DNA of 64,000 nt from Hypomyces perniciosus (taxonomy: Eukaryota; Ascomycota; Sordariomycetes; Hypocreales; Hypocreaceae): assembly GCA_008477525.1 (NCBI GenBank), contig SPDT01000005.1, positions 2,604,001-2,668,000 of the forward strand. The letters are read 5' to 3'. Under the pieces are notes generated by a model, which worked only from the letters and a program-made list of their open reading frames with translations, had not been told where the DNA came from and made no database searches. The position numbers and the translations under genes were made by a program. How positions within the stretch are numbered: the first letter of the stretch is position 1; every line of letters starts with the position of its first letter. Shown one piece after another: positions 1-64,000 of this stretch.

Positions 1-1
1 C

Positions 2-556
2 CGCTTCGAACAGAAGCTCTCTGAGGCAGGCGGCGACGACTGGGCTGACCAAGCCAAGATCATCTTCCTCGAGGGAGCGTTATCTCCAGAACTACGATTC
101 CGCTTAGCAACGGTGGACCTGCCGCTTACCTATAGCGAATGGCTTGCTAAGGTCCAGGATATCGCTAGCCGCGTCGAACGATTAGATCCAGACCGACGGA
201 ACGCGGGAGCCGCCTCGATAGGCCACTCCCGGCAGAAAAAACATAATAAGCCCCAACCACATCGCACTTCGAAGGACTATACACGAGCAGTCGACGAGGA
301 GGGCGATACCCGGATGGGGGGCGTGAACCGCATGAAGAACCAGCGCCGACGCAGCTCCTTACCGAGCGAGGCAGACACTGCCCGGGAGGCCACATGTTAC
401 CGTTGCGGGAAGGAGGGACATATTGCCCGGTTTTGCAAGAAAGGCCACAGAGCCCGGGCGCATCAGGTCCAGATCGCCGACCGCGAGTCTGATGATAACA
501 ACCAGCATACCAACGGCGAGGAAAACAGTAACTCTAGCGACGAGTCAAAAGATTAG
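2..556 (+). CDS. Gag polyprotein, C-terminal part (5' truncated by window edge)
   Basis: The frame is open from base 2 and ends at the TAG at 554-556. The first possible start inside the window (GTG at 113) is not a real start, because the frame continues upstream with gag-like residues. Near the C-terminus is a CCHC zinc knuckle, C-Y-R-C-G-K-E-G-H-I-A-R-F-C, which binds RNA during particle assembly. It is followed by a basic stretch and an acidic, Asn/Ser-rich tail. Pol overlaps the last codons in the -1 frame. No intron is evident. Confidence 0.88.
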   Translation, partial: RFEQKLSEAGGDDWADQAKIIFLEGALSPELRFRLATVDLPLTYSEWLAKVQDIASRVERLDPDRRNAGAASIGHSRQKKHNKPQPHRTSKDYTRAVDEEGDTRMGGVNRMKNQRRRSSLPSEADTAREATCYRCGKEGHIARFCKKGHRARAHQVQIADRESDDNNQHTNGEENSNSSDESKD

Positions 557-3500
557 CTCCAACGCAAAGTCGGGCGTTGGAGCCCACAAAGGAAGAACTG
601 AAGGGATGGAAGGAGTTCAAGGAGCGAATGACCGGCGAATCAGCAACGTTACAAGCCAGAATAGAGAATATACCTATTACAGCACTATTCGATACTGGCT
701 GTGACCTTTATGCTGTTATAAACTCCTCCCTTGCCCGGAAGTTACACCTCCCGCAGATCAAGATCACTAAAAGGAACAGCGAAAAGGAAGCGTACTTCCT
801 CCGAGCAATCAGCTTATCCGACATTGAAAAAGCACTCCAGCCTGAGAAACCTATAGATCCCCGGGAATATATCCCCCCCGAACTATACAAAGAGTTCTGT
901 TCGCTATTCTCTATAAAAGAAGCTACTAAGCTTCCACCACGCCGCCCCGGAGTCGATTTGCAGATTCCCCTGAAAGCCGATGAACACGGCAAAGAACCGG
1001 AACTCCCTTGGGGCCCCCTTTACAGCATGTCACGCGAGGAACTATTAGTGTTACGGAAGACCCTCCTCGACTTACTCGATAAGGGATTCATTCGAGCTAG
1101 CAGCTCAGCCGCCGCAGCCCCTGTCCTCTTTGTTCGGAAACCTGGAGGAGGAATTCGCTTCTGCGTAGACTACCGCGCCTTAAACGCAATAACGCAGCGA
1201 GATCGCTACCCCCTCCCCCTTTTTTCTGAAACCCTTAACAGCTTAACGAAAGCGAAGTGGTTCACGAAGCTAGATATAGTAGCTGCGTTCCATAAAATCA
1301 GGGTCGCGAAAGGAGAAGAACACAAGACTGCATTCCGTACACGCTATGGCCTATATGAGTGGCGGGTAGTTCCATTCGGACTTACCGGCGCACCAGCAGC
1401 GTTCCAACGGTATATCAACCAGGTACTACGCCCCTTTTTGGACGACTTCGCGTCCGCATACCTCGACGATATCCTGATCTATACCGACGGGTCACGAAAG
1501 GACCATATGAAGAAGGTCCGGCGAGTTTTACGCGCCCTCGCTGATGCTGGGCTACACCTAGATCCTAGGAAGTGCGCGTTCGCACAGAAAGAGATTAAAT
1601 ACCTTGGGTTTATTATACATGCCGGCAAGGGAATTGCCTGCGACCCCGAAAAGCAGCGAGCTATTAGCGAGTGGCAGGCACCTACGACAGTAACAGGAGT
1701 CCGAAGCTTCCTTGGCTTTGCCAATTACTACCGGATATTCATCCCCGGGTTCTCTCGGATAGCCCACCCGCTTGTGAGGCTGACCAAGAAAGGGACCCCC
1801 TTCCAGTGGAAAGGTATGGAAGAAGCAGCCTTCCAGGAGCTTAAACGCCTCTTCATCGAAGCCCCTATACTACAAGCTTGGGATCCTACAAAACGCACCT
1901 TTGTCGAAGCAGACTGTTCAGGATACGCTCTAGGAGGAGTCCTCCTGCAAGAGAACAAGAAGGGAGAACGTCACGCTATAGCTTACCACTCACAGAAGCT
2001 AAGCCCCGCCGAATACAACTATCCCATCCACGACAAGGAAATGCTGGCAGTAATTCGCTGTCTAGAAGAGTGGAGAGCAGAGCTACGTAGCTGCGACCCC
2101 TTTACAGTCATTTCAGACCATAAGAACTTGCAGTTCTTCATGACGCGCAGGAAACTCTCTGAACGACAGACGCGCTGGGCAGAGTTCCTTTCCCAGTTCG
2201 ATTTTACAATCCAATATAGGCCAGGCAGCGAGGCAGCCGCTCCCGACGCGTTAAGCCGCAGGGAACAAGACCTTCCACTCAATGAAGGCGACGAGCGCGA
2301 ACTAAGCCGCTATATACAACTTATCCCAGCCGCACCAGCGATACGGAGATTCGAGGACAGCGATACTGATCTCCCCTTAATGCGCGTATTCGACGGAAAC
2401 GAGGAACTACAGGACCTGTGGAACCTGACGATTCAGAAGGACCCGGTATATCGACGGGTATACGCTGCAGTTAGGAAGGAAGAGCGCTCCCTCCCCGCAG
2501 ACCTCCAACTTAAGGTACAGATATCGGAATGTACAATCGACGAGGAACAGAGATTAACGTTCCGAGACCGTATCTGGGTACCGGCTACAACCGAAGAAGA
2601 AGGCGAAACGCTGCGCACTCGCATTGTGCAAGCAGAACACGACGCCGCAGTCTCGGGCCACCCAGGTCGTGACGGAACCCTAGCTATTATTTCCCGCAGG
2701 TTTTTTTGGCCAGGAATTAGCAGTACAGTCCGACAATTCCTCCGCAACTGCAGTATATGCGGAAGAGGAAAGGTATGGAGAAGCTATAAGCGAGGACTCC
2801 TCAAACCACTACCTATTCCCCAGCGCATCCGCAGCGACCTAGCTATGGACTTCATAGTCGACCTACCACCCACAGGACCAACACAGGCACGATACCTTTG
2901 GGTTATTATCGACCGGCTTACTAAGAATATTACCCTCGAGGTAATGGAGAGTATGGAGGCAGAAGCATGTGCAAAGAGGTTCCTCCAATGCCACTATCGG
3001 TTCCACGGGATGCCCCGGTCTATAGTCAGCGACCGAGGATCTAATTGGACCAGCCGCTTCTGGAGAGCTTTCTGTAAACTAGCAGGAACCCAGCAACGCC
3101 TAAGCACGGCGTATCACCCACAGACTGACGGCGGACCAGAGAGGAGCAACCAAGAGATCCAAGCATACCTTAGAGCATATATAGACTACTCCCAGAGCGA
3201 TTGGGGAGACCTCCTCCCGGCAGCGCAACTAGCTTTAAATAACCGCGAACACACGGCTATCCAAATGAGCCCCTTTTTCCTTGAGCACGGCTACCATGTG
3301 GAACCCCTCCAGCTATATACGAAAGAAAACGAAGCTATTGGATTAAAGGACCCGGAGGAGAAGGCCGCAAAAGAAATAGTTGAGAGACTAGAAGGAGTAA
3401 CCGCCTTTGCCCAAGCAGCACTTGCCGCTACGCAACAACGCTACGAGGACTCCGCGAACCAGCGGCGAGGCCCCTCTGAGAGATATGAGGTGGGAGATAA

Positions 3501-3981
3501 AGTCTGGCTACACCTCGGCAACTACAATACTCCCCGGCCTTCCAAGAAGCTTGATGCCCTACATCATAAGTATACAGTAACAAAGGTCATTAGCCCTCAT
3601 GTAGTGGAACTGGGCGTACCAACTGGTATATACCCGCGATTTCACGTTGACCTGCTAAGAAGAGCGGCCGATGACCCCCTTCCGGGCCAGATTTCAGACG
3701 ACCCCCAACCACCACCGATACGAGTGGATGGCGAGGATGAATGGGAAGTTGAAGAGGTCCTCTGCGCGAGGACTAAGCGGCGAGGTCGCGGCTCTTTCCG
3801 CGAAGCATTAATACAGTGGAAAGGATATATAGAGCCAACCTGGGAACCGATACACGTACTTGAAGACACAGCAGCCCTCGACGACTATATATCTAAATAT
3901 GGCCCAATCGAATCTAACGACGGGCCACTTAACAGCTATGCGCCAGCGAAGCAACGGCGCCCAAGGAGAGAGCCACCGTAA
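538..3981 (+). CDS. Pol polyprotein: protease remnant, RT, RNase H, integrase, chromodomain
   Basis: The frame is open from about 538 to the TAA at 3979-3981. Numbering residues from the TTG at 577, a retroviral-type aspartic protease motif DTG is at 39-41, the RT catalytic YLDD at 295-298 and the first RNase H aspartate near 446. The integrase HHCC zinc site starts near 688, its first catalytic Asp is near 758, and SDRGSNW and the later Glu (PERSNQEIQ) follow. A C-terminal chromodomain (about 1055-1107, WKGYIEPTWEP) probably guides insertion to heterochromatin. About 20 residues after DTG the sequence jumps to the linker that normally precedes RT, so the second half of the protease appears deleted in frame. 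Translation probably needs a -1 frameshift from gag. There is no ATG near the frame's start. Confidence 0.95.
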   Translation, partial: RRVKRLAPTQSRALEPTKEELKGWKEFKERMTGESATLQARIENIPITALFDTGCDLYAVINSSLARKLHLPQIKITKRNSEKEAYFLRAISLSDIEKALQPEKPIDPREYIPPELYKEFCSLFSIKEATKLPPRRPGVDLQIPLKADEHGKEPELPWGPLYSMSREELLVLRKTLLDLLDKGFIRASSSAAAAPVLFVRKPGGGIRFCVDYRALNAITQRDRYPLPLFSETLNSLTKAKWFTKLDIVAAFHKIRVAKGEEHKTAFRTRYGLYEWRVVPFGLTGAPAAFQRYINQVLRPFLDDFASAYLDDILIYTDGSRKDHMKKVRRVLRALADAGLHLDPRKCAFAQKEIKYLGFIIHAGKGIACDPEKQRAISEWQAPTTVTGVRSFLGFANYYRIFIPGFSRIAHPLVRLTKKGTPFQWKGMEEAAFQELKRLFIEAPILQAWDPTKRTFVEADCSGYALGGVLLQENKKGERHAIAYHSQKLSPAEYNYPIHDKEMLAVIRCLEEWRAELRSCDPFTVISDHKNLQFFMTRRKLSERQTRWAEFLSQFDFTIQYRPGSEAAAPDALSRREQDLPLNEGDERELSRYIQLIPAAPAIRRFEDSDTDLPLMRVFDGNEELQDLWNLTIQKDPVYRRVYAAVRKEERSLPADLQLKVQISECTIDEEQRLTFRDRIWVPATTEEEGETLRTRIVQAEHDAAVSGHPGRDGTLAIISRRFFWPGISSTVRQFLRNCSICGRGKVWRSYKRGLLKPLPIPQRIRSDLAMDFIVDLPPTGPTQARYLWVIIDRLTKNITLEVMESMEAEACAKRFLQCHYRFHGMPRSIVSDRGSNWTSRFWRAFCKLAGTQQRLSTAYHPQTDGGPERSNQEIQAYLRAYIDYSQSDWGDLLPAAQLALNNREHTAIQMSPFFLEHGYHVEPLQLYTKENEAIGLKDPEEKAAKEIVERLEGVTAFAQAALAATQQRYEDSANQRRGPSERYEVGDKVWLHLGNYNTPRPSKKLDALHHKYTVTKVISPHVVELGVPTGIYPRFHVDLLRRAADDPLPGQISDDPQPPPIRVDGEDEWEVEEVLCARTKRRGRGSFREALIQWKGYIEPTWEPIHVLEDTAALDDYISKYGPIESNDGPLNSYAPAKQRRPRREPP
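544..556 (+). other. Probable -1 ribosomal frameshift region at the gag-pol overlap
   Basis: Gag ends TCA-AAA-GAT-TAG, and the pol frame (one base back) is open across the same bases from 538. The A4 run lets the A-site tRNA re-pair fully after a -1 slip, although the P-site pairing is imperfect. Gag and pol of many fungal gypsy elements are joined by -1 frameshifting. The exact slip site here is inferred. Confidence 0.45.
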
Positions 3982-3994
3982 GAAGGGGGGGTAA
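3981..3994 (+). other. Polypurine tract of the gypsy element
   Basis: A purine-rich run (AGAAGGGGGGGTAA) directly precedes the 3' LTR. This is the expected position of the plus-strand primer for reverse transcription. Confidence 0.8.
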
Positions 3995-4220
3995 TGTCAC
4001 AGGCTAGGCCATGTCTCCCGGAATCACGACTACGCCGAATCCGGAAATACGACCAATACTAGACCGCTTACCTAATTAGGAAACCACCTCGGCCACAACC
4101 CTATACGCACAACTATATAACGCATACATAGCTAGTATAGAGCTTCCTTCCTTCAGCTATAGATAGACAATACAGAGGTGCCCTAACTGCGTGCTTTCCA
4201 GTTAGGCTACACCCGTTACA
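3995..4220 (+). repeat. 3' LTR of the gypsy element (226 bp, TGT...ACA)
   Basis: The LTR starts TGTCACAGGC right after the polypurine tract and ends CCCGTTACA. It contains ACTATATAACGC as a TATA-like core. A copy of exactly the same length and nearly the same sequence is the solo LTR at 56277-56502. The five bases after it, GTTAT, should be one side of the target duplication; the other side is outside the window. Confidence 0.93.
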
Positions 4221-6746
4221 GTTATTAATATAATATAATTCTTTATTTAATTAAGTTAAGCTCTGCTTTATTTAAAGTATCTTTAACTATTAATTACTGG
4301 TAATATATACTCCCTATATTAACTTTAACGAAATTTTATTTTATTTTAACTGCTATTAAAACCTATATAAGGCTAGCTATACTTCTTAAAAGACAGTAGT
4401 TATAATAGTAATAGGATTTAAAGGTAATAGTTAACTCCTTTTAGTTAATATTAAAGTTATATTTTTTTAGCTATAAAAGGCTAAAGATTATAGGTATATT
4501 ATTAGGGATATTTATAATAAAAAAGAAGCAGAGTTTTTTATAAAAGCTGATTATAGTTTATATAATAAAAAAGTTTAAAATTTTATTAGCTATACTCCTA
4601 TTAGCAAATAAAAGATTCTTAGTAAATAATAGTTATTAAATAATAATATTAAATTACTTAATAAAAGCACAGTTAATAAAAGCTTAAAGTATATAGCCGC
4701 TATCTATTAAAGCTTTTATATTAATATAGATATTATATATAAAAAATAGTATAGTTTATAATAAAAGGGATTTACTATCTATTAATTTAAGTCTAAAGGG
4801 TTTTTAATTAAAAAGATAACAGTAAATCTATTTTAAGATAATAGTCCTGTTTACAGTTAACCTCTATTTATAACTTTTAGTAAAGGTTAATCTTTTCTTT
4901 AATTTGCAAGTTAAGTCTAGGTTCTTAACAGGTAAGTCTAGCTAAACTAAAATAAACTAAAAGTTAATAGGGCAGCGCTACTATTATTATCTTTATCTAT
5001 ACTTAAAGAGGGTATATTATTTAAGGCCTAAATTTATAGGTTACTTAGGCATTATAGGTAATATTAATGTATTATTAAAGTTTAATTATTATACTTTACT
5101 AAACTATTCTATTATTAGCCTTAAAATGCTATTAAGTTAAAGTATAGCTAATATAGCTAAACTTAACGGTTTTAATTTTATATCTAGTATAGATTGCCTT
5201 AATATATATTAAACTGCTTTTTTTTATTATATTTATTAAGGCTATAGCCTGCTTTTTTATAGTAAAAGTAAAGTCCTTTAATAATATATTCCTTATAAAA
5301 GACTTAAAGGCAAGGTAACAGGGTATATATAATATCTAGTTATATTAAGTTACTAGCTAGCGCTAAGGCAGCAGTTTAGTTATTCTGCTAGCATTAATAA
5401 TATTACTATTAATATTAATACTACTGCTATTAATAGCTTTATTAATACTAGCCTATTTAAGCAGCGTAAAGGGTATTATAGTAGGCGCCCTTTTAAAGCC
5501 TATTATAGATAGTTTAATAAAGTTAGCACTATTTAATAAAGTTAAACTTATTTAGTTTAATTACTTAAATCTTTATAGTATTAGTAAACTCTTAAAAGAC
5601 CTTTATCTTTAAAGCCTTTACTATCTGCTTAGCAGTTTTATTATATTTATTACTTAATGTAAATAACTTTACTATAAAGTTTTAAAAAGGCTTATTTAAT
5701 ATATATAAATTATTAAAAGACTATAATACCTTTTAAAAAAGGTTAATTATTTTATATTACTTATTAAAATTAATAAAAAGTATTATATTAATCTTTTAAT
5801 ACTATTAGGCAAGGTTATTAAGACTTTTAATAATAATATTAAAGTTTTTTTATTATAATTAATATATATCTCCCTTTAAAAAACTTATAATATATAAGAT
5901 TTTTATAAGTTTAATTGAAAAGATTAATTAATTGCCTATAAAAGTAATATTAATTTAAGAATACTAGTTAATATATTCTTGCTAATATTTAATAATATCC
6001 TTTTATTTACTATTAAATTACTTAAAGTCTTTAGTTTAATAGCTGCTAGGTAAATTATTATTTTTAGGGCTTAGTAGTAAAGCTATATTTAAAGCTTTAA
6101 CTTAAACTTTAATTTATACTTTAAAGTTTTAATTTTTAACTGCCTACTTTAAGATTTCCTATTTAAAGGTTTATTTTTATTTTTTTTATTAAGCTAGGCC
6201 CTTTTTAATTACTTAGTTAAAAAGATAGAATTAATAATAAAAGTTATTATCTTTAATAATTGCATTTATTAAATATATATAGTTACTATTAATGCTAGAT
6301 TTTTATAGGGTTTTAAAGAGAAAAGGGAAAAGTATAAACTTTATAGCTAAAACTGTAGTCTATTAGGCTAAATTAAGCTGCAGGGTAAGGTTTAGGGTAT
6401 TTATATTTATTTTACTTATAATTAGTTTCCTATAAATATAGGGTTTAAAGGATAACGGCTAGGCTGTAAAGGCGTTATTATAGGTTTAGGAATAAAAGGG
6501 GATTTAAGGGGAATTTATAATCGGTTAAGTATATGCCTCGCGATGGCGCAGCCGAGTTAAGGGATAGCATAAACTATTACAGTATGGAAAGGCAGGTCAG
6601 GGCAAATATCGTTATTGTGCCATAGAGAGCGAGAAAGTCCTAAGGCTTTACAGAAAACTATAGCTAGGAATGCGTTAAGGCCTAGTCACGTAACCAGGGC
6701 TCACATAACAGGGCGTCAATATCGCGTTACGGTTAGTGCTGTGACA
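4221..6746 (-). mobile_element. RIP-degraded Ty3/Gypsy relic on the minus strand
   Basis: This tract is very AT-rich with stops in all frames. On the minus strand near 4735-4655 a translation through stops gives KALIDSG followed by A-F-I-N, which matches the gypsy aspartic protease core (compare TALFDTG...AVIN in the intact element). The minus-strand left end at 6746 begins TGTCACAGC, an LTR-like terminus, and the copia sequence resumes at 6747. I infer that this gypsy inserted into the copia element and that the intact gypsy later inserted into it at 4220/4221. The gag zinc knuckle could not be found. Confidence 0.6.
6455..6746 (-). repeat. Probable 5' LTR of the minus-strand gypsy relic
   Basis: This GC-richer island reads, on the minus strand, from TGTCACAGC at 6746 to TTTACA near 6455. 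The TGT and ACA ends and the sharp junction with copia sequence support an LTR. The inner boundary is approximate because the mate LTR is not in the window. Confidence 0.4.
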
Positions 6747-8519
6747 GCGTTCTTTCTATATATTTATTGCTTTTGCAGTAAAATTTAACTTTAAGTTAAA
6801 GCAGTATAATATTAAGAACGCTTTTCTTAACGCTTTAAAGGACAAGAACTTGAAACCAGTTATATATAAGCTCCCTGAAGGTTTTAAGCAGCTAAATATT
6901 TATTTAAAGCTCGCGAAAGCCTTATATAGCTTAAAGGACTCGCTAAAGCTATAGTTTAATAAACTATCTTTAACTTTAAGGCAATAAAGGTTAACCTTAA
7001 GCTTTAAAAAGCCCTGTTTTTTTTATAATAAAGCTTAGAAAATCTTTATTATATTTTATATAAATAATATCTTAATTATATATTATTATAATAATAAAAC
7101 TCTTTATATTAAACTATTAAATACTTTAAAAGTAAAGTATAAGCTTTATAGTAAAGGAGATATACAGTAATTTTTAAAGATTAAAATTACCTGTAACTGT
7201 ATAAAGTATAAGATATACCTTTCCTATAAAACCTATTTTAAGAAAATTGCAAAATAATTTAGGCTTAATAAAGGAATATAGCTTCCTATAATTTTAATAC
7301 CTATTATAGAGCTCCGGAAAAGTATATTATAAGCTTTAAAAGCAACTATTAAGATATATTAACAGAAAGTAAGATTAATACTTTATATAGCTATTATAAT
7401 AAAGCCTAATATAGCTTATAGCGCCTTAGCTTTATTATAGTTTTTAATTAACCTTAGCAAAGAGTACCTTAAAACAGTTAACTAGCTAATCCGCTATTTA
7501 TTTATATAGTATTTCTTAACTTTTTAATATAAAGGGAAAGGAGAAATATAAATCTTAACTGCTTTAAGTAATACTTCCTTTACTAATAATATAAATACTT
7601 GGAAATTATCTTAAAGGTATTTTATTATACTTTTCTTAAGCCTTATTTTATAGAATATAATGCATTAAAGTACTATTAATATATCTATAATAAAAGCTAA
7701 ACTACTTGCCTTTACTTAAATAGTAAAAAAGGCTATAGTTTATATTACCTTTTTTAAAAGATAAAATTTAACTTTAGCGCTAATTAAAATATTAATTATA
7801 ACAATTAACTAACTATATATTTTATAATTAAAGAGAGTATATAAATTAATACTTGCCTGTATTATATTAATATATAAAATATATAACTTTAATAGGAATA
7901 CTAAAAAAGATTATTTACAGTTTCTTATCTTTCTATTAACTTTATACCTACTAACAGGCTTACTAAAGCCTTACTATAGCAGCGCTTTAAGCACTTTAAA
8001 GCACTATTAAACTTAGCAGATATATAGTTATTAGATTAGAATATACAAGAATACAGGAAACCAGTCAATTCTGGCCTGTAGGCCATATACCATAAAAAGG
8101 GGCATATTCTATCACCGCAATAACTATTCTCCGAGAGTTTTCCAGCCCTCGCGCGCCTACGCGCAAAAGGCATTATTATCGTTATCACTGCTGCCCAAGG
8201 CAGCAGCCTCTTTAAGGTAAACTAAGTTCTCCTCCTTTAATAGGTTAAATTAAAAGCGCAACGCCTTCTTACACCAGGTTACCATCTAATTATATAAGCT
8301 TATAAGCGTATAAAAAAAGGAGAGTATACTTACCCGGTTATCCTCCTCACTTACAGCTTCAAAGAGCCAGTATGCAATTCGTGTAAGCACTAAATGACTA
8401 TAGAGTATACAATTAGATAAAGCAATATAGGTAAATTAAAGAGGAGCTTATTAGGGGGCATATCGGTAATTACTACCGAAGCAAGCAGCGCACTGCCGAG
8501 AGCAGGCGACGGAAATACA

Positions 8520-8988
8520 CTAAGAGAAGTCTCCTTTGCCGGCAATTGCCGACTTCAGATAACCCTTACAAAGAGGGGATAACGGCATGGCAGCGGGAGC
8601 AGTGGCGGTAGTAAAGGCAGAGGCAGGAGCAGCCACCGGAGCAGCAGCAGCAGCAATGGGGGCAGGGGCCGGAGAAGAAGCAGCAGCTGCCTCAACAGCA
8701 AGGCGCGCTTCACGAGCAGCTGCAATGGCAGCAGCACAGCGCGCATCAAGAGCGGCAAAAGCCGCAGCATCCCTCGACCAGGCTGGACCAGCCAGCGCAG
8801 GAAGAGGAGAAGGGGGCGTGGCCGCTCGGCCAGCCGAGCGACCAACGCCGCGACAAGCCACCTTCGGGGGGCGACCACGACCACGCTTTACCGACAAGGT
8901 ATTCTTCTTCTGCGATTTCGCTGTTAGCTAACAAACACGCAGCGCGAAGGGGATCAGTCAGAAGCGTGATACTTACGGCAAGAGCCAT
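8520..8988 (-). CDS. Antisense spliced gene inside copia: AT-hook, Ala/Pro-rich protein of unknown function
   Basis: Exon 1 (8988-8977) is ATG GCT CTT GCC. A 67 bp intron (8976-8910) has donor GTAAGT, branch GCTAAC (8928-8923) and acceptor GCAG. Exon 2 (8909-8520) starts KKNTL and ends at a TAG. The predicted protein is 133 residues. Its N-terminus carries an AT-hook core (K-R-G-R-G-R-P-P-K, about residues 12-20), which in other proteins binds the minor groove of AT-rich DNA. The rest is low-complexity Ala/Pro with a conserved end, KGYLKSAIAGKGDFS. The gene runs opposite to pol, between pol and the 3' LTR. The second copia has the same frame, but its ATG and donor are mutated (ATA, ATAAGT). 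Function is unknown; nuclear DNA binding is an inference. I saw no homologue that I recognise. Confidence 0.7.
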
Positions 8989-9096
8989 GCTGCTGTTGAT
9001 GTTGATGTTGATGTTGTTGTTAATGTTGATAATAATGATGTTAATGACTGAAGAAGAAGAGCGAGGAATAGGGCCGGGGGGCAGCTAATATACCCA
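8989..9096 (-). promoter_or_regulatory. Leader and core promoter of the antisense copia gene
   Basis: Read on the minus strand this stretch has a TATA-like GTATATTA (9094-9087), then a pyrimidine tract CCTCGCTCTTCTTCTTCAG (9064-9046), then a leader of CAACATCAA-type repeats ending CAGCAGC just before the ATG. This is the usual layout of a filamentous-fungus promoter and 5' UTR. On the plus strand the same bases look like a meaningless GTT/GAT microsatellite. Confidence 0.5.
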
Positions 9097-9350
9097 TTCT
9101 AGCTGTTCAGGACCGATTCACCTACTTAGGGAGCTTTATTGTTCAACTTCCTATTATCACAGATCAACAATAGCTACGGCGCTCACATTCCTTTCACCTC
9201 TACAACAGAATATCTATGCGTGTTCACAACAAGGAGCTTCTGACTAAGCAAAAGAGGCTCTAGGAGCGCGGCCAGTCAGTCACAACACTATGGATAGACT
9301 AGGATAGCAGTCAATGAGGCACTGGGAATAGCCTCATTAACTGGGGGGTG

Positions 9351-9616
9351 TGTTGGGTTCAGTAGGCCGGGGCCCTACCGCTTGCCGGCGCTAGGGAGCT
9401 CTTATCTGCTATGTAAGCAGATACGAGCTGATACATATATCGCATAAGCGATATGTCAGACTATGCAGGCGCTTATGAAGCGCCTGTATACAGCTTCTTC
9501 TTTGTGTTGGCTATGTGTATATATAGCGAGGCCACTACGGCATATTCTCTCTCATAGAATCAAGCTTCGTTTCCCATCTCTCTATGCTCCACATAGCTGT
9601 GCCGCGCTCCGCCACA
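9351..9616 (+). repeat. 3' LTR of copia copy 1 (266 bp) with three hairpins
   Basis: It starts TGTTGGGTTC after a G-rich tract (GGGGGG) and ends CCGCCACA. A TATA box is at 9518-9525. Three consecutive inverted repeats lie upstream of it: 9403-9423 (8 bp arms), 9437-9454 (7 bp arms) and 9466-9486 (9 bp arms, loop ATG). The LTR of copy 2 (45448-45713) is also 266 bp and keeps all three. Flanking unique DNA begins TCTAG at 9617. Confidence 0.9.
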
Positions 9617-10272
9617 TCTAGTTTATTTGGTGAAAGCTTGGTATGGAGATCATACACTAAAGAGATCTCTGAAATCCACTGGGCGACCGATCCGATTGCG
9701 TAGAATAGAGTAGGATCGACATACATGAGTAGCTTGAGACTTCATACAAGCAAGTCGGGCAACGCCGCTCCTAAAAGCGGATCACAGGAATACAGCCGAT
9801 ACGGAGAGTTTTCGGGTTCCAAATTAGGAACTGAATAATATAGGAGGACTGAGCGCCGGCGACTTACTACCTAGGACTGGTACTACTGCAACTTCAGTCT
9901 TGGAATAAGATTGCTTGGCTAGGATGTATGTTATGTTTTGCCTGCTATGTGCCGTAGTTGTGAAATGTGTGGGATGCAAACAGCTTGCGCGGACTTGGAT
10001 CTTGTGATGATTCGGAGCGAAGCAAGCATGAGACTGATGAGTATTCCTATAGCTTTTCTATTCCTAATGTGGTGTTCGCCGTAGCGATATCGTTATTCTT
10101 GCTGCCAGATCATGGAGATCACCGCTGCATTCGCTCTTATCGTACAATATGGCCCTTTCCCGGTAAGCCTTCTCCCAGTCCAAAGCGAGTCTACTATGTT
10201 TGTCCCCCAAATCGATGGTCCTTGACTTGATATCCCCCTTAATCATTCTCTCGGTTTCTATTGTGCCACAGC
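9617..10272. other. Intergenic DNA right of the copia LTR
   Basis: This is GC-balanced, non-repetitive sequence that probably includes the 3' UTR of AOS1. A short minus-strand frame that runs from here into the LTR (9726-9535) encodes no recognisable domain. Nothing else is supported. Confidence 0.5.
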
Positions 10273-11956
10273 TCAAGCGGTGCCCTGAGTTTGAGCATCC
10301 GGTGGGCCATTGGTGGTACTGGGTAATAGCTGTTGCGGCCCTGTAGATGGGAGTGCTGATATAGGGGGCTGAACCTGCGCTACCTCGCCTGGCTGTGCAA
10401 TTCCTTGGGTTGTCGACGTGCCAGTTAGACCAGAAGTGTTCTGGTTAGGGGGGAAAACACCCATGGACATAGAATTTGGATCCAGGGGTGGAATCGCTGT
10501 GACTCCGGGCATGCCCAGGGGAATGATCATGTCTCCACCATTGGGCACTAAAACATCAGCTCCACCACCAAGGGACAGTAGGTTCGCACCGAGGGTGCCT
10601 TCTGGGTGGAGGGGATACATGAGAGCCTCCATGGCGGTGCCATCGAAGATGACCATGTTCTGTATAGGTTGCTGCTTCTGGCCTAGCACGTTAATGACAT
10701 CCTGCGCGAGCTGGCCACCCAGAATAGCCGTAGTCGGAGCAATCTCGCTACCCAAGTTCTGCAAAAAGCTTCGCAAAAAATTCTGGCTTGAGGGTTTCAC
10801 CGGGAAGGCTTAAAGCCTTGTGCTTCTGGGTCGCAATCTGCGTGAACAACTTGAGGTCGTCACGGTTGCTGGGTAGACGACCGTCCTGAATCTGCATAAA
10901 CTCCCACAGAGCGCGGAGACATGACAGTGTAGGGGTGACGCTCTTGAGGCGACGCTTGGACTTGGTGTATTCCTCAGGCAGAACAGCGACATCGCTGGCG
11001 AGGAACCAGGTAGAGTAGAGCTCGCGTTTCGTGACTGACTCGATGACTTTGGGGCCTTCCTTCTTGGTCTTGACGTCGACGATCGAGCGGGTACGGGTTT
11101 CTTGCTTGAGCTGGGTGGCAACGTTGCTGAGGTCGCGTTCGATGACATAGTCATGTTCGATGAGGTCGGAAAAGATAAAGCCGTACATGCCATGGGTGCC
11201 GGCTGCGTAGAAGGCTTTTCCGTTGAGACGCGTGGCGGTATTGATGAGATTGAATGATTCCGGATCCAGATCAGTAGCGATGACAATATCAAAGCCAGCA
11301 AAATAGCTTGGCCCTTTGGTCTTGACACCCTCGGTGTCAACGTTGATTTGGACGCGCGGATTCAGCTTGCGCAAGGCAGCACTAGCAGCCTCAGCGCGGT
11401 TCTGACCAACAGGGTTCTCAACTTCAGATAGGAGGAACTGAGCACCAAGATCAGCCTCAGTGACGGTGGCGCCATCGAGAACGGTGAGGGAACTGATGCC
11501 AGCGAGAACGAGATTTTTGGCGATCTCGTTGGCCAAGGCGCGGATTGTAATGAGAAGGATATTGGCACTTTGGATTTTCGCCTGGGCGGCTATGCCCCAG
11601 AGGCGAATCTGACGGTCATACAGCGCTATTTCATCTGAAGACAGTGAGTTTTGATTGAGGGTGCCTGAAGGGAGGTGGAAAGGAGTACCTGCTGTGATCG
11701 TCTTGTTTGCTAGGGGTGGAACGGCGGCACCATTCCCGTTGGTAAATATCATGGGCATCATGAATGATGGATCGGGAATGACTGGTGCGGCAGTACTCGT
11801 AGATGGATCTGGAATAAAGGGTCGATCAGGCATCATCATGCCCGCCATGGCATCTGGGTTGACGATGAGATCCTGGTTCGGGCCAGGAGGACCGCCGTTA
11901 GGGTCCATAAGAGGTGCCGCGTTTGCGCCGCCAGCTACTGGGTTCGGTTGCTCCAT
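10273..11956 (-). CDS. aos1: SUMO-activating enzyme (E1) subunit AOS1/SAE1, with one frame break
   Basis: With UBA2, AOS1 forms the heterodimeric nuclear E1 that adenylates SUMO. The start chosen is the ATG at 11956 (M-E-Q-P-N-P); a Pro/Gly-rich extension of about 110 residues precedes the ThiF/E1 fold. Diagnostic parts are LYDRQIRLWG (about 112-121), the nucleotide-binding stretch ANEIAKNLVLAGI with LTVLDG, and FDIVIATDLDPE. The C-terminus has APTTAILGGQLAQDVINVLG and IFDG. The frame breaks at a homopolymer, A6 at 10775-10780 on the plus strand: upstream it ends in a TAG at 10748, while the family-like continuation (FLRSFLQNLGSEIAP) is in the next frame. No GT-AG intron fits. Either the run is one base too long in the assembly or the gene is disabled. 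It ends at the TGA at 10273-10275. Confidence 0.88.
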
Positions 11957-13524
11957 CGATACCAGAAGAATGCTTCGCTTCAACGTTGAGGGGAACGCAA
12001 GATGTCGTTATGCGAGGACAAGGCTGCGCGGCTGATGAGATGGCTGGTGTGGTTTTAAAGGGCGAACAGGAGGAGCCAGGCCGTGGAGGAACACCAGCAG
12101 CCCTGGCGCTAATGGAATTCAAGGCGACATTCACACAGCTGGCGTCGGTAAAGATGCAGGCAGCCAATTGACAGCCGTTATGTACGGCAGTCTTATCAAA
12201 GGGCGAACATGAAGAATGAGTCAGGCAGCCTCGTCTGGAACCGACGTTGTCATAGGAATACGCTAGCGACGAGGACTGCTACTGTTAGGGTAATACTGGA
12301 GTGGGTGCGGGTAATTGGCGGCAGAATAAGGTAGAACTTAGCAGAAGGCCCACCTCCTCCAGACTCCTCTAGCAGGTGGGGGTTCAGAGCTGCAAGCAAA
12401 TGGGGCATAGATAGATAGCTAAGACTTCTCATCTGACAGCTTGCAAGTATTAATACTCCGTAGTTTCTTACATCTTTCCGTCGGGACTATTGACTTGGCT
12501 TAAAAAGCACGTCATCCCATCTTACTACTATTACTATCACTGCTATTAATAAAAACAGGCACGAAGTTATGGGTTAAAATGAAAAGTACAGGCGAGGCTA
12601 TCAGTAGGCTGAAGCTTTAGTAGCATCGATAGTGGGCATCTGGGGGCAGCTAGAAGGCTACGAGCGCTGAAAGAGGCAAACAAGTCAGCTGCAGCGCATG
12701 CCCAGACCGCCATGGATCACAAATAGGCTTAGGCGATGACTGGAACAATGAAACGCCCAGGAAGGTATGTACATCAGGCCCCGGAACAACCCCGCAATTT
12801 CGAGTGAATCAATTCCTCCGTCGCTCACCTCCACGGATCAACTTCACTTCAACATCGCATAATCTCTCATCCTTGGTTTTATGCGCAGCAACACCCCTCT
12901 TGGGCACCGAATTGATCTGTCTATGATGGCACGTCATTGAATGCCTGTACTGGAGCCGCTATTATCACCATCACCCTGCCTGCAACACGCTGTGGGCACG
13001 CTGCCTCGGATCGCTTCCTGGCTTCTGGTCTCAGTGTCTATCTTTGGGTGGTTCCACAGCATCCAACGTCAGGTCTATTATTATCCGTGCGGGTACAAGC
13101 ACCTCATGAGGTGATCGAGTCCCATCACACCCTTTAACGTCCCCGGAACCGCCTTTTGCAAATATTCATTTGGAAACGATACGCTGGGGCCTAGCTGGGG
13201 CCTGGACTTCGTGCAGAGTAACTCTCGCCAAATACGCCACAGCAGGTCACTTGAACTGAACTCTGCTCAGCTGCACTTTTTCACTGCCACAACCCTGACC
13301 TCGCCTCACAACTCTCGTACCGAATATCCCGTCATATCTTGGCAATCTCCTCATTATCCGTAAGCGCAGCAAGAGGATAGACAGACGATACACCAATCAC
13401 TGCCAGCAGGTGACTTACCGTTGACCTCGGGTGCACCGACATCTGGGATAAGCTATCGGGTCAACACCACGCGGAATTCTTGCCGACTTCAAGAAGGAGA
13501 GTCATAGGGCCTCCGACTCCCATA
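11957..13524. promoter_or_regulatory. Divergent intergenic region between AOS1 and the gene at 13525
   Basis: Both flanking genes are transcribed away from this 1.57 kb stretch, so it should hold both promoters. The motif TACTCCGTA, repeated elsewhere in the window, is at 12454-12462. Short open frames here resemble no protein I know. Confidence 0.5.
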
Positions 13525-15176
13525 ATGTCCTCGAGGACGGGCTCGGGACCGAATTCCCACCGCCAGCGCTCTCGAGAGCTCCGGGAGGATTTTCCTCCAC
13601 TGCCGCCAATACCCTCTCTTCTAAACTCAGCCCGAGATCGTGACAACGCCAACTCGTCTTTGCCAGTGAATCGACCCCCACCTCACCAATGGACCACAGC
13701 AGCTCGACAAGCCGAGCGTATCCGCAGTCTGGACGAAATCCCAACGAGCTTTTTCGACGACTTCGATCGCTCCACAGATCGCTCCATGGACCACCCACTG
13801 CACCGTCGCGTCGCTGGTCGTATGCGCAATGCTCCCGGGAGCCGGCCCTCAAACTTTGACGATCTGGATCGCTCACTCGACGAAGCAAACTCGCACCTCA
13901 GAGCTTTGCTCGACCTGACAACGCATACCCACCTGGCATCTTCTCTAATTCCGCCCATCTACTCTCCCCCTCTCCGCTCTCATGATTTCTCAGACGACAA
14001 TCGCAGGAGCAAGCGTCGTAAACTGGATTCCGACCGACTTGTCTCCGGGTTCAGGGGCTTCCGGTATGGCAAATATGGACAGGTGGAACCAGGCCAGTTA
14101 CGGATGGAGATTGTTAGCTGCGATGGGGGGATGTTCTCCAACGAGTCGTTGTATGCTGCTGAGAACATCCTCAAGAACGACGGTTCGGTGTATTGCACCA
14201 AGGGAAACAGATGCAACATCGTGTTGCGGCACCAAGGCGCAACGGTGTTTACTCTGCAGGAGCTCGTCATCAAGGCACCAGGCCAAATGAAATACTCCCA
14301 TCCGTATGTTCCGTCTGGCTGATAAGGTCACTTCCGCGCCAACCGTAAATGCTAACCTTCTGGGACAGTGTACGAGAGGGAATGGTCTTCATCGCTATGA
14401 ACCAGGACGATATGCTGAGCCGGACAGCACAGTATCAAATACAATATGCAACAACGCCAAAAGACCTGTCACAGGGGGGAGGGAGCAGCAGAGAGCCCCG
14501 CCACATAATCTCGATCAGGCATAACAACGATGGCACCACAACTAGGAGATCTTATGTATATGACGCTAGCGATGACGATGACAGACGCGTGCCTCAGATG
14601 CCTTCTGAGTTTGCTACCAATTTGCCAGATTTCCAAGTCACCACCGAATGCAGCGATGATGAAGAGGACGATGACTATGATGGACCTCGATTCCGTCGGC
14701 CACCTAACCACATCGGCTCTCTCCCCTTTGAAACCCCAGATTCAGACTCAGAGGATTTGTCAAACCCATTTTCTGAAAACGTAGCAGACCTACCGGAAGA
14801 CCTCCTTCTCCACCATAGTCGCCGTCACAATATCCAACGGGAACGAGAGCGGGAAAGGGAACGGGACCGGGAACGACACCCTGATCGCCTACCAAGTATG
14901 GCTCTTTCCGAAGCGATGGATGCACACACCCAAGCCACCCAAGAGGCCATTCGAGCCGTCGGCGGCGGCGTGCTGCTCACCCCTCACGCTCGGTTCTTTA
15001 TCGAGAGGAATAAGAGCAAATGCACCATTAAGTTTGATCCACCGGTTTCCGGTCGCTTTATGCTGCTCAAAATGTGGAGTTCTCATCATGACCCCGGAAG
15101 CAACATTGACATCCAATCCATCATCGCCCGGGGATTCGCGGGACCCCGGTACTTTCCCTCTGTCCAGCTTCGATGA
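13525..15176 (+). CDS. Conserved fungal protein of unknown function, basic N-terminus and acidic insert
   Basis: There are two exons, 13525-14303 and 14369-15176. The 65 bp intron has GTATGT, branch GCTAAC (14351-14356) and ACAG, and splicing gives 528 residues. The start is the first in-frame ATG; the frame upstream opens only with a TTG. Residues 1-180 are low-complexity (Arg/Ser/Pro) with a nuclear-localisation-like RRSKRRKLD. A compact region follows (about 190-300: YGKYGQVEPGQLRMEIVSCDGG to SHPVREGMVFIAMNQDDML). Next come an acidic Asp/Glu/Ser stretch with an RERERERERDRERH run, and a second compact block at the C-terminus (KFDPPVSGRFMLLKMW to GPRYFPSVQLR). The two blocks may be halves of one beta-sandwich split by a disordered loop; that is a guess. 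I do not recognise the family. Confidence 0.85.
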
Positions 15177-17517
15177 GAAACTTGGGGCGAAGCTACTTGT
15201 ATGGCTTGTACGGTTTGTATGGTTTGTATGGTTTTGGAAGACATGGCCTGAAATTGAGGGACGTATGACGTGAATGAACGATGCATAAGACTTTTGAGTC
15301 TACGGGATATACGGTCTGTTTGGAATTTCGGGGGATTTTGCTCCCTCTGGGTACGTGTTCAATATGGGTCTACGACGATAGATATGACATGGAGTTTCCA
15401 TGGATCTGGTTTAATTTCTTTGTTGGCTAGCCGGCGCCAAGTGGCGTTATATAATTTGGCTTGGATTTTGGGATACTCTACCAGCACGCTAGTCTATGTG
15501 TCAACATCGACTCAGGCAATCCATTGTATCAATTGCTTCATATTTGTGTGTTTGAATTTGAAGTATCACGTCTCCATGGTAAGCCCAATGAAAGTATCAC
15601 AGTTTCTCCAGACTGGAGGGATATGGAGGGACATGGAGGGGGAAAATCAAGTCCCATAATGAGACACAAGAACCTAGGAATGATGTTTTAAGCTCTGCAA
15701 TTCCAACAGCTATGCCAAGGTCTCCAGAACCTGCTCCTAAGCCAGGCTATTCTTCCCTTGATAGCCGAAGGATCTGAGTCAGTTCCCCAGCCCGAATTCA
15801 AGAGATACTCGCACGTGGCTTGGTGTTTCCCGAGCAAGTTATCTAGATCTATAGGTCCTTTCCGTAGGCAAGGAGCATTCTCTTACTTCTCCCACAGGCC
15901 ATCTGCTCTAAGAAGTTCCAGCAAAAGCGGCATCATTCACCGCAAGTTCGCAAGTTGAAGGAGAAAAGTGAGGCGGCAAGCTAGCAGCCAGGCACCAACA
16001 AAAATAGAAACCCTGGCGTCACTCTGGCGATCAGATATGATGTTCGGCATCACGACTCACGGTGGCTGAATGCAGGCTGCAAAGGCTATTCGCTGTTGCC
16101 GAGGTGATTGGGGGATTCGCTTCCCAACAGTTGATGGATACTTGCAAGAGGTTCGAGCTTCACCATCCATCATGCTTGGTGAATTAAAGAGAGTTTTCCC
16201 TCATGCATCTTACTCGTGTATGCAGTAGATATCCCTGGGCAGGAGCCTCGTTTCTGCAGGATATCTGGGAAGTTCCTGAATTGAGGGTGCGACTTCGTAC
16301 CACCTGGGGTGATGTAATGAGGCGCCGATGTTGCCAGAGCTGCTGGACGGTCACTATGGCAAACTCGTCCCAGCCACTAATAGCCATAAGTCTAGGCACC
16401 ACATAGCCCTGGCAGCCCACTGACAATTGGCCGTTGTCAGTGGATAGCGGCCGCTGCAGACAAACCCGGAGGCTGGAGAGCCCCTCCATGACCTCCACAC
16501 CAAAACCACAGCGACAAATGGACCAGCATTCCGATCATGGATCCTCCCCAGAGGTCCGTCTATCATTGATTGGTCTGTAGCAGCTTTGCTTGCCTTGGGC
16601 ACCATTGGGGGAGCTGCGCGGGCTAATATTTTGGACGCCCGCCCTATCGTTTGTTCCCTTTGGCTCTCTCTCCCTTCGTCAACTACCTGTACCCAATACC
16701 ACACTTTTCCCTCTCACCTTGAACCCCTCCTCTCTTCTCGCTTCTTCCCTGTGGCTCTTGACCGACTGCCCTATACGGACCGCAGAACAGCGAGAGCAAG
16801 AGTCGTGCTATACCCAAGAGCCTGCATAGACTTTGAGTGCCGGCGTCTACTGGGCCATTTGCTTGGGTCATTTGCTTGAAAGAACAGCTGATACAAGTCT
16901 TGAACATTCCATGGCGGCCACATGCATGCCGTTGTTCGGCTGGACCTGAGACAGCATCCCTAGGTATCGAGACCTGCTCCTCACCGCCAGGACCCCCCTG
17001 ATATCGACAGCTTTAAGTTGTGACCTCACAGACAGCTCTGCGACAAATCCCCTTGCATGCACTGGGTTGCACGACCTTTGTCTTCGTTCCAGTTGAGACC
17101 ACCATTATCCGTACCTGCTGCTGGCTGCACTATATTTGTACGACGACGCCAGTCTTGCTGAGTCTTAGGCCCTGCAACAAGTCTCGCGTGTCGGGATCCT
17201 GGTGGAGCCGTCATAAATTGTCGATCAAACGATCTACCCGCCCATCTATATACATAGATAGGATCGGAGAAGAGACTGGCCAACCTCAAACATCTTTCTC
17301 CCTTGCGCGGGTTCAATTTATCTATCGGCATTGCGACAGCGACAGACGTGCACCAGGATTGATTTTCTGAAATCAATCCCAGCTGATCTTCAAGACGTCG
17401 GCTGCAAGACGCCGAAATTGGGCTTTACGAAGCAAATCGTCCGATCAAAGTATCGGGGCTAATATCCGTTCATAACTTTATTAATTCTAGTCCCACTCCA
17501 CACCGCAGCCAGCCATA
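15177..17517. other. Intergenic DNA with probable promoter of the coiled-coil gene
   Basis: These 2.3 kb have no frame resembling a known protein. A pyrimidine-rich stretch at about 16660-16760 (many CTCTC/TTCC runs) looks like a fungal transcription start region, and an acceptor-like TTCTAG at 17485-17490 may end a 5' UTR intron of the next gene. Confidence 0.4.
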
Positions 17518-18968
17518 ATGGGAAACTCGTCCGTGAACCCTGGCCAGGGCATGAGCTGGACGTTGACGGCACACCTCCTCCTTCTCCAGGCTTGGACCTC
17601 TACTCACCAACCACCACGACTACGCCGCTGTCGCGTCCAGTTTGCCTCGCCCCCGCCGCTGAGCGAAGAGATGGCCACTACGCCAGTGTAGGCTCCGGAT
17701 CTCCCCCGAAACGCCAGTCACCTCTCCGACAGTCTATCTCTTATACCGATCCCTTCGCCTCGCCAGAACACTCGTTCACGAGTCCAAGTCCCCGCCCTAG
17801 CCTTGGGATACGCCACTCGAGATCACGGTCTGAGATCCCGGATATAGCATTTACGAGAAGCAGAGACGTTGGAGGAGCTGCAGACACAACGTTGTTGACC
17901 TGGAGTCCTCGCCGTAGCTGTACTTTTGGCGACCTCGAAAATCCGCGTGGTTCCGTGGCATACGAAACATCACCGAATTCAAACAACCGTACACCCCTGA
18001 ATAGATCCAAGGCCGCCTCACCAACTGGAGGCTCCCCATTCTCTTTCCTCACCTCGAGAATGCCGAGTATTAAGGGTCTTGCCGCATCACCCATAGTGGT
18101 CCCACAGAATGACGAGCTCATCAATCTCGACATTGAAACAGCTCTCTTCCCCAATGGATCGCCATCTGAGGGACAGACCTTTTCCCCAGCGGCGTTCATG
18201 AATCTGCAAATGACCTCGACTGGTTTGCTGAAAAAGTTCCAGGCTGCCTACCAGAACCAAGCCATTGCAATCAGAGAATTGGAAGCAGAGCGGGAGGCAC
18301 AGGATGACGAAAAGGCAGAGGCCGAAACAAGAACACGACATCTCAGGATGCAGCTGGAGGACATGGCCCGGAAAGCCTCGGAAACGGAGGCAGTTATGCA
18401 AGCATTAATGGAAGAACTCAACAAAGAGAAGCGACTCAGAATTGAAGAAAGAGCGGCAAACCAAAAGATCATGTCACAATCCGATGGCTCATTTTCTGAA
18501 GACTTGGGCGTTGAGGATGACCAGCGGAGGAGAACCTGGAGGAGAAGTGGAGAGACGGCCAAGTCAGACTTCAGCTTTGAGACAGATGAGGATAGCATCG
18601 AGGAAGCCAGCGTCTTTTCCCGTCCCCGCAGTCCCGCACTCACTGCACCAAGCATCTCGGAAGCCAGCATCCTCGACCACCCATTGTCAGCCCCTCCATC
18701 AAGATCGTCCACCTTTGGACAGCCCCGACCAGCTCGACAGTCTCAGCCACAGATGACTACCTTCCAAAAGATATTCAAGGGCATTTCAGGCGATCCTGCC
18801 AAGGATGGCACCAACGGATGCCGTACATGTCAAGGCCAAGATGCCAGTATAGCCTGGGACACAGTCAGCCTTCTCAAGATTGAGAACAAGAGCCTCAAGC
18901 AAAGAGTTGGCGAGCTAGAAGACGTTGTCGAACAGGCGCTCGATGTGGTTAATGGTGTAGGGCAATGA
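17518..18968 (+). CDS. Coiled-coil protein, Ser/Pro-rich N-terminus, unknown function
   Basis: The well-supported frame runs from 17463 (open, no ATG) to the TGA at 18966. The first in-frame Met lies about 155 residues after 17592. The only nearby good start, ATG at 17518 (CATAATGG context), is in a different frame; the reading resumes in the main frame after one base of slippage near 17550, so there is either an unseen intron or a one-base deletion. The N-terminal 190 residues are Ser/Pro-rich with many SP sites (phosphorylation-prone). A heptad-rich coiled coil follows (about 225-300 counting from 17592: QAIAIRELEAEREAQ to LNKEKRLRIEER), then a Ser-rich linker. A C-terminal block has a CRTC pair and a second short coiled coil (LLKIENKSLKQRVGELEDVVEQALDVV). 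It could be a cytoskeletal or septation adaptor, but no family is recognised. Confidence 0.75.
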
Positions 18969-19577
18969 AAGAAAAAACAAAAGCTGACATATCAAAGTCT
19001 GATACAACTGGGTCAAAAGGACTGGTGTTATTGGACGCCATTGGACATGGGATCTGAGACGAATCATCACGATAGCATATCCTTTGTTTCCTTTCTCTTC
19101 TTCATTTCTTGCGTTTTTGTAATTTCTTTTGTGTTCATGGCAGAAGCATTGGGTGGCATATATGAGAGGGATAGGTACTGAACATACTCAACTGAAAGAA
19201 TGAAATGACATCACCTTCAAATAAATCAAACATATAAATTTATTACTGTGTTGGCCCTAAGCTTGATGGTTTGATTTTTGTCCACAATTGATTGAGACTT
19301 AAAATCCTCGCAGTTTTCTTGTCGCTGTCCCCCATTAGTATCCTGTTGACGAGTATATATCCTCGCTCATTGAGCAACCTCCAACACAATACCACAATAC
19401 TCAACAGCCACAGCGTCAAAATCTTTTCGAAAATGGGGCCAATACCATGTCGTCTAGATTGAGTTTATTGTCCGAGCCCTTTTCCGACACAAACCCTTCT
19501 CAAGGAATGAGAAATATATGTACACTTCCACAGCACCGCATCATCCCTTCTCGACCCCCGCCAACCCTCGCAAACGC
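18969..19577. other. Convergent intergenic region (3' UTRs)
   Basis: This lies between the stop of the coiled-coil gene (+) and the stop of the complex I gene (-). It is AT-richer with CAAATAAATCAAA-like polyadenylation-type sequence near 19218. No gene seen. Confidence 0.45.
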
Positions 19578-19919
19578 TTAGTGGTGCTCCTCGCCATGGC
19601 CCTCGCCGTGGTGATGTCCGTCATCCAGGAAGAAGTGCTCGTAGACGCAGTATCCGGCGAAAGCGACCGTCGCGGTTCCCAGGCCGGGGAAGGCTCCCTT
19701 GAATCGGTTCCACCTCGTAAACGGGCCCTGATATCGCCATGCCTCACTGGATTGTCCCGCGTTAGCTCGTGCGGCGGAGCGACGCAAAGAAATTAATTAG
19801 GGCAGGCAGAAAGGTTAGACGAACGCTCGCTCCCAGGGATCGTATCGGGGCTGTCCGGTGGACTCTTTGAGGGCTCGCATGCTGAAGCCGGTGATGTTGG
19901 CCTTGGGCCCGCGGGCCAT
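19578..19919 (-). CDS. NADH:ubiquinone oxidoreductase (complex I) B12/NDUFB3-like subunit
   Basis: Exon 1 is 19919-19825 and exon 2 is 19746-19578. The 78 bp intron uses a GTTCGT donor, a GCTAAC branch and a CCAG acceptor. Splicing gives 87 residues and joins RYDPWERA to EAWRYQGPFTRWNRFKG, the conserved core of the B12 family (human NDUFB3 has EAWRY at the same place). One transmembrane helix (FPGLGTATVAFAGYCVYEHFF) and a His-rich C-tail (GHHHGEGHGEEHH) follow. It is an accessory subunit of the complex I membrane arm in the inner mitochondrial membrane. The start at M-A-R-G-P-K is the best guess; an in-frame Met lies 8 codons further upstream. Confidence 0.85.
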
Positions 19920-20666
19920 TCGCAGCGCTCTGTCGTACCGCATGGTTAACTCTCCATGTGCCCACTGCGTGAGCGATTCTACAGCGGCTGGACGTACCTT
20001 GTGGGAAGCATTGTGCCAATTGAGGTGCCTGCAATTGGACTCGTTTTGGCGGGACAATGGCGATGGCTCGTCGTTGCAGAAGAGAGCCATCGGAACAATA
20101 TCGCGGCCGAAGAGTCTGGCGGGAGACCCTCGCGCACGGACCACTTGCGATCCTGGACCTGCTTGGGCCGTACGCTTTCGGCACGTAGGCTACATCTGTA
20201 TTGTCACCTCTTCATATCAGAACCAAGCAGACTTCAACAAGCCCTTCTCTCCTCACCAAACAGCCATACTCTCTACACCTGCTGACGTTTGACGCCGACC
20301 GCGAACATACGCTCGTGCACCGAAATATTGAGAAAACGGAGCAAAAAAAAGAACATTTCTTACCCACCACCCCTCCCATCGGTCTTCACCCAATCGCCCT
20401 CCGACTCGCACCATCTTTAGAGTTTTCTGTGTAGTGCTACGACGACATCCGCTCTCTGACCCTGCGAGCTGCGACGACTCTGCCGAGAACACCATTGCTG
20501 CGCGCGCTTTAATCGCCCAATGCACGCCCAGAGAGGCCGTCGAAACCAACGACCGTACCCTCCTTCGTCACGTTAGAAACAGTCCCTTCCCGCCACCCCG
20601 CCATCACAACGATACCTCAAACCGCCTCCAGGCCTTGGCTTCAGTTCCCGGCCTCCTCAAGATCCT
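19920..20666. promoter_or_regulatory. Divergent promoter region between the complex I gene and POP2
   Basis: Both genes are transcribed away from here. Near POP2 it is C-rich with CACCCCTCCC and CGCCCTCC runs typical of fungal leaders. A long frame at 20434-20988 overlaps POP2 out of frame and is not a gene. Confidence 0.5.
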
Positions 20667-22230
20667 ATGCCACCGCAACTTCGCGCCTTCGGCGCCGGGC
20701 CCGGCGTCGGCGCGCCGTTCCACCAGCCTGGCTTCCCCTCGCACGGCCAGCCCCAGGGAGGCCCCCTCGGCGGGAGTCAGTATCTCAACGCCAACGCGCA
20801 GATCAGCCCCTTCGCCGCGGCCAACACCAATGCCTTCAACGGTGGCGGGCTCAATGGAGCGGGCTCTGGGTTCGCAGACACGGGGTTCGGCAGCCAGAGC
20901 GCGAGGATGGGGTTCGCGCATGGACCGGGGGCGGCGGCAGCTCTCCAACAGCCGCAGCACGGCGGCCAGGTGCAGCACAATGTGTTGATGGAGCACCCGA
21001 CGATGAGGACACAGCAGTCGAATAAGGGCAGGATACGCGAAGTGTGGAAACATAACCTACATGAGGAAATGGCCGTGCTCAGAGACCTTGTGGACAAATA
21101 CCCTTACATTGCGATGGTGAGTTGACGGCGGATTGGCGGGATCAATGCCCTGTCTCTTTTTTCTTGTCTGGGTGGTGGTCGGCTGACTCTGCGAAACAAA
21201 GGATACTGAATTTCCGGGCGTCGTATCGAGACCCATGGGTGGGTTCAGAGGGAAAAGCGATTATCACTACCAATGTTTGCGTACCAACGTGGACATGCTC
21301 AAGGTCATCCAAATCGGTCTTACACTATTCAACGAAGATGGCGAGACGCCGCCGGCGAGGCCTGGGCCTGAACTCGGACTGAGTCCAGCGGCAAGGAGAA
21401 ACATCGGGCAGGGACCATTCCCTTACTCCTGGCAGTTCAACTTCAAATTCTCCCTAAAGGACGACATGTACAACGAGAAGTCGATCGAGTCTCTCCAACA
21501 GGCTGGCATTGACTTTAACCTTCTGGAGCGCGACGGCATCGACCCCCACGAGTTCGCCTCATTACTTATTCCATCTGGGTTAGTCTGCTTTGATAATGTC
21601 CGGTGGATTTCTTTCCATGGTGGCTACGACTTTGGCTATCTGACCAAGCTTCTGATTTGCATGCCTCTCCCTAATGATGAAGTGGACTTTGACCACAAGA
21701 TGAAGCTTTACTTCCCCTCTACCTACGATGTGAAGCATCTTATGAAGCATGCTATCAAACTTCATAATTCCGGACTCCTTACACCCAGCGACCCCAGCAG
21801 CGCAGAAATCCTGCAAAAGTTCGAGCACAAGTCAGGCCTTGAGAATATTGCGGAGACGCTCAAGGTCAAACGCATTGGCTCGGCTCACCAGGCAGGCTCC
21901 GACTCCCTCCTTACGGGTAAGGTGTTCTTCCAGATGCGCGACAAGATCTTCAACGGCGAGATCCCAGACGAGCACGTTGGCAAGGTTTGGGGCCTCGGCA
22001 TCCCTGACGTCGGCCTCATTATGTCCTCCATGATGGGTCAGGGCGGAAACGAGAACGTCAACGGAAACGGCGCCACACCGAGCACGCCCAATACCGGTAG
22101 CGTCGGTCTGGTCACGACTCCTGCGGCCCAAACCCACAACACGAACGGCCTGTCGCATATGGGACCCATGACTCCCGGTGGTGGAGGCGGTGTCTTTGGC
22201 AACTTTGCGTTTGGGGGTAATAGCAGATAG
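20667..22230 (+). CDS. pop2: CCR4-NOT deadenylase subunit POP2/CAF1 (CNOT7 family)
   Basis: Exon 1 is 20667-21116 and exon 2 is 21202-22230. The 85 bp intron starts GTGAGT and ends AAAG, and the product is 492 residues. This DEDD-type 3'-5' exonuclease shortens mRNA poly(A) tails within CCR4-NOT. The first 110 residues are Gly/Gln/Pro-rich. The nuclease starts near IREVWKHNLHEEM, and the intron falls just before the catalytic DTEFPG (D151, E153). GYDFGYL (D293) and AHQAGSDSLLTG (H379, D384) complete the active site, so it should be active. The C-tail (about 75 residues) is Gly/Asn/Pro-rich. The insert PARPGPELGLSPAARRNIGQGP after NEDGE is longer than in the animal enzymes. Confidence 0.95.
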
Positions 22231-23074
22231 GGTTCTGCAGTGGCTTGCCACCTGCCCTCGTATTGACACCTTTTGGCTTTCTCTCCTTTCACCTCATTTT
22301 CCCCCGTGTCTTCCGCTTTATCTCTGAGCAATCCATGGCCGGCCGGTCCAGGCGTCAAAGGGGAGGGCGAGCTAGCAGATACGTCGCTCTTACCGGTGTT
22401 TGTGTTTTTCATGTCCGTGTATTGTTGTCGAATTGATTGGCCGCCCACGCGGTTTTACCAAGGACAGACAGCTCAAGCCTTCTTTCTAACCCCCATCCAC
22501 CACCCTGAGATGAGGAGGAGGTCTAAAAGTCGTCATGCGTATATGAGGGAGGGGAACAAGGGGGAGTTTTTGGGAAACTTAAAGGGAGGATCGGTGGGAA
22601 GGGATGGATGGACGGACGTGATGGATGATGAAATTGCGGCGGCTCTGGCTGTGGTTTATTTTTTATTAGTCCGGTTTGGGTTGCCCGCTGTGTATTGTAT
22701 CTCTCTTGTCATCTCTCTGCCGGAAAGGGAGTTTTTAAAAATAAACTTCCCTTTTGGTGGCACACTATTGAGGTTTGGGAACGGATACAGATGCGTGTAT
22801 TGTAATTGTCGTAATGCATGATGTGATTGATGTAAGTTACCCACCCCTTCCATGCAGCGGAATACTACAAAAATACTAATACCAAGGTCGCTCGAGACTC
22901 CTCCAACTCCATATTCATAACTTGACCGCGTAAGAATAAATCATCAAGACCCTGACAACACCAAAGGAATGTGATAAGACCCATATTTTGCCCTGCTGGA
23001 AACCCACGAAACCAAGAGTCACAAGTACTCCTCCTCCAAAACCCGTGGGGATAGCACATCTATTCCAAGTCGTC
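22231..23074. other. Convergent intergenic region between POP2 and Gid9
   Basis: 3' flanks of both genes. No frame with recognisable coding character and no repeats were seen. Confidence 0.45.
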
Positions 23075-24441
23075 TCAAGTAATGAAGACCTTCTTCAGTG
23101 CGTCCACGGGGAAATTTTCTCCAGTAAGCGGATCCCTGACCTCATAGGACGGCAGGCCGGCTTTCTTTGCCTGCTCTTCAAGCCGCTGCTTGCCATACAC
23201 TCTGCCGTTCGGGAGGAGGAGTAGGTCATGCTCCACGTGGCTCTTTGTGTGATGTGCATATGGCACATTGCGCGCCAGATCGTTTAGCTCCGTAGAACAA
23301 ATAGGACAAACGCCGTGGCCAAGCGTAGAGGCAGTTTCACGGTCTTCAGTGCCCAAGGAGTGGCAAGCAGGTGTTTTCAATGCTGATAGACCGGATGAGA
23401 GGGCGATGTGCAGGAGGGGCACGGAGGGAAGGGCGAGCAGGCTGTTGTGCGCCGTGGTGAAGAGGTCGGCGAGCTCCACCCAGCGAGAGGGCTTGTAGAG
23501 GTCGCTGTACGTGATGGCAGCGGGACTGTCCGGGGGGATAGCGAGTAGGCCGCAAGCGTGCTTTACGTCTTTGGGGTATGTGTTCCAGTAGGGCATGAGG
23601 TACTTCTTTGCATGGGCGATGGCCTCGATGAGCTTGGGTTCGGATTGCGTGCGAATGAGTTCGATGTACTGCTGGAGGCGTAGCATGAACTCGAGTTTAC
23701 TCTGCTACCGGTCAGCTTGTTCAAGAGTGAATGAAACAAAGAAAAACAGGGTCAACGTAGGGAGATCGGCCATACCTCCATCTTTCGCAGCTCTTTCTTG
23801 TTGTCTGTACACCAAGCCAGCGCCTCAGTGACACTCCCGTTCAAAAGCGCCTCCCGGATACGGCTCATGCCGACAAACGTATCAATATCCACCAGTGCCT
23901 CCATGCCCTTCTCATTCGCCAGCTCCCTCGCACTTTCATTATACCCGTGTCGCAGGAGATAGTCAGCCAGCAAACGATCCAGTCGCTTACGGCTCCACCC
24001 CTCGTACTTGACGTCCTCGACGCTCCTCATAGAGTACAGCTCGTCGAGGTGGGAGATACGTGCGGCAGTCTGACTATGCAGACGAGCCTCCTCGTCAGCA
24101 TAGGTCGTCAACTTGCGCTTCACGCCGCGCATCTTGGCCAGCATGGTGTCAATGTTGCGAAGGACATCCTGCTGGGAGGCACGGCCCGAGAGAGCAGCAG
24201 TGGCGGAATCTTTGAGGAGCGTTTTGAGAGCCGAAGTGTCCTTCTCGATAGTAAAGTGTGCAGAGCGGAAGTTTTTGCGTAGAAGCTCGTGTGGAAGACG
24301 CAAGAGCGGTTGGTCCTGAGATTATTAGTCCTCGGGCGTTTGTATGGCGCAATGTGCTTCGAGGGGGAGGGGGAGAGGGATTCTGCTTACGAGGAGGAGA
24401 TGGTCGTTGTGTTTGAGGTTGGAATTCTCGTGATCAGCCAT
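23075..24441 (-). CDS. fyv10: GID/CTLH E3 ubiquitin ligase subunit Fyv10/Gid9 (MAEA orthologue)
   Basis: There are three exons: 24441-24391, 24315-23776 and 23701-23075. The introns are GTAAGC...CTCAG (75 bp) and GTATGG...GCAG (74 bp), and the product is 405 residues, close to human MAEA. A LisH motif is at about 126-158 ([22 protein letters not shown]), followed by CTLH and CRA regions. The C-terminal degenerate RING of the Gid type runs from residue 329 (CPICS...HHTKSH). It is one of the two RING subunits of the GID complex, which in yeast degrades gluconeogenic enzymes. Splice joins restore the conserved [23 protein letters not shown]. The gene has a short first exon encoding 17 residues. 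Confidence 0.93.
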
Positions 24442-24831
24442 TGTTGGAGTTGTGGACCAAAACTGTTCAAACCGGAAGACGCACCGGCGGGATGAAGCCG
24501 GAAGAAGATGGTGTGATGCTCGGAGGAGTGGTGAGGTTGATGTTGCCAAACCGCTTATCTTATCGGGATGGCAGTGACGTACCGACTGATCGCGGATTGT
24601 GGGACTGAAGCTCCAAACCACCTACATAACACAAAATAGCAGTTCTGCAATTTACGAAAACGCGGGTTTGTCATTCAAATCTATATTATTACTCCTCATT
24701 ATATTAAGTCATGTTCTCTGATCGTCTTAATGGTATGTCGTCAGTGCATCCAACTATTCATTTCCTCATGTCCAAGCTTTGGAGGATATGTAGAAGCAAC
24801 CTGCACTCTTCTCACAAGTCAAGCAGATCCA
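24442..24831. promoter_or_regulatory. Upstream region of Gid9, downstream of the phosphatase
   Basis: This 390 bp stretch lies between two minus-strand genes and should contain the Gid9 promoter and the phosphatase terminator. No distinct motif was identified. Confidence 0.4.
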
Positions 24832-26231
24832 TCACCTCCGACGAGGTAGTTCAAACTTCTTCTGTGGACTTGCCCTCCAAGCAAAAGCAGTATAGTTACA
24901 TGTGGGACAATACGATTTGTCGTTTGGAGTGGCGGGATACCAATCCCTCCCGTACGTCGAGTTGAGAGATACGGCTCCCACCACATTGCCGCTCTCCAGT
25001 CTGATCCATGTCTCGGCCTCCCAATTGTGGCGAAGCGTCTCGAGAGACACGCGGATTTGCCTCGCACCACGGATCCAATTACCATAGCCGCCGTATCCGG
25101 AGTGCTGCCCGAAGCAGAGATTGACCCCATTGCCTGCGACCGTCATGCCTGGGACGAGCCGATCCCATTTATAGCACCATGTAGCGCCGTGATCGTGGCC
25201 CGAGAAGAGGCCAATGAGTCCGGGTGTCGATACAATGGCTTGCATGAATGGAACATCCTGACCGCCATACTCGCAGGAACCGTCGTCGCGGCCGTCTGGG
25301 CACCAGCCCTTTGCTTGCTGAGCGAGTGGGTAATCGTCGTTGATTCCCGGTTGGTAGTTCGGATTGATACTGTTTTCTCCATGCTCCGTCTGCAGCGCTA
25401 GCGATGCATTTGTAGGGATATGGACGAAGGCAAGCGAAGGGATAATGCGTCCGAATCGTGCAGTGAACCGTCTGCTGGTCTGTTGGAACCAATCCACCAC
25501 ACTGGTATCAACCCAACCCGGTTGACCGCGACGGCCGCCATCTGCGTTGTGCTCTTGGAAGTAGAAGCCGCCTCGACTGTCGAAGAACCATAGCAGAAGT
25601 TCCGGCGCACATTCCCATTCATTACACCCAGGGGGGTATACGGGCAGGTAGTAGTTGGAGATGCCAGCGTTTCGTCCCGGGACCATCCTACGTGTCCGGG
25701 AATTTGGCCAGCGCTGCTCCCGCTTGAGAATTGCCTCCGCCGATATGTTGAAGTCGTGGTCATGATTGCCGTACACTGATGCCCATGGTAATCTGCGCTC
25801 CAGCAAAGGCTGGACAATTTGGTCGACATACAATGTGCTGTTCTCCCGGAATGTGTTTTCGCCTGTAATGAGATCACCGTTGAGGACGACTAGTCCGGGG
25901 GACTCGCGGTCAAGGACTTTGTTGATTACTTGAACAGAGTGTATGTCCTGTTGTGGCCCCCATGAATCCCAGGCATCTTGACATTATCAGTCAGCGTTGC
26001 ATGATCAGAGCTCTGAAGAACATGTCATGCTTCGATGGGGGACTTACTTTCGCCAAAATGAAGGTCCTCGAAGATGGATATTTGAAACGTCCCATCCCTT
26101 TCAAACGTCAGGGGACCAGTAGCACGAAGGCGTTGATTCTGCTTCTTGGGCCCTTTCGGTGTCGATGGCAATGGCGTTTGACCAGACAGAGCCACAAGGA
26201 ATGACAGGGCAAGCGTGAACTTGAACAACAT
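24832..26231 (-). CDS. Secreted calcineurin-like metallophosphatase (purple-acid-phosphatase-related)
   Basis: Exon 1 is 26231-26048 and exon 2 is 25976-24832. The 71 bp intron has a GTAAGT donor and a CTGAC branch, and the product is 442 residues. A signal peptide is clear (MLFKFTLALSFLVALSG). The metal-binding motifs appear in order: FEDLHFG (D56, H58), LNGDLITGEN, YGNHDHD, FVHIP and FSGHDHG. These are the blocks of the calcineurin-like phosphoesterase fold with a two-metal centre. The splice joins GE to NAWDSWGPQQD in frame. Many Cys and N-glycosylation sites fit secretion. The substrate is unknown; related fungal proteins are annotated as phosphatase DCR2-like or acid phosphatase. Confidence 0.9.
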
Positions 26232-27012
26232 CTCGCCTCGGTTAATCTAACGAACGCGATGTCGATGGCGATATCAGTGCTCTTCGCCTCTAGTTTGAGA
26301 GGCTGACTGTCAGAACCGGACTTTCCCGGCCTCATGGAGGGAGCAGGCCCATTTATAACATCTCCCCCAACAAGATCCTTGGCATGCACTCTCACGGTGT
26401 GGACTTTCTCTCTCCAACCCGGTAGTTGTGGATAGATGCGGCAGGCTCTATCCTCACGGCATTTGTAGAATTCATCTGCAACTGAATGACCCGTGTGCAT
26501 GTAGCCATCCGACTCTGCCTCGAGGATGGCAAAGGAAGGTGTCATTCGTGATATTTGGTGGAGGTTTTGAGCTGATGGATAAGTTCAGGAACACAGCCAG
26601 TACCATTCAAGAGACGGCCAACGTGCATTAGCTCGGAGATGAATCAATGCGACCCAAGGCCACCAAACCGATCATCCATGTAACCCTCCTGCAAGTCAAT
26701 ATAAACAAACACGTGGTGCTTGAGAGCACTGAGTGTCTTACATATTAGGCACTGCCTTTTAAATCATTACCCACCACCAATTCTATGGATTCTTTCTGCA
26801 GGCCGACGACATTTACCTGGGTGGCTTCCCATCATCACTTTTACTTGTACGGAGTATGACACCTTCTTTAGAAATTTCACGGTGGATTTTACCGGGATCA
26901 TGGGAAATAGCCAGAATGTCGCTGATCTTTCAGCAGTCTCCTCTCAGATTAATACTTGATGCTAGCCTGCATACCTCTGTCACAATCCCAGATCCCATCC
27001 AACAACGACAGT
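26232..27012. promoter_or_regulatory. Intergenic region upstream of the metallophosphatase gene
   Basis: This lies between two minus-strand genes. A reverse-orientation TACTCCGTA motif is at 26848-26856. No gene is recognised. Confidence 0.4.
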
Positions 27013-28251
27013 TCATTTGGATTCCTTCTTGGCAGAATCTACAATCTTCTTCGCCTTTTGGGACTTCTCTTCCAGTACCTTCTTGACATCCTCCAGTGTT
27101 TCGTTGAACAGTTTCTCGCCCTCCTCCTTGTGCTTGTCTGCAACTTGACTGAGCTGGTGTAGTTTGGACAAGATGTCACCTCCCTGGGGAATCTTCTTCA
27201 TGAGCTTATCAAGGTCCCAATCACCGGCAATATCTGACCTCTTGGAGCTGAGCTTCTTTGCCGCTTGAGTAACATAGCTTTCCAAGTCGCCGATGTCGCC
27301 GGATTCGACTGCAGACCGTGCCTTGCTAAAAAGTTCCTTGATGTTGCCTTGCTTGAGACTATCGGCGTTCTTCTCCACCAGTTCCTTGACCTTGGGGTTC
27401 TTTTCGAGCAATGGCTTCGCCTCTTCTAGCCCTTTCTTCCACGCCTCATCGCCCAGCTTCTGGACTTGTTGCACCTTGTCCTCGATGAGCTTGCGGGCTT
27501 TGTCCAGGTTGGCAGTACTAAATCCAGCCGCAAAGATGTCCTTCACTTGACCCCAGGTTTCATCGACTTGTTTCTTTGCTTCGGGTCCATATTCTTCACC
27601 CATCTTCTTTAGTTGATCAATGTTGCCTCCCAGCTTCTCCTTTAGCTGGGGGTGGTTGTCGAGAATGTCGGAGAAGGCATCTTCGGTGAGGTGGGCGATT
27701 TTCTTGGACAGATCGGTCAGCACGTCGTATGCCTTTGAGGCAGTCTCAAGACTCAGCCCAGACTTAGAGACATCCTGGAATTGCTTATATGCATCGTTGA
27801 TGATCTTGTCAACCTCGTCGTGGTGGTTCTTCCGAACCGTCTCCCAATCCTTGAATGCAGCATCCACATAGGCTCGGCCGCCAGGGATCCAGCCAATATA
27901 GGAATAAGCAAACTGCTTTATCGAGTCAATGGCTTGGTCGGCATTTGCGGTGTTTGTTTGGAGTTTCTTTGCGGCTTCTTGGTATGTTTTCTGAGCCTCG
28001 ATGATAGTCTTGTTCAGCTTGCCCGCGACCTGGCCAGCCGGAGTGTAGGAGTAAATGCCAAAGAAAAGCCCTGCGCCAACGAGGCCACCGGCTACTCCTA
28101 TGCCGAATTGAGCGCCTTTGGAAGCTCCATTGCTTGTCGATGAAGATGGAGACGATGACGATGATTGGAAGCGGATTGGTTGGCGTTTTGGAACGCGCGA
28201 GTATACACCTCGAGACAGGCTCAGCCTGGTCGCTGATCTGGCGGAGATCAT
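27013..28251 (-). CDS. Mitochondrial single-pass membrane protein with long amphipathic helical tail, unknown function
   Basis: A single 412-residue frame from the ATG at 28251. The N-terminus is Arg/Ser-rich without acids (MISARSATRLSLSRGVYSR), typical of a mitochondrial presequence. One Gly-rich transmembrane helix follows at about 47-70 (FGIGVAGGLVGAGLFFGIYSYTP). The remaining 340 residues are Lys/Glu/Ala-rich with repeated alpha-helical segments (for example AKKQVDETWGQVKDI and EAWKKGLEEAKPLL), resembling LEA-like or apolipoprotein-like helices. Placement in the inner membrane with a soluble helical domain is likely. No enzyme motif is visible and the gene has no recognised name. Confidence 0.85.
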   Translation of the reverse strand: MISARSATRLSLSRGVYSRVPKRQPIRFQSSSSSPSSSTSNGASKGAQFGIGVAGGLVGAGLFFGIYSYTPAGQVAGKLNKTIIEAQKTYQEAAKKLQTNTANADQAIDSIKQFAYSYIGWIPGGRAYVDAAFKDWETVRKNHHDEVDKIINDAYKQFQDVSKSGLSLETASKAYDVLTDLSKKIAHLTEDAFSDILDNHPQLKEKLGGNIDQLKKMGEEYGPEAKKQVDETWGQVKDIFAAGFSTANLDKARKLIEDKVQQVQKLGDEAWKKGLEEAKPLLEKNPKVKELVEKNADSLKQGNIKELFSKARSAVESGDIGDLESYVTQAAKKLSSKRSDIAGDWDLDKLMKKIPQGGDILSKLHQLSQVADKHKEEGEKLFNETLEDVKKVLEEKSQKAKKIVDSAKKESK

Positions 28252-28673
28252 TGTAGGAATGGGGAATTAAATAGGTAGACAGGACCGTAATTTAGAAGAA
28301 ATTCGGGGATTGGTCAAGTATTTCGATGGCTATCGACAAGACTCAAGTGTTCGAGGAGTTCAAGCTAATTGCTGAAAGGAACAGCGTACGATCAACGATG
28401 TTGTAGAAGATTTAAATACACAACAACATGTACCTTTTTTGGAGTGAATTATGACATCATGATGCAATGGAAGCTTAAATGAGACACGAAGAGGCTGCGT
28501 TTGGCAAGTTTCCGGACTTGGTGATATTTGCTCCGGAAACATGACGTCAATGATGCCAGACAGGGACGCAGGCGTGCGGAAGAACCCCCGTTCTCTTCCA
28601 CCATTCCTATAGGAATTGTCGTTAATGTCTGTTTGCACAATCTTTGCTGCCTCGGCATGCATTTTGTGTCTTC

Positions 28674-29149
28674 TTATTGATCATTTGATGGCCGGCAGTA
28701 TTGCAGCTGGACAACGCCGACCTTGTCGGTGGATATCACTGATCGGGTTATTGGATAGGCGGCTTGTTGAGACATAGGAATGCCTAGACCCAGGTCAAAC
28801 ATGGCATGCAGAAGAATAACAAGGTGTTCCGGGGGTACTAAAAACTTGAGACGCAAGGAAAGATGAGACAGCCCACCCAGAATGATAAGACATCCATTGA
28901 TAAAGGTCAGTTGAGTAGGAATGAAGGTGCGCAACAATTTGGCGGCCTCACTCAGATTGAGGATCAGCCATACCTGTTGGCATATGCTATCATAACTTCC
29001 TAACAGAACTCGGAATGTTCTTTCTAGACTTTGAAGGCTATAATATGGCTGTTTTGTCGCCTCCTCATCAGGATCCTCTGGTCACCAAGCGCTTCCAACC
29101 TCCGATACAAGCAATCTGCAGGCACCTTTTCCGGCTGTTCTGGAGACAT
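28674..29149 (-). pseudogene. Broken unknown gene, head-to-head with the NLR gene
   Basis: An ATG at 29149 opens a frame reading M-S-P-E-Q-P-E-K and later RRLEALGDQR. At about 29070-29085 the coherent reading moves by one base to EDPDEEATKQPYYSLQSLERTFRV..., which stays open through a hydrophobic segment (LTFINGCLIILGGLSHLSLRLKFLVPP) to the TAA at 28674. No GT-AG intron fits the switch, so a frameshift is likely. Further minus-strand frames at 28662-28360 (NGGRERGFFRTPASL) may be the rest of the same gene. The family is not recognised. Confidence 0.4.
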
Positions 29150-29604
29150 ACAAAGGATATAATTACTCAGTCCTAGCTAGTCATTATTGATTGTCGTGAT
29201 ATCTGTATGAGTGAAGCTGGGGTCAGTATTCCAATGGCGGGAGAGTCCTGCTACATTATGTCGCTGCAGGCTCTTGAAAGAGAAGTGAACACAACATGCA
29301 GGGGCAAGGCCCTTATAAATCAAGCAGTCGCGATATCCAAAAAAGCCAAGATGTTATGTTAATGGTTGGCTGAGCGACGAACTGAAAATATCCAATGAAT
29401 GTCGAGTATTGGGCTGAACCCAGCAATCCCTGTTGTACCCCTCGCAGCTCGTTCTGCAGGCTGCCTCCTCTCTACACCCCCATCGTCGTGAGACATATTA
29501 TTATTCCACGTCTTTCTTCACGTTGGCCACGGGCAATCCGTCGAACTGAACCTATATCACATCAAGTATACTTATTTCTGGCAATACATGGCACACTACC
29601 TGGC
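29150..29604. promoter_or_regulatory. Bidirectional promoter region between the broken gene and the NLR gene
   Basis: Both genes start at its edges. The NLR frame stays open upstream of its chosen ATG back to 29395, so a longer N-terminus cannot be excluded, but those extra residues look like non-coding sequence. Confidence 0.4.
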
Positions 29605-32600
29605 ATGGAATCGACCTATAACCAGATCCATACACTCAACGCCACCGGCAACGCTCGCGTCCATGTCGGCAACGATGTTCAAGGCATTAACAAGGCGTGT
29701 CTTGCTGCGTTGAGAGCGACTGACCCTCGGCTCGATAAGAAACGTATCGAAGCCGACAATGGTGGTCTGTTAACAGATGTGTACGACTGGGTCTTGCATA
29801 CTGTCGAATTCCAACAATGGCGCAAGGACCAGGACTGTCGCTTGCTGTGGATCAGAAGCGACCCAGGAAAAGGCAAAACGATGCTGCTTTGCGGTATGAT
29901 CGACGAGTTAGAGAAGCTCGGGGACGGCGATGTTGCGTATTTCTTCTGTCAAACCACTGACAGACGCATCAGCAACGCTTTGGCGGTGCTGAGTGGCCTG
30001 CTCTATATGCTTGTCGACAGCCACCCTTTTCTGCTTCCTCATGTCCAAAAACGCTACGAGGTGGCGGGCGAACAGCTATTTAAGGATGTCAATGCCTGGA
30101 TCGCTCTCAATGAGATATTCTCAGATGTCTTGCAGGATGCCAGATTGGGTCATCTATACATCATTATTGATGCCCTTGATGAGTGCGAGACGGATTTGTC
30201 CAAACTTCTTAATCTAATCGTCTCAAATCTGACATTTCCTCGCATCAAATGGATTGTTTCCAGCCGAGATCGACCCGATATTCAGGAAGATTTGGAAACA
30301 GCAGGACCAAAGATCCTACTCAGTCTTGAGATGAATGCACAAATGGTGTGCTCTGCCGTCCAAGCTTACGTGAAGACAAAGGTGGACAACCTGGCAAAGA
30401 AGAAAACTCTCGACGAGGCAACTCGCAACACAGTCGAGAGGTATCTCCTGGCCGGCGCCAAGGGCACGTTCCTTTGGGTATCCATGGCGTGTGAGGCCCT
30501 GGGTAGAGTCCGACGCGCAAGGGTACTGAATGAGTTGCACACGTATCCTTCAGGATTGAATCGACTATATCGGCGAATGATGGATCAGATACTCCAAATG
30601 GAAAACCGCGACGACGTGGGTATCTGTTGTCGTATCCTAGCTTTCGCGGCGACAGCTTACCGACCGCTCACAAAAGACGAATTCGCGGGCTTCATCGACT
30701 TCACTAGCTTTGGGACAGTAGAAGAGCTGGTGCAAATTTGCGGCTCCTTTCTCTCCATCCGAGAAGGAAAAGTTTACATGGTTCATGCATCAGCGAAGGA
30801 ATTCTTGTCCATTGAGGTCGGGACTACCATCTATCCAAAGGGTGTACACCATATCCACTTCGAGATGTTTCAATGCTCATTGAAGGTTCTGGGGAAAGAA
30901 CTGAAACACGACATGCACTTATACACCGATGTATTGGAGCGTCTACGTTATCCATGTATCTACTGGGTTAGCCATCTCTGGGAAACGTTTGAGCATCCAG
31001 AATCGTCCACATATAATTCATCAACTTGGACGCTTCTTCAAGATTTCTTGGTCAAAGCATTCCTCTTCTGGATCGAGGAGCTCGGCGATTTAGACGATTT
31101 CTACACAGCACTTTCCACATTCGCAATAGTAGAACGATTACTTCTTGAATCGTCACCCCATTTACATGATAGCTGCGAGGTGATTCCCGTCAATAATAGC
31201 ACGAGCCAAATAACACTGCTTCAGTTTATTCGAGATGCACGCCGATTTATATCATCAAATTGGCCGCTAATATGTATGAAACCGCTTCAAGTATATATGA
31301 CAGCCCTGGCGTTCAGCCCCTCAAGCAGTGCGATTAAGCGGTTATTCCAGGCTCAGCTTCCGAAATGGATATCGGTGAAGCAAACAATGGAGGATGAATG
31401 GAGCTCTTGTATCATCACGCTTGAGGAGGGTAGTGAAGTGACCGCAATCTCAGTGTCACCCTACGACACGAGAATCCTGTCCGGCACAGATAACGGTGCA
31501 ATTAATGAATGGGACATTGATTCTGGGGAGCAAATGTCCACATTTGAAGGACATAGCGACAGGGTTTTTGCATTAAGAAGTTCGCATGACGGAGAATATC
31601 TCATATCAGCCTCGCTGGAGGGGACGGTTAAGATATGGGATGGGGAACACCAAACATGCGTCATGACCCTAGTGAATGCGGGTAACCGATTTGCTGTCTC
31701 TCCAGCTGTGAATGTGGTTGCAATGGCGTTGCATGATGGTATCAAGATATACGATATCACTACTGACAAGTTTATGATGCTCGGGGGCCCCGAAACAGGA
31801 ATCGAAATGATGGTGTTCTCACATAACGGTGACTGGCTCGCATTGGGTCTATCCAATAATGGCATTGAGATGTGGAGCATTCGATCAAGGGGATGCTCTA
31901 AGACATTTAGAGGCCATTGCGATTCCATTACTTTATTTATCTTCTCCCCCGACGATCAGCTGATTGTATCTGCATCATCTGATTCCACTGTTAAGATATG
32001 GAATATTGCCACACAAGAGTGCATTACCACATCCAAACATTCGGATGTCATATCCGACATTAAGTTCTCTCACTGTGGCTTTTGGTTTGCAACGGCCTCA
32101 CAAGATGGGTCCCTCAGCATGTGGAGAGCTTCAACTGGAGAATGTATTCGCACATTTCCAAGCTGTCACCTTGCAATACATCAGATCGCCATCTCCCATG
32201 ATAATCGGCTCATTGCATCAGCATTAGACCCCACAATTCAAGTATGGAATACTATATCTGGAGAGTGCGTGGAAACGCTCAATGGCCATCACGACAAGGT
32301 TTCTCATGTCGTCTTCTCTCACAATGATCGGTTCATTGTAACGGGGTCAAAGGACAGTACCGTCAGAATATGGGATAACAGTTGTTCGGAACGCATCACC
32401 GAATCCCAGAACCATCTATCTCACGTTACCGCGATTGCTTTCTCGAATAGTGGCAGTTGGATCGCATCAAGATCAGATGACATGACCGTGAAGCTATGGC
32501 GTACCCGAACAGTTGAATGCACCCACACCTTCAAGAGCAACATTAAGGACGCCACAATGCTATGCATCTCACCTGATGATAAACTAATCGCATTAGCGTC

Positions 32601-34098
32601 ATCTGAGGGATCCCATGATATTGAGATATGGAATGTTATGAAAGGGGAATGCGTCAGAATACACGTATGCAATGGCGGTCGAATAGCCCGGATAGCATTC
32701 TCTTGTGATGGTCAGCGAATTCTATCAGTATCAGGATCAGGAAATTACAAAATCCGCCTGTGGGATTCGACAACGGCAGAACGCATCACAGAAATTAAGA
32801 ACTATTTCAGCCACCGCCCTCAAGTTGCTTTTTCAGGTGATGGTCAGCTGGTCGCATTCGCATCAGACGTCACCATTGAGCTGTGGGACATCACCTCGCG
32901 AACCTGTATTTCCAGGCTTAGGGGTCATGAAGACTTTGTGACTGGCATTGCACTGTCACATGATGGACAGTATATCACATCTTGCTCGGTAATCCACGAA
33001 GCCATCATGTGGGACATTCAAGAAGATGGGTGGATGATGCTGTTTGAAGATGCAGAGCAGGAGAGTCAGGATGAGGAAGTCTCGGATCGAGAGGAAGAGC
33101 GCTCTGAGAGTGAACAAAATAGGTCTGGACGCCTTCCTATGGAAGGGACTCTTGGAATTGGAGTCGCCTTCTCACACGATCCTCTTCAGATTGCGTTGAT
33201 CATGGATGATGGTACAATCCAGATATGTGACGCAGAAACCGGCGAATGCAATTCTGTGCTCAAAGGGCACGAATGGTTGACCCAGACAATAGCTTTTTCA
33301 CATGATGGTCGGTGGCTTGCCTCCGGTTCTGATCGAGATACCGTTAGGATCTGGGACGTAACTACTGGGCAATGTATCGAGACACTTGAGAGCTTTACTG
33401 GTAGGATTACGGGACTTGCGTTCTCTCATGACACGCGTCAACTTGTCTCTGCGTCAGAAAAGTTCATCGAATTGTGGCAACTGGAGTCCACAGGGTGGAA
33501 ATACCTCGCGTCACTAAAAGGCCATTATGAGTGGATCTCAAGAGTTGTTTTCTCCAAAAATGACCAGCACATTGCATCTGCCTCTTATGATGGAACCATC
33601 AAGATTTGGGACATTGGAAATAGAGAATGTATAATGACCCTTTTTGGACATGAAGAGCCTGTGATAGGGGTTACCTTTGCACACGATGACCAACAAATTC
33701 TGTCAGCATCAAATGATAATACCATCAAGATATGGGATATCAATACGGGCGATTGTATCGCAACACTCCGAGAGGGAATTCATCCTGAAAGCCCTTATTT
33801 TGACAATACTGGAAAGTATGTCTATGCTGATGGCAGGAATTTCGACCTCCGAGATCACATTTCATCCTCGGCCGGGGATTCTCTTTTTCGTCCCACGAAG
33901 ACATTTCCTGACTACGGTATAAATGACGCTGACGATGACGAATATTGGGTTACCTATAAGGGAGATAATATTCTATTGCTCCCGCGTGAGTATAAAGTCA
34001 ATTGCTTCACGACTATGGAGTCAACAATTGCTATCGGTTGTGACACGGGCCGCATCCTCATACTAGAATTCTCAGATAAAGAAAGACCCAGCTTCTAA
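29605..34098 (+). CDS. NACHT-WD40 NLR (STAND) protein with HET-s-like amyloid motif at the N-terminus
   Basis: A single 1497-residue frame from the ATG at 29605. Residues about 5-26 (N-Q-I-H-T...G-N-A-R-V-H-V-G-N) fit the HET-s-related amyloid motif (HRAM): a polar/hydrophobic alternation and then G-x-A/S-R-V-x-x-G-N. The NACHT domain has a P-loop DPGKGKT (86-92) and Walker B HLYIIIDALDECE (183-195). A helical arm follows, then about 18 divergent WD40 repeats (605-1480), most ending in VKIWD-like strands. An acidic insert (about nt 33046-33120) splits the propeller region. In known systems such proteins sense non-self through WD repeats, oligomerise on ATP, and template amyloid folding of a HeLo/HELL membrane-disrupting partner. 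No effector domain is fused here, so a partner encoded elsewhere is expected. No internal stop or frameshift. Confidence 0.93.
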   Translation: MESTYNQIHTLNATGNARVHVGNDVQGINKACLAALRATDPRLDKKRIEADNGGLLTDVYDWVLHTVEFQQWRKDQDCRLLWIRSDPGKGKTMLLCGMIDELEKLGDGDVAYFFCQTTDRRISNALAVLSGLLYMLVDSHPFLLPHVQKRYEVAGEQLFKDVNAWIALNEIFSDVLQDARLGHLYIIIDALDECETDLSKLLNLIVSNLTFPRIKWIVSSRDRPDIQEDLETAGPKILLSLEMNAQMVCSAVQAYVKTKVDNLAKKKTLDEATRNTVERYLLAGAKGTFLWVSMACEALGRVRRARVLNELHTYPSGLNRLYRRMMDQILQMENRDDVGICCRILAFAATAYRPLTKDEFAGFIDFTSFGTVEELVQICGSFLSIREGKVYMVHASAKEFLSIEVGTTIYPKGVHHIHFEMFQCSLKVLGKELKHDMHLYTDVLERLRYPCIYWVSHLWETFEHPESSTYNSSTWTLLQDFLVKAFLFWIEELGDLDDFYTALSTFAIVERLLLESSPHLHDSCEVIPVNNSTSQITLLQFIRDARRFISSNWPLICMKPLQVYMTALAFSPSSSAIKRLFQAQLPKWISVKQTMEDEWSSCIITLEEGSEVTAISVSPYDTRILSGTDNGAINEWDIDSGEQMSTFEGHSDRVFALRSSHDGEYLISASLEGTVKIWDGEHQTCVMTLVNAGNRFAVSPAVNVVAMALHDGIKIYDITTDKFMMLGGPETGIEMMVFSHNGDWLALGLSNNGIEMWSIRSRGCSKTFRGHCDSITLFIFSPDDQLIVSASSDSTVKIWNIATQECITTSKHSDVISDIKFSHCGFWFATASQDGSLSMWRASTGECIRTFPSCHLAIHQIAISHDNRLIASALDPTIQVWNTISGECVETLNGHHDKVSHVVFSHNDRFIVTGSKDSTVRIWDNSCSERITESQNHLSHVTAIAFSNSGSWIASRSDDMTVKLWRTRTVECTHTFKSNIKDATMLCISPDDKLIALASSEGSHDIEIWNVMKGECVRIHVCNGGRIARIAFSCDGQRILSVSGSGNYKIRLWDSTTAERITEIKNYFSHRPQVAFSGDGQLVAFASDVTIELWDITSRTCISRLRGHEDFVTGIALSHDGQYITSCSVIHEAIMWDIQEDGWMMLFEDAEQESQDEEVSDREEERSESEQNRSGRLPMEGTLGIGVAFSHDPLQIALIMDDGTIQICDAETGECNSVLKGHEWLTQTIAFSHDGRWLASGSDRDTVRIWDVTTGQCIETLESFTGRITGLAFSHDTRQLVSASEKFIELWQLESTGWKYLASLKGHYEWISRVVFSKNDQHIASASYDGTIKIWDIGNRECIMTLFGHEEPVIGVTFAHDDQQILSASNDNTIKIWDINTGDCIATLREGIHPESPYFDNTGKYVYADGRNFDLRDHISSSAGDSLFRPTKTFPDYGINDADDDEYWVTYKGDNILLLPREYKVNCFTTMESTIAIGCDTGRILILEFSDKERPSF

Positions 34099-35509
34099 TC
34101 ACGGGGTCTTGGTGAGGATGACTCGTGTATATCACCTCTGCGCTTGGATCCCAATTAACATCGTTGGTGATATTTTGCTGGCAAACTGTCATGACATGCA
34201 TCACTGTGATTCATCGAGACATGGTGACCAGTCTTGACCCTGGGCTTGCGAACGGAATGGACGATGGGAAGGGTTGCCACGCAGCATATACCACCCACAC
34301 AATCAGCACATCTGCTGAGGTGAACCTTTCACTTTTGCTAGCCTGGTTCAATAGTTTGACAAAAGCCGCCAAATAAAGAATATGAAGGTGAGGGAAGTCT
34401 GAGAGTTCAGGTCAGAAAGCGGCTGGCTGAAGGTGACTTGGTTTTTCGGGCAGTACTCGCGGACCCGGCAGGATATGAAGCGGAATCTGTCAAGGCAAAA
34501 AGCACGGCTGTGGTGTATCCCTCCCTACAAGAAGATAATACTTCAGCATACCTACCCCTCTCGTATAGGCATGTGCCGATCATGTTTTGGCTCGAAAATA
34601 GAACGAGCCAAAGCCATTGGTAGCAATACGCCATGAGCTTGGACACCTTTTGCACTCCGTCAGTTGATCCATAGGTGAGTGGTATAGACACCATGTCACC
34701 AAGAATATAACTCAAGAAGGCCGATTTATCACTCCCAACTTGAAGGTTCTTCAGAACGGGGGAGGTGTAGTGACTGAAACAAATACTACGAACCCGGCAC
34801 TGCCGAGTAACGTGCTGAGCTTAAAATCCATCTTTTAGTACCACAAGCAGACTCCAATAGGCCTCCTTCAAATTAGCAGTAGTATAGTTGCAGTATTCCG
34901 AGACGCCATCAACAACTTATGATTGCGTTTATACCGAAGTATTGGAGTACTCAACTAGGCGTCCAAGTATACTTGGAGAAATTAGTCTCATGATCTGGAT
35001 ATAAATTGGTCCTCCACCCGTAGAATACGAAGTATAAAGTCAATGACTGCGTTTTACAAGGTCAAACAGGGTAGGAATATATCTAGACAGCCTATAGGCT
35101 TCCTACATGGTGTTGGCGACCAGGTTGATGCCATTAGAGTCCGCGAGAATACTTGTGAGAAACTGGTATAGAAGCAGAGTATCCTTCACTTGCGACAATA
35201 TGCTCTGTGGCTTCTTATGCATACATCCTTGCAGCTCATCATAGACTTCATATTTTCCAGGTCAGTCTATAAATCTTTGATATTATTCCTCCTTTCTCGC
35301 ATACTCAAAGTTGTGAGCCAGCGGCCAGCTCTTTTATAGGCTCCATTTGCCTCCACCACTCACTGCGATACCATTGAAGAGTCATGCCTCAAAACCGCCA
35401 AGCGAATGTAATATGTACAGCGCCATGATACCTTCGTAAGAGTCAAGAGCCAGTCCAAATCTCTGAACGCCACAAGAACAAACGACCAAATAAAACCAAC
35501 GCCAGCCCT
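34099..35509. other. Intergenic region right of the NLR gene
   Basis: 1.4 kb without a recognisable gene. Short frames around 34433-34715 read in both strands but match no family I know. No HeLo/HELL-like partner of the NLR was found here. Confidence 0.45.
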
Positions 35510-36178
35510 TCATCGCTTGAGCGTGAATCCATTGGGTCCACCAACAACAATATGATGGTATATCAGACCCTGCCTCTTCGCCGCACCAACCCACAAGTGC
35601 GTGGGCATGACGCCCATCCCGCTGCTTCTATCATCCTGACCATAGAAATCATCCATCCCCATTCTGGCCTCGGACGCATAGTGCACGAAAGTGGGAACAT
35701 CGGTCCCGCGGTCGACGGCTGAGTCACAGATAGTCTTGGCAAGTGTAGGCGTATGGATCACATCAAAGGTGCCGTTCCACTGGTTGCGGTCTGGTAACGT
35801 GTTCATTTTGGCTGCTATGTCCAAGAACTCCTTCAGAACCTCGGGGGTTGGCTTCTGATTCTCTTCGGGCGCGGAAACGACACGGTGGATGTGAACTGGA
35901 AGACCCAGCTTCTCGTGTGCCTTCTCCAGGTACATTTCACTGGCCCATTTGGAGGCAATGTAGCCGTTGGATCCGTCGGTTGGCAGTCTAGCCGCGGCGA
36001 CGGATCCTGTCTTTGGTGCGTTCTCCAGGTCAAGTACGCCGTTGCTAGAGATGTAGTGAATAGGAACCTTGCGGCCCAGAGCGAGTTTGGTAAGTTCCTT
36101 GGTGGAGCCAAAGTTGCCAGCTCGAAGGGCTTGGTAGTAGTCAGAAAAGGACTTCTGAAGATAACTACTAGTCATCAA
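35510..36178 (-). pseudogene. Stranded C-terminal reductase (R/TD) domain of a PKS-NRPS or NRPS
   Basis: A 222-residue frame with no proper N-terminus resembles the NAD(P)-binding thioester reductase at the end of fungal PKS-NRPS and NRPS-like enzymes. STKELTKLALGRKVPIHYISSNGVLDL is a Rossmann strand-helix stretch, and GYIASKWASE supplies the YxxxK catalytic pair. The nucleotide-binding GxxGxxG and all upstream modules are missing. The coding character stops abruptly at about 36180, where short-repeat and AT-rich DNA begins. A megasynthase gene has therefore been deleted or translocated, leaving about 0.7 kb of its 3' end. The remaining frame is intact, so loss may be recent. Confidence 0.75.
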
Positions 36179-37482
36179 ATATCATGTGCACTACGGCAAT
36201 ATACATCTAGAATAATAAAACAATAATTGCAGCTGACTATTCCTATCCTTGTCTCACCCTCCTCCCAATCTCCTTCTCTACTTCTCCCTCCTGGCAGCCC
36301 CCGCTTCCCCCGCCGCCCGCCGCCCGCCTTCGTTCCTCAAGGCTCTGGTCAGCGATCCGACATCCGGAGAGCGTTCCCCTGTATAATTTTTGGTTAGTCT
36401 AAAAACGCTACCCCCTACAATGTATAACTACCCTTAGTCGACTCCTTGACCAAGGCTCTGACAAGCCCTCGTTTAAGGCGGCTTCACCAGTATACAAGGA
36501 GTAAGCATGCTACTTGCTTTTTCTTACTAGTCTAATATCCCTTAGGAATCAGCCCGCATCGTCATAATAAAACACGGCAAAAGTTATACACTAAGTGGAT
36601 CTAGTTCATACATACGAGAGAGATGCCATATTAGTACGTCCGTAGTACGTTTAGAGTAATTCGCATAAGCCTTAGTATGGACATTTGACTTTAGTACGAC
36701 CGACAAAATACACTATGTTTGTTCTAGATGATCAGGCCCCCTCTCCCAGTCAACCTCAGATCCCAATTGGGACATGAGCTGCAGCCTTGATTATAACATA
36801 GTTAGGACAGATCCATTTGGCAGCATTCTATGGCCTGCGATTGGCTTGGAAAGGGGGTTAAATGTCCACTGCATGGACTTACGCTTTCAGATAGTAATCA
36901 CTGAAATGCCAGTATGGGCCGAGAGTTAGCTTATCATCTCACGAGAAAGTATCCAGCAAAAATTGCAATGACCTAGATAGGTTGTCAGCGAGGGGGCTCT
37001 AAAGACCGGAAAACCCAAGACAGGCCGATAAGATAAAGTGCCCCGAGTATTTAAATGAAGTCTGCGCGCCGCCTGCCAAGTTAATATACCAGAGTAAAAC
37101 CTAGAGTGTTATATTAGTCAATATTTATTATACTTTGCTGCAAGACTTGCTAAACGCCTTTAAAATGTAGAAGTCTATTGCGGCGCTGTGAGCCTTGCTT
37201 TAGGCTTTACGCAGCTTGGCTGCAGTATTAGCTTTAAGAACTTTAAGTTTAGTATTACCCGTCTAGATTAATAGTATGCCCTTTATCCCCGTTAAGTTGT
37301 AGCCCTTAAAATATAGTATATCTAAAGATACTTTATGCTTTTCTAGCTTCCTTTACAAGGTAGAGTAGTGTTTAGGCAGTATTGTATATTTATCTAGAGA
37401 GTCTTGCATTAACTTTGAAGGCACTTTTGCCTGTATGCTGTAAGGCGGAACGTAGTGCGCATTAAATCCGAGTATCTTTTAG
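36179..37482. other. Transition from gene fragment to RIP-affected DNA
   Basis: A C-rich stretch at 36240-36340 and an intron-like GTATAATT...CCCTTAG at about 36382-36437 hint at a decayed gene, but no family could be read. From about 37080 the sequence is AT-rich and RIP-like and leads into the WSC pseudogene. Confidence 0.35.
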
Positions 37483-38150
37483 GCTATTAGATGTTTAGGC
37501 GATGGATATTGCTGTTATAGTAATTGCTATGTTTTAGATGCTGTCTGTTACGATAACCCCTTTATAGTTTATAAAGTTGGCACTTTATGCAATGTATGTA
37601 TATCGGGCCAGACTTGCGGCAAAGGATTAACTACCTGTATAGGCGGCGCTGCTCTTAGCTCGACCTCGAGCACTCAGACTACAATGAAAGTCTTAGGCGG
37701 CACGAGTTCAGTTATACAGCCTCAGCCTACGACAATAAAGGTATCAAGTATGCCTTCGAGTGTCTTGACGAGTTCTACCAGCCCCAAGCCTACAACAACG
37801 ACGACACAACCGACATCGACGATTACAAATTTGCCGAAACCCAGTATTGTACAGCAAGATGGAAATTATAAATATATCGGCTGCTACATTGACGATGACT
37901 CACGTGTGTTGATAGTAAGCAATAGCACCGAATCGACCATATCTATCGAGGAATGTGTAGCATCGGCCAGGAAACAAAGGCTTTGCTATGCCGGCGCTTA
38001 GTCTGGCTTATACTGTTTTAGTGGCAATACTTTTTATATAACTAAAAAGCCCTCTTTAGATAAGGATTGCAAGTTAATTTATACTGGCAACCTAGGATAA
38101 TATTGCAGTAGTAGTAGTAGACTGCAGCTTTATAAAGACTTTATATAAAG
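37483..38150 (+). pseudogene. RIP-damaged gene for a secreted Cys-rich WSC-domain protein
   Basis: The frame from 37483 reads a Cys-rich segment (GDGYCCYSNCYVLDAVCYDNP), then a Thr/Ser/Pro linker, then a WSC domain starting YKYIGCYIDDDSRVL at about 37869. The WSC reading continues past a TAG at 37999-38001 (CFSGNTF, later YCSSSSRLQLYKDF) with further stops. WSC domains are carbohydrate-binding modules of cell-surface and secreted fungal enzymes. The stops are TAG/TAA in RIP-prone contexts. Upstream (37100-37480) is too mutated to read. Confidence 0.65.
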
Positions 38151-38397
38151 CGATCTAACCTTAAATAAGCTTATTAATATTTTGCTGCAATATAATAGCT
38201 CTTTATTTTAATTATCGCTGCTAAATAATTAATACTATAGTTTTATATAGTAATAGGCAGATTAATAAAATGGGTATAATAAGCGCTAGTTTGGTGTAAA
38301 GTGAAGTTTTACGCCTATAAAGCTGCAATATAGCTTTATAGAGGTTAAGATATAATACCCTGCAGTTCGATAAATTTTAGGTGAGATCTAGGCATTA

Positions 38398-38659
38398 TGT
38401 CAAGAGACCGGAAGCTCCGGGGCTCTTGTGATGTCACATGGGCCGGAACGCATATATAAGAGCAACTGTGGTCCCCGAAGAGATAGAACTTTAGAGACCA
38501 GTAAACTACTGCTGCTACACCTAACTACTAGTTTCTGGCTTGTTACCTGATTGTTAGCACCTATTTTCCCTTTAAGTGACTGCTCTTTAACCTCCTCTAC
38601 TCTTCCCTAGGGTCGCAGCCCCTCGTCCGATCCGTCTGCCCCAAAGAGGGTCTCTGACA
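38398..38659. repeat. Solo LTR (262 bp) with 5 bp target duplication CATTA
   Basis: It starts TGTCAAGAGACC and ends GGTCTCTGACA, forming imperfect terminal inverted repeats with TG...CA ends. It is flanked on both sides by CATTA (38393-38397 and 38660-38664). A TATA box (CATATATAAGAG) is near 38451. It is GC-balanced while its flanks are heavily RIP-mutated. The family differs from both other LTRs in this window; superfamily cannot be told without an internal region. Confidence 0.88.
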
Positions 38660-38664
38660 CATTA

Positions 38665-39399
38665 ACTGTCTATTATATTATTATTGCTAATACATACTTT
38701 ATATACAGACCGGGCTGCGGCTAATAAAGGAAAGATCTTTATTATAGCAATTAGCTAAAATATTATATGACTAGACTAATAAAATCTATTTATATATAAT
38801 GAATTAAGTTTAGACTATTAGAGGTTAATATAGTAATTTACAGGTTAACTTGCCTACTTTAAATAAGGCGCAATAAGCTTATAAGTTTTTTAACTAATAG
38901 CTTATATAATAATTTCTGATAATAGATACTAGTCGATATTCCCTTATATCCCTTTAATCATATATATAATACTATAGAAGACGATCTACAGACGATTTCT
39001 AATACCGGCTCCACAGTGCCGCTATTAAATACAGCTAGGGACTTGCAAGTAGCCGGCACCGCAGTAAGCTGTCCCCAGTCAGGTCTGGAAGTCTAACTAC
39101 TATAACTTCTACCGCCACCAATACCGCCACGGCAATGCTGTACTTTATTGTGGCAGCAGATAGAGTTTCGGTAAGTGACTTCTAGGCCTTTATGATAGCT
39201 TATTTAACAGACTGAATGATAATAAGGTTAAGAATGGCCCTTTTGCGATTGCTTGGGTTATAAGGCTTAACGATACTGCATTAGCATAAGCGGAAACGAG
39301 CAAGTTAGTGAACTTAGTAACTGAGAATAAATGCAATCAGGAGGAGGCAGGACCCCTAAGCATCGTTTAAAAACGTTCCCAACCCGCAAGAGGCCATGC
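38665..39399. other. RIP-affected DNA with GC-richer patch
   Basis: AT-rich to about 38980, then more balanced DNA (39000-39200) with no readable domain. Probably decayed gene or transposon sequence. Confidence 0.35.
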
Positions 39400-39860
39400 C
39401 TCAGAGGACTCAGTAGTGGAACCAACAAACATCATCTTCCGCAGCCGCGCTGCGGGCGACCCATACCTTAGATACCTTCGTTAACTGTCTGGGGCATGGT
39501 TCGATAACGCGTATGGCAACTTTGATCCAAAGAAAGGTTTTGCCTGAGAAAAATCCAGGAAAAGACATCTGGATCTACGTGGTTGACCATAGTGTAAGGT
39601 TAGCCTATAATGTAAGTCAGCGTGGCGGGCTTTTAGTGCTAGGCGGCTGCCATAGTGTGCGTCATGCAACATGCTAATGGATATGTTAGGAATTCATCAA
39701 CACGCGAAAGGATGAAGAGATTGTCATCGGCACCTTCAACCCCATACGAAGCCATGGCACGGGGGTAGCTTCACTAGCGGTTGGTAAGAATATAGGCGTT
39801 GCATCCTCGGCCAATCTCGTCAACGTTGCGTTCAACATTAAGAACGAAGACGACACAATG
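39400..39860 (+). pseudogene. Subtilisin-like serine protease (peptidase S8) fragment
   Basis: Two blocks in the same direction match subtilases: KNPGKDIWIYVVDHSV (about 39550-39597), the region of the catalytic Asp, and HGTGVASLAVGKNIGVASSANLVNV (about 39755-39830), the block of the catalytic His. They lie in different frames with stops between. The part containing the catalytic Ser is missing because copia sequence begins at about 39865. Confidence 0.65.
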
Positions 39861-42800
39861 GATATACTTAAAGCCTTTTATTAATAAAAAGTGCCTTTAT
39901 AGACCTAAAAGGTATACTTAGCCTTTAAACGACTGCAGTAAAGTATATACTGCACTTACTAGAAGGCTTAATAAAAAAGGGAAATATACTTTTACACTTA
40001 AATAGGCTATAGAGATTTATGCGCGCCTGCAAGAAAACAAATAATAAGTTACCTGCAAGAAGCTTAGTAAAAGGGGTATTAACTTTACTGCCTTAATATA
40101 AAGAGGAATAGCCTTAACTATTATAGCTGCCTTAATCTCTTTAGATTTAATTAATAAAAAAGATATAAGCCTTATAGTATACTTAATAAGTGTATTAATA
40201 TATATTAATATATAGGATATACTTTACCGCCTCTTTTAAAGCACTCTCTTTAATATATATAGTGCTATTTATTTTATAAATAGCAGGAATTACCTTATTC
40301 CCAGCTCTTTTATTTTAAATATAGAAAAAGACTATATTAAAGTAAAAGGAGCTAGCTATCCAATAATTAAAAAAGGTTATTATTTATTAAAGGATACTCT
40401 TTATAATCTATATAAAAAGATAATGCACTTTATTAAGCTTTTAAATATAGCTGTAGTTAAAGGATTTTATATTAATATTATATCTTTATTAAAGTTTAGA
40501 AAGCAGGGATTTAGCTAATAAAGTGCAATAATATACTTTACACCAGCACAGCCAGTTTAAATACTATTATAGGGAAGGTAAAGTATAGGTATAATCTTTT
40601 ATTTTTTTAATATAAGCCCTTATCGCTTTATATTACCCCTATCTTTAAATATACTATATTAAGCAGCTTAACAGCTTTTTTTATTCTTTTTAATACAGAC
40701 TATAGTATTTATATAGTATTAAAAAGCAGGAGAAGACTAATATATAATCCCTTAATACTATAATATAACTCTAAACAGCTCTAGCATTTACAATTAAAAC
40801 ATTTAGGCCTAGAAGCGCTTAAAGCGCTTATAAAGAATGCAAGGAATATATATATTAAGGGAACTATATATATAGAATATAAGGCTTATACTCTTATATA
40901 CGCAAAACAAGTTATCTCTTATAGACTGTCTAATAAATAAGCATTAAGACTATTCTTTAAAGTGCACTAGGATCTTTAAGACTATCTTAAAGGCTATAAT
41001 AGAGATAACTGGCTTTTAATACTTAAAGAAAAATATACTATATAGCTATATATACGCCCTTTACTAAATAAAGAATAGGAAACTGTTTTTAGTGCTCTTT
41101 TTAACTTTATACATATAGTAAAAATATAATATAATATCTCTATATACTTCTTTAGGCAAGATAATAAAAAAGCTGTAATTGCGGTTAAAAGCTTGTTACG
41201 CTTTTAGATCTAGGCTAATATAAAGGGTATTATCCTAAAGCTTGCCCCTTCCTATATATATAAGTTAAATGGCGCTTTAGAATAGGCAGGATAGGAAGTT
41301 ACAAATAAGTTAATTAAAATACTTAAAGCTGCAGGTCTTTTAACCAATTTATAGCCAGAGAGTATAAGAGCTGCAGCGCACATTATTAATATAAGTCCTA
41401 TACGCAGCCTTAATATAATATTACCTATCGATAAATTAAAGTAATAGTTCCGCGATTTTGCGCCCTTTCCAATAAAGGAGCCTTCCGCGAACGTACAGCT
41501 AGATTAAAGCAGTCTCTATATATATAGCTACCGCGCCTATATACTTAACAGAGACTGCAAGGCTGGCCAGAAAAAAAGAGAATTTAAAACTAAACCTAAA
41601 AGGCTAATTAGATATCTTATTAGCTATACTGTAAACAATATATATCGCATTTAGTTACCCTGCCTAGCGAAAGTAATTATTATAAAGAATATATAGTTTA
41701 ATAAAACTAGCTTCTTTAATAGTAATAAAGAGATTGCAGATAAACTGTCTATAGCTGAGTTAAATAAGCTGTTTAATAAAGTTAAAGAAAATAAGCTGGA
41801 ATTTAAACTTTTCTTTATATATATTCCTGCAGTAAAAAATACCTTTATAGGTAATATAAAAAAAGAGAGTATACCTTTAAAGGTAATAGAGATATAAAGC
41901 ATTAAAGACAGCTTAATAAATGCTTTAAGTAAACTATTAACGCACTTAAAAAGATCTTTTAATCTTTAAACACTAAAGGCTACCCTAGAATAGTTAATCT
42001 TTATAAATAATATTAGCGCGCTAATAAGAACTTTAGGCAATACTCTAGCAAGTAATTTACCCCTCTCTATAGAAAGGGATATAGCGGAAAAATAACCTTA
42101 TATATTAAAGGTATATAACCTAATAAAAGAGGATAGTCTATTAAGGCTAGAAGCAGACTAGTATATAAAAGACTTATTTACTTTTTAAAAGAAAAGTAAA
42201 CCTTTAAAGAAATACTAGCTAGTAATCCTTTAAGTAGTAAAGCAGTAGTTAACACTTACAGGAGTTTAAAACTTTAAAAGAAGTAATTTATAAAAAAGGC
42301 TAATAAATATCTCTTAATATATAAAACTAAAACATATACTGTAAGCACTGCTTTTAAAGATAATAAGCCTGGTATATATTTAATAATTACTAGGCTCTTT
42401 AATTTAATGCTATATTAACTACTACTTAATTAATAAAAGCTAATAAATAATAAATTAAAAAGCGCGCAAATAGTATTTACTGTTTTTAATATAGTAATAA
42501 ACTATAAATCTTCCTTTTAGAAAAGTATAGCTTTTAATAAATTAACTATTTATTAAAAGGATTTAGTGAAACTATTAAAAGACTAAAAAGAGTTTATAAA
42601 ATACCTATTTAAAGATAGGTTTAAATAAACCATATATAATAAAATTAACTCTTTGCGCATAAAAGGAACCTAATAAAAGATATTACGCTTAAAGGCAATA
42701 ATAAAGCTATTACCAGTATATTAAGTTTTCACTTATAAGTTTAACTAGAACGGAAATCTAAAATGCTATAAAGCTTATTTTATAGTCTGCAAGGACTTAT

Positions 42801-44616
42801 AAAAGCGCTTTACTATAAAGAGTATATATATAGCTATATTAATAGCGCATTCTTTCTATATATTTATTGCTTTTACAGTAAGATTTAACTTTAAGTTAAA
42901 GCAGTATAATATTAAAAACGCTTTTCTTAATGCTTTAAAGGATAAGAACTTAAAACCAGTTATATATAAGCTCCTTAAGGGTTTTAAGCAGCCGAATATC
43001 TGTTTAAAGCTCGCGAAAGCCTTATATAGCTTAAAAGATTCACTAAAGCTATAGTTTAATAAACTATTTTCAACCTTAAGGCAATAAAGGTTAATCTTAA
43101 ACTCTAAAAAGCCCTATCTCTTTTATAATAAAGCTTAGAAAATCTTTATTATATTCTATATAAATAATATTTTAATTATATATTATTATAATAATAAAGC
43201 TTTTTACACTAAACTATTAAATACTTTAAAAGTAAAGTATAAGCTTTATAATAAAAGAGATATATAGTAGTTTTTAAAGATTAAGATTACCTATAACTAT
43301 ATAGAATATAAAATATACTTTTCCTATAAAACCTATTTTAAGAAAATTATAAAATAATTTAGGCTTAATAAAAGAATATAGCTTTTTATAATTTTAATAC
43401 TTATTATAAAGCTTTAAAAGAGTATATTGCAAGCTTTAAAAGCAACTATTAAGATATATTAAAAGAAAGTAGGATTAATACTTTATATAGCTATTATAAT
43501 AAGGCCTAATATAGCTTATAGCGCCTTGGCTTTATTATAGTTTTTAATTAACCCTAATAAAGAGCACCTTAAAGCAGTTAACTAGCTAATCTGCTATTTA
43601 TATATATAGCATTTCCTAGCTCTTTAATATAAAAGGTAAAGAGAAATATAAGTTTTAACTGCTTTAAGTAATACTTCTTTTATTAATAATATAAATACTT
43701 GGAGATTATTTTAAGGATATTTTATTATACTTTTCTTAGGCCTTATTTTATAGAATATAATACGCTAAAGCACTATCAGTATATCTATAATAAAAGCTAA
43801 ACTGCTTGCCTTTACTTAAATAGCGAAAAAGGCTATAGGTTTATATTGCTTTTTTTAAAAGATAAAATTTAAGCCTGGCGCTAATTGGAATATTAATTAT
43901 AATAATAAATTAACTATATATCTTATAATTAAAGAGAGTATATAAATTAATACTTGCCTGCATTATATTAATATATAAAATATATAGCTTTAATAGAAAT
44001 ACTAGAAAAAATTATTTTTAGTTTTTTATCTTTTTATTAACCTTATACCTGCTAATAGGCTTACTAAAGCTTTATTATAGCAGCGCTTTAAGCACTTTAA
44101 AGTACTATTAAACTTAGTAGATATATAGTTACTGGAATAGAATATATAAAAATACAGGAAACCAGTTAATTCTAGCCTATAGGCCGCCAGCTATAAAAGC
44201 GCATTTTATTACTGCAATAACTATTCTCTAAAAGCTTTCCAGCCTTTATATACCTATACGCAAAGGGCATTGTTATTATTATCGCTACTGCCTAAGGCAG
44301 CAGCCTCTTTAAAGTAAACTGAGTTCTCCTCCTTTAATAGGTTAAATTAAAGGCGTAATGCTTTTTTGCACTAGGTTACTATTTAATTATATAAGCTTAT
44401 AAGCGTATAAAGAAAAGAGAGTATATTTACCCAGTTATCCTCTTTACTTACAGCTTAAAAAAGCCAGCATACAATTAATGCAAGCATTAAATAACTATAG
44501 AGTATATAATTAAATAAAGTAATATAGGCAAATTAAAAAAGAGCTTACTAGGGGGCATATTAGTAATTACTATTAAAGCAAGCAGTATACTATTAAAAGC
44601 AGGTAATAGAAATATA

Positions 44617-45097
44617 TTAAGAGAAGTCTTTTTTACCGGCAATTACTGATTTTAGATAACCTTTATAAAAAGGGGATAATAGTATAGCAGTAGGGGCAGT
44701 GGCGGTAATAGAGGCAGAAGTAGAGGTAACTGCGGGAGCAGCTACTAGAGTAGCAGTAATAGGGGCAGGGGCTGGAGTAGAAGTAATAACTGCCTTAGCA
44801 GTAAGGCGTACTTTATAAGCAATAGCTAAGCGTGCGTCAAGAGCGGCAAAAGCCGCAACACGCCTTGCAGGAGCAGGAGCAGGAGCCGGAGTAAGAGCCG
44901 GTGCAGGAGCGGGAGCAGTAATAAGTATAGCCGCTTGGCCAGCCGAGCGACTAACGCCGCGACAAGCCACTTTTAGGGGGCAACTATAACCACGCTTTAC
45001 TGACAAGGTATTCTTCTTCTGCAATTTCGCTATTAGCTAATAAATATATAGCGCGAAAGGAATTAATTAGAAGCGTAATACTTATAGCGGGGGCTAT
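44617..45097 (-). pseudogene. Decayed second copy of the antisense AT-hook gene
   Basis: This is the same position and strand as the gene at 8520-8988. Exon 2 stays open for 135 codons (KKNTLSVKRG...VACRGVSRSAG...FYKGYLKSVIAGKKDFS), but the AT-hook has changed to RGYSCPLK. The start has become ATA (45097-45095) and the donor ATAAGT, both typical RIP changes. The open frame alone does not show selection, because Ala/Pro codons cannot become stops by C-to-T or G-to-A change. Confidence 0.6.
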
Positions 45098-45447
45098 ATT
45101 ACTGTTAATATTATTGTTAATATTAATGATAATAATATTAATAACTGAAAAAAAAAGCGAGGAATAAAGGCCAGGGGGGCAGCTAATATACCCATTCTAG
45201 CTGTTTAAAACTGATTCACCTGCTTAGGAGCTTTATTGTTTAACTTCCTATTATTATAAAATAACAATAGCTACGGCGCTTATATTCCTTTCACCTCTAT
45301 AACAGAATATCGATACGTATTCACAATAAGGAGCTTCTGACTAAGCAAAAGAGGCTCTAGGAGCGCGGCCAGTTAATCACAACACCATAAATAAGCTAGA
45401 GTAGCAGTCAATAAGGCATTAGGAATAGCCTTATTAACTGGGGGGTA

Positions 45448-45713
45448 TGTTAGGTTGAGTAGGCCGGGGCCCTACCGCTTATTAGCGCTAGGGAGCTCTT
45501 ATCTGCTATGTAAGCAGATATAAGCTGACATACACATCGCATAAGCGATGTGTCAGACTATGCAGGCGCTTTATAAGCGCCTGCACACAGCTTCTTCTTT
45601 GTGTTAGCTATGTGTATATATAGCGAGGCCACTACAGCATATTCTCTTTTATAGAATCAAGCTTCATTTCCCATCTCTCTATACTCTATATAGCTGTGCC
45701 GCGCTCCGCCACA
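45448..45713 (+). repeat. 3' LTR of copia copy 2 (266 bp)
   Basis: TGTTAGGTTG...CCGCCACA, same length as the LTR at 9351-9616. The three inverted repeats are kept. In the middle hairpin both arms differ from copy 1 in a paired way (ACATCGC/GCGATGT here, ATATCGC/GCGATAT there), and the third has arms of 10 bp (GCAGGCGCTT). Confidence 0.88.
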
Positions 45714-45727
45714 TAATCTATATTAAA

Positions 45728-46110
45728 GCTGACCCCTCAACTTATTTAAAGGCAAAGCAGCCTAGAGCTAAGCTTAATGCAGGTGCATATATTATACTGG
45801 TTTGCTACTAGCCTAAAGGATGCGAGGATTTATTTAGCGACGATATTAAAGCTAGCCTGACTTATAGTATTATCGACGAACTCTGCAGTACTAGCGCTTA
45901 AAGGAATAGGCTTAAGATCCCCTTTTTAAATGCCACTGTAGTTGTGATGGTCAGTCGTGATGGCGCAGAGACCTTTAAGTTGTGCTATTCCGGTATCTAG
46001 GCCATTATCGATGTGTGCATCAAGAGGAACTTCTTTGGCGGTGTCCATTCGCAGGGTAATGCCACCTACAGCATCTCAGTGTCTGGGGAACAGGGGATTA
46101 AACTTACAGC
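45728..46110 (+). pseudogene. Relic of an unidentified secreted-protein gene
   Basis: Right after the copia LTR, a frame with a few stops reads KLNAGAYIILVCY, GCEDLFSDDIKASLTYSIIDELCS, VVVMVSRDGAETFKLCYSG and GGVHSQGNATYSISVSGE. Paired Cys residues and the overall style are those of fungal extracellular proteins. I cannot name the family. It might be the other side of the gene disrupted by copia copy 2 or a separate gene. Confidence 0.4.
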
Positions 46111-49100
46111 ATAATTCGCATAGCAGCTCAGGCATATTTGAACGCAGCGACTGGGGTTTCGAGCTCCAATAAAGTTAGAATCTGGCTTCAGTAGCTTACA
46201 GCGAATGCACTGCCGGAGAGCTTCTTCAACTAGCGATTCTTGCAGCGGGCCTGGCGAGTAAGGGGGGAGAGGGGAGGGAGTTGTTGGAATTGATGCCAGC
46301 TTGATATTTCAAACGGTCCTATAAAGAGCTGTTCTCGATAATCAAGATGACCTGTATAGCATTGGTGGTTGGTCGCCGGCCGGCGCTCGAGGGCGCTCGA
46401 GGGCGCTCGAGGCTTAGGGAAACAGTCAAAATAGAATGCTAGCTGATTAGCTACAGAGTGTCACAAACATCTGCATCGAGCTCACTTACTTCAACAAATG
46501 ATATCCGAAGAACGTTCTCTTTCCTGTGGATTGATGGAAATAATGAAGAAAGGGATGAAAAAAGAAGGTCAGAAAGCGAACTGATGTTTTGGAAACTCAC
46601 TGCCAACCGCTCGGGGCCCCGAAGGGACACGAACGCTGCTATAGCTCAAGGTTTACCGCAAGACTTACAGGCCGCAGACTGGCAAAGCGCGGAAGCTCTG
46701 CCTGGGCAGTTACCGCTTGACTGACCACTCGAGGAAGACTTTGTGAGGATTACACCAAAATACTAGGCACGTTGCTGATAAAAGAAGGATAGAAGTGATA
46801 ATGTAAAAGGAAGGAAGGAAGGAAGAGTTGGCTGACGGATAGAGAGATTCAAGTAGCGATATTGAACTTCCCTAAATCCATCACCAACCAGCAGAATTTA
46901 TTACTGCCTTCTCAATGCATCAGGGCCAATAGAACTATTAGCAAGTTAATTGCAGGAGGAAGAAATGAAGGAAGAGAGGTCAGCAGGAAAGAGAGCTTCA
47001 AATAGAAACTTTAAATTCCCCTAGATTCACTATACCGACTCTTCCCTACTGCCTCCTTGATGCGATAACTGTTAATGGTTGAAGGTTGAAGGTTGAACCT
47101 TCAAGCAGCTGCTGTACGTACAGCTGAAAGCTGGGAGGGTCACATGCTATATCACGTGCTAGATTATTTCAACCAATCATAATATTTTAAAAGGCGGGGT
47201 CTTACCGATAGACCAATTGTATTACGACTTTAGGTCTGTGTGGCTAGTGATTGTGTTGGCTTAGCTCTTGGACACAGGTTAATATAGGCTACTGCATTCC
47301 ACTTTGTGTCAGCATAGCTTAGCAGCTATGCTGATAACTAGTATACGATCCATACTTACTTCGTAGGGCATCACAACTTACTCATCATCAAGCCGCAGTT
47401 AGCTTGGAAGAATAATACATAGATTTTACAAGTAGCAATCCATCATAGTCGGGCGTGACAGGACAAAGTAGTAATATAACACCCGAGCACACGCAACTTG
47501 TCAGGTCTCTATGCACAATGCCCAGCGAAGACCTTCCATGCATGGCCAAGACCGTTGATAAAACATGACTCAGGAGGTGGAGCTAGTTCGAACAGGCAGG
47601 ACTAAATCAAGCCACAAGAATATGTGCATTTTAATACTCCGTACTCCGTACTATCCTCTCCTTTGTCTGCTGACTTCACATCTGACTGGTATGTCAGAAT
47701 GTGATTCATAGAGTATTATAGCTGCTGAGGAATCAACGCTACACGCTATGCCGTAATCTGGGCCCTATAGACGGTAAGTGGGGAAGTAAGCCACGCCGTC
47801 TTTGGCCAGACCACCTAATCCCTGACACTCAGACAGGGCGACGAACGATTTTTTTGGCCGGAGCCTCTCGAGTCAAGTGCCTCTAACAGTCGGGTACAGT
47901 CGCTATTAGGCAAGGTTCGCACGAGCGCAAAAACGACAAAATCTGGCAAGTGGATTTTTATATTTACAGCGCAACCTCAGTCAACCTGGTTAAAGTTGTT
48001 CGAGGTTATGGAGTAGTGGGCTTAGTTTTATATAGGTATGAACCTTGGCTTTATTATTTTAAAAGTCGTAATAAATGCATAAAAATCTGCTTTCCAGAGT
48101 GTCGGGTTTTTGCACTCCCACAGAATCTATTTGTCATTATGGCCTCGTGACCGTCTCCTGACCGTGGCTGATCTAATACAAGCACAAAATCCACATGGTA
48201 GGAACTCTCCAGGCGCTATTTTTTGCCCCGGCACTTCCTTGCCGGGACGGGGGATCAGCCGTAGATTTACTCCGTATTTATTTCAAATTCATTAAACAGC
48301 CCTTTTCTTATAAAGAAATGTATCGACTTATACCGCGGAGATGCACTTCTCACTCGCCTGGCGAGCCTGTAGCCAGTGGATCTTACAGTGGATAGTAATT
48401 AGGTGATCAGGACGAAGTAATTCAGATCATAAGCTGCCCCCTAACAAAATCCTGACGAGGTAAAAGGGATCGCACTCCATAGCTCACTAATAGGACATGC
48501 TGGTTTCACCAGAAGATTGATATACCAAATAAGTTGTATGGTTCAGACCAACTCGCAATTGTTTTATCGTGGGCGTCTCTATTGTTCAAGACTGGAGGAC
48601 TGGAGGACTGGAGCCTGAGGCCCTGCCATACTCCCCTTGCAATATCCTAATTTGACAGGAATAACACGATGGCCATCAAGGTATGGACGTGAATTTTGCG
48701 TTCGCCTCGCAAAGACAATACCAACGGCCTATTACATAATAAATACGATTTAGAGGAGCTTATGATTGCATCTACCTATTGCAAAACCGCCGGAACTCAG
48801 CGGAACCGGTTAGTAATGTCAACTACTCTATGTCTATTGACTCTGACTTTTGCGCTGATTGGAGGCAATTCTTCCTCCGCTTTCCCACCGCTGCCTTCCT
48901 ATAGGTAAAAGTACATCCATTTAGTATAATGGCGGACCTTGTGAGGGACCTAGGAGACAGGACCTTGCCTAGATTCAGGGATGAATGTGGATATCTAGAG
49001 TCAATATTTTCTTTTCTCTTCGTTAATTTGCCTTAAGGTTTCGTATTTAGAACTGGTAGTTACTAAGCTTTGGGTGAAGGAGAGGAACTTGATCTGGCAA

Positions 49101-49323
49101 CAGGCTGAAGTCCGGATTTTGGAGAAGTCGTATTATTAAACCTTATCCATTAAAGGTTAGGCTCCGTAGGACCGAGTTAGAGAATCGTCCCCGAATAGAT
49201 GGACATGAATCAAGGTACGATCTTGCAACTACGGTCAAGACAGTGGAGTAGCTTCGTAAAGAGATGAAAGCACTACGATTACCAAGAATATAAAGAGGAT
49301 CCACTGCCATAAGGAGATAAAAG
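46111..49323. other. Gene-poor region with short repeats
   Basis: 3.2 kb with no convincing gene. It contains three tandem copies of GGCGCTCGAG (46383-46413) and a diverged tandem duplication of roughly 120-150 bp (about 46809-46935 and 46965-47080). A perfect palindrome follows at 47086-47104, then a 12 bp palindrome (47112-47123). TACTCCGTA motifs lie at 47635-47650 (two overlapping) and 48268-48276. Confidence 0.5.
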
Positions 49324-49333
49324 TATATATAAA
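49324..49333 (+). promoter_or_regulatory. TATA box of the small secreted protein gene
   Basis: TATATATAAA lies 92 bp before the ATG at 49425. The stretch between them has CAACAACAACC and ATACATCA, as in fungal leaders. Confidence 0.6.
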
Positions 49334-49424
49334 GGGACCTTTTTACCACCATAGAACTTCATCACCTGCCAACAACAACCTCATCTTCTCACCATACATC
49401 AGTTATCACTCAGAAATATCCAAC

Positions 49425-50015
49425 ATGAAGCTCAGCATCAACCTGCTTCTCGCAGTCGCCGTTGGCAGTGTTGCTGCCATACCTACTCTCGATACTACTG
49501 CTCATGAGCTTGAGGACTTTGACCCCTCTGGCCTTGAAGTCGTCACGTACGATAGCCCTCCATATCAACCCAGCGCCGAGTACTTGGCTTACCGCGACCA
49601 TGCTATTGCCAACAACCTAACCTATGAGGCGCCTGCCGGTATACCCCGTATCGCGCTTGGGGATGGCCAGCTTCTTGACCTGAGCGGTGGGGGCAACCTT
49701 ACCAAGCGTGATGAACTCCGCTACGTGGCTGCCTATGGTGGCTACAACTGTGACCAGAACAGTCTCATTGCTTCAGTCAAGAACTTTGGCTGCGGCACCG
49801 GATGCATCTTTATCACTGGAGACGCTTATAGTGCGCTCGTTCGACAGGGCAGAAGCTCTAACCCTAAGCCTACCTTGGACGTTTGGAACAATGGCTATTG
49901 CGGCGGACCTGTTTCGCAGCACATGGGTGTGATTGGCACCTATTCTTGCACCAACACAAACCCCTGCTGCGGAGGATTTTTCTCCTTCATTGCCTACTAT
50001 GACTGTCATCACTAG
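49425..50015 (+). CDS. Small secreted cysteine-rich protein with Kex2-type propeptide
   Basis: A single 196-residue frame from the first ATG. Residues 1-18 are a signal peptide (MKLSINLLLAVAVGSVAA). An acidic pro-region with an N-glycosylation site ends at KR (94-95), a Kex2 cleavage site. The mature part would be about 101 residues with eight Cys (109, 123, 127, 159, 175, 181, 182, 194), Gly/Tyr/Asn-rich, ending DCHH. The layout (signal, propeptide, KR, even Cys count) is that of fungal effectors and antimicrobial or killer-type proteins. No specific family is recognised and no activity is claimed. It has its own TATA box and no intron, and stands alone in TE-rich, gene-poor DNA. Confidence 0.88.
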   Translation: MKLSINLLLAVAVGSVAAIPTLDTTAHELEDFDPSGLEVVTYDSPPYQPSAEYLAYRDHAIANNLTYEAPAGIPRIALGDGQLLDLSGGGNLTKRDELRYVAAYGGYNCDQNSLIASVKNFGCGTGCIFITGDAYSALVRQGRSSNPKPTLDVWNNGYCGGPVSQHMGVIGTYSCTNTNPCCGGFFSFIAYYDCHH

Positions 50016-50473
50016 TCAGCGGGTAACGCTAAGGTACGAAACGCAGAGACACAGAGGTAGTTGTACTTTTCGGTTTGGGGGAGGATGGATAAGTAATGGA
50101 ACGTGTCGTTCTTATAATCTGTCACTGTAATAAGTCTAAGATCACTCAGCTTTGTTCAGCTTTGGCTGGCTGATCTTGACTATTTTGAGAATCAATTTAT
50201 TCAAATTAAGACCCTGCTCTGAATCACTCGCTAGACCTTATGGAGGTCTTAGCAGCCAGCACTCAGGTTTTCCCCCTCCGTAAGGGGTTTTTTTTTTATC
50301 TTAGTGCCTGAATCTTTTTCCTTTGTTGTTTGTAGACGTAGCGAACAGCTATAGGGTCAACACCTCTGGCTATTTTCTAGCAGCTTGCTGGCTAGCTAGG
50401 CCGGTTCTGAGTTAACAGGACCACGTGGAGGTGACCCAATATCTCATCTGTGGATGCGATAAAGACCTTAGCC
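50016..50473. other. 3' flank of the secreted protein gene and LINE-adjacent DNA
   Basis: It contains a small hairpin followed by a T-run (50270-50300) and no gene. The right part may already belong to the truncated LINE whose 3' end follows. Confidence 0.4.
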
Positions 50474-50561
50474 AGGCTCCTACCGACCTATTGCCCAGAT
50501 GTGGATTTATGTAACTAGCTTACTTATGGTCGTTAATATTAAAACAAACAAACAAAACAAA
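50474..50561 (+). mobile_element. 3' end of a truncated LINE, with AAACA-type tail
   Basis: GGATTTATGTAACTAG, CTTACTTA and the ending TTAATATTAAAACAAACAAA match the last bases of the LINE ending at about 61130 (GGATTTATGTAACTAG, TTTACTTAATGG and a tail of AAACAAAC). Same strand, same tail type, so two insertions of one LINE family. Confidence 0.65.
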
Positions 50562-52000
50562 AGATCCCCTGCTGGGGCAAGGACGTGCTAGGTAGGCTAG
50601 TGGCTAGCTACGGCTATATACAATTATCTAACTTAGGGTCCACAGCCCTTCGTTGTTTGTCTATAAAACACTGTAATCGCTATCCAGCAAATCTCGGCTC
50701 TTCAGCACCTGTACTTGATGGGAGGGAGGCCCGTCACTTTCTTTTAGCTTAATACTTTTCGGTCTGCGTGGAGGGCCCTGCTATGGAAGTCATTATCATA
50801 AAGAGAATGGGGAGAGCCGGGGGCTGTCATCACCAACCCCCCGCTCTGAGAAGTGAACAGGATATATAAGAGCGGATACTCCGTTGGGTTGGTCAGTCAG
50901 TAGGGCCAGGGGCCCCTTATACTGTAGTGAGCTTCGCTAAGAGCGACGACAGGCCCTGCTATAGAACTCTGTTAATTCGATGAGTTTGATGAATGTGTGG
51001 AAATCTGGGCCTAAGATTCTGTTTATTGTCTCTTGCGGTCTCGGCCCGAGCCTGATTCTTCGGCTAGGTGGGATCTTCCGGCAGTAGAAAATAAGAGTCA
51101 GAGTCTTCTCTCTACTGCAGGAGCAGTGGTTGGGTGCGTTAGCTTGAGGGTGCATACGTTGGTGGTATTCTGCAAAGTCTCCGTGGCCGGTGCGGGCTGC
51201 TATTAGTCGATGCAGGGAAGGGCGTGGTAGTTGTAATTCAGAGGGGCATTTCAAGCTTGCTTGTAGTTTGAGTGTTTTGTAGTTAGCTGGGGCTGATTCC
51301 TGCCACCACTTGTTGAACCATTCGCTTGGAGTTTCTTTGTAGTCCTGTCAATTGCTGAGAGTGTTGGAGGATTTTGTGGTGGAGGGAGCCCGGCTTCCAG
51401 CTTGACTTGTTGGTCTGCTGTTTCGTTCCCTGTGATGCCTGTGTGGCCGGGAGACTATTGAAGGGAGGTGTTATATTCCTGGGCAAGGCTCTGGAAGGCG
51501 AGGGCCTCTGCCAGGGAGGAGTCTGAGGGAGTTCCTTGCAGGCTGGAAAGTGCTGCTGTGCTGTCTATGCAGATATAGATTGGCTGGTCTAGGTCGAGGT
51601 CTATAGCAGCTCGGAGTCTTTCCAGAGCTCCCCTGATCTCGCCTTCGTAAACCTCTGCTTGTCCAAGCCTTCTATGCCCCGTGGCTAGGAGCTCTGAGTT
51701 GCAGTAGACGGCATATCCCTATCCTACAGCACCGTCTTCTAGGCGAGACCTATATGTATAGGTTATCGAGTTAAAAGGGTGTAGTTGGAGCTATTTGTTA
51801 AAGGCAGCAGTAGCGTCTTCCTTGCTGGGAGGCTGGCTGACGGGGGCTGGGCCTGTCTCGGAGTAGTAGTTGTGGCCATGGTGGGCTCTCTTTCATTAGT
51901 CCTGCTGTGCATTGAAGTCTAGAGGCGTATTCCTCAGCTACATGTTAGCGGAGGGGGAGCGGTCCGCTTAGCTAATAGGTGTTAGGATGGCAGCTTAACG
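50562..52000 (-). mobile_element. LINE fragment on the minus strand (RNase H and C-terminal region)
   Basis: On the minus strand, about 51760-51480 reads AEVYEGEIRGALERLRAAIDLDLDQPIYICIDSTAALSSLQG, an RNase H domain with its acidic residues. 51254-50937 reads LHRLIAARTGHGDFAEYHQRMHP with a later C-S-C...FYC, the usual C-terminal end of Tad-type fungal LINEs. There is at least one stop and a frame change. Most of the element (endonuclease and RT) is missing. Base composition is normal, so it has escaped strong RIP. Confidence 0.7.
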
Positions 52001-52348
52001 TTAAGTAATGCGACACCATTACATAAGCGACGCCCTTCGATATATTGTAGACACGCTTGATCATTTGGAGAGCTGCTCGTACTTTCTGACGCCCTACGCT
52101 ACGTGAACGGTGACATTGCTCCCCTACAAGCGTGATGATGGGGGTTATATACTCGATCTGAAAGGGGTAAAGGACTCTCTACTCCGAATCCTGCACTATA
52201 GCGCTTTCAGGTCCGCCGGTAGTGGTCAATGGGCTGTCCGATCATGGGCAGCAACAAGGCTGTCCGAGTAGGCCGTTTATAGGCGACCCTGCCAGCTGCT
52301 TAGCGTTCGATTTCACCTTAATACTCTTTGCGTATGTGCCCAATCACC
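52001..52348. other. Left flank of the hAT transposase gene
   Basis: Probably the 5' subterminal part of the hAT element, with GCTGTCCGA repeated at about 52226 and 52270. A matching inverted terminal repeat on the right side was not found by eye. Confidence 0.35.
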
Positions 52349-54951
52349 ATGGACTCGTTTGATGAAGAGACAGAGGATGTCTCCTCAACACCGCCGCCTT
52401 CCGAACCGTCAACCAGTTCAGCCTCAACTAAATATACACCACGCAGGTTTCCAAATTATGAAACCTGGACAACTGACAGGTTCAAGCGGTTCCCCGGCTT
52501 CACGACATGTCACGAACCTTCTCGAGAGCGGACATGGTGGTGGCAATTCGGGTTCAGAATGAAGGACCACAGCTCTCAGCCCTACAAGATCGTATGGGTC
52601 TGCGAGATGCTTCCTCTGCAACAAGTTGAAGGCTACACATTATACCTTCATCGCTTCAACTGCCGGAAGCATTGTCCGACATCTGAGAAAGGAGCACAAG
52701 GTCGTGGTTTGTGCAATCTCTCCCTGCCCTGTCTCCAAGTCGGCCACAACGTCTGCTGACTTGTCAGCTACCTTCTGAACAATGTGCTGGTCCGGTTGCC
52801 GGGGGTGGAGGTGCAACACGGAACGTGCTTGATATGCTTTGCGCCGATCCGATGAATCCTCGAGATCAAAGCCTCCTCAGTAATCTGTATACGTTATTCG
52901 ATCCGGCGATAAATCAGCTACTCCTGCTCGACTGGCTTACGTACTATAACCTCCCCTTTAATCTCGTAAACTCCGAGCGCTTCAGACGACTCCTGCTCTA
53001 CTACAATCCATCTTTTCAGGAGGGGCAGATACCAAGTGACAGGACCCTCGTGAACCTCCTAACAAACGAGTACAATCGAGCTCTTGGTCCTGTTCACGTG
53101 CTTCTTCAAAGAGCGAGGAGCATGATCCATTTTACTTTCGACGGCTGGACTTTCCGACAGAACGCATCATTTCTTAGTATTAACGCCCACTTTATCGACC
53201 GTGATTGGAAACAATGGGGAATCCTTTTAGCACTTCCAGCTCTCCGGAAGCGGCATACCGGAGCGGCGCTTGCAGATGAAGTTACAGATACGATTTGCGC
53301 TTTTGGCCTTCAAGACAGGTAGAACACCATGGCCACCAATTCCATGGGTCAGACAACTGAGTATGTTAACTGCTATTCGGCTTCAGGGTCGGGTACTATA
53401 CGCTTGATAACGCTACGAATAATGATACGGCAATGGAAGCCCTTGCCACTGAGTTCGATTTCGACAGGGACGAACGTCGCATTCGCTGCGCCCCTCATTT
53501 TCTGAATCTGGCAGTCAGTCAGGGCTATGATGTACGGTGGTGAAAGGGACAATTTTGCTGAGCTGCTTGCGCATTGGGGCGATAAGGACTTTATGACTAA
53601 AGAAGACGAGCAGCGCCAGTTGTCCGACGCCGTTAATGAGTTGAGGACCGACGACGACTTTGGCGCGCCGAGCATGGAAGAGGACTTCGAGCTTGAGGCA
53701 GCCCCAGAAGAGAGCCAGGATCAGTGCCCAGTCCCCGAGATCATTAACGCCGAGAAAGTGGACAAATACCGTAAGTTTGGACCGTTTGGCAAGCTGCATA
53801 ATATTGGCATTGCTCTTTGAACGAGCAGTCAACTTCTGGAGGATTTCCATGAAGCTCAACGGCAAACCGCCCCTACTGAACCCGTCCTTACGTGGGTTCA
53901 AAACGTCTGTTCTCGCTGGCAATCCGATGAGGCAATGGCATCGCGCGCTCTGCTGAAACGTTCGGCTTTAAACAGGATGCTTTCCATCATCGAGGAACGA
54001 TGGGTCAGTCAAGGCGGCAAAGAACAAGACAGACCAGCGATATTGAAAGAAAAGCTTTCTCTTGATGAATGGAAGGTTGTCGTTGCGGTTCAGAAGATCC
54101 TCCAGCCGTTCAAGATTGCCTCAAAGCAACTCCAGGGCGAAGGCATTTCTGGTAAACGCTCAACATCAGGAGGCTTCGATGAGTACTTCCAAGTGGTGGA
54201 GATGCTTCTTGACCACCTTGAGCTGGCCGTTCAAGGGGTGATAATCGAAGAGAATGACGACCAAATCATGGAAGAGGTTCACCTGTTCGATGATATGGAT
54301 GCAAAGACCCGGAGGCTTTTGAAGATTTACATCAAGCTTGGATGGAAGAAGATGAACGACTACTACGGCAAGCTGACCTCTACCGCCTACGTAGCGGCAG
54401 TTGTATTCCACCCGTGCAAGAAATGGCGAGCTCTAGAGCAGCTTTGGAACCAGCTGCCGTCTCGCCAAACGTTAGAATGGAAGAAGACTTATGAGGGAAA
54501 CTTAACGAGAGTCTGGGAAGAGAGGTATAAGAACATGGCTTACGAGGTAGCCTGCCATGCCGTTTCGGCACCTGGAAGCAATAGTGCTTTGGACTATATT
54601 GAGCGCCGATTGGCATTTAGTCGATCACTGGTCCGTCCTGACTCTCAAGGACGACAAAGCAAACGGCCAAAGCAATCAGTTGCATTGCCAGCACAGGACG
54701 AGCTTGATCAGTAATTATCTAAACCATCGGTGGACAACATCGCATACAAAGCTGACCCGATTGCATGGTGGAGAGACATCGGCGCTGTGCGGTTTCCCCG
54801 ACTGCCTTATATGGCTGTTGACTTTCTCATTATTGCGTCGTCTTCCGCTAAAACGGAGAGAGATTTCAGCAGTTGCGGGAGGATAGTAACACCACTCAGG
54901 TGCCGCCTGCAACGCTATATTGTTAGCATAGCTCAATGCCTTCATTCATAG
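52349..54951 (+). mobile_element. hAT-family DNA transposon, decayed transposase gene
   Basis: The frame starts M-D-S-F-D-E-E at 52349. A BED-type zinc finger (CFLCN...HLRKEH) is split by a frame change near 52600. [21 protein letters not shown] follows (the hAT catalytic-core start, about 53150). A canonical 68 bp intron is at 53319-53386 (GTAGAA...TTCAG), joining [21 protein letters not shown]. After a frame change near 53526 the frame runs to 54951 with only two in-frame stops: TGA at 53818 (a CGA-to-TGA change) and TAA at 54712. The C-terminal hAT dimerisation domain (ADPIAWWRDIG...SSSAKTERDFSSCGRI) is at 54755-54900. Not translatable as it stands, but young enough to read throughout. Confidence 0.85.
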
Positions 54952-55149
54952 AGTAAGGCTGGCATTTATCAACTAACTCTTCAAGCTCGATACAAGCTTC
55001 CCTCCTACACCTACAGGTACCCCACCTTTTGGGTGCCGACTCACCAAGAACCACGACCTCTTGACTAGCTATCAAGAAAAACAAGCTCAATAACGCTCTC
55101 TCGCCCCTCCTGGGCACTTAGAGAAAGATGGCGAATGCTATCAGACTTT

Positions 55150-58100
55150 AAGCAAACCAGGGATAACTGAACCTCGCTGCCGCCGGGCGGGCAGCACTCC
55201 AGCGACTCGAGAAAGAGGGCACTCCTTCGCTCCCAGGATAAGGGGAGACCACGGTCCTCCTATTTACGCCTAAAAAACGCCGCATTGATAATAAACGTAT
55301 CGAAACTAACGTCCCTAAACTTAATTTTGGTTCCAATATAAGACCCAGTATCTCTCTTTTTTTAAAAGGGATTTAGGAAAGCCTCTCTTCCTCCTTTTAA
55401 AGCAGGCTAATAGAAGCCCCTGCCTTTATAAATAGAAAGCAATTAAATACAGCACTTAAAATCTTTGTCTAGATTAAAGAAATTAACTTAATTTAAAGGG
55501 CTAGACAGGAAGTATTACTCTCGGTAGCCTAAGCTATTGACAACTATCTAGCCAAATATTAAAAAAAGCACTATCTCTTAGCGGCTATACTGGCAAGCAA
55601 AGCCCTTTTTAATACCCTCGAAAACCTCTTTTCCCCAGGGGCCTTTACAGACCTTAAAAAATCAGGCAGGAACCCTCCTCCTACCTAACCGATAACTATT
55701 TAACTAGTTAGTAAGAAAACCCGCCAGAATAACAAATAATAATAAATCAAGCCTTAGCCCCTAAATGAGACTAGCGCGGGAACCCCCCCGCCAGCCAATG
55801 GCCCAAAATGGGTTATATAGGCTATAGTCGCAGCTATAAGCATAAATAAAAACCCTTTAGTATAAGGAAACAGAAATAAACCTACCTTTTAAAGTAATAG
55901 CAGGCTAGCCCCTATCGCATATAAAAATAAATAAAAACAAATAAAGATTACTTTAAAGACTAATAATAGGATTTTCCTTTAAGTCCCCTTAAACTATAGC
56001 TAGAAAAAGATTACTGCTATTAGCGCTAGGTAAAAGGTTATTAAAATCGGTAACCTTAAAAGCAAGGATATTATTTACTTTTAGGAAGTAAAGTCTAGCT
56101 TTATACTTTAAGCTAAAATAGAAAATATTAGAAAAAAGATCCTTGCTTTAGCCTTAACCGCAAAGGCTAGCGGCTTAAAGATCAAGGAAATATATATATA
56201 GAGGAGTTTTTCTTATGCAAGGTATTCTTAAATACTATACTAATACTTTAAACACTTTCCCTATTAATGCGCTAGTTGTTATAGGCTAGGCTATGTCTCC
56301 CGGAATCACGACTACGCCGAATCCGGAAATACGACCAATACTAGACCGCTTACCTAATTAGGAAACCACCTCGGCCACAACCCTATACGCACAACTATAT
56401 AACGCATACATAGCTAGTATAAAGCTTCCTTCCTTCAGCTATAGATAGACAATACAAAAGTGCCTTAACTGCATGCTTTCCAGTTAGGCTACACCCATTA
56501 CACTAGTCTTAATTAAGGCTTAGGGGAGCGCTAGGTTTAAGGAACCCCTAATCTTTTACTAGAAGGCCCCTTTTAATAAAACTATTAATACCTACTATTA
56601 CTTTATCTCCTTTAAAGAGGAAATTAGGATAAGCTTTAAACTCTTTAACTGCTTAGCCCTAGTAAAGCTCTAGACTTAAAAGGTATAGGTAACTTAATAC
56701 AATAAATGCCTTAGCTTTTATAACCTTTAAGGATATACTAGAACTATATAATATAAAAAGTACAGTAAGCCTGCCTTTTAATATACTAGTAAAAATAAAA
56801 ACTGCAATAACTTTACCTAATATATTAATTACCTTAAACTTTATTAATCTAACGCTTTAAACTGCTATATATTTAATTATTAAAAATAGTGTAAAAGTAT
56901 ATACTATTAAAGAATAATTTAAAAGTATTAAAGAACTTAGGATTTAGGAATTCTAGAAAAGGAACCCTGCCCCCCTTGCCTTTAAGCCTAAATCTAATAT
57001 ACCTAAAGGAAAAGCTCTTTAAACTGCCCTGGCCAGATCCCCTACTACTCCTGCTTTTAAGGCCTAGATCTAAAGACCCCTCCCTTTAAGTAGGACAATA
57101 CCCCCTGCCCTTATAATAAAGCCCCTTTAAAATAAAATTAACTTAATAAATATCCTTAACAGTTTATTAAAGGAAAGTTTATTAGCCTGCTCTATAATAA
57201 AGGTTATTAATTTTAATAACTTTATAAATAATGCCTTAAAGGAATCCTTTAAAGGAAATAAACCCTATAAGTCTAATCTATAAACAATAAACCTTATTAA
57301 AACTGCTAAAAAAACTTTAGCCTAAAAATCTTTTAGGCTAATATAGGAAAATAAAAATAATATTATAATATAGCCCTTTTACTAGCTTAAAAAAACAGCT
57401 TTAATATTATATTTATTTAAAAGCTATAGACTTATTAAAATGCTATATTATCTAAAAGATAAATAAAATCTTACTTTAGCTTTTAAGCATTTAACCTATT
57501 TAATAACTAAAAAGAGACTAACCCCTTTATCTTTACTTATATTAAAAAATTACTAAATCTATTATATTAATAACTTTTACCTTTAAGACTAAAGAGTAAC
57601 TGTATTTATTAAATAAAAGTTTACAGCTATATTATTATTAATATTTACTATAAAGCTTCCTTTAATACTATAATAAAAACCTTTAAAAGGTAAGGTTAGC
57701 CCCCTTTAAATTTAATTATTATAGGAGACTTTAATATATTATATTAAATATAGTAATTAAGCTAAGTTTTAGATACTGTAGGCAATAGATTAACTAAGTA
57801 GGCGGACAGGTATAACCTAATCCCCGCCTTTATAAATGCCTTTATAAAGGATCTTAGAAAATGCATTAACTTTATTTTCTTTAACTGCCCTATATTAACA
57901 ACTATTATAAAAAACCTAGATATAGGCTTAGACTACTATATAGTTACTATTATATTTTTAAGCCTTACTAGGCTAACAGTTAATATAAAAAAGAAATATA
58001 TCCTTTTAAAAAGTTTATAAGAGTTTAGCCAGCTAATATATATATATACCTAGCTCTTTTTAAAAGTAAATGCAATTAATTTAATTAAAAGGGACCTAGA

Positions 58101-61100
58101 CGCAGCTATATAAGTATTTTAAAGACTCTTTATAGACTATATATAGTCGGCAAGTAAAAAGAAATACTAGAATAAATATAGCGCCTTTTAGTAAAATAAA
58201 GAATACTAAATGGCCTATTTAGCTTATATTATAGCGCCCTTTAAGACTAATAAATAGACTAAGGCAAGGAAAATACTATATAATACTATTAAATATAAAA
58301 AACGCGATTATTAAAATAAAATTATAGCTAAAGCTAGCCTAGGCAAGGGTATTTAGCAGGTAGTTAAATAGTATAAAGCTATAGACTAGTTTTAACCTTT
58401 ACCCCTAATAGATAGCAATAAGAGTATTTTAGACTTTAAAGAGTAAATGGCCTTCTTTAAAGAACGCTTACTGTAATAAAAGGGAGTTAAAGAAAATATT
58501 AAAAACCTTTAAAAACCTTAAGCATTAAAGAACCTTTAAATATTATAAAATAAAATAGTTATTAAAAAAGAGGCAAAGAAAGCTATAATTAAAGCAGGGA
58601 ATACTGCGCCTAGCGCAGATAGTATATTAATTACCCTTTTATACTATATATAGCCTACTATTAAAGAGTTTATTATAAACCTTTTTAAAGGCTGCTATAA
58701 ATTAAAATATTACCCCTTCCCTTTAAAAACATTAAAGTTACTATTATATTTAAGCTTAATAAACTTAACTATATAACCTATAAAGCCTTTAAGTTTATTT
58801 TACTGCTATCCTATATAGGAAAAGGCCTTAAAAGACTATTTACTAAAAAGGTATCCCTTTTAATACTTAAATATAAAATCTTTTTAAAGTAGTATTTTAA
58901 AGCCTTTTTTAAAAGAGCGGCTATAGATTTAATTGCCTGCTTAATTTATAATATTAAAGTTGCCTTAAATAAAGGGGAGGTTATAACCTTACTTACCTTT
59001 AATATCTTTAAGGCCTTTAATATTATTATAAAAAATAGATTAGTCTTATAGTTTAAATAATAAAGCTAGCCTATTTAGTTTATAAAATAGGCAGAGTCTT
59101 TTATAAGCAATAAAACTACTTTTATTTATAAAAGAAATAGGATTAATTTACTAAACTTTGCCTTTAAATATAATACTTTATAGGGTTCCTTTATCTCCTT
59201 TATTATATTAATACTATACTTTAGCCTAATCTTTTAACTTAAAGACTAATAATCTAACTTTAAATATACTAATAATATTACTATATTTATTATAAAGGGG
59301 TTTACTTAAAAAATAACTACCTTTATACAGTAGGCGCTTAATAAAATATTAAAGTAAAGAGTAAAAAGTATAATATCCTTTAATTATATTAAGGCTAAAC
59401 TGCTATACTTTTACTATATAAAAGGCTAAATTTATAAAAAAGGCATTATAATAGAGGGAAAACTAGTCTAATTTAAAGAGAATATCCAGTAATTAAGGGT
59501 CTACTTTAACTTAAGGCTCTCTTTTAAAAAATATATAGAAATACTTGCAGGTAAAGTATATAAAGTCTTTAACTTTTTTAAGTTATTTAATAAAACTTAA
59601 AAAGACTTACCTCTTATAGTTATAGTATAAGCCGCGAAAGCCTATATCCTCTTTATTGCTTTATATAAGATAAAAGTATAGTAGCCGGGATATAAACAAT
59701 AATTGTAAACCGACTTTATTAAGCAGGTAAATATAAGAGTATCCGGCTTAATAAATAAAATAGATAAAGCCTTTAAGACTGCAGTAAAGGCAGTCCTTTT
59801 AGTTTAAAAGACTATTAATATTCCTGTCTTATATAGAAAGTTAAAAGTCCCTATAGCCAGTATCGCCCTAGCCTAGGCCTAACTTAAATATATAGTAAGA
59901 TTTGCGGGATTAAATTAAAATTACCTAATTAGTTAATATATTAATAAAAAAACCCCTCTTTAACTACTATAAACCAGACTTTAGCGCACTGCCGCCCTAA
60001 TTAATAAAACTATTAAACTTACCCTCTTTGCTAAAAGTCCCTATATATTCTCTTTAATCCTAACCTAAAAAGTATAGGCAAATTAACTGCAGTAAGAAAA
60101 TACTTGGAATTAATTAACTCCCTCCCCCTTTATTTAGTTTTAGCCTACTTTAATAGGTTTTAAACTAGAAAGAATATAAATTAAAGAGCAGTCGTTTACT
60201 ATAAAGTAAAAGTAATTATAGATATTAAATGCCTTAATAATACAGAGGTCTATAACGTAAAGGTATAGGCCGCCTTAAAGGCTATAGAGCTAATAGCTAA
60301 GCGTATAAAGGAAAACTGTATAATTTAAATAGCCTTCCTTTTCCTAAATAACTTATTAGTTATCGATAGATTACTTAGCAAGCCCCCCCTATTTATATAA
60401 AAAGTATATATATATTTCTAGAAACTAGCATAAAGTATCTCGCTTTATAGGACCTTTATCTTATAGGTTTTAAGATATAAGGATATTATAGGCAATAAAT
60501 AGGCCAACTATTTAATTAAATAAAGCGCAGCTTTCCCTGCTATACTATAAAACTAGGCTATAATTATATATATTAAAAGATAAATTAAAAAAGAAGTTAT
60601 AGAAGTAAGGGAGCGGGATTGGCTTAGCAAGACCCTAGAGGGCTATAAACGGTAGGGACTCGGGGCCCCAGCCTCCCCCTTAAAGCTTAAACTCTTACAC
60701 CCTATCCTCTATAGGCTCCTGGCGGAAAGATCAGGATATAGGGACTTCTAGGAATACTATAAATGCTTCGGATATAACAGAGAATTTATCTGCAAGTGCA
60801 GTAAACTAAAAAAATAAGGCTACTTCGCGGAATGCAGAATAATTAGGCCCTTCCTTCCAGACATTCCCCTAAAAGAGACCCCCCTCTCTTACCTACTTAG
60901 ACCTATAGGAAATAAAGCCTTCCAGAAACTAGTAAAAGAAGCAGACCTTTATAGTCCCCCCCCGGCGGAAACAGATTAACACTACCCAGATTAACCCTTT
61001 TTCCTTTATAAATTGAAACTCAGCAAATAGCGGCGCAAGCCTCCGGCTCCTGACGTCCTATTGCCTATAAGGGATTTATGTAACTAGTTTACTTAATGGA

Positions 61101-61135
61101 CGTAAATAATAAAACAAAAACAAACAAACAAACAA
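55150..61135 (+). mobile_element. Near full-length Tad-like LINE, heavily RIP-mutated
   Basis: ORF1-like sequence (TPKKRRIDNKRIETNVPKL) is at about 55250-55325. An endonuclease motif (I-I-I-G-D-F-N) is near 57715, and RT blocks (A-P-S-A-D-S-I-L and a decayed S-Y-R-P-I-like block) are near 58605-58810. An RNase H-like stretch is at 60200-60380, and a C-terminal Cys-rich knuckle (YYKCFGYNREFICKC) near 60755. It ends with GGATTTATGTAACTAG and an AAACAAAC tail at about 61135. Nearly all codons for Gln and Trp have become stops, as RIP predicts. A solo LTR interrupts it at 56277-56502. Confidence 0.8.
56277..56502 (+). repeat. Solo LTR of the chromovirus family, target duplication CTAGT
   Basis: It is 226 bp, TGTTATAGGC...CCCATTACA, nearly identical to the LTR at 3995-4220. 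CTAGT flanks both ends (56272-56276 and 56503-56507). It inserted into the LINE and then lost its internal part by LTR-LTR recombination. Its few differences from the other LTR (for example GAGGTGCC versus AAAAGTGCC) are mostly G-to-A or C-to-T, so mild RIP may have touched it. Confidence 0.93.
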
Positions 61136-61265
61136 AACATCAACTAACTCTTCCTCTAGGTCTCCTTAAAGGGGATAATTGGAGGTAAGTTCTTTAATTG
61201 ATAGGCAGGATATATACCTGGCCCCTTTATATTAATGCTTTTTTTACTCTATTTATTTATTTAAG

Positions 61266-61704
61266 TAATGCTATTGGAATAAATAAAAATTGCTACTGGA
61301 ACAAATAGTCTATATATATATATATATACAGAAATCTTCCTAGCTTTAAATTCCTCGATCTTTTATAGTACCTTTAATCACAACAACAACAACAACAACA
61401 ACAACAACACTAATTCTATATATTATAATAGATTTCCCTTTAAACCTCTTATTAGCATAGTATTGCGATACTATAGATAACTCTAAGCTGCTGGTTTCAT
61501 TTAATTTTATTGGCGAAATTAAAGACTAGCTATAATCGATATTGCAGGAGCTACGGAGTACTTTATAGAATATATAGCTTGCGGGTTGCGGAAACTTCTA
61601 ACGGGGCCGTAAGTTATATGTTAAGAGAAGTTGTTGGTAGAATTTCACGACTGCGCACAGACTATCTGTTCCAGTAGCAATTTTTATCTGTTCCAATAGC
61701 ATTA
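61266..61704. mobile_element. MITE-like element with 46 bp inverted repeats and TA target site
   Basis: The left end TAATGCTATTGGAATAAATA... (61266-61311) is the reverse complement of the right end ending ...CCAATAGCATTA (61704). Nearly all mismatches in the repeat are C/T or G/A. TA at both outer edges fits Tc1/mariner-type TA duplication. The 439 bp body encodes nothing, is AT-rich and holds a (CAA)9 array. It is a non-autonomous element of unknown family. Confidence 0.7.
61381..61407 (+). repeat. (CAA)9 microsatellite
   Basis: Nine perfect CAA units inside the MITE-like element, followed by CAC. Confidence 0.95.
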
Positions 61705-61907
61705 GTCATTCATTTTATTAAAACTATTTAATATAAAGCAAGTAGGTGTCCTTAACCTTCTTCTCTGTCCTAGCCTTTTTCGCTTAAGCTAGCCTTAGTT
61801 GACTTTCCCCCCCAGTCTCAAGCCTATGGGTACATGTCCTCTTCAACTCAAATACAAGGCAAGAAATCAGCAATGGAGTCCGCTTCAATGGCAACCAGGA
61901 CCCCCAG

Positions 61908-62700
61908 ATGAAGGTCCTTGCTTTGAGCCTCCCACGCACTGCCACTGCCTCCATTGTCCAAGCGCTGGTTGACCATTCTCGGGTACAAGAACGTCTACCA
62001 TGGCATTCACGCCATAGACTCGCCCCAAGATTGGAAGCTCCTCAATCGAGCTGCCGACACATCGGTCCCCGTCCTGCCCACCTACACGGGAGTGGACTTC
62101 CCACTAAAGGACTGGGAGGAACTCTACAGTGCCTGTGAAGCCACGGCAGACGTGGCCTCCGTGTTTAGCACGCAGCTTGTCAAGGTATACCCCAACGCCA
62201 AGGTCATCCTCGTCATCCGAGACTATGATCAATGGTACAAGAGTATCGACGAGGGTATCTTTCAATCAGTGTGGTCTCTCCCCGTTAGTATCATTATCAA
62301 GTACGTGGAGCCACTCATCGGATCCGTGGGCGGCGAGGCAACTCGGAAGATGCTTCTTGGCTTCTTCGAGGCCAAGAATGTAGATCATATTCGAAATAAC
62401 GCGCGGTTGGTGTATGACAGACACCATGGAGAGATACAGGAGATGGTTCCTCCAGACCAACTCCTGGTGTACAGAATGGGAGAAGGATGGGAGCCGCTAT
62501 GCAAGTTCCTAGGAAAGCCAGTGCCGGATGCCCAGTTCCCCCGACTTAATGACGCTGCAGAGCTCCAGGCTAAAATCGAAGAGAAGATGTGGTCACAGAC
62601 TTCCGCGGCATTGAGGGTGCTTATGCCGTGGATTGTTGGTATCGGGGCTGTTGGGGCTGCGTCATGGGTGGCGATAGCGAAGTTTAGAGTGTCGGTGTGA
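61908..62700 (+). pseudogene. Sulfotransferase-family (Sulfotransfer_4) gene, frameshifted
   Basis: The frame starts MKVLALSLPRTATAS at 61908. In the family this is a PAPS-binding P-loop with Gly where Ser and Ala stand here. At about 61960-61975 the reading shifts by one base to ILGYKNVYHGIHAIDSPQDWKLLNRAAD, and then runs open to the TGA at 62700. Later landmarks are VYPNAKVILVIRDYDQWYKSIDEG, LLGFFEAKNVDHIR and LLVYRMGEGWEPLCKFLGKPVPD. A C-terminal transmembrane helix follows (MPWIVGIGAVGAASWVAIA). Changed P-loop glycines plus a frameshift suggest a dead gene rather than an assembly error. Related fungal genes are often found in metabolite clusters; none is seen here. Confidence 0.8.
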
Positions 62701-64000
62701 GACTCAGTATTTTGGTTGGTATGTAACACTTCAGGAGATGGAGACATATTTCCGTCGGATGCGTTGGCACTGCTCTATTTCCTCTGAATCCCTTACGCCC
62801 CTGGTCAAAAGACGGTTCGATTCAGTATTATAGGGCACGCGGCAGAAAGACGCAAGGCAGACTCATCGTGAAAAGAGGAGATATAAGGGGTATGTGTTCC
62901 ATAGGCAGTTTGCGTTACGAATCGAAACTGTCTTTCCTTCTAACTGCTGAAGTCCCTAGTCATATTTCAGGGAATATCACAGCTACTTCGGGACAAGATC
63001 ACACAAACGCCAAATCTTACAAGTGCTAATACTAGCATATACTACAGCTAAAATAGCAGTACTACTCGTAGTTTGACATGCTAAGAAATAGCTGTGGAAG
63101 AAGGTATAACACTACGTATATTAAATTACCCTCTGGAATATCCCTCTACGTATGTAACATCGGAGCATACAAATACAAATCTCACGCATGCATCCCGATA
63201 AACCGCAGTACGTAAATGCCATTCGTCGACTGTATTTAGACGTGCAGGGCAAAGCAAATCGCTCAAATCAATAGACACACACACAGCCACCACCTTATGT
63301 CTACAACCCCCCACGTGTCGCAGACTATCCGCGGATTCAGTGAGGTCAGGGTCATTTGGATGATTTCTGTAGTAGTAGTACTAGTACTAATGGGCAAAAC
63401 AAGCTTCCCGAACTCCCATGCTTAAATCCTTAGTCCCGGCCTTACCCCCTGGAGGTTCATTAGTGGCCCGCACGACTTCTCTACTCGTATGACTATTGGA
63501 TATTGGGGCGATATTCGAAGTATCTACACAGCCCCCTTATGGAACAATAACTGTGGCCATGCTCAAAGGCCGTGTGCCAAGAATCACCAGGACGGGAACC
63601 AATTATGCCAAGATTTGGTGTTGATGGGTGCACTGTCAACGCTAAATATCTGCTTTTTTACATTGTTTAACTGAATTGCTCCCAACTCTGCCAAGTCAAA
63701 TAACGTTCAACTCGAATATTTGTGAGATTCTGACCCATCTCAACATCAATGGCCAACGGGCTGTGGCGTCGAATCTTCACAGCCCACTGAGAATTCAGCC
63801 TTGATGCCGAATAAACTCCTACGCTACACGAGGAAGATGGATCCATATTGACCCTTGATCCATGATGATCCATCCCGTTCCTTGCATGATTCTAAAGCCT
63901 TGGCATCCGATTCGTCTATCCGATCTGCACAGTTGCTTAATCCATGCTGTAGCTCAAGAAGCACATGGAATGGTTTCACTCACTCTAGTTTTTTTTTTCT
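62701..64000. other. Intergenic DNA to the window end
   Basis: Base composition is normal and no gene, repeat or RNA could be supported. A GGTTCGATTC stretch near 62815 is not part of a tRNA. Confidence 0.4.

Follow-up and report, generated by a model that had tools for sequence, protein, structure and literature searches.

A spliced antisense frame with an AT-hook motif in a copia retrotransposon family of Hypomyces perniciosus

The antisense frame and its copia host

The window is a 64,000-nucleotide stretch of contig SPDT01000005.1 of Hypomyces perniciosus and contains two copies of a copia element. The first copy, with pol on the plus strand, carries a spliced frame that lies between RNase H and the 3' LTR and runs opposite to pol (Table 1). 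By position and antisense orientation the frame is an aORF-3R, an antisense additional ORF between pol and the 3' LTR. The spliced antisense gene proposed in the first-pass annotation (8520-8988, minus strand) is present base for base, with every piece in its place. The TATA-like site, pyrimidine tract and CAA-rich leader also proposed were found upstream, as TATATTA, a CT-rich tract and a CAA/CAT leader. The decayed gene reported for the second copia copy was likewise located. No 5' LTR of either copia copy was found inside the window.

Table 1. Features of the antisense gene and of the copia elements that carry it, in window coordinates
Feature	Position	Strand	Remarks
RT-RNase H part of pol, RIP-mutated	6750..8040	+	Same element as the antisense gene
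Rest of C-terminal frame	8451..8519	-	Codes for the tail's second part (six cysteines in all, DUF3716-like) in copies with less mutation
Exon 2 as read in the window copy	8520..8909	-	AT-hook KRGRGRPPK, Ala/Pro linker and first part of the cysteine-rich tail; ends at a RIP-type TAG (8522-8520)
Intron, 67 bp	8910..8976	-	GTAAGT donor from 8976, GCTAAC branch-like site, CAG acceptor ending at 8910
Exon 1	8977..8988	-	ATGGCTCTTGCC (MALA), read at 8988-8977
CAA/CAT-rich leader	8989..9065	-	CT-rich tract at its upstream end; CTTCTTCTTCA exact in 26/41 copies
TATA-like site TATATTA	9086..9092	-	Present in 39/41 copies
Polypurine tract before the 3' LTR	9341..9350	+	Position shared by the other copies compared
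3' LTR of the copia element	9351..9616	+	TGTTGGG...CCACA
Same gene region in copia copy 2 (42847-45714), decayed	44498..45198	-	ATA for ATG; AT for GT at the donor

The genome searched comprises 44.0 Mb in 23 contigs. Window positions 8400-9100 served as a DNA query; 40 of 150 candidates were scored and 44 matches obtained, which makes the copy number a minimum estimate. A total of 39 other loci were fetched and aligned with the two window copies, giving a family of at least 41 copies, all found through the antisense-gene region, a route by which copies without the gene would be missed. A protein search of the same genome listed more than 150 matches, many of which are pieces. Copies outside the window are designated by locus (L009, L013 and so on). 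The RVT_2 reverse transcriptase (PF07727, E 2.4e-21 on L019) identifies the element as copia.

Two LTRs are present in 17 of the 20 loci fetched at ten kb. They are 83-96% identical within a copy, a value lowered by RIP, and exact 5-bp target duplications occur in 13 of the 16 copies tested. Thus, the antisense gene is internal to the element and moves with it. The family measures about 7.1 kb: 12 of the 17 two-LTR copies are 7.05-7.17 kb long and five are 7.46-7.74 kb. The first-pass view of an intron-bearing antisense passenger of copia therefore holds for the location between pol and the 3' LTR, for movement with the element and for the intron, whose length is constant in 41/41 copies; it does not hold for the size and domain content of the product. 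The reasoning that an antisense intron would survive retrotransposition is sound.

The sense frames do not exceed 280 aa in any of the seven copies listed (L009, L013, L016, L017, L019, L020 and L026), so gag-pol is broken in each of them. In the window copy, no sense frame of 150 aa exists between 4229 and 9350. A stretch of about 250 bp with higher GC, at about 6500-6750, lies inside this RIP-mutated copy and may be a later insertion, for example a solo LTR.

Targeting to AT-rich DNA had been suggested as a role of the AT-hook. The 17 two-LTR copies are flanked by sequence with a median GC of 0.22, and 29 of their 34 flanks are under 0.35, a level seen in 22/108 bins of the window. However, all eight flanks of four gypsy elements, which were paired from LTR matches without inspection of their interiors, are under 0.35 GC too, and in the gypsy family's copy in the window the space from pol to the LTR is too small to hold a gene of this kind. 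The preference for AT-rich sequence is thus not special to the element with the AT-hook. The suggestion gains no specific support, and AT-rich integration was dropped as a mark of AT-hook targeting.

The gypsy copy is a Ty3/gypsy element at window positions 1-4228 with an open pol frame of 1134 aa and a chromodomain match below cut-off. For its LTR, at least 40 matches of 98-100% identity were obtained, indicating that the element amplified recently in a genome crowded with RIP-mutated repeats.

Gene anatomy and the predicted protein

The intron signals are preserved to different degrees over the 41 aligned copies, with GT in 25, AG in 37 and the branch-site consensus RCTRAC in 27. At the start codon, nine copies keep ATG; 31 have ATA, the RIP-type outcome of a CpA-to-TpA change in the opposite strand, and one has ATC. 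ATG, GT and AG are all kept in eight copies only. Six of these (L013, L016, L019, L035, L038 and the window copy) are open for at least 133 codons, while L020 and L032 stop at 31 and 55 codons, respectively. The GRP core of the AT-hook is found in 25/41 copies.

The length of exon 2 differs from that of L019 by a multiple of three in 37/41 copies (L019 counted), even though 25 distinct lengths occur; the exceptions are L009, L032, L039 and L044. Upstream of the ATG, the length difference is not a multiple of three in 27/40 copies.

The two least mutated copies fetched, L013 and L019, encode predicted proteins of 166 and 162 residues, ending in ...CAACFGGNHRCAPW. Both are composed of an N-terminal AT-hook, a variable Ala/Pro linker and a six-cysteine tail resembling DUF3716. 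The 133-residue product of the first-pass annotation is a RIP-truncated form of this protein. Its stop codon is a RIP-type change from CAG to TAG through which the less mutated copies read, and the second cysteine is also lost in the window copy (C to Y). The AT-hook core that had been recognized is indeed encoded in exon 2 of the window copy, but the second, DUF3716-like part of the protein, with its six cysteines in the less mutated copies, had been overlooked. L019 has an additional in-frame ATG 28 codons further upstream, and L013 has one likewise; in the window copy it is out of frame because of a change in the length of a G-run.

With the AT_hook profile (PF02178), KRGRGRPPK reaches 14.3 bits (E 0.038 in a search of the N-terminal 36 aa), short of the cut-off of 17.4. 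The linker, rich in Ala and Pro, varies so much that about six types could be sorted by eye. The tail's matches to DUF3716 (PF12511) all stay below the 22-bit cut-off; the best score, 17.2 bits (E 0.0049), came from searching the 46 aa of the tail by themselves. DUF3716 is nonetheless the sole Pfam match for L019 (E 0.088) and L013 (E 0.16) and the top one for L046 (E 0.059) and L035 (E 0.028), all below threshold; among the five spliced proteins searched, only L038 lacks it. The host genome has five DUF3716 regions above cut-off. By eye, the cysteines of the tail follow the order seen in L048, the best of the five, if an insertion of 4 residues is allowed for; MAFFT left the last cysteine unaligned. 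A profile built from four host sequences gives the tail 7.1 bits, a score equalled by 27 of 5000 shuffles of the tail.

Searches for homologues covered several collections. In the protein database, the whole protein had no match at E <= 0.001 among the 7996 scored candidates that share most words with it, and residues 112-162 had none at E <= 0.1 among 11 candidates. A control search with an RT piece of the same element returned 211 proteins at E <= 1e-10, with several named fungal ones among the 120 matches listed, so fungal sequences are present in this database. A spliced antisense gene inside repeats is probably seldom predicted. The viral contigs searched contain no homologue, and NCBIfam has none at E <= 1. 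The best match in the PDB, TARBP2, was rejected at E 0.073. In the literature searched, which took in few subscription papers, no paper on DUF3716 in fungi was found.

Other copia families of the genome were represented by six 3' stretches chosen from 107 RVT_2 matches. The 107, which include those at C5:2449678 and C23:3038940, mostly contain several internal stops. By eye, no comparable gene with a frame of at least 90 aa is present in L053 or L054, the least mutated of the other copia copies examined, whose LTRs were not located. L053 (C20:22000-26500) belongs to another copia family. Its long RT frame is open over 1586 aa, and behind it lie two antisense frames (484 and 276 aa) that by eye resemble a helicase and are perhaps Helitron-like. 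L054 (C9:178200-183089) is a copia copy with an 890-aa open frame, near which an antisense frame of 364 aa resembles a DDE transposase by eye.

RIP over the element

The most surprising part of the results is a measured one: RIP is reduced over most of the antisense gene. Eighteen copies from the other 10-kb loci were compared with L019; L013 was left out as little mutated. CpA/TpG sites are changed to TpA at a fraction of 0.76 in gag-pol and 0.82 in the RT-RNase H part. The fraction falls to 0.16 for the linker (a ratio of 0.28 to the rate expected from NCAN context in pol), 0.20 for the AT-hook part (ratio 0.24) and 0.18 for exon 1 plus leader (ratio 0.22), so that RIP-type mutation is about four times rarer there than expected. 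The short parts hold few such sites (six in the AT-hook part, nine in the intron and 13 in exon 1 plus leader). The trough extends over window positions of about 8560-9050, corresponding to 7691-8165 of L019 in sense orientation. Intermediate fractions are found in the intron (0.57), the promoter stretch (0.56), the 5' LTR (0.50) and the 3' LTR (0.37). Mutation is nearly as heavy as in pol both in the tail (0.78) and in the sequence that separates RNase H from the gene (0.87). The start codon is an exception to the deficit, its TpG being mutated in 31/39 copies.

The deficit is consistent between copies: the linker is less mutated than the promoter stretch in 17 of the 18 copies and less than the RT-RNase H part in all 18. 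Base composition and RIP rate are uncorrelated inside pol (-0.05 in 150-bp windows with GC of 0.38-0.57). The linker has a GC of 0.71, which no pol window reaches, and the leader is spared at a GC of 0.48. Restricting the count to C/T or G/A states, in 18 copies that share a linker type, leaves the deficit in place, with fractions of 0.22 in the linker, 0.21 in the AT-hook part, 0.22 in the leader, 0.38 in the intron and 0.66 in the tail.

Owing to the reduced RIP over linker, AT-hook and leader, some copies keep the gene open while pol is destroyed. In L016, a spliced frame of 150 codons survives although 157 of the 168 CpA/TpG sites in the RT-RNase H part are mutated. Length variation between the copies may break the recognition of homology and so spare the gene from RIP. 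This simple version is weakened because the tail, which adjoins the linker, is not spared, and the LTRs are partly spared. In a wider form of the idea, the gene would occupy a RIP refuge: the hypervariable linker and the leader repeats would break the homology that RIP needs, the gene would outlive gag-pol, and the mutated copies would serve as antisense-only sources of an AT-hook protein whose target is RIP-mutated, AT-rich chromatin and whose effect either favors or harms the element. We regard this proposal as improbable. A RIP-spared stretch inside a repeat would bear on how RIP recognizes homology, and a RIP-spared gene on how one gene of a transposon could stay functional once those for replication are dead.

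Interpretation and comparison with known systems

The spliced antisense frame is a real feature of the copia family, and it is probably a translated accessory gene. In favor of this count the fixed 67-bp intron, the retention of TATATTA, exon 2 lengths that nearly all differ by multiples of three where the sequence before the ATG does not follow this rule, the rarity of comparable spliced ORFs in shuffled sequence, and AT-hook and DUF3716-like matches at the two ends of the protein. Against it stand the sub-threshold scores of both domains, the small number of copies with intact start and splice sites, and the negative outcome of the protein and viral homologue searches. A less likely reading, to which we give perhaps a minor share of belief, is that the region is not a protein gene. 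A GC-rich triplet-repeat stretch would be open in several frames, and the splice-like and TATA-like sites would be present by chance or would serve an antisense non-coding RNA controlling the element. Several frames are open across the repeat, and slippage of triplet repeats favors in-frame lengths even without selection. When the antisense RNaseH-to-PPT interval of L019 was shuffled by dinucleotides (n=3000), spliced ORFs of at least 160 aa arose in none and of at least 100 aa in five of the shuffles; when it was shuffled in 150-nt blocks (n=3000), they arose in six and 21, respectively, the latter count being in keeping with a non-coding origin. When the whole L019 element was scanned in the same way, no spliced ORF was obtained from the sense strand, and the longest one on the antisense strand was this gene, at 190 aa if counted from the upstream ATG.

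Substitutions do not reveal purifying selection, for which the first-pass annotation had proposed a dN/dS test over low-RIP copies, and this too agrees with a non-coding stretch. In 14 chosen copies of the 41, the non-RIP dN/dS is 2.00 for the AT-hook part, against 0.32 and 0.36 in two other frames. For the C-terminus it is 0.51, a value that one sense frame equals. Transversions at codon positions 1, 2 and 3 number 3/4/2 in the AT-hook part and 12/10/11 in the C-terminal part, without an excess at the third position. Apart from RIP, the copies are too alike for a strong test of selection. The linker is least variable at codon position 2 (25 transversion events, compared with 59 and 56 at positions 1 and 3), as fits Ala/Pro/Ser/Thr codons and speaks for coding, but the mirror frame on the opposite strand predicts the same and composition alone may produce it. 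Against a non-coding origin, the start codon, the three splice signals (donor, branch site and acceptor), the AT-hook and the cysteine tail share a single register in the non-repeat flanks, and this register is kept by the roughly six linker types sorted by eye.

A Gln-rich sense frame overlaps the whole region and could in principle be the real gene. It is open in L013 (280 aa, 7517-8356) and L019 (275 aa, 7504-8328; sense-oriented coordinates) and shorter in L017 (216 aa). However, its start codon is not shared, with the first Met at offset 88 in L013 and 203 in L019. In the window copy, stops interrupt the frame, some of them perhaps products of RIP, and the change in G-run length shifts it. 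Reasoning from the transversion counts, the least variable position of the linker would be the third position of this frame. Its sole Pfam match is TFIIA at E 0.11, below cut-off. We judge a sense gene very improbable. Capture of a host gene, carried as a passenger without benefit to the element, would account for the intron, the promoter-like site of its own and the DUF3716-like tail, all of which resemble a host gene, and the host does have DUF3716 regions. Yet no gene combining an AT-hook with DUF3716 was seen by eye at the five host loci, and the gene resides in at least 41 copies rather than in one or a few, making capture without benefit improbable.

As a translated accessory gene, the frame would be transcribed opposite to gag-pol from a TATA promoter of its own, situated between the gene and the 3' LTR, and the antisense transcript would be spliced once. 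The protein translated from the CAA-rich leader would be small and probably nuclear. It would begin with the AT-hook, continue through an Ala/Pro linker that changes fast, and end in a DUF3716-like tail whose six cysteines probably bind zinc. We infer transcription, splicing and translation of the gene, and DNA binding by its product. By analogy with roles proposed for other antisense proteins of LTR elements, the protein might regulate the transcription or chromatin state of its element in trans, a suggestion that we put forward tentatively. Silencing, anti-silencing and antisense control, the roles named in the first-pass annotation, are conceivable for the gene. An antisense accessory gene that is compact, fungal and equipped with a recognizable DNA-binding motif would lend itself readily to testing.

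The HBZ gene of HTLV-1 is spliced and encodes a bZIP protein. It is expressed from an antisense promoter in the 3' LTR, and its product is nuclear (PMC7264820, PMC11963269). As an antisense gene near the 3' end that encodes a nuclear regulator, HBZ resembles the gene proposed here; it differs in its bZIP product, in the location of its promoter inside the 3' LTR and in belonging to an infectious retrovirus.

Parallels in position come from LTR retrotransposons, whose antisense accessory genes are described in PMC7264820 as having no settled function and their proteins as bearing no clear similarity to known ones. Gene23 of maize Grande is an antisense gene between pol and the 3' LTR, as in the copia family, with a promoter in its own upstream region and a nuclear protein (PMC7264820); Grande is a plant element, and it was compared by description only. 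Retand carries antisense TRP28 ORFs with predicted DNA binding and a proposed regulatory role (PMC11963269). They share with the present gene the orientation, the interval between pol and the 3' LTR, the predicted DNA binding and the presence of tandem repeats in that interval, but are plant sequences with a TRP28 domain, and the words "intron" and "AT-hook" are absent from the main text of PMC11963269. Boty of Botrytis cinerea, a gypsy element, has an additional antisense gene, brtn (Zhao et al. 2011, as cited in PMC7264820, PMC8365987 and PMC4227169). It too is a fungal LTR retrotransposon with an antisense ORF between pol and the 3' LTR, according to the list in PMC7264820; unlike the copia host here, Boty has a gypsy gag-pol with a chromodomain (PMC4227169), the two being compared by description only. 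Since antisense accessory genes at this site are known from Grande, Retand and Boty, the kind of gene is already known. A literature search that took in few subscription papers found no antisense gene of a fungal copia in which an intron is combined with both an AT-hook and a DUF3716-like tail. Relative to that literature, what appears to be new is the combination predicted from sequence: a copia host, splicing, and an AT-hook joined to a DUF3716-like tail.
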